Source: Bdellovibrionales bacterium (GTDB taxonomy: Bacteria > Bdellovibrionota_C > UBA2361 > SZUA-149). Taken from it: a stretch of 40,459 bases of DNA. The notes beneath the pieces are model-generated. The model did not search any database. It was not told the origin of the DNA and saw only the letters and a list, made by a program, of their open reading frames with translations. Location: NCBI GenBank assembly GCA_020434415.1, contig JAGRAW010000004.1, positions 1 through 40,459 of the forward strand, in the 5' to 3' direction. This document shows, one piece after another, positions 1-40,459 of this stretch; position 1 is the stretch's first letter; each line of letters starts with the position of its first letter. The translations under genes and the position numbers were made by a program.

Positions 1-591
1 TTCAGCTTCAATCGGCGCCGGAAAGCAGTAGACGATCGAAGCAATTGCTGCTGCAGCTCCCGGAATCGGCAGGCCCTGAAACCCGCTACCGGCAGACTTG
101 CGCAATACCAACTCTCCCGTGCTGGTAATGTTGAAGCGGGCAAGCCGCGTGGCACCGCAGACGAGAAATACGAAAGCGATCAGCAAGCCGAATTCATCGG
201 CTACACGGTTGAATCCCCAGGAGTAAACAAGAATCGCCGGCGCAACACCAAACGCGACAACATCGCTGAGCGAGTCGAACTCGCGGCCGAATGCACTGGT
301 AGCATTCAACTTTCGCGCTACCCGGCCATCCAATCCATCGAGCAGAATTGCAAGCGCTATACACTTGCAGGCGTACACGAACTCCCCTCGCGTGGCGCTG
401 ATTGCAGCAAGAAAGCCGCAGAAAATTCCGACTACGGTAATGAAGCTAGGGATTAGGAACGTCTTTCCTTGCAGCCGGTCTCGCAACTTTGGCCCCTTCA
501 AAAGCACCGGACGGCGAGAATCCAACTCCTCGTCAAAAACTAGATCCTCCTCCAGAGAATCCTCCTCTTCGTAGTCAGCCATAGCCCTCAT
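1..591 (-). CDS. pssA: CDP-diacylglycerol--serine O-phosphatidyltransferase, 3' end cut off by window
   Basis: This integral membrane enzyme joins CDP-diacylglycerol and serine to make phosphatidylserine, the precursor of phosphatidylethanolamine. Reading the minus strand from ATG 591 gives an acidic, hydrophilic N-terminus followed by hydrophobic segments. The complete CDP-alcohol phosphatidyltransferase signature DG-x2-AR-x8-G-x3-D-x3-D is present, beginning DGRVAR and ending FDSLSD, so all catalytic acidic residues are seen. The frame stays open for 197 codons to the window edge, so the C-terminus is missing. ATG 582 is an alternative start nine bases downstream. It is divergent from rpoZ, with a roughly 290-base shared upstream region. 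Among CDP-alcohol transferases, PssA is the best match because of its SFITVVG-type first helix and FGVAPA segment. Confidence is high for the family and good for the substrate. Confidence 0.88.
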   Translation of the reverse strand, partial: MRAMADYEEEDSLEEDLVFDEELDSRRPVLLKGPKLRDRLQGKTFLIPSFITVVGIFCGFLAAISATRGEFVYACKCIALAILLDGLDGRVARKLNATSAFGREFDSLSDVVAFGVAPAILVYSWGFNRVADEFGLLIAFVFLVCGATRLARFNITSTGELVLRKSAGSGFQGLPIPGAAAAIASIVYCFPAPIEAE

Positions 592-734
592 CAGCAAATT
601 ATCTACTCGCCGGAGCAACCCGAAATTACCCAGCTATCCTTTACTTTTCACCACTTCTGTCGACGAACGGCAATGCCGAGCGTCACCTTACTAAGAATGA
701 ATAGGTCACCCTCCCCCTGTCAGAAAACGAGGAG

Positions 735-763
735 TTGAATTTTTTGACGAAGAACATTAAAAT
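735..763 (+). promoter_or_regulatory. candidate sigma-70 promoter for rpoZ-spoT
   Basis: The -35 box TTGAAT (735-740) and -10 box TAAAAT (758-763) are separated by exactly 17 bases, in an AT-rich stretch about 120 bases before rpoZ. They match the consensus at 4/6 and 5/6. No transcript data are available, so this is a sequence-only call. Confidence 0.4.
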
Positions 764-883
764 TTACGGCGCTTTACCTTTCCTACGTGGTTGCATGCTG
801 AACGCCAGCACCCAAGCGAGGCTTCGCTGAAGGTAACCTATTGTTTTTACTAGATTAATCCTCGTCTCACTGGAATAGTCCCC

Positions 884-1213
884 ATGGCCAGAATTACCGT
901 AGAAGACTGCTTAAATAGCGAATCGAATCGTTTTACGCTTGTCCGCCTTGCCGCGCGCCGAGCAAAGCAGCTTCTCTCCGGCTCCACCCCCGTAACTGAC
1001 ACCAAAGGCAACCGAGCCATCGTTTCCGCGCTCCGAGAGATTGCCGACGGAAAAGTGCGCTTTCGCGTAGCCGAACAGCTTCCTGAAGAATTCACCGATC
1101 CCCTGCTCGACGATTTCGATCTCGAAGCGCTCTCTTCATCGGCATCATCTGATTCTCAAGCGGAGGGCGGCGCACGTCCGGAGGGGGAAAGGGAAGCCGA
1201 GGCGCAGGTATAA
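884..1213 (+). CDS. rpoZ: DNA-directed RNA polymerase omega subunit
   Basis: Omega is the small RNA polymerase subunit that helps fold and retain beta-prime and, in proteobacteria, forms part of a ppGpp site. The protein begins MARITVEDCL, the usual omega N-terminus. It continues with the helix-rich core containing RFTLVRLAARRAKQL and NRAIVSALREIADGKV. At 109 residues it is longer than typical 70-90 residue omegas. The extra length is an acidic, low-complexity C-terminal tail after about residue 75. ATG 884 is the natural start, although its ribosome-binding site is weak. Position directly before spoT is the widespread rpoZ-spoT arrangement and links polymerase to the stringent response. A promoter candidate lies at 735-763. 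Confidence 0.95.
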   Translation: MARITVEDCLNSESNRFTLVRLAARRAKQLLSGSTPVTDTKGNRAIVSALREIADGKVRFRVAEQLPEEFTDPLLDDFDLEALSSSASSDSQAEGGARPEGEREAEAQV

Positions 1214-1426
1214 GGTCGACGGGGCGCACGCGGTGCGCCATTTCCATCTGCGCTTCGTCGAGAGCGTTGCGGCTGTGCTCGGCTGACTTGTGCTGGTCGG
1301 GCTAGCGGATTGCTGAAAAAGTCCGTCCATACCCTTTTTCAGGTCGTGTCGCGAGATTCCGTCTTGGGTATCTGTTCGATCGGCTGCCGGTCATGACGGC
1401 CGGGGCAACTGACACGTGGGTCTTGA

Positions 1427-3604
1427 TTGCAGCTTCAAGAAATCATCGCTGAAGTACACGAGTACGCTCCGGACGCGGACACCGAACTCATCCGTAAAGC
1501 GCACGCCTTTGCGATGCGCCACCACCAGGGACAGACGAGGTCCTCCGGTGAGCCATATATTACCCACGTCCAGGACGTGGCCTACCTCGCAGCAAAGCTG
1601 AGACTCGACATTGCATCGATTGCGACCGCGTTACTACACGACACGGTCGAAGATACCAGCGCGACGCTAGAAGAGATTCAAAGTGAGTTCGGCAAGGAAA
1701 TCGCCGAACTCGTCGACGGCGTCACGAAACTCAGTCAAGTCAAGTTCAGCTCGCGCGCCGAAGCTCAAGCGGAGAACTTCCGCAAAATGCTGCTCGCGAT
1801 GGCGAAGGATCTCCGGGTGCTTCTGATCAAACTCTGCGATCGGGTGCACAATATGCAGACGCTCGAATTCCTACCGGATTCTCGGCGGAGCCGCATCGCC
1901 CAGGAGACGCTCGATATCTACGCCCCCCTGGCCCACCGCCTCGGCATTTACTGGATGAAATCCGAGCTGGAAGACCTCAGCCTACAGTTTCTCAAGCCCA
2001 GCGCGTACCAGAATATCAAGACGCACGTCGCGGCATCCCGCAAAGAACGGGAATACTATATTTCCGAAGTCACGAGCCTGATAACGAAAGAGCTCGAGCA
2101 AAACGGCATCAAAGGAGACGTCTCCGGGAGACCAAAACATTTCTTCTCCATCTATCAAAAGATGGAGCGCCAGAACATCAACTTCGATGAGGTATACGAC
2201 CTCATCGCGTTTCGTATCATCGTCGATTCGATGATGGATTGTTACGGCGCGCTCGGCGTCATTCATGCAGCGTGGAAGCCGATTCCCGGTCGCTTCAAAG
2301 ACTATATCGCGATGCCGAAACCGAACAACTATCAGTCGCTCCACACCACGGTCATCGGGCCGAAGGGACATCGCGTCGAGATTCAGATTCGGACGAAGGA
2401 AATGCACGAGATCGCCGAGCGCGGGATCGCCGCGCACTGGGTCTACAAGGAAAAGAAAGACGGCGCGAAGTCCGAACGTGAAGTTGCGCAGCTTACCTGG
2501 CTGAAGGACTTGATTGAGTCGGAAAAAGCGCTAAGCGACCCAATTGAATTCATGTCGAGCGTCAAAGACGACTTGTTCCCCCAGGAGGTGTTCGTCTTCT
2601 CTCCGCGGGGCGACGTCATTTCCCTCCCGCGAGGGTCGACGCCACTGGATTTCGCATATCACATTCACTCTGAAATCGGACACCACTGCACCGGTGCCCG
2701 AGTCAACGGCAAACAGGTCCCTCTCGCCTACCGACTCAAGAACGGCGATACGATTGAAATCGTCACCTCGGAAGCCCAGTCTCCGAGCAAAGACTGGCTA
2801 AAGACCGTCATCACGACGAAAGCCAAGCAACGCATTCGAAGCTACCTCAAGCTGGAAGAGCGCAATCGCTCGATCTCGGTTGGTCGCGAACTGCTGAGCA
2901 AGGACCTGCGCAAGGTCAAACTCAGCTTGAACAAGGTCGTGAAAGACGGCTCGCTGCAAAAGATTGCGGAAGACATGGGATTCAAGGAGATCGATCTGAT
3001 CCTGGCCGAAATCGGCTACGGCAAGCTCTCCACGCGTGGTGTTGTCGGACGCCTGCTCCCGGATGTCTCGGACCTTGAATCCAAACTCGAGCGTGAGGAT
3101 TCAGCACTCCAAAAAATATTTCAGCGTGCTGCTCGCGCCTTCAGTGACCGCGCCGGGGTCAAGGTCAACGGTCTTGATGATGTGGTGTTTCGTTTCGCGA
3201 AGTGCTGCGAGCCGCTTCCTGGGGATGAAATCGTCGGCTATGTCACTCGAGGCCGCGGCGTTGTCGTCCATACCAGAGGCTGCGCGCAAACGCTGAGCTT
3301 CGACCCGAGACGCCTCATCCCGGTTTCTTGGGACACCAACGTAAAAACCCAGCGCACGGTTCACCTCAAAATCCACTGCATGGATCATGTGGGTCTGCTC
3401 GCGTCCCTCACCCAATCGATTTCCACCGCAGGCGCAAATATCGTCAGCGCCCAAGTTGGCGCGACACCGAACGGCAAGGCGATCTGCAGTTTCGAACTCA
3501 ACGTCGAGTCCGTAACTCAGCTCGACCGCATCACGCGTAACTTGGAAAAAGTGGATGGCGTAATCCGGGTCGAGCGTTACAAGTCCGACAAGGAACTCCG
3601 CTAG
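1427..3604 (+). CDS. spoT: Bifunctional (p)ppGpp synthetase/hydrolase (Rel/SpoT family)
   Basis: This protein makes and degrades the alarmone (p)ppGpp in the stringent response. It is a full-length 725-residue long-RSH protein. The N-terminal HD hydrolase domain keeps HD (71-72) and EDT (75-77), so hydrolase activity is expected. The synthetase domain carries RFKD (289-292), the RxKD variant of bifunctional enzymes rather than the ExDD variant of synthetase-only RelA, and EIQIRT (318-323). A TGS domain follows at about 390-450 and a C-terminal ACT domain at about 650-720. The start is TTG 1427: a stop lies in frame one codon upstream, and MQLQEIIAEV aligns with the usual SpoT N-terminus. The ribosome-binding site is weak. 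It follows rpoZ after 213 bases and is probably co-transcribed. Confidence 0.95.
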   Translation: MQLQEIIAEVHEYAPDADTELIRKAHAFAMRHHQGQTRSSGEPYITHVQDVAYLAAKLRLDIASIATALLHDTVEDTSATLEEIQSEFGKEIAELVDGVTKLSQVKFSSRAEAQAENFRKMLLAMAKDLRVLLIKLCDRVHNMQTLEFLPDSRRSRIAQETLDIYAPLAHRLGIYWMKSELEDLSLQFLKPSAYQNIKTHVAASRKEREYYISEVTSLITKELEQNGIKGDVSGRPKHFFSIYQKMERQNINFDEVYDLIAFRIIVDSMMDCYGALGVIHAAWKPIPGRFKDYIAMPKPNNYQSLHTTVIGPKGHRVEIQIRTKEMHEIAERGIAAHWVYKEKKDGAKSEREVAQLTWLKDLIESEKALSDPIEFMSSVKDDLFPQEVFVFSPRGDVISLPRGSTPLDFAYHIHSEIGHHCTGARVNGKQVPLAYRLKNGDTIEIVTSEAQSPSKDWLKTVITTKAKQRIRSYLKLEERNRSISVGRELLSKDLRKVKLSLNKVVKDGSLQKIAEDMGFKEIDLILAEIGYGKLSTRGVVGRLLPDVSDLESKLEREDSALQKIFQRAARAFSDRAGVKVNGLDDVVFRFAKCCEPLPGDEIVGYVTRGRGVVVHTRGCAQTLSFDPRRLIPVSWDTNVKTQRTVHLKIHCMDHVGLLASLTQSISTAGANIVSAQVGATPNGKAICSFELNVESVTQLDRITRNLEKVDGVIRVERYKSDKELR

Positions 3605-3688
3605 CCAGAGGCCTTGCTGAACAGCCGAGCGCGGATTCGGATATTTGCTACCACCAACCTACCGCCAGCATTCCGCGCCCTATCTCTT

Positions 3689-4984
3689 CTACCCTTCGAC
3701 AATTCTGCTCTCCCGTAAAAACGGAAGTAGCACAGTCATCACACGATCGGTCGCACCGACGTTGGCGAGCCATACGCGTCTGGCTGCGGCTCCGGCTCGC
3801 GCTCGCAAGTGGCTGTCGCGACAAAAACTGCAAAGTACTTCAGTCAAGGTTGCAGCATCCGTAACCTCGCTAAAAGCTCCCTCGCGCCGTAGCATCTGAA
3901 CGGCGTCACGTACCGTCGACATATACGGGCCGGCGACGACAGGTACTCCGTATGCTGCCGGCTCAAGCGGATTATGCCCTCCAATATCGACGAGCGATGC
4001 TCCAATGAAGGCGACCGACGCCAACCCGTAAGCGCGCCGTAGCTCTCCCAAGGTATCAAGCAGCACCACTGACCGCGACTCTGTCGCGGCTCCGCTGCTT
4101 CGTCTATGGAACTGAAAGCCGAACGACTGCAGCAACTCGGCCGCTGCGTCAAACCGCTCGGGGTGCCGCGGTGCGAACACGAGCTGTAGATCCGGAACGA
4201 CATCCAACGCCGCACGATACGCCTCCAACACCTGCACATCTTCCCCCGGCCGAACACTCCCTGCCACGAAGCAAGGCGCTTCGCGGCGGAGACCGAGCTC
4301 AGCAGCGTAGCGCATAAGCTCATCCTCGGTCGGCTCCGTCTGTTGCTGATCGTATTTGGTCGACCCTGTCACCGCTATTCGTCCGGCATCGACACCCAGC
4401 GAAGCGAACCGCTCTGCGTCAATTGTCGATTGCACCAGCACTCGGTCGAACGCTTGCAGCGCCGGTGCGAGCAGTGGCTTCAGTCTTCGATAGTTTCGAA
4501 TGCTATAGTCGGATATCCGACCATTGATAAGAACGGCCGGAATTCTCCGTCGACGAAGAGCAAAAAGGAAGTTTGGCCAAAGCTCGGTTTCTGAAACGAT
4601 TACCAGGCGCGGGCGCATTCGTTCAAAAACAAGATCCCAATACTTGGGATGATCGAAAGGAAACAACAGGGCGGTCCCCTGCTCCCCTACCAGCTCGACC
4701 GCTTTTGCACGACCGGTCTTCGAAGTTGCGGTGACCAGCAACTGCTGTTCACCGCACTCCGTCGCCACACGGCGAATGACCGGACCGAGTGCGGTGATCT
4801 CTCCCATCGAGGCGCCATGGAGCCACACCGGGTGCAAAGGCAGTGTTGCTGCCCAACCCTCCTTGAGAGTGCGTTCGGCAAAAGCCTCTCTCCATGCGGG
4901 ATTGATCGCACTTCGCACGGCCAGCAGTGGAAGCGCGACGCGAGCAGCACCGGCCGTAATTAGCGAAGCATACCCGTGGCCCAC
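3689..4984 (-). CDS. waaA: 3-deoxy-D-manno-octulosonic acid (Kdo) transferase
   Basis: WaaA (KdtA) transfers Kdo from CMP-Kdo to the lipid A precursor at the cytoplasmic face of the inner membrane. The 431-residue length is normal for the family. An N-terminal hydrophobic segment (about 8-25) is followed by the GT-B N-domain with HGASMGE, whose Glu62 aligns with the catalytic base region. Next comes the conserved SETELWPNF block with downstream INGRISD, then a C-terminal domain with FVAGSVRPGE, FAPRHPERFD and GHNPLEPAAYG, as in known Kdo transferases. The start is GTG 4984, five bases after the msbA stop, so translation is probably coupled. It is the last gene of the oxidoreductase-lpxB-msbA-waaA block and converges with spoT. 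The number of Kdo residues added cannot be read from the sequence. Confidence 0.93.
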   Translation of the reverse strand: MGHGYASLITAGAARVALPLLAVRSAINPAWREAFAERTLKEGWAATLPLHPVWLHGASMGEITALGPVIRRVATECGEQQLLVTATSKTGRAKAVELVGEQGTALLFPFDHPKYWDLVFERMRPRLVIVSETELWPNFLFALRRRRIPAVLINGRISDYSIRNYRRLKPLLAPALQAFDRVLVQSTIDAERFASLGVDAGRIAVTGSTKYDQQQTEPTEDELMRYAAELGLRREAPCFVAGSVRPGEDVQVLEAYRAALDVVPDLQLVFAPRHPERFDAAAELLQSFGFQFHRRSSGAATESRSVVLLDTLGELRRAYGLASVAFIGASLVDIGGHNPLEPAAYGVPVVAGPYMSTVRDAVQMLRREGAFSEVTDAATLTEVLCSFCRDSHLRARAGAAARRVWLANVGATDRVMTVLLPFLRESRIVEG

Positions 4985-4989
4985 GCCGC

Positions 4990-6792
4990 TTACGCCAACG
5001 CAAGGCGCGACGTCTCGGCCGCGCGTTCGTCCTGTTCTCGGAACTGCAGTCGATACAGCTTCGCGTATTCGCCGCCTCGCTGCAGCAGCTCGTCATGGCT
5101 ACCGAGCTCGATGATTCGGCCCGCTGAAAAGACTGCAATACGATTTGCTTCCCGAATAGTTGCCAGACGATGGGCAATCACGAGGACGGTGCGCCCTTGC
5201 ATCAAGTGATCGATCGCTTCCTGCACCAACCCCTCGGATTCACTGTCAAGGCTCGCCGTTGCTTCATCAAGGATGAGGACCGGAGCGTCCTTGAGTAGCG
5301 CCCGCGCAATCGCGATTCGCGCGCGTTGGCCGCCGGAAAGTTTCAATCCCTGTTCTCCAATCACCGTTTGGTAGCCATCCGGCAACGCTGAGATGAAGGT
5401 GTGAGCGTTCGCTGCCTTCGCCGCTTCGATGATCTCTTCGGTCGAGGCCTCCAATCTCCCGTAGGCGATATTGTGGTGAATTGTGTCGTTAAACAGGAAC
5501 GTATGCTGACTTACAATCGCGACCGAGCGGCGAAGCGATGCGAGCGTCACCTCGCGGATATCAGTACCGCCGATGGTGATTCGGCCCGCGTTGGGGTCGT
5601 AGAATCGAGGCAGCAAATTGACGAACGTGGATTTACCCGACCCGGAAGCACCGACCAGAGCGACGGTCTCCCCGGGTTGTATTTGAAGCGACACATCACG
5701 AAGCACAAGCTGCGGCTCGCCTTCGATGCTGTTCTCGTAGGCAAAGCTCACCGAAGCGAAATCGATGGCAGCACCATGCGCATCCACTTCGATCGCGCCG
5801 GGAGCGTCAGCGATATCCGCCTTGGTATCCAGTATCTCGAAGATTCGTTCAGCCGCGGCAACGCCGGTCATGACCAAGTTGTTGACTCGGCTCATCTTCT
5901 TCAGCGGCTCGTATAACAGGAACATGGCGGACACGAAGGCGATGAAATCTCCCTGGGTCCGCACACCGCTGATGACACTGAATCCCCCATAGAAAATCAC
6001 TGCGGCAATCGCCAAGCTTGCTACGATTTCGTTCGTCGGACTGGCGAGAGCGCCATACTTCTCGGCCCGTAGGAGCGTATCGGTGAACAGTTGGTTCTCC
6101 GCGCGGAACCGTTCGTTTTCGTAGCCCTCACGACCGAAAGCTTGCACTACCTTGTGACCCACGATCGTCTCCTGGAGTAATCCAGTTAACCCGCCGAATT
6201 GATCTTGGCCCCGTCGACTGAGGCGCCGAACTTTCTTTCCGAAACGAATCATCGGGTAAAGACCCAAGGGAAAGCCGACAAAAGCAATCAATGCCAGCAA
6301 AGGGTCAAGGTAGAATGCAACTATCAGCAGCGCGATTACCCGCACCGTATCTCGCAGGATGCTTGCGGTCGCATCTGTGAGGGCCGAGCGCACCAAGAGA
6401 GTGTCGTTCGTGACCCGAGAGATGAGCGCACCGGTACTATGAAGATGGTAGAAGGCCGGAGAGAGCGTCAGCAGCTTTTCGCTTATCTCGTTTCGCAAGT
6501 CCTTGATGATGCCGAGCCCAACCGCGGCGGCAAGGTAGCGCTGGAAGAATCCGAAAAAACTTCTGATGACGGCAAATGCCATGATGATGCCGACAAGGTA
6601 GAGCAGCATCGTTTCGTTCTGGGATCCGAAAACATCGTCGAGCACTCGCTTTAGAAGGTAAGGTACGGCGCCGTCGGTTGCGCCATACATCACCATCGCC
6701 CCGAGCGCGAGAAAGAACGTCTTACGATACGGCGTAAGATAGGAAAGAAGCCGACGGTAGACATCTTGGGGACGTGTAGTGGGAGTGCTCAT
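4990..6792 (-). CDS. msbA: Lipid A export ABC transporter permease/ATPase MsbA
   Basis: This half-transporter flips lipid A-core from the inner to the outer leaflet of the inner membrane and works as a homodimer. Residues 20-310 hold the six-helix type IV ABC exporter membrane domain. The nucleotide-binding domain has Walker A GASGSGKST (381-389), signature LSGGQRARIAIARAL near 490, Walker B VLILDEATASLD and the switch histidine in VIAHRLATI. Length (600) is normal. ATG 6792 overlaps the lpxB stop in an ATGA, so the genes are translationally coupled. Its position between lpxB and waaA makes lipid A the likely substrate rather than drugs or peptides. All ATPase motifs are intact. Confidence 0.94.
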   Translation of the reverse strand: MSTPTTRPQDVYRRLLSYLTPYRKTFFLALGAMVMYGATDGAVPYLLKRVLDDVFGSQNETMLLYLVGIIMAFAVIRSFFGFFQRYLAAAVGLGIIKDLRNEISEKLLTLSPAFYHLHSTGALISRVTNDTLLVRSALTDATASILRDTVRVIALLIVAFYLDPLLALIAFVGFPLGLYPMIRFGKKVRRLSRRGQDQFGGLTGLLQETIVGHKVVQAFGREGYENERFRAENQLFTDTLLRAEKYGALASPTNEIVASLAIAAVIFYGGFSVISGVRTQGDFIAFVSAMFLLYEPLKKMSRVNNLVMTGVAAAERIFEILDTKADIADAPGAIEVDAHGAAIDFASVSFAYENSIEGEPQLVLRDVSLQIQPGETVALVGASGSGKSTFVNLLPRFYDPNAGRITIGGTDIREVTLASLRRSVAIVSQHTFLFNDTIHHNIAYGRLEASTEEIIEAAKAANAHTFISALPDGYQTVIGEQGLKLSGGQRARIAIARALLKDAPVLILDEATASLDSESEGLVQEAIDHLMQGRTVLVIAHRLATIREANRIAVFSAGRIIELGSHDELLQRGGEYAKLYRLQFREQDERAAETSRLALA

Positions 6793-8033
6793 CGGCGTCG
6801 CCCCTTGCCAGCATCATAGACATTGAGTATCGCGAGTGCAGCTCGCTCTGCTGCCGTTCGTCCGGGCTCGAGTCCCAGGCTCAGGCGTTTTTTAACAAGG
6901 GCCAAGTCGCTACGCAAAGCTTCGCTGCGCTGCGGGTCGCCGAGAAATCGTTCCAGCTCTTGCGCGATGCGCGCGGGGCAGACGTCGTCTTGCAGTAACT
7001 CTTCGACCAGTTTCTTGCCGGCGACCAGGTTAGCCATCGCGACATGGCGCACGCCCGTAATCAGACGTCGTGCGATTGCATAGGTGAGTCCGGAAAGACG
7101 ATACACGACAACAAACGGAATCTGCGCGAGAGCCGCCTCGACCGTAGCCGTTCCCGACGCCACGACGGCCGCATCCGCTGCGCGCAGCAGCTCCGGTGCA
7201 CGGCCCTTGACGAGGCGAACCCACGGACGATCCCCCACGACCGCCTCAAACCAATCCATCTGAAGCGTCGCTGCCACGGGCAGCACTACCTGCAGTCCAG
7301 GGCGTGCCCGCCGGATTTGCTCCACCGCGCCGAGCATGGGCTCGAGCAAACGCTCAACTTCGCTCCTTCTACTACCGGGAAGTAACGCCACAGTGGGAAG
7401 GTCGGGGCGTAGTCCCAGCTCGGTCAGCACCTTGGCTCGATCCACTCGCAGTTCCTTACGATCCAAAAACGGGTGACCGATATATTCTGCTTGCACGTTC
7501 CGCTGCTGGTAGAAGGATTCCTCGAACGGGAAAATGGGCAGTACCTTGCGGACGTAGCGCTTAATCGTCTTTACCCGTCCCTGCCGCCACGCCCAGAGTT
7601 GCGGGCTGATGAAGTAGACGACCGGTATCTTGCGTTTCCCCAATGCTCGCGCCAAGAGCAAATTGAAGTCAGGGAAATCTACCAACACGGCAATATCAGG
7701 CTTCCGGGCATCGACGGCGGCGAGCAGCGTGCGGTAGGCTCCATAGATTGTGCGCAGGCTACCAACGACTTCAGTGAGCCCCATTACCGAGGCCGACTGC
7801 TCGGAGTCGACGACAAGCTCCATGCCGGCAGCACGAAGTGCACTGCCGCCCATACCGAAGACTTTGGTCTGACCTCGCATCTTCAGCAGCGCCTCCAGCA
7901 GTCGAGCGGCATGCTCATCGCCGGAGGCTTCTCCGGCCACGATCAGCAGTGTAGGAGCGGATTCCGCTCCGGCCGCAGCGTCCGGGACCGGTCCTGACTG
8001 CAATTCGCGCATGGCCCTAGTATCCTGCTTCAT
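6789..8033 (-). CDS. lpxB: Lipid-A-disaccharide synthase
   Basis: LpxB condenses UDP-2,3-diacylglucosamine with lipid X to form the lipid A disaccharide. It is a membrane-associated GT-B enzyme. The first strand and loop, LLIVAGEASGDEHAA, are diagnostic. Also seen are VYFISPQLWAWRQGR, the LLPGSRRSEVERLL block of the UDP-sugar site, and the GTATVEAAL motif. The start is uncertain. A TTG at 8048 is possible, ATG 8033 is used here, and ATG 8012 (AGGAT upstream) would give a length nearer to typical LpxB. The 4-base overlap with msbA and same-strand waaA define a lipid A operon. It follows the Gfo/Idh/MocA gene after a gap of about 125 bases. Confidence 0.94.
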   Translation of the reverse strand: MKQDTRAMRELQSGPVPDAAAGAESAPTLLIVAGEASGDEHAARLLEALLKMRGQTKVFGMGGSALRAAGMELVVDSEQSASVMGLTEVVGSLRTIYGAYRTLLAAVDARKPDIAVLVDFPDFNLLLARALGKRKIPVVYFISPQLWAWRQGRVKTIKRYVRKVLPIFPFEESFYQQRNVQAEYIGHPFLDRKELRVDRAKVLTELGLRPDLPTVALLPGSRRSEVERLLEPMLGAVEQIRRARPGLQVVLPVAATLQMDWFEAVVGDRPWVRLVKGRAPELLRAADAAVVASGTATVEAALAQIPFVVVYRLSGLTYAIARRLITGVRHVAMANLVAGKKLVEELLQDDVCPARIAQELERFLGDPQRSEALRSDLALVKKRLSLGLEPGRTAAERAALAILNVYDAGKGRRR

Positions 8034-8158
8034 CAATTCGCTGAACAAGTGCAGGACACTTTTCGCCGTTGGAGGCTGCGGAAAACGTAGACGTGTTGCT
8101 AGCGGGGCGCAAAACTGACCTCCAAGGCAATCATCGAATTAATAAACCGTCCCACTAG

Positions 8159-9145
8159 CTACCCCGCGTTTCCGACCCGCGCCATTTCGCGCCGCTCGCC
8201 CATCAACGCCATGCTCTCGCGAAACGCACTGCGAATTCGGTCGGCGAGCTCGAGCGCTCTCAACCCATCCTGCCCCGTGACTACCGGCTCTGTGCGCGTG
8301 CGGACGCATTCGATGAACGAAGTAATTTCATCGTTCAGCGCGTCTCGCTCTTCGACCTTCTGCTCGACGACATCGATGCCGGGCATGCCGGCCAACCCCG
8401 GCTTTCCGCTTTTCGTATACATTTTCAGTTTCTTCTTTTCGTAGTCGAGCGAGATATACACTTCCGGCTGAAAGATCCTGATAGTGCGCTCCGATTTGAA
8501 CGCTGCCCGACTGGCAGAAACGTTAGCGACGGCGCCGCCCTCGAACGTTAGACGGGCATTGGCAACATCGACAGATTCAGTCAGCACGGGGACCCCGACT
8601 GCTTCAACCTTCTCGAGCGGCCGTCCGACAAGGTGGGAAACGATGTCGATATCGTGAATCATCAAATCAAGCACCACATCGACATCGATACCACGACCTG
8701 AGAAAGGCGATATCCGCCGGACCTCGAAGAACCATGGTCGCGTAAGGAGCTTCTTCATCTCTCGAAACGCAGGATTGAAACGCTCGAGATGCCCGACCTG
8801 TAAGATACGACCGTGCTCTTCCGCGACAGCGAGCAGTTTTCTCGCTTCCTCTACGGTCGCGCACATCGGCTTCTCGACCAGGACATCGATCCCTCGCTCA
8901 AGAAGCCAGGCAGCAATTTCGAAGTGCCTTCGGGTATCCGCCACAACACTAGCGCACTGGACGCCGAGGCTCGGCAAATCCCGGTAATCGGTCAATGACT
9001 CCGCCTTGAGCTTTCGTCCAAGCTTCCTCGATCGCTCCGCATCGACGTCCACCACCGCGACGAGCTCGGCCTCTTTTGCTCTGGAGTACTTCTCGGCATG
9101 AAAGGTCCCGAGATAGCCCACTCCCACGACTGCTGCTTTTATCAC
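8159..9145 (-). CDS. Gfo/Idh/MocA family NAD(P)-dependent oxidoreductase, probably lipid A-sugar related
   Basis: This is a two-domain sugar dehydrogenase of 328 residues. The N-terminal Rossmann fold has the dinucleotide loop GVGYLG (about 8-13), and the EKP motif that shapes the active site is present (VEKPMC). The C-terminal domain is the alpha/beta substrate domain. The GTG start at 9145 has a GGAG eight bases upstream. It is the first gene of a leftward block with lpxB, msbA and waaA. In other bacteria a GnnA-type member oxidises the 3-OH of UDP-GlcNAc before GnnB transaminates it, giving 3-amino lipid A. No GnnB-like aminotransferase is visible here, so the substrate remains inferred from context only. 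Confidence 0.8.
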   Translation of the reverse strand: MIKAAVVGVGYLGTFHAEKYSRAKEAELVAVVDVDAERSRKLGRKLKAESLTDYRDLPSLGVQCASVVADTRRHFEIAAWLLERGIDVLVEKPMCATVEEARKLLAVAEEHGRILQVGHLERFNPAFREMKKLLTRPWFFEVRRISPFSGRGIDVDVVLDLMIHDIDIVSHLVGRPLEKVEAVGVPVLTESVDVANARLTFEGGAVANVSASRAAFKSERTIRIFQPEVYISLDYEKKKLKMYTKSGKPGLAGMPGIDVVEQKVEERDALNDEITSFIECVRTRTEPVVTGQDGLRALELADRIRSAFRESMALMGERREMARVGNAG

Positions 9146-9317
9146 TGATAGCTCTCCAAAAGTGTCCGGAATCTACCATGAAAATTCACGAAATTCGAAT
9201 CCTTACCAGCACCCCGGCGAAAAGCGAAGATGAGAACGCGCTAATCCGTCAAACAAACCTGTCATGGACTTCACCGAGCAACTGTATTAAGTAGAAAGGC
9301 CTACTAAGTATTTGGTC

Positions 9318-9345
9318 TTCCTGGATGTTTTTGGGTGTCCAGGAA
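9318..9345. other. inverted repeat upstream of the AsmA-like gene
   Basis: TTCCTGGA (9318-9325) and TCCAGGAA (9338-9345) form a perfect 8-bp stem around a 12-base T/G-rich loop. It lies 46 bases before ATG 9392 in the divergent region between the oxidoreductase and the AsmA-like gene. It could be an mRNA leader hairpin or an operator. The rest of 9146-9391 shows no gene I can support. Confidence 0.4.
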
Positions 9346-9391
9346 AGCGGCTCCTTACCCACCCTCACCTGACGCGGAATTAGGAATTGCT

Positions 9392-11890
9392 ATGCGCGCG
9401 AAGATAATCAAGGGCCTTGTTGCCCTAGTGCTTCTAGCCGGAATCGCTATTGGAGTGCTTCTGTATAACCTCGATCCGATTCTCGAGCGCCTAAAACCGC
9501 AAATCACTCAGGCAATCTCAGCGGCGGTCAAACAAGAAGTCGCAATCGGCACGATCAGCGCCCGACTCTTTCCCAGCGTCGCGGTCGAAGTTCGGGACGT
9601 TCGACTCGCCAACGCCCCCGAGGCCGCGTCGGTACGCACCCTACTGCTCAATAGCAGCTTGAGTGAACTGCTGCGCGGTCAGCTCTCTGTGGACCGGCTT
9701 GCTGTGGAAGGGGCACGAATCACGGTAGTCCGAGAAAGTGACGGCTCGATGCACGTGGGCGGTGTTCCGCTCTCCAAAACGCAGCAGCAGTCAGGCGAAC
9801 CCGCCCCCGGCGCGGAGGCAGGCGAAGCGAGCGCCCCAGCTACTTCGGGCGAGGCAGGTGCTTCAAGCGATGCAGGTGCTTCGGCTGAACCGCAGGAGAA
9901 AAAAGCCGGGCTTTCCTTTGCGCTCCATAGTGGCGGGTTGGAGGACATCCAGATCGTATGGATTGACCGATCGGTAACGCCTGAAGTGAAGTTGGAGCTG
10001 AAAGATCTTTCGCTTGAGGTTGCCGACGTCAGTCCCGGAGAAGAAGGTTCGATTCGCGGCAGCGCAACCGTCTTGAGCGGCCAATCCGACAACCTCACTC
10101 TCGAGGGCACTCTCGGCTTGCCTCCAGCCGGCGGGGTGCTTCCAAAAGCTGATGTTACTCTCACGCTCGCAGCCCTCGCACTCGATCAAGTTGCAGGGCT
10201 GGCAAAGGCTTATGGCAAGTATCCTGAGGGGCTCGCCGTAAGTGAGCAACTGACCTATCGCACGCGTGTCAAAATCGACGAAGGGGGTATCCTGGTCGAA
10301 CCGAAACTCGATGCGGATCAAGCGGCGATCGCGTTCAAAGAATTCTTCACCAAACCGGCCGGCGCGAAACTGCAGTTTGAGGCCGCGGCAAATCCGACGC
10401 TTCTCGGCACCGTTACGGCCAAGGAAGCACAGTTCGCGTTGGGGGCTATCGCCCTGCGTTTGCCTTTTTCTTTCTCGCCGGCCTCAGGCACGCAGGCGGA
10501 AGTGAACAGCGATCGCTTTCCGCTTTCCGAAATCGGGAAATTCGTTCCCGCGGCACAACCGTTCCAGCTTGGCGGCGAAATGGAGATAGACGTGAAAGCC
10601 GCGCTACCTTCCGCTAATGGGACGGACCAGGCACCGAAGGTGGACGGAAAGATTACGCTGGAGAATATCTCGGCAACCGTGCCTGCCGGGGGAAAGGACA
10701 GTTCAGCTGAGGGAAAGGATGCCGGCGGCTTGCCGATAACGGCACTGAACGGAGTCATCGCACTCTCAGGAGAAACAGTCGAAGCGAAACCCCTGACGCT
10801 GAAGATCGCGGATCAGCCGTTGACGATCGGCCTTCGAGTCCAGGGCTTGAAAGCTCCGTCGATTCAAGTCGCTGCCGCCTCCGATGCGCTACAGCTCAAG
10901 CCAATCCTTGGCGCGCTTCAGCCGGAACATGCCGCACGCTGGGACGGCGCCTCGCTCAACAGCTTGAAACTGACGGCTTCGACTTCGCTTGCTTCCCGCA
11001 GCGGCAAAGTTGATTTGTCGCTCGGGCAGAGCTCGCTGGGCAAAGCGACCCTGGATTCAGTGGCAGTACAAGCAACGTACTCGCTTACCCCGGAGAACGC
11101 TCTCGCCGCCGCGAACCTTGAGCGCGCGGTGCTGAAAGGCTTTGGGGGAGCGTTACAGGCAAGCGGCAGCCTTGCCGATGGGTCGGAGCTGCGCGCTGCC
11201 CTGGCAGGCAAAGGGTTAGCTGTAGGGCAGCTTTCCGCGCTCGCAATGCCGGACAGCAAATTGCAATTACGTGGGACGCTCGACGACCTGCAGGCGAATG
11301 TCCAAGGCAATACGCAAAATTTGATGCCGACGCTCAATGGTGGAGCTCGGCTAACTATCGTCAAGGGCGAGATTGCAGGATTCAACGTCCTGCGCGAGAC
11401 CCTGGGCAAGATCGATTCCATCCCGGGCGTCAGCGGTGTACTGACAGGTTTCGTTCCGGAGAAATACCGTCCGCTTATCGAAGCGGATGCTACCCGTTTC
11501 GACACACTGCAGTTGGACAGCGGCATTGGTGACAGTGCGCTGCACGTGAAGTCTCTTGCTCTGCAGCATGAAATCTACGCTATCACCGGCAGCGGCACGC
11601 TAGGCATGAACGGCGGAATGGACCTCAAGACGCAGCTTCGATTGTTACCCGCGCTTGCGGAAGGCATGTTCTTGAAGGAGCCGAAGCTGAAGCTTCTTGC
11701 CGATAGACAGGGCAATATCGTTATCCCACTGGTAATCAAGAAGAGTCCCGACGGGATCCCCGTAGTGCTACCGGATATATCCGATCTGTTGGAGCGAGCG
11801 GCGACGAATACTGCGAAGGAAGCCGGCAAACGAGCGCTAGACCGCGTCGCTCCGGGGCTCGGCGGCGCCCTGGATTCTCTGTTCAAATAG
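9392..11890 (+). CDS. AsmA-family envelope protein
   Basis: AsmA-like proteins are anchored in the inner membrane with a large periplasmic beta-rich body, and are implicated in outer-membrane assembly and lipid traffic. The 832-residue product starts with a cytoplasmic MRAKIIK and one membrane helix (about 5-25). An AsmA N-terminal block follows, including ISARLFPSVAVEVRDVRLAN and LSVDRLAVEGARITV. A low-complexity Ala/Gly/Glu/Ser linker lies near residues 130-170. The remaining region is long, with conserved AsmA C-terminal features such as LNGGARLTIVKGEIAGFN and GSGTLGMNGGMDLKTQLRL. I chose ATG 9392 over the upstream GTG 9335 because AGGA sits seven bases before it and the membrane helix then begins at once. 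Orientation is divergent from the lipid A block, so a role in lipid transport is an inference from family and context. Confidence 0.85.
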   Translation: MRAKIIKGLVALVLLAGIAIGVLLYNLDPILERLKPQITQAISAAVKQEVAIGTISARLFPSVAVEVRDVRLANAPEAASVRTLLLNSSLSELLRGQLSVDRLAVEGARITVVRESDGSMHVGGVPLSKTQQQSGEPAPGAEAGEASAPATSGEAGASSDAGASAEPQEKKAGLSFALHSGGLEDIQIVWIDRSVTPEVKLELKDLSLEVADVSPGEEGSIRGSATVLSGQSDNLTLEGTLGLPPAGGVLPKADVTLTLAALALDQVAGLAKAYGKYPEGLAVSEQLTYRTRVKIDEGGILVEPKLDADQAAIAFKEFFTKPAGAKLQFEAAANPTLLGTVTAKEAQFALGAIALRLPFSFSPASGTQAEVNSDRFPLSEIGKFVPAAQPFQLGGEMEIDVKAALPSANGTDQAPKVDGKITLENISATVPAGGKDSSAEGKDAGGLPITALNGVIALSGETVEAKPLTLKIADQPLTIGLRVQGLKAPSIQVAAASDALQLKPILGALQPEHAARWDGASLNSLKLTASTSLASRSGKVDLSLGQSSLGKATLDSVAVQATYSLTPENALAAANLERAVLKGFGGALQASGSLADGSELRAALAGKGLAVGQLSALAMPDSKLQLRGTLDDLQANVQGNTQNLMPTLNGGARLTIVKGEIAGFNVLRETLGKIDSIPGVSGVLTGFVPEKYRPLIEADATRFDTLQLDSGIGDSALHVKSLALQHEIYAITGSGTLGMNGGMDLKTQLRLLPALAEGMFLKEPKLKLLADRQGNIVIPLVIKKSPDGIPVVLPDISDLLERAATNTAKEAGKRALDRVAPGLGGALDSLFK

Positions 11891-11916
11891 CATCGCCGTC
11901 TGAAGCGCCGTATCGG

Positions 11917-13665
11917 TTAGGCTCGAATGGGAAGCGCTGCCTCCTCGACTGATGGCTGGACAAGCGACATCAGGGTCGCTCGGCTGTCAAAATCGATGTG
12001 GTGTAGCCCCGCCGACCGCGCGAGAAATCGGAGATAGTCGCTGTCTTCCGCCATCAGTTCCGAGACCAAGCGAAGCGCTTGGGGGCTTTCCAACAAGGTC
12101 AGCCAAGCGTCGCGCAGAGCAATCTCGAGCGCCTGCCTTGCTGCCGCATTCCGGAAAAACGATCGAGATCCCACCAACACGTTTCTTCGAAAACGGCTTG
12201 GCTCCTGGTGAGGAAGGACAAGCTGGCATCCATTGAAGAGCTGATTGAAATTGTAATACGGGAACCACTGAATGGCCCGCAGCTCTTCATTTGTCTCAGC
12301 GAACAACGGCATTATCTCGTGAGGCTCTGCAAAACTGAGTTTGCTTTTTCGCTTGCAAATGGCTTCAGCCGACAAGAGCTCATTGTAGTAGTGAAGCGAA
12401 GTTGAGACGCCGTCACCAAGCAGCATAAATTCCGCCTGCTTCAGGGACGCCGCTTTCCTCCGACGCTTGGAAGCTATGATTTGAAACGAGATATCGGGGA
12501 GCAGCGTAATTGCAGCGAATTTGTTCCGACGAGGATCCGCCATCAACTGCGACAGATGCCCCGAACCCAGCACGCATACTTCATGACGTTCAACGTGATC
12601 TTGCTCGAGCAACCGCTGGAGCACGCCACCCGCATGAACGAAGCGAAAGCGCGCTTGAACTGGATACCGTTTCACCTTCTCCAGATAGTAAATCAGGGCA
12701 AGAGGACCGACCCCCGCAGCAGGAACGCAAACCCCAAGCGGCTCGCCCGCATCTGACCGAAGCGCTCCGGCAATATCTTCCTCCGTCGCGCCCAGCCGAG
12801 CTGCTGACGAAAGGGAATCGTCCAGCTCCTCGAAGAACCCCCCGACGGTTCCCGAAAACTTCAGAAACACCGGACTTGCCACCATTTCCGAGACTTTCGA
12901 ACGATAGTGGTTGCGATTGAAAATGCAGGTTGTGCGAAGCACCTGCTCCAGCTCTTTGTAGAGCATTGACGCGAAAGCGCTGCGGCAGCCGGCGTGTTCG
13001 AATGGGCGGGGGAAAAAATCGAACTGCGGAGCTTCGACAGTGACCTGACCTGCGCATCCTTCGAACACTCTCAGCACCGGCGTATGCATTTCTTGGGGCT
13101 GTGCATCGCCGGGATCCTGCGGACCGCTTTGCACCTTTCCTTCCAGCCGGTCCGCTAGCTGCTCGAGTCGCTCGACTTCGGATATCTGCTGTTGTTCGTA
13201 ATATACCAGCACTCGCTCCGGCGCGAGCACGCGAGCGTTAAGAGTGATCGTGACCGGACCCGGCCGCTTGCGCTCGGGATTGGTGCGAAGAAGCAGCCGA
13301 CGCGCACGCGCCACGCCGTTACTATCGACGCCGAACATATCGAGCAGCCAGTTTGCCTGACGGGCGAGCGCATAGTCGAGCGAAGCTGCCGGACTTCCCC
13401 CTTCACCGCTCAGGCCGGGAGACAGCTCCTCAGCTGCTTCCACTGATCGACGGTATGCGATCAACGTGTTCAGAAAGAACAGCGCCAACGCCTGTACCGC
13501 CGATGTCCAGTTAAAACATTGGAACCGGGTTGAACCGGGATGGCTTCGCCCTCGCACCGAGCAAATATGCTCCTGCTTCTGCCCGCAGAAAAACTCGACC
13601 CGAACCAGTTCGGCCTTTTCCTTCCCGACGAAATGAAGAGAGAGGCTGGATTCCTTGCTCACCAT
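11917..13665 (-). CDS. Protein of unknown family, possible ligand-binding fold
   Basis: I do not recognise this 582-residue protein. It has no signal peptide, no clear membrane helix and no catalytic motif I can name, so it is probably cytoplasmic. The N-terminal 220 residues are mixed and include a polar Pro/Gln-rich stretch around 180-195. A segment near 310-380 (PLGVCVPAAGVGPLALIYYL, then VLQRLLEQDHVERHEVCVLG) resembles the pattern of type 2 periplasmic-binding-fold domains, in which a strand-loop-helix is followed by a leucine-rich helix and a strand. This is a weak visual similarity only. ATG 13665 has AGGCGG five bases upstream. It follows the HTH-NACHT gene on the same strand after 188 bases that hold direct GGTTACC repeats and a hairpin. 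It could be a target, sensor or partner of the NACHT protein. It converges with the AsmA-like gene, 26 bases apart. Confidence 0.7.
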   Translation of the reverse strand: MVSKESSLSLHFVGKEKAELVRVEFFCGQKQEHICSVRGRSHPGSTRFQCFNWTSAVQALALFFLNTLIAYRRSVEAAEELSPGLSGEGGSPAASLDYALARQANWLLDMFGVDSNGVARARRLLLRTNPERKRPGPVTITLNARVLAPERVLVYYEQQQISEVERLEQLADRLEGKVQSGPQDPGDAQPQEMHTPVLRVFEGCAGQVTVEAPQFDFFPRPFEHAGCRSAFASMLYKELEQVLRTTCIFNRNHYRSKVSEMVASPVFLKFSGTVGGFFEELDDSLSSAARLGATEEDIAGALRSDAGEPLGVCVPAAGVGPLALIYYLEKVKRYPVQARFRFVHAGGVLQRLLEQDHVERHEVCVLGSGHLSQLMADPRRNKFAAITLLPDISFQIIASKRRRKAASLKQAEFMLLGDGVSTSLHYYNELLSAEAICKRKSKLSFAEPHEIMPLFAETNEELRAIQWFPYYNFNQLFNGCQLVLPHQEPSRFRRNVLVGSRSFFRNAAARQALEIALRDAWLTLLESPQALRLVSELMAEDSDYLRFLARSAGLHHIDFDSRATLMSLVQPSVEEAALPIRA

Positions 13666-13730
13666 AGTTTCCGCCTAAAGACTTAAGGAAATAGTAATTA
13701 CCCGAGTATTCTGCCCACATTCAGGACTCC

Positions 13731-13748
13731 GGTTACCACCTGGTTACC
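13731..13748. repeat. direct repeat GGTTACC x2, possible operator
   Basis: GGTTACC occurs at 13731-13737 and again at 13742-13748, so the copies repeat every 11 bases, about one helical turn. The pair lies 66 bases upstream of the 582-residue gene and downstream of the HTH-NACHT gene. A TTCTAGAA palindrome follows within a few bases. In-phase repeats beside a gene for an HTH protein suggest a binding site, but nothing proves it. Confidence 0.35.
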
Positions 13749-13830
13749 GTTTTCTAGAACTTTCTAAGCCGCAGCCGGATCTCCAGTCAACCGCTTGAAT
13801 AAGTGCTTGCGACTTAGGATACTTACGCGC

Positions 13831-13844
13831 CCGGCGAACGCCGG
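13831..13844 (-). terminator. short GC hairpin after the HTH-NACHT gene
   Basis: CCGGC-GTTC-GCCGG on the minus strand forms a 5-bp tetraloop hairpin nine bases after the NACHT stop codon. No T-tract follows, so it may slow polymerase or cap the 3' end of the mRNA rather than act as an intrinsic terminator. Confidence 0.3.
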
Positions 13845-13853
13845 TGGGAGCGC

Positions 13854-16751
13854 TCAGTGACGAGGGGCAAGCGGCAAGAGTTGCGCCAGACGGCTAATGA
13901 CGTTGAAGAGATGGTCGTAGAGAGGCACCCCGTAGGAGGTGAAGGGCCTCGTAAAATACCGCCCCTGCTCCCGCTCAGCAACCAAGCCCCTTTCGTGGTC
14001 CAACGTCCGAAGAAGGGCTTGGATCAATTCCAGCAGGTCGTCCTTGCGGGCCGCTTCGGCAAGCTGAAGATATGAGTGCCCTACTAACGAGAGCCGCGTA
14101 CCAAGCTCGATCGGGTGGAGTGGAAACCCCGAGGCGGCATTCGCTCTGAGGACGCGAACGTTCTCGCCAAGCGAATAAGCGTCGTCTAGGGAATACGCTC
14201 GACGGTATAGCTGCTCCTCGCTTACCTGCCCTGTCGCGATCCCCCCCTCCGCTTCGAGCAGCGTAAGCAAGACTTCACGCTCAGCCACTACCCCATCAAC
14301 GGCAAGTGTCCGATAGCGGTCGATCAACCCGCATCGTACGGCCGGGGCAAGCAGATGCGAATGGTAAAAACAGACCTTAAGAAACTGATTATACTGTAGT
14401 CGGTCCGGATAGGCTTCGTAGACCCTTTCAAAGTGGCGCTCGGTCAATTCCGCTGCCTGGTTCACTACCACCGAGAGATCCTCATGGTAGTGCAAATGTT
14501 CCTGCGTTCCCAGGAGCGAGCAGAGCACGTCCCATAGATGCACGGCACCGGATGCTTCGCTTCTTAGGCTGTCTTCGAAATGACGCAACGCAATAGTAGC
14601 GAAGCTGCTGGCCGCAGTTCGTATTTTGCGAATGTAGCCGGGTTTCTCACTCGAATCTTCCTCGAGCGAAAAAAGGCGCCCGACCTGCCGCAGACTCCAG
14701 AACAGCCTGCGCATTGCCACACGCTCAGCCATGGTAAGGGCATCAATTCGACGTTCCAGCAGTGCCGTTTCACACTCGACCTCGTTCGCGACGTAGTCGG
14801 GTTCCACACCAAGCTTTGCGAGCGCCGATAGCAAACGCCATTTTTCGGGCCCCTTGGTTCCCGATGCATCCCCACGCTGCAGTGCCGCGAACTTCTGAGT
14901 GAAGAGCTTCCGCATAGCAGGCGAAGCCCCGTATTCTCCCAAAATTCGAAACGCCACCCCGACGTCCCGCTCGAACTCCGAAGTAAGAAAACACTCGACA
15001 AACGGCTCGACGACGTCCTGCCACAGCGGGTCCAAGTTGTAGCTCGAAATGGAGCGCATGGCAGTGAACGTGCCGAAATGGCCGATACCATATCGACGGT
15101 CAAGACCGATTTCGTCGTCAGTCGCCAACATCGTCGTAACTAGTCGTCTCCCGAGTGCGTTCTCGTAGCGACGATCGCTGCGTCCAAGCTCTTGCACCGC
15201 GAGCGGCAGTACATTTCTCCAGGCCGGCGTGCGCAGGTGCCTCACAATGAACGCTTCGAGCGACTCCGGGTTATTCATCAGCGCTTTTGCAAGATAGAAG
15301 GCGCCGAAAATTGCGTCGAGGAACACGAATTCTTCGACAACGTCAACACAGCCGTCTCGCTCGACGAGGCGACGACGAAGGAACAGCGGTCCAATCGTAT
15401 CACGTTCACCGATCACATCTCCGAGTTCGCTGAATTCAAGACTATTGCGCTCCACACCGCGGGAAACCAAGAAAGACTCCCAGGCATCTTGCATGTCGCT
15501 ACGCGAAAAGTGCGGGATTCCCTCGTCTGCTTCGAGACTCTTCTCGTCGAGGTAGCGCTCCATGAGATAAATCAAAAAGTGGCGCCACTTAAGCCAGTGG
15601 TGCCCGGGAAGCTCGGACCGCGCCGCCCCACCTTGAAACGTGAGTCGCGCACCCGCCCAACTGTTCTCCAGGACTTCACAGCACGCATCACACAGCCCGG
15701 AGAGTTCCTGAAACGGTCGAAGCCCGAAGGCACTGTAGAGCGTGGTCAGCAAGTGAAACAACAGCGGCCACTGGGCAAGTGCGAACAGTGTGTCATTCGC
15801 CTGCACGACGAGCCAGAAGGTCTCCGCTTGCGCGTCGGATTCCCACGTCCATCGTTTGCAGGCTAGCTGCACCTCTCGGACGGTCCAACGCTCGAGCCGG
15901 CAACGACGGAATCCGTCGTAGCGCGCATCTTGGCCGACGAACGCCTCTTCTTGTCCGCTGATGATCAGCTTGCTCCCGGTAGGGCGAACTACCGCCTCGA
16001 AATGACGTTGCAAAAGCGCCAGGGTCTCCGCACGCAGGCGGTAATCTTCAATCTCGTCAAGACCGTCGAACAGCAGCAGCGCATTCCCACGTCCGATGCA
16101 TTGCTCGAAAAACCGCTCGAGCTGCTGGGCGGCACCCCTAAACCCGTTCTCGAGGTAGTAGTCCGTAAGCGACTGCACGAGCGAGCCGGGACGGAGTCGA
16201 AACGTCCCGAGCGAAACGAGCAGCGGCACATACGCCTGCGTACCGCCAAGCCCTCGACCGAAACCTTCCGTTTCCAGGGTCAGCATGCGTAGCAGCACAC
16301 TTTTTCCTGAGCCGATGGGGCCCGTCAAAAGAATCGCTCGATTCGCCTCGTCGTTGAAGAAGTCGATCGCCACATCCTGCCAGCCTCGTCGACTCCCTTG
16401 ATCATCGAGTACCTGCGGCGGTACATAGAGATCGCGAATCAAGCTCGTCACAGCCGGTATACGCGGAAGAACGAAGCGCGAATCCCACCACTTCACCTGC
16501 TCGCGGAGCCACAGAACGAACCGTTCCCTGTCCTCAGGGAGAGGTTGCACCAGTGCCGAGGCATCCTCGATACCGTAGAAGTGAGCCAGACGTTCTGCGA
16601 GTTCGGCTCGAAGCGGCTTGTGTCCCAGCTCGAGCGCTGAGAGATAGGCGTGGGTGATTCCGATACCTTCCGCAGCCTTGCGAAGCGAAAGGCCTGAGTT
16701 CTCTCTGACCTGTCGGAGTGTCGTCGTTTCCATCGCTACTCGCATATCCAA
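13854..16751 (-). CDS. HTH-NACHT NTPase (STAND-type signalling protein)
   Basis: This 965-residue protein couples DNA binding to a NACHT NTPase. Residues 10-62 form an XRE-type helix-turn-helix (SLRKAAEGIGITHAYLSALE). A linker leads to the NACHT domain with Walker A GPIGSGKS (144-151) and the family-typical Walker B LLLFDGLDE (225-233), both intact. A winged-helix-like segment with FLDAIFGAFYLAKAL follows. The remaining 450 or so residues look helical and contain no catalytic motif I recognise. NACHT STAND proteins oligomerise on ligand sensing. Bacterial members act as immune sensors or as regulators, and the HTH here replaces the nuclease effector seen in many defence versions. The TTG 16751 start has GAGG six bases upstream, and ATG 16745 is the alternative. 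It lies 32 bases after the NTF2-like gene and before the 582-residue gene. Confidence 0.88.
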   Translation of the reverse strand: MDMRVAMETTTLRQVRENSGLSLRKAAEGIGITHAYLSALELGHKPLRAELAERLAHFYGIEDASALVQPLPEDRERFVLWLREQVKWWDSRFVLPRIPAVTSLIRDLYVPPQVLDDQGSRRGWQDVAIDFFNDEANRAILLTGPIGSGKSVLLRMLTLETEGFGRGLGGTQAYVPLLVSLGTFRLRPGSLVQSLTDYYLENGFRGAAQQLERFFEQCIGRGNALLLFDGLDEIEDYRLRAETLALLQRHFEAVVRPTGSKLIISGQEEAFVGQDARYDGFRRCRLERWTVREVQLACKRWTWESDAQAETFWLVVQANDTLFALAQWPLLFHLLTTLYSAFGLRPFQELSGLCDACCEVLENSWAGARLTFQGGAARSELPGHHWLKWRHFLIYLMERYLDEKSLEADEGIPHFSRSDMQDAWESFLVSRGVERNSLEFSELGDVIGERDTIGPLFLRRRLVERDGCVDVVEEFVFLDAIFGAFYLAKALMNNPESLEAFIVRHLRTPAWRNVLPLAVQELGRSDRRYENALGRRLVTTMLATDDEIGLDRRYGIGHFGTFTAMRSISSYNLDPLWQDVVEPFVECFLTSEFERDVGVAFRILGEYGASPAMRKLFTQKFAALQRGDASGTKGPEKWRLLSALAKLGVEPDYVANEVECETALLERRIDALTMAERVAMRRLFWSLRQVGRLFSLEEDSSEKPGYIRKIRTAASSFATIALRHFEDSLRSEASGAVHLWDVLCSLLGTQEHLHYHEDLSVVVNQAAELTERHFERVYEAYPDRLQYNQFLKVCFYHSHLLAPAVRCGLIDRYRTLAVDGVVAEREVLLTLLEAEGGIATGQVSEEQLYRRAYSLDDAYSLGENVRVLRANAASGFPLHPIELGTRLSLVGHSYLQLAEAARKDDLLELIQALLRTLDHERGLVAEREQGRYFTRPFTSYGVPLYDHLFNVISRLAQLLPLAPRH

Positions 16752-16783
16752 GCATCACCTCGGCGCGATAGAGGTCCTGTAAT

Positions 16784-17224
16784 CTACCGACGGCTCAAGG
16801 ACTCGAATGTCATTTTGTTGGAAGAGCAAAGTGGCTTGACCGAGCGAAGTTGGTCCGCGCCGAGCATCAAATACGTACGCCGAAGCAAAATAGTCATTTC
16901 AGGGCCGAAGGTGAAGAAATCGGCAAAACGCACTTTTTTTGGAATCTGCTCTGCGTACACGCCGTGAAAAGCTCCCTCGACGACAACAGTATCTCCGATA
17001 GTTGCAACTCGCTCGATACTGTGACGCCCTTTCAGTTTGCGCTTCGCACGATAGAACCGCTCGAGTTCCTGCCTACCTTCGATCCGGTCCCCACCGCGCT
17101 CGTAGACAATGTTCTTGTCAAACAGCGCGAGTAAATCGTTTAGCGCCCCAGCATCGACCAGCTGGTAGTAGCGCAAGACATACTCCTTCTCTCGCTCCAG
17201 GCTCCGGATCAGTTCTGACGCCAT
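16784..17224 (-). CDS. SnoaL-like/NTF2-fold protein
   Basis: This small cone-shaped alpha+beta protein has about 146 residues from ATG 17224. A TTG at 17248 would add eight residues. The pattern is typical of SnoaL-like polyketide cyclase/ketosteroid isomerase-type folds. It opens with a helix carrying VLRYYQLVDAGALNDLLALF, continues with a strand NIVYERGGDRIEGRQELERF, and has the characteristic VRFADFFTFGPEMTILLRRTYL ending. No catalytic residue can be assigned, so the ligand or reaction is unknown. The last 25 residues are polar and unlike the family core. It lies immediately upstream of the HTH-NACHT gene (32-base gap, same strand), so the two are probably co-transcribed. It could be a ligand-binding partner or an unrelated small enzyme. 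Confidence 0.72.
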   Translation of the reverse strand: MASELIRSLEREKEYVLRYYQLVDAGALNDLLALFDKNIVYERGGDRIEGRQELERFYRAKRKLKGRHSIERVATIGDTVVVEGAFHGVYAEQIPKKVRFADFFTFGPEMTILLRRTYLMLGADQLRSVKPLCSSNKMTFESLSRR

Positions 17225-17304
17225 CGCTTTCGGCTCGATACGGTGCAAAAATACTTAGTTTCCGTTTTCCGAAAACTGACTGTAGCCCGAATTTGCTTGA
17301 ACAC

Positions 17305-17322
17305 CAAGAGGTTGGCCTCTTG
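17305..17322. other. inverted repeat in the 17225-17502 intergenic region
   Basis: CAAGAGG and CCTCTTG flank a TTGG loop, giving a perfect 7-bp stem. It lies about 80 bases upstream of the NTF2-like gene and may be an operator or hairpin. No gene is supportable in the surrounding 278 bases. Confidence 0.35.
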
Positions 17323-17465
17323 ACCCCACAAGTCATCGAATGCACAGAGCATTAGTAGGAAGGCAAAGCCGAAAAATGACGCGAGAATGGTAAGGAATCG
17401 CGCCCGCGAGGAACGCTGAAGGGGATGCCGACGGCCTCACCGGCGAGAATGGATTGGAGAAGACG

Positions 17466-17488
17466 GGGAGCCGGGGTGTGCGGCTCCC
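17466..17488 (-). terminator. glyA transcription terminator candidate
   Basis: GGGAGCCG and CGGCTCCC form an 8-bp GC-rich stem with a 7-base loop, 14 bases beyond the glyA stop. On the minus strand a pyrimidine-rich run (CGTCTTCTCC) follows rather than a clean T-tract. An intrinsic terminator is the most likely reading. Confidence 0.55.
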
Positions 17489-17502
17489 GACGAAATACGA
17501 GG

Positions 17503-18804
17503 TTACGGCACCCGAAACCCTGTCATCGCCTCACCGACCTCTCGCCGGATGGCATCGAGCGTCGAGCCGTCACTTTTTGACTGCGCAATGCGAACCAACC
17601 AATCCGCAATTTGCTCCATGTCGGCGACACCCATGCCGACCGTCGTGGAGGCAGGAGTTCCAATGCGAATGCCCGACGGTCGCCACGGCTTCTCGTCTCC
17701 CGGCACCGCATTTTTATTGAATACGATACCCGCTCGCGCAGAATCCTCGGACATTACGATGCCGTTCGCCGCACGCACAGAGTCCTTCCCTTTCGTTACG
17801 TCGGCGACGATCATGTGCGAATCCGTTCCGCCGGTCACCAACTCGAAGCCACGGTCAATCATACATTTTGCGAGGTGCTTGGCGTTCTCGACAACCGCCT
17901 TTGCATACCGCACATAGTCATCGCTTAGCGCTTCTTTTAGCGCGACAGCGATGCCTGCAACGTTGTTCATGTGCGGGCCGCCCTGCAGCGCCGGAAAGAC
18001 AGAACGGTCAATCTGCTCGCCGAGCTCCTTACGGCAAATGATCAAGCCGCCGCGCGGCCCCCGAAGCATCTTGTGCGTAGTCATCGTGACCACATCAGCG
18101 TGCGGCAAGGGATGCGGAAGAATGTTGTGTGCCACAAGACCGCTAATATGAGCGACATCGGCGACAAGTAGCGCCCCAACGGACTTCGCTATCTCCCCGA
18201 ACTTGGAATAATCGAGCGAACGTGGATAGGAAGTGGTTCCGATAATCATCACTTTCGGCTTCACTTCCTCAGCCATCTTCGCGATGATATCGAAATCCAT
18301 CAGGGCGTCACTACCGAGCGGAAACTGATGTGCTGCAAAATACTTCGCCGTCACATTGACCTTATGACCATGGGTCAAGTGTCCGCCGTGGCCGAGGGCG
18401 AGCCCCATAAACGACTCCCCTGCCTCGAGCAGAGCATTCAGCACCGCAAAGTTCGCAGGGGCGCCGCTCAACGGCTGAACGTTCGCATGATACTGACTCT
18501 CTTTTCCCGGGGCGAACAGCCGTAGGGCGCGTTCAATCGCCAGCTGCTCCAGCTGGTTGGTAAACTCCTGTCCTTCATAGTAGCGACCATTCCCCCACTG
18601 TCGTTCGCCGTCTTTCCATTTGTGCGGGTAGCCTTCCGAGTATTTGTTCCCGAAAGTGGAGGCCGTCGCTTCCACAACCGCGCGCGAAGCATAATTCTCT
18701 GACGCGATCATGCGAATGACACTCGCTTGCCTTCGGTCCTCTGCGACACAAAGGTCAGCGATTTCAGGGTCGACGGCGGAAAGGTTTTCGTAGGGCTTCG
18801 ACAT
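17503..18804 (-). CDS. glyA: Serine hydroxymethyltransferase
   Basis: GlyA is a cytosolic PLP enzyme that interconverts serine and glycine and charges tetrahydrofolate with a one-carbon unit. The 433-residue product shows the signature around the PLP lysine, VTMTTHKMLRGPRGG (Lys245 from ATG 18804). It also has MIASENYAS, NVQPLSGAPAN and GGPHMNNVAGIAVAL. ATG 18804 is preferred over the upstream start at 18822 because GGAG lies eight bases before it. After YSEGYP there is an insertion of about 11 residues (HKWKDGERQWG) before RYYEGQE, where most GlyA proteins go almost straight to RYYGG. This part lies near the PLP and substrate site. A terminator candidate lies at 17466-17488. A small ORF ends 23 bases upstream and may share its transcript. 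Confidence 0.94.
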   Translation of the reverse strand: MSKPYENLSAVDPEIADLCVAEDRRQASVIRMIASENYASRAVVEATASTFGNKYSEGYPHKWKDGERQWGNGRYYEGQEFTNQLEQLAIERALRLFAPGKESQYHANVQPLSGAPANFAVLNALLEAGESFMGLALGHGGHLTHGHKVNVTAKYFAAHQFPLGSDALMDFDIIAKMAEEVKPKVMIIGTTSYPRSLDYSKFGEIAKSVGALLVADVAHISGLVAHNILPHPLPHADVVTMTTHKMLRGPRGGLIICRKELGEQIDRSVFPALQGGPHMNNVAGIAVALKEALSDDYVRYAKAVVENAKHLAKCMIDRGFELVTGGTDSHMIVADVTKGKDSVRAANGIVMSEDSARAGIVFNKNAVPGDEKPWRPSGIRIGTPASTTVGMGVADMEQIADWLVRIAQSKSDGSTLDAIRREVGEAMTGFRVP

Positions 18805-18827
18805 TGCTTCTCCAAAGCGCAAAAAAG

Positions 18828-19094
18828 TCAGTAATCGAGTTTCTCCTCTAGCATTCTGAACGAACCTGCGACACCCACCCGAATCTTTTCAATGATTTCA
18901 ATGAGTTGCAAAATCGACTCCCAAGACACGCCAAAGTCGTGTCCCGACCTTACACGTCGCACCTGCCGAAACTCTGGGTCTGTTGCCAGCCACGCTCTGC
19001 ATCTGTTCCGCCGACCGCGACGGTTGAGGTAAAGCCTAAGCTGCGTCAGGGTGTTCCCTACCTCAAGCTGGTAGTATCCCGGCCATGCGTGCAT
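18828..19094 (-). CDS. Small hypothetical protein upstream of glyA
   Basis: An 88-residue ORF reads from ATG 19094 (a longer version would start at 19145). It begins MHAWPGYYQLEVGNTLTQL, is rich in Arg in the middle and ends in a helix-like segment with ILQLIEIIEKIRV. The composition looks protein-like, but I know no family. It ends 23 bases before glyA on the same strand, which favours a real gene. Against this, its start codon overlaps the mscS start on the opposite strand by 10 bases, and it has only a poor AGAAG ribosome-binding site. It may be a real small gene with compact divergent starts or a chance ORF. Confidence 0.4.
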   Translation of the reverse strand: MHAWPGYYQLEVGNTLTQLRLYLNRRGRRNRCRAWLATDPEFRQVRRVRSGHDFGVSWESILQLIEIIEKIRVGVAGSFRMLEEKLDY

Positions 19095-20428
19095 TTTTTC
19101 TTCTGACCGTTCTATTCGCGTTCCTTGCGCCTCCGATCGCAGCACAAGAGACCGCGAAGGATACGAATCAAGAGCAGGCAGTGGTCAGTATAGTGGAGGC
19201 AGAGCAGACCGTCTCCGACGAGCAGATCAAGAACCGTCTGTCGCGTATTCTGCAAGTTGCCGAAGCATTCCCTAGCGTCGACATTCGGGTACAAGAAGGC
19301 GTAGTGAAACTGAATGGCACCGTACGCCGTGACGAAGATAGGCGTTGGGTCGATCGCATCGCTCGCCGGATCGAGGGCGTGGTCGCTGTCCTGAATCGAG
19401 TCGAAGTGCGTGATCCCGCTTGGTGGGAAGGCTCCCGCGCAGCGGACGAAGTTGAGCTTGTTGGACGGGCGATCCTCAACCGTCTGCCGCTTATAGTCGT
19501 AGTCGGGGTGGTCCTTCTGATCACGGGGCTGCTTTCCATTTTGGCGAAAAATAGCTCCCTGAAACTCTTTGACCGAGTACTGAGTTCTTCGCTGTTGGCA
19601 CGAGTAGCCGCCCGCGTGATCGGCGTAATGACCATCGTTGTCGGTCTCTACCTCGTTCTTCGTATTGCTGGTCTGACGCAGCTTGCCGCAACCGTAGTTG
19701 GCGGAACCGGGCTACTCGGCCTCATTCTGGGTTTCGCTTTCCGCGATATCGCCGAAAACTTTCTTGCCAGCGTACTCTTGAGCCTGGAGCGCCCGTTTCG
19801 CATCGGCGATCTCATCGAAGTGGAAGGGCGGATTGGCATGGTCGAGCGCATGACAACCCGCTGCACCGTGCTGGTCAGCCTCACCGGCGATCATGTTCAA
19901 GTTCCGAACGCGACGATCTACAAATCTTCAATTCGCAACGTATCGCTCAACCCCAAGCATCGGCTCGATTTCACGGTCGGCATCGGCTATGAGGATTCGA
20001 TCGCACACGCGCAAGCGGTTGTGCAGAACGTGCTCGCAGAGCATCAGGCAGTGCTTGCCGACCCCGAACCCTGGGTGCTGGTAGAACAACTCGCCTCCAG
20101 CACGGTGGTGCTGAGGGTCTACTTCTGGATCGATGTGCAGGCATCGAACCCGTTCAAGGTGACCTCATCGGTCATCCGTCAGGTGAAGGCGGCATTTCAG
20201 CAGGCCGGCATCTCGATGCCCGACGATGCGCGGGAAATCATCTTTCCTCAGGGAGTCCCCGTCTCGATGCTCGCTCAACCGGCGGATTGTCCCCAGAGCA
20301 CCGCCTCTCCTGCCGATGAAGGCGCGCTACTCACCGTTGGGGAACGGGATTTCAATGCTCCTCAGCGGGAGCTTGCGAAGCAGATTGCTGAAGCTCCTCC
20401 TGCGACCAAGGGCGGCAATTTGCTTTGA
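19085..20428 (+). CDS. Mechanosensitive channel of MscS family with periplasmic BON domain
   Basis: This channel would relieve turgor on osmotic downshock. The 447-residue product begins with a signal peptide (MRAFFLL to APPIAAQE, cleavage near 21). A BON domain follows at about 45-110 (FPSVDIRVQEGVVKLNGTVR and IEGVVAVLNRVEV), a fold that often binds lipid or other envelope components. Three membrane helices come next, at about 134-155, 176-196 and 200-218. The pore-lining helix contains VVGGTGLLGLILGFAFRDIAENFLA, and the MscS beta domain includes PFRIGDLIEVEGRIGMVE and VQVPNATIYKSSIRNVS. The signal peptide supports ATG 19085 despite a weak ribosome-binding site. The BON placement before the channel is known in subsets of MscS proteins. 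Confidence 0.9.
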   Translation: MRAFFLLTVLFAFLAPPIAAQETAKDTNQEQAVVSIVEAEQTVSDEQIKNRLSRILQVAEAFPSVDIRVQEGVVKLNGTVRRDEDRRWVDRIARRIEGVVAVLNRVEVRDPAWWEGSRAADEVELVGRAILNRLPLIVVVGVVLLITGLLSILAKNSSLKLFDRVLSSSLLARVAARVIGVMTIVVGLYLVLRIAGLTQLAATVVGGTGLLGLILGFAFRDIAENFLASVLLSLERPFRIGDLIEVEGRIGMVERMTTRCTVLVSLTGDHVQVPNATIYKSSIRNVSLNPKHRLDFTVGIGYEDSIAHAQAVVQNVLAEHQAVLADPEPWVLVEQLASSTVVLRVYFWIDVQASNPFKVTSSVIRQVKAAFQQAGISMPDDAREIIFPQGVPVSMLAQPADCPQSTASPADEGALLTVGERDFNAPQRELAKQIAEAPPATKGGNLL

Positions 20429-20441
20429 GGTGCTAGCTATA

Positions 20442-20456
20442 TGCTCGCCACGAGCA
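20442..20456. terminator. small hairpin between convergent mscS and flagellin genes
   Basis: TGCTCG-CCA-CGAGCA is a perfect 6-bp stem, 14 bases after the mscS stop. It has no T-tract on either side. It could help end transcription between the two convergent genes, but the support is weak. Confidence 0.25.
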
Positions 20457-20508
20457 GGCAAAGCAGTGATTTTGAGAATGGGTGGCACAGGAGAACGCGG
20501 GCGCTGTC

Positions 20509-22341
20509 TTAGCTCAAGAGTTTCAAGGCAAGTTGAGGTGATTGGTTCGCCTGTGCGAGAACCGCAATACCCGCTTGTTGCAGGATTTGACTTCGCACAA
20601 GCTTTGCAGCTTCTGACGCGACATCAACATCTGTGATTTGCGAAGCGGCGCTTACGAATGCCTCGCGGCTCTTCTGTAGGTTGGAGCTGGCGATAGTGAG
20701 GCGACTCAAGCCGGCGCCGATGACGCCAAGCTCTGCTGACACCCGCTCGAGAGTTTCGTCGAGCACCGCAGTCGCTTCCAACGCCTCGGCTTGGGTGAGT
20801 AGTCGGACGTGCGCCATTTCGGTAACGGTCGTCGTCTCTGCGAGCGTCACAAGCGTGCGGTTGCTTGCGGATCTGATGATGTCGGCCGCTCCATCACCAT
20901 TCACGTCACCGACTGCAAGAGCTCTCGAGGTCGTTGCACCAACTGCCAGCGAGACCGAGGTGGCAAAAGTGCCGCTACCGGTTCCCAATGCGACATGCAC
21001 GAATGCGCCACTGTAATCCGCTTCGACTATGTCCAGGATGCCGTCGCCGTTCATATCGCTAAACTGCGCCAGATCGCCAATCACTCCGGCAATCACCGTC
21101 TCGGGCGCCGTAAAAGTCCCGTCGCCGTTCGAACGCAGGATGAATGCATCGTTGTTGTTCAGTAGCAGGTCGCTGTAGCCGTCGTCGTCGATATCAGCGA
21201 TTGCAACATCATAGGCTTCAACCGCAATTGATGTCGCAGCCCTGAAGCTACCGTCGGCATTGGCGAGCGCGATGTAGGTCGTGGTACCCATAGCACGTGC
21301 GACGTCAGCATATCCATCGCCGTTGAAGTCACCAGCGGCAACCCGTCCGTTCACGCCAAAGGCGTAGCTCGCAGTTGCCTTGAAGGTGCCGTCGCCGTTT
21401 CCCAAAAGAACATCGATACCGTTGTTACGGGCTCCCAGCAGGTCGAGTGCTCCGTCACCATTTACGTCGACGCTTAGTACATTGATAATCGTGTTCGAGG
21501 CGCTATACTGTACGTCTGCCTCGAACGTGCCGTCACCATTACCGATGTAAACTTTAAAGTCTGCAGTGGCGGTGACAATATCGAGATTTCCGTCCCCGTT
21601 ATAGTCGCCGCTGGAAACGACTCCGCTATTTGACACCCCCCCATCAACGATCGCTGCTCCCTTGAAAGTGCCGTCGCCGTTGCCCTGAAAGAACTCGATG
21701 GAGTGAGTGCTCCCGGTAGTGATGAAGTCGAGGTCGGAATCGTTATTGAAGTCTCCCGTGGTAAGGCCATTTACGCTGATTGTTCCCGCCAAGACGTTCG
21801 CGGTAAACAGTCCGCTGAACGTACCCGTGCCTACAGTTCTCTCGAGCTCTGCTCCGAGCTGCAGCGGAATGTTTCCCAACGTTGCGTAGCCGGCCTGCAC
21901 GCCGATTTCCTCCAGCGTCCCGTCGAGCAGTGTTCTGGTATTGAAGTCAGTGCTGGCTATGATTCGGTTAAATTCGCTGGTCAGCGCATTCGCTTCGTCG
22001 TGCAGTGCACGTCGCTGAGTCAAAGACAAAGTGCCGTTAGACGCCTGTGAGGCCAGCTCGCGCTGACGGATGACAATGTTACGCATCTCATTGAGAGCCC
22101 CTTCGGCAACGCTTAGCATGCTGACCGCATCGTTGACATTGCGGTAGCCCTGAGCGTAGACCGCAGCATCAGCATTCAGCCCGGCAGCAATAGCCAGTCC
22201 CGCAGCATCGTCCTTCGCTTTGTTGATTCGTAGTCCGGATGAAAGTCGGGAGAACGACTCGCTCAACGAGGCCGTGCTGGCAGCAACAGCACGCTGCGTC
22301 CGAAGCGACGCGATATTGGAACGGAGCGAAATACTACTCAT
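20509..22341 (-). CDS. fliC: Flagellin with seven FG-GAP/VCBS-type repeats inserted in the variable region
   Basis: This is the filament subunit of the bacterial flagellum, secreted unfolded through the flagellar export apparatus. Residues 1-165 are a canonical flagellin D0/D1 half (FSRLSSGLRINKAKDDAAGL, then GYRNVNDAVSMLSVAEGAL). Residues 510-610 are the matching C-terminal half, with a typical ending in ILQQAGIAVLAQANQ. Between them, residues 185-500 carry seven calcium-type motifs of the DxNxDGxxD kind beginning at residues 197, 246, 292, 338, 383, 429 and 479. Most are followed by a GNGDGTF-type turn. The spacing of 45-50 residues and count of seven match an integrin-alpha-like seven-bladed beta-propeller. 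Upstream, GCCGATAG (22412-22419) is a sigma-28-like -10 box. GGTGG seven bases before ATG 22341 is a suitable ribosome-binding site. Confidence 0.95.
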   Translation of the reverse strand: MSSISLRSNIASLRTQRAVAASTASLSESFSRLSSGLRINKAKDDAAGLAIAAGLNADAAVYAQGYRNVNDAVSMLSVAEGALNEMRNIVIRQRELASQASNGTLSLTQRRALHDEANALTSEFNRIIASTDFNTRTLLDGTLEEIGVQAGYATLGNIPLQLGAELERTVGTGTFSGLFTANVLAGTISVNGLTTGDFNNDSDLDFITTGSTHSIEFFQGNGDGTFKGAAIVDGGVSNSGVVSSGDYNGDGNLDIVTATADFKVYIGNGDGTFEADVQYSASNTIINVLSVDVNGDGALDLLGARNNGIDVLLGNGDGTFKATASYAFGVNGRVAAGDFNGDGYADVARAMGTTTYIALANADGSFRAATSIAVEAYDVAIADIDDDGYSDLLLNNNDAFILRSNGDGTFTAPETVIAGVIGDLAQFSDMNGDGILDIVEADYSGAFVHVALGTGSGTFATSVSLAVGATTSRALAVGDVNGDGAADIIRSASNRTLVTLAETTTVTEMAHVRLLTQAEALEATAVLDETLERVSAELGVIGAGLSRLTIASSNLQKSREAFVSAASQITDVDVASEAAKLVRSQILQQAGIAVLAQANQSPQLALKLLS

Positions 22342-22411
22342 ACGCCGACCACCGCTTTCTCCGATCGCTTCTCACTCGAGAAGCCCGAAAGCGGGACAAT
22401 CCTTTCATCAT

Positions 22412-22439
22412 CTATCGGCCAAATCTGCAGATTCCCTGA
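22412..22439 (-). promoter_or_regulatory. sigma-28-like promoter candidate for flagellin
   Basis: On the minus strand GCCGATAG (22412-22419) matches the FliA -10 box GCCGATAA at 7/8, about 70 bases before the flagellin start. Fifteen bases upstream is TCAGG, a partial match to the TCAAG/TAAA -35 forms. A better -35-like GAAAGTTC is present, but about seven bases too far away. The -10 is convincing and the -35 is weak. Confidence 0.4.
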
Positions 22440-22481
22440 ACTTTCAGCCCCGCCGGCAGTGCTGTACACGACCAGCAACTA

Positions 22482-22503
22482 TTTCCATGGAACCCGGTTC
22501 CAA
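22482..22503. repeat. GGAACC-C-GGTTCC palindrome, copy 1
   Basis: GGAACCCGGTTCC at 22489-22501 is a perfect 6+1+6 palindrome within TTTCCATGGAACCCGGTTCC. The same core, on a nearly identical background, returns at 22620 and 22741. It lies about 150 bases upstream of the flagellin gene, outside any supportable coding region. Confidence 0.75.
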
Positions 22504-22612
22504 CCGCCCAAGCAACGTCCTCAGAGCAGCCAAGATAAAATATTCCATCGTTGCAGATACTTCCCTGCCTTGCGTTCAAAAAGACCAGAACCGTCCGTTC
22601 GAGTAAGACCGA

Positions 22613-22699
22613 TTTAAATGGAACCCGGTTCCAGCCCGGTTCCAGCCCGGTTCCAGCCCGAGCTAATCCAGCCCGAGCTATTCCAGCCCGAGCTGCCAA
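22613..22699. repeat. palindrome copy 2 running into tandem 11-bp and 15-bp repeats
   Basis: The GGAACCCGGTTCC core at 22620-22632 runs into three exact tandem copies of CCCGGTTCCAG (22624-22634, 22635-22645, 22646-22656). Three copies of a related 15-mer follow, CCCGAGCTAATCCAG, the second with one change and the third truncated (22657-22699). The 11-bp unit equals one helical turn. No ORF convincingly spans it. It could be a protein-binding array or a slippage-prone repeat. Confidence 0.8.
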
Positions 22700-22736
22700 C
22701 CCGAGCCGGCGGTCCGGGCCACCTATTTTTTCGAAT

Positions 22737-22771
22737 TTCCATGGAACCCGGTTACAGCTAGAGCGGTTCCA
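22737..22771. repeat. GGAACCCGGTT repeat, copy 3 (imperfect)
   Basis: TTTCCATGGAACCCGGTTAC repeats the 5' 18 bases of copy 1 exactly, with one change in the right arm of the palindrome. A half-site GCGGTTCCAGC follows at about 22763. This copy lies some 65 bases before the small exported protein gene. Outside these repeats and the flagellin promoter candidate I see nothing else in 22342-22836. Confidence 0.7.
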
Positions 22772-22836
22772 GCTTGCGAATCCCGCTATGATCCTGGGCA
22801 TATCGTTCGGAGGTGATACGATCGAAGAATGTGAGC

Positions 22837-23181
22837 ATGAGAGCCGCATTCTTCTCGTTTTTTGTCGTTATCGCCGCCGCGCTGCCGTTATACGCACAGC
22901 AGCCCCGTGGACAGGAGACTTCGCCGGAGCGGCTGAGCCCGCGACCCCTAGACGTGACTCCGGAGGAGTCCGGACGCAAATTTGGCTTCGTTCCTCAACT
23001 TGAGGAGACCGGCCGTGAAAAAGCGCGCCGGGTGGAGCGCGCGGTGGAGGACGCTATACAGGACGACGTTGTAATCACTCCACGCGGACGAGTCGTTGCG
23101 GAAGGATTCGCCCTGGACGATAGTGCAGCTCACGGCTCAAGCGTTCCCCTTGAGCCGCACGAAGGGCTAGTGCAGCCCTGA
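22837..23181 (+). CDS. Small exported hypothetical protein
   Basis: A 114-residue product of unknown family. It has a clear signal peptide, MRAAFFSFFVVIAAALPLYA, with likely cleavage before QQPRG. The mature part is polar and charged, with a Pro-rich start, a KARRVERAVEDAIQDD helix-like stretch and a VITPRGRVVAEGFALD segment. ATG 22837 is chosen because the signal peptide starts there. A GGAGGTGAT at 22809-22817 fits GTG 22831 or ATG 22837 only with long spacing. It is followed by the FAD/Rieske gene 28 bases later on the same strand, so the two may be co-transcribed. It also lies next to the GGAACC repeats. Confidence 0.65.
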   Translation: MRAAFFSFFVVIAAALPLYAQQPRGQETSPERLSPRPLDVTPEESGRKFGFVPQLEETGREKARRVERAVEDAIQDDVVITPRGRVVAEGFALDDSAAHGSSVPLEPHEGLVQP

Positions 23182-23209
23182 CCGAACTACTTACTCAGTG
23201 TTCTCGGCA

Positions 23210-24724
23210 ATGGATACTCTTTCGCCAACCTCCTTCTGGTCCGTTTCGACACCCGATACGACAGACGACTACCCTCCGCTCAGCAGTGATATCGAGGTCG
23301 ATGTCGCAATTGTCGGCGCCGGCATTACCGGTCTAACGACGGCATGCCATTTGAAGAACGCTGGGAAACGAGTCGCTGTGTTAGATGCCGGTAGTGTCGC
23401 TGCCGGAACCAGTAGCGGAACAAGTGCTCACTTAGATGCCGTACCCGAACATGGAGCATCCGCATTGATTGAAAGCGTCGGATTGGAAGCCGCGCAAGCC
23501 ATTACCCGTGGCCGAATGGATGCCATCGCTCAAATTGAAGCATGGTCTCAAGCCTTCAGCATTGACAGCGAGTTCAAGCGAGTCACGGCATTCAGTTACA
23601 GTGAAACGCCCGAGGACCGAGAAGCCTTGGTGGTCGAGCTGCAGGGGCTCCGCAATCTCGGACTCGATGCGGCTGCCATGGTTTCCGAAGAGCTACCTTT
23701 CCCGTTCTACGGCGGCTGCCGCATCGCTCAGCAAGCGCGCTTTCGGCCGGTCAAGTATCTACAGGGTCTGGCCCGAGCTCTCCACGATGAGCGATGCACC
23801 ATCTACCAGCACACCCGAATGCTTCCTCCCGAAGATGGAACGCCCTGCAGGATTCAAACCGTTGCCGGACACACGGTGCATGCGCAGGCCGTGGTGCTGG
23901 CGACCCACTCCGCTTTTCTCGGCGTGTCGCACCTGGATACCCGGATAGCCCCCTACCAGTCCTACGTAATCACCGCGGCCGTTGAGCAAGGCCTCGCTGA
24001 CGCCTTGTACTGGGATGCTGCAGCTCCCTACCACTACATTCGACTTCTGAATGAACATGACTCACGAATCTTGGTAGTCGGCGGGGCAGATCACAAAACC
24101 GGACAATCTGACGATGAACGCGTTCACTTCACTGAGCTCGAGCAATTCGTCGACCGGCACTTCGGTTTGCGAGAGGTTCTGTTTCGCTGGTCGGCTCAGT
24201 TCTTCGAATCCAGTGACCATCTCCCTTTTATCGGACGAGTACCGACACGCCGGCACATTTACATCGGCACCGGCTATTCCGGTGTCGGACTCACCTATGG
24301 AACGCTCGCCGGGAAAATGATTTCAGAACTCATCCTGCACGAAGCAACACCGCTGGGGGACGTACTCTCGCCTTCTCGCATTCGGCTTCGCGAAAGTGCA
24401 GGAAATTATCTGCGCGAAAACTTCAACGTTGCGTCGCATTTCGTAAAGGATCGCCTGGCTGCCCAATCTGCCGAGGGGCAACTACTTGAGAAAGGAACCG
24501 GGAGCATCGTCAAAGAGGACGGCAAGGTCCTAGCTATCTACCGCGACGAAGCAGGAAAGCTGCATGAGCTGGAGGCAACATGTACGCACGCAGGCTGTAT
24601 CGTACAGTGGAACGATGCGGAAAAGACATGGGACTGTCCCTGTCACGGCGGGCGATTCTCTCCGGAAGGAGTTCGCCTTTACGGGCCGCCGGTCCACGAC
24701 CTCAAGCCCTTTACCGACGAGTGA
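23210..24724 (+). CDS. FAD-dependent oxidoreductase (DAO family) fused to a Rieske [2Fe-2S] domain
   Basis: This is a flavoenzyme of the D-amino-acid-oxidase/glycine-oxidase type with its own ferredoxin-like domain. The N-terminal dinucleotide fold is VDVAIVGAGITGLTTACHLK. The GTGYSGVGLTYGT segment near 365-380 is the second FAD contact typical of DAO proteins. The C-terminal 90 residues form a Rieske domain with ligands in CTHAGC and CPCHGG (two Cys, two His). Electrons would pass between FAD and the cluster. The substrate is unknown. This fusion architecture occurs in many bacteria. ATG 23210 is preferred over GTG 23198, although neither has a strong ribosome-binding site. No signal peptide is seen, so it is cytoplasmic. 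The gene may share a transcript with the small exported protein upstream. Confidence 0.9.
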   Translation: MDTLSPTSFWSVSTPDTTDDYPPLSSDIEVDVAIVGAGITGLTTACHLKNAGKRVAVLDAGSVAAGTSSGTSAHLDAVPEHGASALIESVGLEAAQAITRGRMDAIAQIEAWSQAFSIDSEFKRVTAFSYSETPEDREALVVELQGLRNLGLDAAAMVSEELPFPFYGGCRIAQQARFRPVKYLQGLARALHDERCTIYQHTRMLPPEDGTPCRIQTVAGHTVHAQAVVLATHSAFLGVSHLDTRIAPYQSYVITAAVEQGLADALYWDAAAPYHYIRLLNEHDSRILVVGGADHKTGQSDDERVHFTELEQFVDRHFGLREVLFRWSAQFFESSDHLPFIGRVPTRRHIYIGTGYSGVGLTYGTLAGKMISELILHEATPLGDVLSPSRIRLRESAGNYLRENFNVASHFVKDRLAAQSAEGQLLEKGTGSIVKEDGKVLAIYRDEAGKLHELEATCTHAGCIVQWNDAEKTWDCPCHGGRFSPEGVRLYGPPVHDLKPFTDE

Positions 24725-24806
24725 ATGACGGCCGGCAGATGGTTGCCGAAAAGCCTGCGAGCTCTTCAGCAGCTTCGCAGCTTCTCGGCATACCATCGAT
24801 AATTCT

Positions 24807-27719
24807 CTACTGTCCCATAAAGGAAAGGACATACTCTCCCGGCCGAGAGACATAGTTTCGGAAAACCAGCCCGCCCTGGTCGCTCTGCACGGTAATCGAG
24901 CCGTAAGTATCTTTAGGCAGGTCGAACATGATCCGCTCCGTCGCTCGTGGGGCCAGCACGAACTCAAGCTGCAGCACTTCGTTGTTATCCGCGTCTGTAG
25001 CTCGAACCTGAACCGTTCGCGGTTCGCTGCTGGTGTTGTGGAACTCGCCGGTATTCTCGTTCCCGATGAAGCTGTTGAACTCGCTAATTTGCACGATTCC
25101 AGGCGAAGCGGTCAGCGGCGCGGCATAGGCATACTCCAGCACTCCCGACTCGCTTAGCTTGTAGAAGATAGACATTGCGCTCGTCGAACCACGCGTTGCC
25201 TTCACACGTGCGCTGCCCACAGTATCGGTAGCGAAGAATCCCTGCTCGCCACTCTGATTGATGATGATGTGACGAGTGGCCCGTGCCGGGATATCGATCT
25301 CCGACTGAGCAACCAATGCTCCGGTTCGAACGAAGGGAGAAAGCTCTGCGCTTACCAATTGCTCTCCCGCGTTATTGAACTCCAGAATGGCAACTTCTCC
25401 CTTCACGGTAGAAACGCCACCGGAAATCTCGACGTCGGTTGCCGGTCGATTTGGCACGACAAACGCCGTGTAGAAATCCGAACAGCTTGCGCCGACACAA
25501 TCGTAGAAATAGCGACCGAGAGAGATATAGTATTTCGGTTCGCTACCATCCTTGTTTCGCTTCGGCCGAAACTGCGCCATACCGACCTGATCAATATTGT
25601 CAGGCCCGGCGACACCTTCATGACCGGAGAAGTCGTAGCGTCCGCCATCCGGCAGATCAACCGCGACCACACCTATTTCCTCCCCGGACTCCGAGAAGTA
25701 GTGGAGTGAGCCCTGGAGTCGCTGCCCGTCGCCACGCTCAGCGTCGGTTATCCGCACCCAGTTCGCGATCGTACCTTCCTGCCTAACGCCGAAGTGAAAG
25801 GTGTTAAGCGGAAGCGTGTAATCACCCTGCCGCGGATTGGTGAACGGATAGTAAAGGACAAAATCGAAGTCCGACCCGAAACGGGCATCACCGTCTCTGG
25901 TGTTCGCCTTATACAGGGTAACACCACCGCTCCACGCACCGCGTGCTTGCGTGTCTACCTCGACACAGACTGTTCCGTAGGTATCGAGCTCGAGCCCCAT
26001 TTCGTTCACGATGAAGTCCATTTTCTGGAACGGAGCGAGCTCTGCCGATGCAGTGCCTTTCACCTCGCCGAAGCGGTCGCGATAGGCAATCTCGAACAGC
26101 AACGGAGTCGAAAATCTGTTAATGACCGTCGCAATGTTTACTTGCCCGAGAAATCCGTTCGCGCTCGCACACGCCTGAGGATCGAGCTCCTCAAAAATGC
26201 ACTCCTCGCCTTCTTGACACGTATCTTCGTCGCCCGGTCTCCAACCTTCATCTTGATTGCTAATCGAGCCATTGTCACATACTGCCGTGTAGTGATAGCG
26301 CTGATCCGGAGTTGCTGACGTATCTTCAAAGCGAGTAGCAGCGCTTGCGCTTACCAGCAGCTCCCCTCGGCTACCGGCCGCTTCGGAACGGTAGATATCG
26401 CAGGTCTTCGCCTGAGGATCTTTTGTCCACGTTACCAACACGTAGTCCTTGAAGGTTCCATCGGACGCATCGATGACGATCGGCTTTGCCTCAGGGCGGC
26501 ACTCGCCATTCGAAAGTGCGAACATATCGGCACATGCCAGCAAGAAGTTACGCTCGGTTTGGGCAGCACCGTTTACCACCACCGGGTTGGAGAAGGTAGT
26601 GGAGACCACTACATATCCCGGCTTGGAGGCGCTGAGGGAATATGACCCGTTCGGAACCGACGTGAACTGGTAGCTGCCGTTTGCTGCGGTAGATTTGCCG
26701 CCGGTAATGCCGGAGGCACTGACGGTAACGCCCGCCACCGGCGTGTTCGTGCCCTGAAGCAACGCGCGTCCACTGATACTGTAGACCGCAACACACTCAT
26801 TACCTGCTCGAGCGAATCCGTCGGCACAATCGAGCACAAAATTCTTGTTCGGTTGATTGCCGCCGTTTACCACCACAGGGTTGGAGAAGTTCTGCGACAC
26901 AACGACATAGCCCGGTTTGCTGGCCGCCAGCGTGTATGAGCCGTTCGGCACGTTCGGGAAGCTGTAGGCACCACTGCCGTTCGTGCTCTTGTTCGACTGA
27001 CCCGAAGCGGTCACCGTCACTCCGGACAGCGGGGTGTTCGAGCCCTGAAGCGTCGCGGTCCCAGAAATTGTATAAGCTGCCGGGCAGACGTAGGTCAGTT
27101 TTGCCCGCAGTTGCTCAGCAGTGTTACGGCCATTCGCATTCACCGTTCGAAACCGCAGCAAAACGTAAAAGGGCGAGCCGGAAGTTATACCTCCGAGGGG
27201 GGAGAGACTGGTAAACTCGATTGTTTGGCTGTCATTGTTACCATCGACGACAATACTCGCGGTGTCATCATTGATATCATCGATAAAGTTGGTCGAGCCG
27301 CCGGTCCCAAGAAACTGGATTTTTTCACGGAATGTCCCGCCGTCGTTGACCGGCAGTAGGTCCAGATCGTCAAAATAGAATTTCAGACGAATATCAGTCG
27401 CACACTGAGGTACCGCATCGAATCGCAGGTACATGTCCAGACTGCCGCCCGGTGACCCCTGGTCGGACACCGTTCCAACGATGCCGCCGTTATCGACGCC
27501 GTAGATGCCGCTCGCACTGGGAGAGAATGGAATGAAGTACGTAATCAAACCATCCGGATCATACGTCCCCACATTTGTTGATGTGCCGAACGACGCGACC
27601 GGGTACCCGGGTATCATTCCGCTTCCGTCGCTCGCCGCGAACGCGCCGGAAACCGAGCACAAAATTAGAAATCCCGTGAAAGCAAAAAGACGCATGGAAT
27701 TGAGAAAGAGCGAAAGCAT
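24807..27719 (-). CDS. Large secreted protein with tandem carboxypeptidase-regulatory-like domains
   Basis: A 970-residue exported protein. From ATG 27719 (AGGTG six bases upstream) it has a signal peptide, MLSLFLNSMRLFAFTGFLIL to SGAFA, cleaved before ASDGS. Residues 10-200 of the mature part form a beta-rich domain with Asp/Gly-rich loops. Two consecutive units of about 95 residues follow, each with (Y)SISG-A-LQGTNTP, GVTV-ASG, PNGSY-L-ASKPGYVVVS and FSNPVVVNG. These are typical of CarboxypepD-regulatory-like or SdrD-B-like folds, which usually act as spacers or binding modules. Each is followed by a Cys-containing linker. A fibronectin-III-like stretch and a long C-terminal half without recognisable motifs come next. 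No sorting signal is visible. It is likely a surface or released structural or adhesive protein. It converges with the FAD/Rieske gene. Confidence 0.82.
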   Translation of the reverse strand: MLSLFLNSMRLFAFTGFLILCSVSGAFAASDGSGMIPGYPVASFGTSTNVGTYDPDGLITYFIPFSPSASGIYGVDNGGIVGTVSDQGSPGGSLDMYLRFDAVPQCATDIRLKFYFDDLDLLPVNDGGTFREKIQFLGTGGSTNFIDDINDDTASIVVDGNNDSQTIEFTSLSPLGGITSGSPFYVLLRFRTVNANGRNTAEQLRAKLTYVCPAAYTISGTATLQGSNTPLSGVTVTASGQSNKSTNGSGAYSFPNVPNGSYTLAASKPGYVVVSQNFSNPVVVNGGNQPNKNFVLDCADGFARAGNECVAVYSISGRALLQGTNTPVAGVTVSASGITGGKSTAANGSYQFTSVPNGSYSLSASKPGYVVVSTTFSNPVVVNGAAQTERNFLLACADMFALSNGECRPEAKPIVIDASDGTFKDYVLVTWTKDPQAKTCDIYRSEAAGSRGELLVSASAATRFEDTSATPDQRYHYTAVCDNGSISNQDEGWRPGDEDTCQEGEECIFEELDPQACASANGFLGQVNIATVINRFSTPLLFEIAYRDRFGEVKGTASAELAPFQKMDFIVNEMGLELDTYGTVCVEVDTQARGAWSGGVTLYKANTRDGDARFGSDFDFVLYYPFTNPRQGDYTLPLNTFHFGVRQEGTIANWVRITDAERGDGQRLQGSLHYFSESGEEIGVVAVDLPDGGRYDFSGHEGVAGPDNIDQVGMAQFRPKRNKDGSEPKYYISLGRYFYDCVGASCSDFYTAFVVPNRPATDVEISGGVSTVKGEVAILEFNNAGEQLVSAELSPFVRTGALVAQSEIDIPARATRHIIINQSGEQGFFATDTVGSARVKATRGSTSAMSIFYKLSESGVLEYAYAAPLTASPGIVQISEFNSFIGNENTGEFHNTSSEPRTVQVRATDADNNEVLQLEFVLAPRATERIMFDLPKDTYGSITVQSDQGGLVFRNYVSRPGEYVLSFMGQ
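26577..27070. repeat. two diverged direct repeats inside the secreted-protein gene
   Basis: The two carboxypeptidase-regulatory-like domains are still visible as DNA repeats. Segments around 26577-26790 and 26868-27070 share long identical stretches, such as ACCACC-GGGTTGGAGAAG and GAGCCCTGAAGC-type runs. This indicates a recent tandem duplication within the gene. Confidence 0.6.
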
Positions 27720-28246
27720 AGCGACACCTACCCTTGAATGAGTCCGGCATGAACCCATCAATACACGTGCCAACCGCCATCTTCTCGTTCACAGCCGGTT
27801 TCCCGGCATCGGAAAGACGTTCGGCACAGGAACTCTGCCGTAGAGTAGTCCAAGCCTTGACGGAAAACGCTTCTGAAAAAGTGAGCTACTGCCGAGGGAA
27901 ACGCCAGATGACGGCTCGTTCGATCCGGATCGATCTACTTGGACCAAACGCCAAGACGGCTCAGCGCTGTCACGATGCCGACGAGCGATTAGGTGCACGG
28001 CCGGCCAGCTATTGGCGCAGCAGCGTCAAAAATCCGGTTCTTTTAAGCGATATGCCGACATTGAACCGGCTCGTAGCATCGCAGCTCATCCGAAGCGATG
28101 TCCCCCGGGGGGGGGCAGGTGATCCCGCCCGCGTTGTTTGGTATGATGCACTACCCTCCGCAAGTCCTATGGCAGGGCGTTACATTCATTTCTCTGCAAT
28201 GAGTGAGCATACGGTTCTTTGACAGAACGCTTCACATGAGAAAAGA
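27720..28246. other. intergenic region without a supportable gene
   Basis: This is the divergent region between the secreted protein and the DUF5685-like gene. A 162-codon frame (27734-28222, plus strand) is open, but its composition and lack of motifs or ribosome-binding site argue against coding. A G-run beginning CCCCCGGGGGGGGG lies near 28100. Promoters for both genes should be here, but I cannot define them. Confidence 0.4.
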
Positions 28247-28285
28247 GCGCTTCGCTATCTGAAGTCTATTGAAGTAGCGAAGTGC
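28247..28285. promoter_or_regulatory. leader hairpin upstream of DUF5685-like gene
   Basis: GCGCTTCGCTA (28247-28257) and TAGCGAAGTGC (28275-28285) pair over 11 positions (one G-T), with a 17-base loop containing GAAG repeats. It lies about 80 bases before ATG 28367. It may be a transcript leader structure or a terminator for a transcript entering from the left. Confidence 0.45.
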
Positions 28286-28317
28286 GATCCCTCCGGATTC
28301 GCATCTTGCTCAGAGCT

Positions 28318-28337
28318 GAGTCACGTCGTTGTGACTC
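28318..28337. promoter_or_regulatory. second leader inverted repeat, 30 bases before the DUF5685-like start
   Basis: GAGTCAC-GTCGTT-GTGACTC is a perfect 7-bp inverted repeat close to the ribosome-binding site (GGAGG at 28354). The position suits an operator or an mRNA structure affecting translation. The function is not shown by sequence. Confidence 0.4.
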
Positions 28338-28366
28338 GATCTCAAGAAAGACAGGAGGATAAGGGT

Positions 28367-29419
28367 ATGTTCGGTTTTTTCAGACTGCATGGTAACGGGT
28401 GTTCCTATCGTAAGTATTACGCAAGACTATGCCAGCACCATCGCGCCCGGTACGGCAACTTGCTCGCCGGCGCGCACAGCTACGAGGCAACGCTGCTGTA
28501 TGCCTGCGCAGCCGAAGCAAATCTTTTTAAACCGGAAATCATTCGCGAACGGGCTTGTTGCGGCCTGCAGCCTCTAGCAAATGCGACGGCTCAGCCGGAT
28601 GCGACAGTCGCCGAGTACTGTTGTCATGCCGCACTGCTACTGCTCGAGACCAAGGTTGCGGACAACATCCGTGATACGACCGCTCTCCGACGAACCTTTT
28701 GGAGAGCGGTGCACGGATTGCTTTCGCGACAGTTCAAGCTGACTCGGCAGTACTTCGACGGTGCCGCTCCGGGCCTGCTGGAACTGATTGAGCAGCAGAT
28801 CGCGCAGCATCACGAGCTCGAGCGCAGCGGACGAACTCCAGCGCTCAGCCTAGAGTATTATGCTTCGCCGACCGCCACTTGCTTCGGTGGACTGTTCGCA
28901 GGGCTACCAAAACTTGTCGGGCGTGACGAGCATATCGAAACGTTCGACCGTATCGGCCGAGCGTTAGGAGCAGCTATCATCGGATTCGATTGTGCGGTGG
29001 ATTGGCGGAAAGATTTGCGAACGGGCAACTTCAATCCGATCACCACTGAGCTCCAGGCCATTAACGGGTTTGCCTTCGCCGGCCGGAAACTGCAACTTCT
29101 CGAACGAACGCTCGGTGAGCACTTCGGCAGCACTTCGCCAAGCGCAGCAGCAGCTTCAATTGTCCGTCGCCAAGTTGCTGACACTGCGAAACCAGCGATG
29201 GGACGTTGTTCGCTAGCTGACCGAGCCAAGTTTCAGTGGCGAACTCTTCCTTCATTCTTGCATCAGGTGTTCCGTGCCGTGGTGCTGGGACGGTCGGAAG
29301 GCGTTTCGCTTTACTGCGCCGATCCGGTATCTATGTGTGCTTGTGCGAGCTGTTATGGTGGCGGTCGCGTGGCCACCAGCGCTGCCTGTGGATGCTGCGG
29401 CGAATCGTGCTGCGAGTGA
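28367..29419 (+). CDS. DUF5685-like protein with cysteine-rich C-terminal tail
   Basis: A 350-residue protein matching the layout I associate with DUF5685. It has an MFGFFR start, a YRKYYARLCQHHRARYG block, Cys pairs near 64-65 and 85-86, an Asp-containing helix KVADNIRD (96-103) and the late motif FDCAVDWRKD (207-216) followed by NFNP. Two Asp-rich helices in an all-helical protein recall isoprenoid-synthase-like folds, but no reaction is established. Unusually, the last 34 residues hold nine cysteines in CxC, CC and CxCC patterns, suggesting metal or cluster binding. The start at ATG 28367 is firm, with GGAGG eight bases upstream; frames from 28331 are only read-through. No signal peptide is present. 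The gene stands alone, with paired hairpins before it and a long hairpin after it. Confidence 0.75.
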   Translation: MFGFFRLHGNGCSYRKYYARLCQHHRARYGNLLAGAHSYEATLLYACAAEANLFKPEIIRERACCGLQPLANATAQPDATVAEYCCHAALLLLETKVADNIRDTTALRRTFWRAVHGLLSRQFKLTRQYFDGAAPGLLELIEQQIAQHHELERSGRTPALSLEYYASPTATCFGGLFAGLPKLVGRDEHIETFDRIGRALGAAIIGFDCAVDWRKDLRTGNFNPITTELQAINGFAFAGRKLQLLERTLGEHFGSTSPSAAAASIVRRQVADTAKPAMGRCSLADRAKFQWRTLPSFLHQVFRAVVLGRSEGVSLYCADPVSMCACASCYGGGRVATSAACGCCGESCCE

Positions 29420-29493
29420 GATACCGAGTGGAAGAACGACTCTGGGCACTTCGGCAGTTAGCTCAGTGGCCCCGGCAACTTAGGACGCTCGGT

Positions 29494-29530
29494 CTGTCAG
29501 GGTGCTGAAACGTATTCGGCACCCTGACAG
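29494..29530 (+). terminator. long perfect hairpin downstream of the DUF5685-like gene
   Basis: CTGTCAGGGTGC (29494-29505) and GCACCCTGACAG (29519-29530) pair perfectly. The stem can extend by four more pairs (one G-T) to 16 bp around an ACGTA loop. No T-tract follows. It lies 75 bases after the stop. A terminator, an RNA-stabilising element or a REP-like unit are all possible. Confidence 0.5.
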
Positions 29531-29534
29531 CGCT

Positions 29535-29633
29535 CCTAAACCTTTAGGTTTCATGAAATCGCACTTCGCATGTCATTGCCCCTCGGTTCCTCTCCGAGGC
29601 ATTTCTCGGCAAGACCGGCGAGCGAAGCTCGCC
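29535..29633. repeat. cluster of three further short hairpins
   Basis: Three inverted repeats follow in tight succession: AAACCT-TT-AGGTTT (29538-29551), CCTCGG-7-CCGAGG (29581-29599) and GGCGAGC-GAA-GCTCGCC (29617-29633). With the large hairpin at 29494, the roughly 270-base gap before the VOC gene is mostly stem-loop sequence and holds no gene. Confidence 0.55.
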
Positions 29634-29687
29634 CCTTCACGGAATTTCCAGGCTAGCAGCCCAACGAAAGACGGCTAACGTCGTTGT

Positions 29688-30146
29688 TCAGGTGTTACGG
29701 CTATACTCCGCTAGTTCGAGCAAGATACCGTCTGGACCATGAAAGTAGACGAGTTTCTTTCCGGTAACACTGTACGTTTGCACGTCGCCTAAGAACTCGA
29801 CCCCCAGTGCACGCAGCCTGCCGACAGTCTGCTCGATATCCTCGACTTCGAAGGCCATATGCCGAAAGCCTATCCCGTTGGCGAGACCTAGATTTGGATC
29901 TGCGTACGATGGCGGTTCTAAATATTGCAGTAGTTCAAGTCGAGTTGCTCTCTCGTTGGAGCCCACCCCCGGCTGAACAAGTTTGGCGTACCGCGCACGC
30001 ACTTTCTCAAAGCCGACTATCCGCGCGATCCAATCCCCTTCAAGCTCCGCTTCGTCCTCGAGCTCGAGTCCTAATGCCAAGAAGAATTCTTTGGAGGCTT
30101 CGAGATTACTGACTACAATGTTGATGTGATCTAGCGTTCGTATCAT
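29688..30146 (-). CDS. VOC-family (glyoxalase/bleomycin-resistance fold) protein
   Basis: A 152-residue vicinal oxygen chelate protein with two beta-alpha-beta-beta-beta modules. The expected metal ligands can be placed: His in TLDHINIVV, Glu in TRLELLQYL, His in GFRHMAFEV and Glu in ILLELAEY. The ending YFHGPDGILLELAEY is typical of lyase/epimerase-like members. The size fits a single-chain dimer-forming enzyme such as a glyoxalase I-like or methylmalonyl-CoA-epimerase-like protein, but the substrate cannot be chosen. ATG 30146 is used because the fold starts at MIRTLDHI; ATG 30155 would add three residues. It lies alone between the hairpin cluster and the signalling region. Confidence 0.85.
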   Translation of the reverse strand: MIRTLDHINIVVSNLEASKEFFLALGLELEDEAELEGDWIARIVGFEKVRARYAKLVQPGVGSNERATRLELLQYLEPPSYADPNLGLANGIGFRHMAFEVEDIEQTVGRLRALGVEFLGDVQTYSVTGKKLVYFHGPDGILLELAEYSRNT

Positions 30147-30352
30147 GCACACCACATATCACAAGCTCATAGGACTGCGAAACGGCTCGCTTCAGTTGCT
30201 CCTTCCGTGCGCACGAATGTGCACTTGCAGGTCCACGTCCCCGGGCGTGCACTGAATGGAGCGAGTTGTTGCAATGCTGAGCAGGCTTTTTCTGTTCGAA
30301 TTGGGGAATCGGCGAAGTGCCGGAGCACACTCAGGACGGTAGAGCGGGGAGT

Positions 30353-30724
30353 CTATTCCCCGTACCGGAGACAGACCTCTACCGACTCAAGGAGCTGATC
30401 GGGTGAAACAGGCTTACGTAAAGTCTTCATCACGCCGATTCGCGAGGCCACCGGCAGCCAGTACGCTTTGCCGCGAGGACCGCCGGAGATGCAGATCACT
30501 TTTGCAAACGGAGACTCTCGAAAAATCTCCTGAATCGCCATGATGCCGTCTTGTTTCGGCATCACGATATCGCAAATTACCAAGTCGGGCTGCTCCTCCC
30601 GGAAACGCACCACTCCGTCCAGGCCGTCACCGGCCTCCACGACAGAGTGGCCGGAGTCCTCCAGAATCATCCGCACGAGTTGGCGAACCTGCTGGTCGTC
30701 TTCGATTAGAAGAATATGGGCCAA
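30353..30724 (-). CDS. Single-domain CheY-like response regulator
   Basis: A stand-alone receiver domain of 123 residues. The acidic pocket is E8-D9-D10, the phospho-acceptor is Asp52 in VICDIVMP, the switch Ser79 lies in CISGG, and Lys103 in RKPVS is intact, so it should accept phosphate. There is no output domain, so it acts by protein contact, as CheY does at the flagellar motor or Spo0F in a phosphorelay. The start is TTG 30724 with AGGAGG six bases upstream. A near-consensus sigma-28 promoter lies 43 bases upstream (30767-30793), tying expression to flagellar genes. It is divergent from a Ser/Thr kinase gene. Confidence 0.92.
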   Translation of the reverse strand: MAHILLIEDDQQVRQLVRMILEDSGHSVVEAGDGLDGVVRFREEQPDLVICDIVMPKQDGIMAIQEIFRESPFAKVICISGGPRGKAYWLPVASRIGVMKTLRKPVSPDQLLESVEVCLRYGE

Positions 30725-30766
30725 GGACTGCCTCCTGGGGGCGCCGTAACAAGAGTCTCGAACAGA

Positions 30767-30793
30767 GTATCGGCATAAAATGAAAAATCTTTA
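30767..30793 (-). promoter_or_regulatory. near-consensus sigma-28 (FliA) promoter of the CheY-like gene
   Basis: Read on the minus strand: TAAAGATT, 11 bases, GCCGATAC. The FliA consensus is TAAAGTTT-N11-GCCGATAA, so there are two mismatches in 16 and exact spacing. The -10 ends 43 bases before the TTG start. It is the best promoter match in the window. Confidence 0.7.
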
Positions 30794-30928
30794 TTGGTCA
30801 GATTTCCAATTTTGCCGTTTCGGAGCCTGAACTTAGCCTCATTGTTCACGGTCAACTTTTTGTCGGACTGTTCCGACCTACTACCTGGGCCATGAGGGCT
30901 CGGACCCGATTTGCGCACCATACGTTCA

Positions 30929-31828
30929 ATGGAAGTACAAACGACACAACAGTTATCCTCGTGCCTTACCCCCGGCACTCTCCTCGCCGACCGGTATCGA
31001 ATTACCGCCGCCCTGGGCATCGGCAGCACGGCTACCGTGTATTCGGCAGTCGATACCTATCACGAAAACTTCTCGGTTGCCGTAAAGGTGCTGCACCCGA
31101 AGCTCGCCGCGAACGCTGCTTATGTGGCTCGGTTCTGGCGCGAGGTCAAACTTCTTTGCACGGTGACACATCCCAACATCATCCGTGTCTTCGATATCTA
31201 TGCGGACGACGGGCACGTCTTTTACAGCATGGAGTTATTAGAGACTGCCACACTGAAAGACACGATTGATCAACGAAAGTTTGACGTGTTCTCGACGGCA
31301 CATATCGCAGCAGAGCTTTGTCGCGGACTGCGTGCGATCCATGAAAAGGGCATCGTCCACAGAGATGTAAAGCCGGGAAACGTACTGCTCGCTGAAGGAT
31401 ATCGAGTTGTACTCGCCGATTTCGGTGCCGCGAGAGGTGAAGCCTCGACAATTACGCGGACGGGCGAGACAGTAGGTTCAGTATGTTATATTGCGCCCGA
31501 AGCGTGGGACAACACGACTCCATCGCCTGCAGGTGACTATTATAGTCTTGGCGTAGTGCTATACGAGCTCACGACCCAGCGGCTACCCTTCGTTGGAAAC
31601 TCGCCTTATGCCGTGCTTCACAGTCAACTTAAGGGCGATGCTCCCCGCCCCCGAGCGCTGAACCGCGCCATCCCGCGCTGGCTCGATGCGCTTATTGTAG
31701 AGTTACTCGAGCGAGACCCGGAGAGACGCCTTTCCTCACCGGAGCAAATACTGGAGCGAATCGAGAGCGGCCTCAAGCGAAGTACTACGTGGAGCGCGGG
31801 GCGTGTCTTGAACCTGCTTCGGCTGTAG
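30929..31828 (+). CDS. Hanks-type serine/threonine protein kinase
   Basis: A soluble eukaryotic-like kinase of 299 residues made of little more than the catalytic domain. The Gly loop is LGIGSTATVYSA (29-40), with Lys53 in VAVKVL, HRDVKPGN (His144-Asp146) and DFG (Asp164). The activation segment ends in SVCYIAPEAW, and DYYSLGVVLYEL is the usual helix F. All catalytic residues are present. No membrane helix or PASTA/TPR domain follows, so the signal must come from a partner. ATG 30929 is chosen; a TTG at 30911 is less likely. The gene is divergent from the CheY-like gene. A hairpin overlapping its stop (31824-31853) probably ends its transcript before the pilin-like gene. Confidence 0.93.
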   Translation: MEVQTTQQLSSCLTPGTLLADRYRITAALGIGSTATVYSAVDTYHENFSVAVKVLHPKLAANAAYVARFWREVKLLCTVTHPNIIRVFDIYADDGHVFYSMELLETATLKDTIDQRKFDVFSTAHIAAELCRGLRAIHEKGIVHRDVKPGNVLLAEGYRVVLADFGAARGEASTITRTGETVGSVCYIAPEAWDNTTPSPAGDYYSLGVVLYELTTQRLPFVGNSPYAVLHSQLKGDAPRPRALNRAIPRWLDALIVELLERDPERRLSSPEQILERIESGLKRSTTWSAGRVLNLLRL

Positions 31829-31853
31829 CGCCACGGCTCAAGTCAGCGCTACA
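31824..31853 (+). terminator. terminator after the Ser/Thr kinase gene
   Basis: TGTAGCGC (31824-31831, including the TAG stop) pairs perfectly with GCGCTACA (31846-31853). A C/T-rich run ending CTTCTT follows. This separates the kinase transcript from the pilin-like genes. Confidence 0.5.
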
Positions 31854-31873
31854 AGCGACCCCCCTTCTTACAT

Positions 31874-31900
31874 TTAGGTTTCAACCGCCTGTGCCGTTAT
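31874..31900 (+). promoter_or_regulatory. weak sigma-28-like promoter candidate for the pilin-like gene
   Basis: TTAGGTTT, 11 bases, GCCGTTAT matches the FliA boxes at 6/8 each with exact spacing, 22 bases before ATG 31922. The leader would be very short. Taken alone this is marginal. The similar promoter 1.1 kb to the left makes it worth noting. Confidence 0.35.
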
Positions 31901-31921
31901 AGAGAGCAAGAGAACAGATCA

Positions 31922-32359
31922 ATGGCTATTCCATTCCACGAAGACAGTCGCGGTTTCTCACTGATCGAGTTGGCGGTAACACTTGCGCTGCTGGGAATTT
32001 TGTCAGCGGTAGCACTCTCCGGCTACCGCGACTGGCAGGAACGAGCAGCCGATGCCGTAGCTGAGGCGGATTATCGCTCCGTGAAGCTAGGTTTGTCCGG
32101 AGCCCTGCTTGATGAAAACAGTCCGACCACCGTGGTCATGCGACGACTGCTTGGTCCGGGTCCGTTACCGGCACCGCTCCAATCGATTAGCCTAAGCCAA
32201 AACGTCCAGGTCTCGATAGTCTATCGCAAGCGTATACGACGTAATCAGCGGCCACTCACCCGCACCACTATCGTCGTCGAAAACGTGGAAGGCGGGAAGC
32301 GCTTTCGCTTGGTCGAGGTCAATGGGGCAGTTGTTGAACAACAAATCGACAGAGCGTAG
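31922..32359 (+). CDS. Type IV pilin-like / pseudopilin protein
   Basis: A 145-residue protein with a complete class III prepilin signal: a short leader MAIPFHEDSRG, then FSLIELAVTLALLGILSAV. Cleavage is expected after Gly11, with Phe12 methylated and the conserved Glu5 (Glu16 of the precursor) present. The hydrophobic helix runs from 12 to about 33. The soluble part is short and basic (YRKRIRRNQRP) and has no C-terminal cysteine pair, so it looks more like a minor pilin or pseudopilin than a major adhesive pilin. It is followed six bases later by a membrane protein gene and shares the neighbourhood with a PilB/GspE-type ATPase. No prepilin peptidase, platform protein or secretin is in the window. 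Confidence 0.88.
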   Translation: MAIPFHEDSRGFSLIELAVTLALLGILSAVALSGYRDWQERAADAVAEADYRSVKLGLSGALLDENSPTTVVMRRLLGPGPLPAPLQSISLSQNVQVSIVYRKRIRRNQRPLTRTTIVVENVEGGKRFRLVEVNGAVVEQQIDRA

Positions 32360-32365
32360 TCCGCG

Positions 32366-32851
32366 ATGAGCATCAAGCGAGGCCCTCCGATAGATACCGC
32401 CGCCTACCGAGAAATACTCGGAGACTGTCTTCGAGAGGCTAGCTCGGCGCCAACGACCGAATCCCTGGACGACAATTGCGATTCATCGCTCGACTTCGCG
32501 GAGATGCCGGAAGAAGCTCACCACTTGAGTCCGGTGCAACGCGGCTGGATTTTCGCCCTCGGTACCGCAGTAGTGATTAGCGGCGCTGTCACGGTCGGAC
32601 TCCGACACGTTGGCGATGCCCCGATGACTTCCGCCGAAGCCGAATTCCGGCTGCGGGCTGCGTTTGGTGGGGAAGAAGTTCAAAATCAACAAATCATCGA
32701 TCGCTTTCTTGCCGTAGAAAGCAGGCTCCAGCAACCTGAAGAGCTGCTTGAACTCGAACAGGCACTTGCCGATGCGGATCAAACTGAGCCGGAGACCTTC
32801 GATCTTGATGCCGTGAGGATTGATAACGGAGCGTTCCTCTATGTGGAGTAG
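32366..32851 (+). CDS. Single-span membrane protein, function unknown
   Basis: A 161-residue protein with one membrane helix at about 60-79 (WIFALGTAVVISGAVTVGL), an acidic N-terminal cytoplasmic part and an acidic helix-forming C-terminal part (EELLELEQALADADQ). This bitopic layout recalls PilN/PilO- or GspL/M-like assembly proteins, but I see no sequence signature to name one. It begins six bases after the pilin-like stop, so the two are probably translated together. Inference: an accessory or anchor for the pilin-like protein. No family is recognised. Confidence 0.72.
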   Translation: MSIKRGPPIDTAAYREILGDCLREASSAPTTESLDDNCDSSLDFAEMPEEAHHLSPVQRGWIFALGTAVVISGAVTVGLRHVGDAPMTSAEAEFRLRAAFGGEEVQNQQIIDRFLAVESRLQQPEELLELEQALADADQTEPETFDLDAVRIDNGAFLYVE

Positions 32852-32854
32852 TGA

Positions 32855-32870
32855 GGCGCTGATGAGCGCT
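32855..32870 (+). terminator. hairpin after the pilin/membrane protein pair
   Basis: GGCGCT-GATG-AGCGCT (one G-T pair) lies four bases after the stop codon and is followed by TCTGCTTGG. A weak terminator is plausible. The rest of 32871-33126 holds only the tandem repeat noted below. Confidence 0.35.
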
Positions 32871-33075
32871 CTGCTTGGCCATTTTCAGATGGTGTAGGTG
32901 TCAAACTAGGAAAGATTGGGTGCCGACTTCGCTTCTGGGATGTGCTTGAAAGCCTCTGATTGCACTCCCCGTAGATTCTCTTGAGGAGCCAAATTCTTTT
33001 GAGTACTCTTGAATTGCGCGACACTGACCGAATGTGCCAACGTCGACCTGCGGCCGGTGGTAGTGATGACAGGGC

Positions 33076-33105
33076 GGTAAACCAGTCACCGGTAAACCAG
33101 TCACC
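33076..33105. repeat. 15-bp perfect tandem duplication
   Basis: GGTAAACCAGTCACC occurs twice, back to back (33076-33090 and 33091-33105), just 21 bases before the second receiver gene. It could be a binding site pair or a replication-slippage product overlapping the leader. Confidence 0.7.
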
Positions 33106-33126
33106 GCGAGATTGAAAAAGGACCCT

Positions 33127-33498
33127 ATGACGGAGAAGCCGCACGTACTCCTCGTCGACGATCACCGAGGACAGCGCCTCATTCTGCGGACGTTGCTCCA
33201 AAGCGAAGGATACGACTGCCTGGAGGCGGATTCGGGCGCTGAAGCTTTACAGCTTCTGGAAGTACCCCATCGGATCGGGCTTGTGATCTGTGATCTGAAC
33301 ATGCCCGGCATGTCCGGAACAAAATGTATCGAAGCGATCCGAGGAAATGCTGAAAACCGTGATATTAGAACGATCCTCCTGACAGCGACGCAAACTGAAT
33401 TGCTGGATGCGGACACGCGTTGCGCAGACGCAATTTGCGACAAAACGAAAATTCGCTCAGAGCTTCTTGAACAGGTACGGCGATTGTTCCAAAGTTAG
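33127..33498 (+). CDS. Single-domain response regulator receiver
   Basis: A second stand-alone receiver of 123 residues. Asp11-Asp12 form the acidic pocket, Asp56 (VICDLNMPGMSG) is the phospho-acceptor, the switch Thr86 lies in LLTAT, and Lys106 is in CDKTK where most receivers have KP. There is no output domain. ATG 33127 is chosen over the TTG at 33112 because AAAGGA precedes it and the fold begins at once. It lies between the pilin pair and the convergent kinase/ATPase operon. It may be a phosphate shuttle or motor-binding regulator. It converges with the degenerate hybrid kinase. Confidence 0.9.
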   Translation: MTEKPHVLLVDDHRGQRLILRTLLQSEGYDCLEADSGAEALQLLEVPHRIGLVICDLNMPGMSGTKCIEAIRGNAENRDIRTILLTATQTELLDADTRCADAICDKTKIRSELLEQVRRLFQS

Positions 33499-33557
33499 CT
33501 AATTGTTCTGCAGATAGAGAAATTCCGACTACCCCATTCACCACTATACAAGCTTAC

Positions 33558-35615
33558 CTACCTATCTACCAAGGCATCCCGCCCACGCTGCATCGCCTTC
33601 GCTTCCTGCATCAGTGCCTTTAATAGATTTGCTGCATCCTCGTCGCTGCCGTGCTGTGCTTGAGCTTCCAGCTGCTGCGCTGTTCTCGCGAACGTTTGGT
33701 AGCCGCAGAGCGCGGCAGTGCCGGAGACTTCATGGGCTACTCTGCCGACCTTCTCCCACTGTTGGTCGAGAGCAAATCGCTCAATCTGTGTTAGATAGTC
33801 GTTCACCGAATCGAGGAACTCCAGCACCACCTCCAAGCAGCCCGAGCTGCTGTTTATCAGATCGGAAACGACGACCGGCTCCGCCGCTACGGAGGGAATA
33901 GAGGTTGACGGTCGCGTAGCGAGATCGCTGCTGTCAGGTCGATTCGGCGGCCGAAGCCGTGGTGTCTCGCTCCGCGAAAGTATCCCTGGCTTCGCGATCC
34001 GCCGAGCAAGATGCTCGAATTCCTGCAAGAGCGGGAGTACCGCTTCTGCCTGTCCTGCACCGCTGCGCACTTCCAGCTGCGTCAACAAATCAGAAAGCGC
34101 GCGGAAGCCGGTCATGGAAGCGGCACCGGCTAATTCGTTCGCCCGAAAGGCGAGCTGCTTCCAATCTCCTGCAGCAGATAGCCCCTTGAGCTCATCTGCA
34201 CTCGGTAGCAGCGTGCTTCGAAACTCCTCGATAACCTCGGTAAAGGCGGGATCGGCTTGATACTGCGATTCCACCGGCAGCGTGGAGTCCTCACGGCCTA
34301 CAGTAGCTTGAAGCACGGAATCCGCCCTTTTCGACGGTTGCGTCACCAGCGAGGCAGCGCTGTGACTCTGTGTTGTCGCAGCAGCTTTCAGCTGATTACG
34401 CACGACCTCGTAAAACTCTCCCGCGCTAAATGGCTTCTCCAAAACCGCATCGAAACGAGCCGCATCCCAATGCTGCAGCTCGTCAGGGCGCTGCACCGCA
34501 GTTACCGCGACGATCGGTCCGGTAAAGCCCCTGGCGCGGAGCGCCGCGGCCGCTGTGGAGCCGTCCATGTGGGGCATCGTCAGGTCCATGAGGATAACGT
34601 CGAACTGTCCTGTGGAAGCTCGCTCCAAAGCCTCTGCGCCGTTCTCGGCAATAGTAAATCGCACTTTTGTCTTTCGTAGTAGATACGCGGCCAAGCGCTG
34701 GTTCTCGAGCTGATCGTCGACGATCAGCATACTGCCCGAAAGCTGCTCGAGGCCTAGCCCGCTCGTCGGCGGCGGCGGTCGGTGGGCTTCTACCGCCGGC
34801 ATTTTCTCTGTCGCAATTACTGCTGGTGACTGCACTCGACAAAGTATCGTAGAGCCCAGTGCCTCATCGCTCTCCATTTCGAGCCGTCCACCGAGCGCTT
34901 GTGCAATCTCTGCGGCTAGCTTCAGATCCAACGTTGCGTGCTCACCAAGCAACACGGTCCGGTCAATAGGCTGGCGGAGCTCCTCTTGGAGAGCATATAC
35001 CTGCTCGGCAGCAAGCCCTGGACCGGAATCGGAAATACTGAAAATGAGGTCTTGCTCCTGGGGAGCATAACTGACCGTCACTACCACTGCGCCGACGGTA
35101 AGACGCTCGGCGGCTGCGTCGACGACGCACTGCACCATTTGCCTCATTCGCTGTAGGTCTCCGCGCAGCTCGAGCGGCAAACGGCGAAGGAGCTGTAGGC
35201 GCACCTCCAAGGCGCTGCCCTGCAGTTGCTCGACGAGCGCAGATTCCAATTCAGCCAAGAAGCGTTCCGAGGCGAACACGACCGGGTTCAACGACAGCGT
35301 TCCCGTTGCCAGTCCACTGGTACATTCAAGCGCTTCGGCAATCCGCAATAGCCGCCGGGCAGGAATTCGAACGGCATCGATTTCCGCTCGCTCCCGGCCA
35401 CCAGCATGCTGTTCGGGAGATAGCGCATCAAGCGCGCTAAGTAGCTCTGCAACCGGCATACGCAGCGACTCGCTGGTGCGTCGTAGGAGAAGACCGGTCT
35501 GTCTCCTCCTCACCGCCAGTTCACGATTGGCGGCGTCCAATGACCGCCGAACAGTCGCCAGCGTTCTCTCTTCCGCTGAGCGCGATTGCTGTTGCTCCCG
35601 CTTTTGTTCGCTCAC
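33558..35615 (-). CDS. Degenerate hybrid histidine kinase with receiver and two HPt-like modules
   Basis: A soluble 685-residue signalling protein. Residues 30-110 resemble a HisKA dimer domain, but the H-box reads SESLRMP, with Glu49 where the phospho-acceptor His should be. The ATPase domain (about 115-262) keeps DSGPG but its N-box is lost (VVDAAAERL) and the G2 region is weak. A receiver at 295-410 is intact (Asp300-Asp301, Asp344 in LMDLTMP, Lys394). Two HPt-like bundles follow. In the first, the His is replaced by Asn493 (RANELAGAAS). The second keeps His628 (VAHEVSGTAALCG). It probably relays phosphate rather than starting it. The GTG start at 35615 has its GAGG site overlapping the stop of the upstream ATPase gene, so translation is coupled. 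Confidence 0.88.
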   Translation of the reverse strand: MSEQKREQQQSRSAEERTLATVRRSLDAANRELAVRRRQTGLLLRRTSESLRMPVAELLSALDALSPEQHAGGRERAEIDAVRIPARRLLRIAEALECTSGLATGTLSLNPVVFASERFLAELESALVEQLQGSALEVRLQLLRRLPLELRGDLQRMRQMVQCVVDAAAERLTVGAVVVTVSYAPQEQDLIFSISDSGPGLAAEQVYALQEELRQPIDRTVLLGEHATLDLKLAAEIAQALGGRLEMESDEALGSTILCRVQSPAVIATEKMPAVEAHRPPPPTSGLGLEQLSGSMLIVDDQLENQRLAAYLLRKTKVRFTIAENGAEALERASTGQFDVILMDLTMPHMDGSTAAAALRARGFTGPIVAVTAVQRPDELQHWDAARFDAVLEKPFSAGEFYEVVRNQLKAAATTQSHSAASLVTQPSKRADSVLQATVGREDSTLPVESQYQADPAFTEVIEEFRSTLLPSADELKGLSAAGDWKQLAFRANELAGAASMTGFRALSDLLTQLEVRSGAGQAEAVLPLLQEFEHLARRIAKPGILSRSETPRLRPPNRPDSSDLATRPSTSIPSVAAEPVVVSDLINSSSGCLEVVLEFLDSVNDYLTQIERFALDQQWEKVGRVAHEVSGTAALCGYQTFARTAQQLEAQAQHGSDEDAANLLKALMQEAKAMQRGRDALVDR

Positions 35616-35625
35616 GAAATCTACC

Positions 35626-37806
35626 TCACAATGATTTCAGAACGTTTCTCACTCGCCCCGCAATGATCTCGGGGGATGACTTCTTGCTAAGAAATTCTCG
35701 GGCACCTAGGCGCAGTAAATCCAGTTCCGTATGCTCACAGTCATCCGCGGTAAGGACGATGATCGGAATGTCGCGAGTCATCTTGTCGCCTTTCATTCGC
35801 TCGATAAATTCTCGACCATCCATCTGCGGCATCGAAAGGTCGCAGAGAATGACCGAGGGCCCGTGGGCATAGACTTTGTCAAGCGCTTCCAGGCCATTCT
35901 CCGCCTGGATAACCTGGATCCGATCGTGCCGCAGCATCGCGCAGATCATTTTCCTCGAGAATCGATTGTCGTCGATGACAAGCACTGCCGGTGCTCGCCG
36001 ACCGATGCTGACGGCTCTACCGTCTGTCGCGACCTCATGAACGAGAGGAATGAGTGAGCTACTCGTTGACGGTACATGCTCCGCAGCAGGTGCTCGCTGC
36101 GGTTCGGGCTGCAGCAGGAATGGTCGAACTTCGTTGAGCGAAGTCTGACGATCGTTCACCACCTTGACGGCGGCTTCGTCAAGCTCTCGGAAGCCGTAGC
36201 GACGTGCGGCACGTCGGATGACCTCCTGCGATGAGGCTGTAAATACAAGCTCAGCTATCTCCTCGTTGAACTGCAGATAGCTGAAGAGTCCTATTCTTCC
36301 TTTGTAGCCGATGTCAAAGCATGCCTCGCAGCCAACCGCTTCCAGCAACGTACTTGCTTCCAGTCCGTACGCTTGAATCAAGTCCTCATGTTGGTCAAGG
36401 TAGAGTTGCGACGCCGGCTTTGCGCAATCGTGGCAAATTCGCCGCACGAGACGTTGGGCCACGATACCGGTCAATCCACTCGACAACAGGTATGGGTCCG
36501 CTCCCAATGCCAACAGTCTCGTCACTGCGGAAGGTGCGTCGTTGGTATGCACCGTTGAAAGCACGAGATGCCCCGTCTGTGCCGCCTGAAGAGCAATCGA
36601 AAGAGTCTCGCTATCTCGAATTTCCCCAATCATGATCACATCGGGATCCTGACGGAGCACCGACCGAAGAGCGGATGCGAAGGTAACATCAGTCGCCCTG
36701 TTTACCTGGATCTGATTGATGCCGCGGAGACGGTATTCGATCGGATCTTCGATCGTCGTAATGTTGCTTTTGCCGTCCCGCACTGTGTTCAGGCAGGCGT
36801 AGAGCGTAGTCGTCTTGCCGGCGCCCGTGGGGCCGGTCACGAGCAGCATTTTTCCTTTCCCGCCGAGCGCCTTGAGCAGGTGCTGTTCAAGGTCAAGCGG
36901 CACGCCAATCGCCGGCAGTACAAGGCTTTCATAGTCGTGGTGAAACAGCCGCGCGACCAGCTTCTCCCCGTGAGCGGTCGGTATGGTCGATAATCGCATA
37001 TCCAAAATGCGCTGATCGACTCGCACGCGCAGACGTCCGTCCTGCGGACGCCGTCGCTCCGCGATATCCATTCCGGCAAGTACTTTACAGCGTGCTACGG
37101 TTGCCTTGCGGAGATCCCGTGGAATTTCGATAATGTCCTGCATTTCACCGTCGATGCGGAAACGCACTTGGACCCCGGTATCGGAAGGCTCAAGATGTAT
37201 GTCGCTCGCATGAAAGCGGGCAGCATCGAAGATGATTCGGTTTACTAGACGAACGACCGGGGGCAGGTTCGAATCGGCTCGGGAGACATCGGCAAGATGC
37301 GTGGATTCTCCGACAAACTCTACCCGTGCTCCTTCATTGTCCTGCACTCCCGGAAAGTAGCGAAACTTCGAAGACGGAAAGTGTCGAGCAAGCAACGGCA
37401 GTATCTTCGATTCCTCCGCCACCACCTGCTTGACGCTTTTCGATAGAACGAACTCGAGCGCCGCGATTGAATCTCTGTCAAACGGATTGCTCACCGCCAC
37501 AATTAGGCGATCTCCTTCCTCGGCAATCGGGATGATACGAGGTTCCCAAAGCATTGCCGGGTCAACTAGACCTGCCAATTTGTGGGACGCAATCCTGCCG
37601 GTGCGGGCTTCTTCCTCCAAATCAACGAAATCCAGACCGAGCACCTCTGCGACACGACGCGCCGTTTGCTGTTCCTCCAAGCGCCCCTCGCGCGCTAGAG
37701 TGAGGAGCGGACCGTCGGTCCACTGGTTGGCCTCGTCTTCAGTAGGTATCGAGGAGAGCAACTGATGCTTCTCTAAGAGCTTCAGCAGTGCCAAAGTCGC
37801 GTTCAT
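35626..37806 (-). CDS. PilB/GspE-type secretion ATPase fused to a C-terminal receiver domain
   Basis: A hexameric extension/secretion motor ATPase of 726 residues. An N-terminal MshEN-like region (about 20-140) precedes the GspE domain with Walker A GPTGAGKT (325-332), an Asp box (TTIEDPIEYR), Walker B (VIMIGEIRDSET), a His box (STVHTND) and a tetracysteine zinc motif (CHDC and CEAC). A linker with a Pro/Ala-rich stretch leads to a full receiver (605-726) with an Asp-Asp pocket, phospho-acceptor Asp656 (LCDLSMPQMDG) and Lys in FLSKK. ATG 37806 is chosen; a longer frame from 37863 is less likely. It forms an operon with the coupled hybrid kinase. The C-terminal receiver fusion suggests direct phosphorylation control of a pilus or pseudopilus motor. 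No other assembly gene apart from the pilin pair is near. Confidence 0.93.
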   Translation of the reverse strand: MNATLALLKLLEKHQLLSSIPTEDEANQWTDGPLLTLAREGRLEEQQTARRVAEVLGLDFVDLEEEARTGRIASHKLAGLVDPAMLWEPRIIPIAEEGDRLIVAVSNPFDRDSIAALEFVLSKSVKQVVAEESKILPLLARHFPSSKFRYFPGVQDNEGARVEFVGESTHLADVSRADSNLPPVVRLVNRIIFDAARFHASDIHLEPSDTGVQVRFRIDGEMQDIIEIPRDLRKATVARCKVLAGMDIAERRRPQDGRLRVRVDQRILDMRLSTIPTAHGEKLVARLFHHDYESLVLPAIGVPLDLEQHLLKALGGKGKMLLVTGPTGAGKTTTLYACLNTVRDGKSNITTIEDPIEYRLRGINQIQVNRATDVTFASALRSVLRQDPDVIMIGEIRDSETLSIALQAAQTGHLVLSTVHTNDAPSAVTRLLALGADPYLLSSGLTGIVAQRLVRRICHDCAKPASQLYLDQHEDLIQAYGLEASTLLEAVGCEACFDIGYKGRIGLFSYLQFNEEIAELVFTASSQEVIRRAARRYGFRELDEAAVKVVNDRQTSLNEVRPFLLQPEPQRAPAAEHVPSTSSSLIPLVHEVATDGRAVSIGRRAPAVLVIDDNRFSRKMICAMLRHDRIQVIQAENGLEALDKVYAHGPSVILCDLSMPQMDGREFIERMKGDKMTRDIPIIVLTADDCEHTELDLLRLGAREFLSKKSSPEIIAGRVRNVLKSL

Positions 37807-38123
37807 CGCACCGGAGTATCCTTCAGACCGCGCGTTGTCGGAGTACAACGCTGGGCATTTCACACCTGATTCTACTATCGGGATCAGGGGGATTTATCTG
37901 AAGCTGGAATTGGCCGAGTCGTAGACGACATTTGTGGCGATACTGCCTGCGCATATTGCCGCAGCCCGAGCAGGGGAATCCATAGCCCGCTGCGAAAGGT
38001 CATCCCCCCTCGCCGATCTACGGCAATCTTGATCGCTCGGCTCAGCCTGCCCCGCGAGAATCGCTCCTTGAGAAATCACATGTTCCAGCCGAATAACAAG
38101 TAAGCGCGGGGATATCCTTCAAC

Positions 38124-38141
38124 CGGGGGGAGAGGTCCCCG
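38124..38141. promoter_or_regulatory. GC hairpin in the leader of the hybrid kinase gene
   Basis: CGGGG and CCCCG pair around an 8-base purine-rich loop, 28 bases before the start of the hybrid kinase. The divergent gap 37807-38169 must carry promoters for both operons. I cannot place them with confidence. Confidence 0.3.
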
Positions 38142-38169
38142 AAGTGGCTCCAAGGCAACCGAGGACGAA

Positions 38170-40113
38170 TTGGTGCGTGCAAGAGGCTTGATTGCCAACA
38201 CAAAGGTGCAGCGGTATCTCGCGGCGATGTTTATCGCCGGTGCGCTGGTGCTCGCGCTGGGTCCACTGTTGTTTCTCTCATTCGCAGCGGTGCAGACGCC
38301 TTCATTGATTACACTTGCCGCGCTGAACGGGCTGGGATGGATCGGTCTCGCAGCATCACTGTTCAATCAAAAGCGCATCCTCCATGCTGTCCGCGAATCG
38401 ATCACCCGGGTCGGATTTGATGTCCCTACTGGGGATCTCTCGGAATTGGTAATCGAGTACACCAAACAGTCGACGCGGTACCACCGGGCAGCCTACGCGT
38501 TTCGAGTAAATTCTAGTGATCGAGGGGCTCATCTCAGTAGAAATTTACTGCGAATCGTGCAGCTAGCCTATGAAGAACTTCCGGCTGTCGCAGTCGAGCT
38601 CGCTCTCTACGACGAGGCGTCCGGCAGATGGACACAATCGATTATCGTCGGTACCCCTAGTAGCTTCGAATCTCAGGCTGCATTGGCCGCAGAAGAAGCA
38701 AAGCGAATTCAACGAACGAAGGAATTTTCTCCCAACGCCACCGGCCAGGTCATTGCCAAGCCGGTGACCTTGGCGCGCACCAACTTTGGTGTCCTTCGTG
38801 TGGAGCTACAAAAGGCGGTTGATTTCACCAATGCGGACCGCCAGGTGTTAAACCTGCTCGCCGCACAGGGCGGCCTGCTGCTGGTTGATGCTCGCTTCAC
38901 CCAAGAAATTCTTCGCATGCGCAATGCGGAAGAAGAGACGAGCCGCGCGAAAGCCGGATTTCTCGCCAATCTCAGCCACGAGATACGGGGGCCCCTGGGC
39001 GTGATTCTAAGTGGCGTAGAGGTCGCCCTTGAAGGCATGTGCGGAGAGCTGACCGAGGAACAACGTGAAATGCTGCATATGATCAAAGACAGCGGCGATC
39101 ATCTGCTTGATTTGGTCAATGACGTGCTGGACTACGCACGAATTGAGGCGGGGAAGATTTCAGCCACCCCTGTTGTGCTGCCGGTCGGTCCACTGCTGGA
39201 AGACTTGACCGCGGTCATCCGCAGCCAAGCCCATGCGAAGCAACATCAGCTCGTTCTGCAGGACGTAGAGCCCAACCTCGGGATCACCTGCGACAAGCGC
39301 CACGCCCGACAGATGCTGATAAATTTTCTTACCAACGCAATTAAATACACGCCCGAAGGCGGCACAGTAACAGTCGCGGCAACTCGTTGCACGTCAGGCA
39401 AAGTGAAGATTTCGGTGACTGACACCGGCATCGGCATTCCCGAAGAACAGCAAGAAAAGGTGTTTAGCGCGTTCGAACGCGTCGACGACACCTACGCGAA
39501 CGCTCAAACCGGTACGGGCCTCGGCATGCCGCTGACCCGCCGACTCGCCGAAGTGAACAAGGGCACAGTCGGATTTGAGTCGGTGGCGGGTGAAGGAAGT
39601 ACTTTCTGGCTTATGCTTCCGGCAAGTGAAGTAGAACAAATAGCAGTGGACGATCATGACGACGCACCATCGACGGGCTCATTGGGGCGGGGTGAACGCA
39701 TCCTGCTCGTGGATCGCAAACACGAGATGAGTGAAATGACGGAGCGCTACCTCGATCAACAGGGATTCTCCGTCGTCCGGGCGGCATCCAACGTTGATAT
39801 TCTGCGTGCGACACGTGAACAACCTGTCGCACTAGCGCTGGTCGATAACGATTTGGCGGAACTGAGCGGTGTCGATATCATTTCGGTAATTCGATCGATG
39901 CCATCCGGAGCATCAATCCCGGTGGTCCTCCTTAGCTCACGTGCCTTTGCCTTTGATATCGCGAAATATCTACAGCTCGGAGTGGACCGCTGCCTGTCGA
40001 AACCTGTCTCCCTACGGGAAATCGCCGCGACCGTTCGTTCGCTGCTCGACAATAACACCGACATCGGCGTACCTGACGGCGTGGCCCCTTCAGACGACGA
40101 GGCGAGGTTGTAA
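38170..40113 (+). CDS. Membrane hybrid sensor histidine kinase with C-terminal receiver
   Basis: A 647-residue inner-membrane sensor kinase. Two membrane helices (about 16-41 and 44-65) leave almost no periplasmic domain, so it senses in or below the membrane. A GAF-like region follows at about 115-245. The HisKA domain has the canonical SHEIRGPL (His270), and the HATPase domain keeps its N-box (INFLTNAIKYT), DTGIGIP and GTGLGMPL, so it should be catalytically active. The receiver at about 510-625 keeps phospho-acceptor Asp (LVDNDLAELSG) and Lys (CLSKPVS) but has DR instead of DD in the acidic pocket. The start is TTG 38170 or GTG 38173, with GAGG at 38161. It is divergent from the ATPase-receiver operon and is the only complete kinase nearby. 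A strong hairpin terminator follows. Confidence 0.94.
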   Translation: MVRARGLIANTKVQRYLAAMFIAGALVLALGPLLFLSFAAVQTPSLITLAALNGLGWIGLAASLFNQKRILHAVRESITRVGFDVPTGDLSELVIEYTKQSTRYHRAAYAFRVNSSDRGAHLSRNLLRIVQLAYEELPAVAVELALYDEASGRWTQSIIVGTPSSFESQAALAAEEAKRIQRTKEFSPNATGQVIAKPVTLARTNFGVLRVELQKAVDFTNADRQVLNLLAAQGGLLLVDARFTQEILRMRNAEEETSRAKAGFLANLSHEIRGPLGVILSGVEVALEGMCGELTEEQREMLHMIKDSGDHLLDLVNDVLDYARIEAGKISATPVVLPVGPLLEDLTAVIRSQAHAKQHQLVLQDVEPNLGITCDKRHARQMLINFLTNAIKYTPEGGTVTVAATRCTSGKVKISVTDTGIGIPEEQQEKVFSAFERVDDTYANAQTGTGLGMPLTRRLAEVNKGTVGFESVAGEGSTFWLMLPASEVEQIAVDDHDDAPSTGSLGRGERILLVDRKHEMSEMTERYLDQQGFSVVRAASNVDILRATREQPVALALVDNDLAELSGVDIISVIRSMPSGASIPVVLLSSRAFAFDIAKYLQLGVDRCLSKPVSLREIAATVRSLLDNNTDIGVPDGVAPSDDEARL

Positions 40114-40133
40114 CAACCCGGAGAGGCTCTTTC

Positions 40134-40170
40134 GGGGATGTCTAAAAACGATAGTTTTTTGACAGTCCCC
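40134..40170. terminator. bidirectional hairpin terminator after the hybrid kinase
   Basis: GGGGATGTC, A-run, GATA loop, T-run, then GACAGTCCCC form a long stem with one bulge and one mismatch. The inner A/T arms (AAAAAC and GTTTTT) give T-rich 3' sides in either direction. It lies 20 bases after the stop codon. The stretch from 40171 to 40402 shows nothing else except a weak sigma-28-like match (TAAAG at 40346, CTCGATAC at 40366). Confidence 0.65.
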
Positions 40171-40402
40171 TGACCAGCCATTGCAAACGCTCAGACCTTC
40201 AGGAACTGGAACGCGTTCGGCCTCGCTGGGTACCGTCCAAGGATAAGCCCCTACAAAGGCAAGGCTTTTAACAGGACACTGTCGAATTCTCCAGGTGGAC
40301 CGGCAAATTACTTGCGGTCTTTTACATTCCCGCCGACCGATAGCCTAAAGAAATCCGGTTCATCGCTCGATACCCCCAGTGAACGTGTAGTAATTGGTTG
40401 TC

Positions 40403-40459
40403 ATGCGGAAAGCGTTTCAATTTGCGAGTGTATGTTTCGGGCTGCTCCTGATGGAGTTG
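40403..40459 (+). CDS. Start of an exported protein, cut off by the window
   Basis: From ATG 40403 the frame is open to the window edge for 19 codons: MRKAFQFASV then CFGLLLMEL. A basic start followed by a hydrophobic run is typical of a signal peptide. No strong ribosome-binding site is visible, and the small size limits certainty. Confidence 0.4.
   Translation, partial: MRKAFQFASVCFGLLLMEL

Follow-up and report, generated by a model that had tools for sequence, protein, structure and literature searches.

Flagellins that carry foreign domains in their outer region are known. Inserted outer domains of 61 types, including flagellinolysin, vWFA, and Sialidase, have been reported, and ten flagellins with a Sialidase domain were counted in the same survey (Eckhard et al. 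2017, PMC5595980). The Sialidase domain is a six-bladed propeller. Giant flagellins combine internal duplication of a flagellin-specific domain with a further insert and form thick filaments (Thomson et al. 2018, PMC6248924); FG-GAP and VCBS go unmentioned in that study. Recently, 682 flagellin outer domains were reportedly clustered by structure (Fields et al. 2024, Nat Commun 15:9500). Multi-flagellin filaments are found in Caulobacter, Vibrio, Shewanella, and magnetotactic cocci, and the paralogues in such filaments differ modestly. Work on the outer domains of flagellins has usually dealt with a single domain type in each species.

Here we analysed a flagellin gene from an uncultured lineage, a Bdellovibrionales bacterium (GCA_020434415.1, contig JAGRAW010000004.1), in a stretch of 40,459 nt (hereafter the window). 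As in the flagellins surveyed by Eckhard et al., a foreign domain occupies the variable region exposed at the surface, with D0/D1 intact on either side; unlike those flagellins, the domain is a calcium-type FG-GAP propeller and belongs to large paralogue families, and FG-GAP is not in the top ten of that paper's main text. The enlarged outer region is shared with giant flagellins, and the presence of several flagellin paralogues per genome is shared with the multi-flagellin filaments listed above, from which our case differs in that, apart from the motifs of the fold, the outer domains of different copies have almost nothing in common. The domain itself resembles CRTAC1, integrin alpha, and bacterial VCBS proteins in its FG-GAP_3 repeats, DxNxDGxxD loops, and seven blades, but, unlike these propellers, it is predicted to be permuted at blade 7 and is inserted in D1. 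While foreign domains in flagellin are known, an FG-GAP/VCBS propeller insert is apparently undescribed within the literature we searched, although an unnamed propeller cluster in Fields et al. 2024 is not excluded. The first-pass annotation of this locus, which knew of no described propeller flagellin, needs the qualifier that the ten Sialidase flagellins exist; the FG-GAP/VCBS type was not found in the literature searched.

A flagellin with a predicted seven-bladed propeller insert

The gene (Table 1) lies in a genome of 4.54 Mb on 677 contigs that is ~80% complete. Its 610-aa product matched Flagellin_N (PF00669; residues 8-142, E 1.1e-32, 113.4 bits against a cut-off of 26.6) and Flagellin_C (PF00700; residues 526-609, E 4.9e-17, 62.5 bits against a cut-off of 23) in Pfam, together with seven stretches of FG-GAP_3 (E 1.1e-44), and all three domains were present in 56 of 56 aligned relatives. 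The calcium motifs start 45-50 residues apart, and six of the seven match D/N-x-D/N-x-D/N/S-G-x-x-D exactly, the first having S in the G position; in 2000 shuffles of the protein this pattern occurred 0.017 times on average and at most once. No HExxH was present in the 610-aa sequence and no peptidase matched in Pfam, so the protein does not qualify as a flagellinolysin (i.e., a flagellin with a gluzincin metallopeptidase insert). The architecture of flagellin D0/D1 halves flanking an FG-GAP calcium-type propeller is well supported, with calcium binding and filament assembly remaining inferences.

Table 1. Positions of the propeller flagellin gene and its parts in the window
Feature	Position	Strand	Evidence
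Propeller flagellin gene, 610 aa	20509..22341	-	ORF; Pfam Flagellin_N, FG-GAP_3 (seven), Flagellin_C
N-terminal D0/D1 half, residues 1-142	21916..22341	-	Flagellin_N; model helices 6-34, 46-100, 107-130
C-terminal D1/D0 half, residues 517-610	20512..20793	-	Flagellin_C; model helix 517-609
Inserted seven-bladed beta-propeller (predicted), residues 168-506	20824..21840	-	Model strands and pLDDT; Foldseek to solved propellers
Strand D of blade 7 (predicted closure strand), residues 168-182, with GDGTF-type motif 171-175	21796..21840	-	Homologue conservation; model strand
Putative calcium loop, blade 1, DFNNDSDLD, residues 197-205	21727..21753	-	Effectively all 98 homologues keep D at 1/5/9
Putative calcium loop, blade 2, DYNGDGNLD, residues 246-254	21580..21606	-	Motif pattern; homologue conservation
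Putative calcium loop, blade 3, DVNGDGALD, residues 292-300	21442..21468	-	Motif pattern; homologue conservation
Putative calcium loop, blade 4, DFNGDGYAD, residues 338-346	21304..21330	-	Motif pattern; homologue conservation
Putative calcium loop, blade 5, DIDDDGYSD, residues 383-391	21169..21195	-	Motif pattern; homologue conservation
Putative calcium loop, blade 6, DMNGDGILD, residues 429-437	21031..21057	-	Motif pattern; homologue conservation
Putative calcium loop, blade 7, DVNGDGAAD, residues 479-487	20881..20907	-	Motif pattern; homologue conservation
Putative sigma-28 (FliA) -10 element, GCCGATAG, upstream of gene	22412..22419	-	Weak for a single gene

An AlphaFold2 model of the protein, made with an alignment of 56 relatives as input, showed flagellin helices and a closed seven-bladed propeller (mean pLDDT 88, pTM 0.80). 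Confidence was mostly high across residues 190-510 (pLDDT 86-97), with a weaker block near 231-240 (69); most of the insert exceeded 90, and its blades are predicted to be four-stranded. A divergent tandem paralogue with a very different insert was also modelled confidently (mean pLDDT 86.6). In Foldseek searches with the window model, the core matched solved flagellin filaments and the insert matched solved seven-bladed propellers, the nearest of which were the fungal GlcNAc lectins PAL, PVL, and AAL2, plus CRTAC1, BBS1, and KICSTOR subunits (TM ~0.5-0.68, normalised by the propeller targets). The paralogue model matched the same propellers and the bacterial UmbA4 complex. Integrin alpha was not among the best 50 Foldseek matches of the window model, whereas other seven-bladed propellers were.

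Most of what the first-pass annotation had read from sequence alone held: the insert at 20842-21789, which corresponds to residues 185-500 on the minus strand of the 610-aa ORF; the seven FG-GAP/VCBS motifs and their positions (strictly so in six of the seven); and intact D0/D1 halves on both sides, with Flagellin_N and Flagellin_C above their cut-offs. Its proposal of a closed seven-bladed propeller is supported by AlphaFold2 and Foldseek on both the window protein and the divergent paralogue, and the outcome that it had named as a refutation, an insert not folding as a propeller, was seen in neither. As for its integrin-alpha-like label, the closest solved propellers among the best 50 matches are instead the fungal lectins, CRTAC1, and BBS1/KICSTOR subunits named above.

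A predicted permuted propeller suited to grafting into D1

In each of blades 1-6, strands C and D are joined by a turn of the G-N-G-D-G-T-F type. The end of blade 7 has no such turn motif, which is found instead at the N-terminal edge of the insert, near the start of a long modelled strand (168-182), and is conserved among homologues (G171 in 83, G173 in 90, and F175 in 73 of 98). The first strand of the insert therefore closes blade 7, and we conclude, as a prediction from the model and sequence conservation, that the propeller is circularly permuted, its opening lying at the hairpin that links strands C and D in blade 7. By strand order, the opened hairpin shares a face with the calcium loops, and thus the calcium face likely lies toward D1 and the filament while the opposite loops point outward; this orientation is inferred from topology and strand order rather than from coordinates. 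Since both ends of the insert emerge together on the calcium-loop face, the propeller would be graftable into a D1 loop with D0 and D1 undisturbed. On this prediction, the case shows that a closed propeller can be inserted in a flagellin via permutation at one hairpin.

A multigene family in the source phylum

What the first-pass annotation had missed is that the gene is not a single oddity but belongs to a multigene family that spans the lineage, ten of whose members lie in the source genome. That genome has 17 Flagellin_N matches: besides the ten with propellers, six are plain flagellins of roughly 270-300 aa, and the remaining one is an FlgL-type gene that adjoins flagellar structural genes. 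In the same phylum, at least 121 strong matches were detected in 19 of 46 genomes, with up to 19 per genome; these counts are lower bounds, as no more than 27 candidates were scored per genome. The named carriers were MAGs labelled Bdellovibrionales (HKST-UBA19/20/25), Deltaproteobacteria (mag.25, UWPOB_DELTA1, and UBA2409), and Proteobacteria (H1_MAG_00014), together with Co_bin.265/267/93. The same architecture in 19 genomes from independent assemblies rules out a chimeric assembly or binning artefact. Complete family proteins are mostly 597-654 aa long and carry seven calcium loops. Some copies are in tandem and nearly overlapping (four genes at L188 and three at L191) and others are scattered, and a comparison of flanking genes found no neighbour widely common to the propeller-flagellin loci.

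No propeller flagellin was found in five other phyla (132, 77, 40, 291, and 17 genomes; 557 in total), though this search had no positive control and many phyla were unsampled, and absence elsewhere is therefore not shown. Among plasmids, 80% coverage of the query was reached by no record, and the matches returned were either flagellins or FG-GAP proteins, not both. In a tree of the cores of propeller and other flagellins, in which support was mostly weak, parsimony counted five switches from one kind to the other, so that the number of origins of the insert is unsettled.

Two other kinds of flagellin in this phylum are worth recording. A 623-aa flagellin of Co_bin.267 (L079, 2447-4477, plus strand) has an insert resembling TolB/PD40-like repeats (Pfam PD40, E 9e-4, just under the cut-off) and may possibly represent a second, independent propeller insertion. 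Four flagellins of ~460-475 aa (L055, 3980-5422; L058, 1034-2497; L075, 3905-5365; and L195, 1625-3001) have two or three FG-GAP-type repeats and are perhaps reduced relatives of the seven-blade form.

Conserved cores and divergent inserts

The cores of paralogues are 43-96% identical (within-genome means 49-87%), whereas within-genome mean identities of the inserts, outside the repeat motifs, are only 15-28%. In a four-gene tandem array, the cores are 89-94% identical and the inserts 31-36%. The aspartates of the putative calcium sites hardly vary: 84 of 98 complete homologues keep Asp strictly at positions 1, 5, and 9 in every one of the seven loops. Mean entropy across the 98 proteins was low in the core (1.3-1.6 bits), the calcium loops (1.35), and the C-D turns (1.78) and higher in the opposite-face loops (3.22 and 3.33), with the strands in between. 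No conserved surface patches were seen in homologue conservation beyond the calcium loops and turns.

We then compared pS and pN in the best-resolved genome, H1_MAG_00014 (G006). Here, pS was 0.57-0.68 in every gene part, while pN rose from 0.07-0.16 (core) through 0.22 (calcium loops) to 0.59-0.64 (opposite-face loops); the corresponding dN/dS was ~0.05-0.13 in the D0/D1 core and roughly 0.8-0.9, not above 1, in the opposite-face loops. Since pS is even along the gene, its parts are of the same age and the divergence of the inserts arose in situ; exchange of the insert as a cassette is for the same reason unsupported. Change on the exposed face is thus near-neutral or mildly constrained, and positive selection is not shown. 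In one tandem array, the tail of the core is locally near-identical between copies. A syntenic orthologue pair from congeneric genomes is 82% identical in the core and 47% in the insert, but the flanking genes are themselves only 53% and 71% identical, so the insert evolves fast relative to the core and not relative to every other gene.

As a separate observation in H1_MAG_00014, repeated intergenic DNA common to dispersed copies lies upstream of propeller flagellins at loci L102, L149-L154, and L207. The repeat contains TTCTGC/GCAGAA inverted-repeat pieces and is possibly mobile or linked to duplication.

Proposed function and alternative explanations

We favour, with moderate confidence, the hypothesis that these proteins are diversified recognition modules, rigidified by calcium and carried on mixed filaments, which perhaps bind glycans; calcium occupancy, assembly, orientation, and ligand binding are all inferred. 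Mechanistically, calcium would rigidify the propeller domain, and the ten gene copies (up to 19 in relatives), with their constrained cores and strongly divergent inserts, would be built into filaments together or swapped in them. Such mixed filaments may display varied recognition surfaces, which would most likely bind glycans or particle surfaces, so that the filament, besides serving in swimming, would gain a role in adhesion or recognition. The adhesive or calcium-dependent roles and the display in thousands of copies per filament, both already suggested at first pass, remain inference without binding or filament data.

The glycan part of this hypothesis draws on the fungal lectins PVL (2bwm), PAL (5mb4), and AAL2 (4tqj), which lead the PDB entries in sequence similarity to the insert and rank among the closest in fold. 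They share similar D-G / N-G-D-G-T-F repeats with the insert (Foldseek E ~1e-11 at 18-22% identity, repeat-driven), and a sequence search with the insert alone returned the same lectins (phmmer E 4.5e-8 for 4tqj), a match that is again weak and repeat-driven. Unlike these lectins, the propeller is flagellin-borne. The window insert contains no Trp and just 2 His, so retention of a sugar pocket like that of the fungal lectins is not evident. Without ligand data, we regard the lectin link only as a lead.

Other points count against the recognition reading in general. Relaxed constraint explains the dN/dS of ~0.8-0.9 in the variable loops as well as selection for diversity does, and there are no ligand, expression, or filament data, with the genes scattered and without a conserved neighbour. 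A bolder version, in which the filaments are a polyvalent display of calcium-propeller receptors with each copy serving a different ligand, is one we would not quite endorse. If it were true, the swimming organelle would double as a diversified capture or recognition surface with a constant core and a variable face.

Escape and mechanical-coat readings fit much of the same evidence as the recognition reading. A possible alternative is that the propeller is an inert, stable shield whose surface diversifies for escape, with flagellum-binding phages, predators, or grazers selecting changing surfaces and no ligand for each copy. This would fit the near-neutral exposed positions alongside retained calcium sites and hydrophobic core, as well as the many divergent copies per genome. 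However, the even pS in H1_MAG_00014 gives no sign of recombination or cassette exchange, and at least one locus has been kept in place between two congeneric genomes, which argues against a fast switching system. We consider it unlikely that the role is mainly mechanical, with the inserts forming a strongly acidic, calcium-stiffened coat that makes the filament thicker or provides contacts between filaments, and with the sequence variation outside the fold due to drift. In its favour, the mean net charge of the inserts is -35, which is very acidic, the proteins are uniform in size with seven calcium loops, and published reports credit outer domains with thickening filaments or modulating motility in viscous media (PMC6248924; PMC8931119); but this explanation leaves up to 19 divergent copies per genome unaccounted for, and a contact surface should show conserved patches, of which there are none beyond the calcium loops and turns. 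Least likely, these could be minor components or secreted proteins rather than filament subunits, with the flagellar export signal serving to send propeller adhesins out to the surface or the medium, as their location beside unrelated genes and the six short plain flagellins that could form the filament would allow, but the complete D0/D1 on both sides is under strong purifying selection (dN/dS ~0.05-0.13) of the kind demanded by polymerisation and not by export alone.

Returning to the recognition reading, if the proteins assemble, they would provide a natural high-density display of propellers, thousands per filament, with diversity built in. Up to 19 flagellins in one genome here carry the same calcium-type propeller scaffold with different surfaces, and such paralogues, with a common core and differing only in the insert, make the purpose of an outer domain directly testable.

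Expression, flagellar machinery, and neighbouring genes

The putative -10 element upstream of the window gene is only weak evidence for a promoter, as the match alone does not exceed chance (the 8-mer occurs three times in the window, which is within chance). Across the family, sigma-28-like sites, with 9 or more matches out of 11, were found upstream of 34% of propeller flagellins versus 7% in shuffles, and genes within tandem arrays have no room for a promoter of their own. The source genome encodes FlhA (one complete gene and several fragments) and, as read from translations, FlgH-, FlgI-, FlgK-, and FlgL-like genes on one contig. In the same genome, two FliD cap genes stand in tandem (contig C666, 25659-27716; L209 and L210), which, together with the complete and partial FlhA elsewhere, possibly suggests more than one flagellar or export system.

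Within the window, 13854-16751 (minus strand) encodes a protein that joins an XRE-type HTH to a NACHT NTPase, an architecture of the STAND type known in defence and signalling proteins, and 24807-27773 (minus strand) encodes a large protein with carboxypeptidase-regulatory-like repeats. Similar neighbouring ORFs link the window with two other loci, L018 and L167, all of which carry propeller flagellins.
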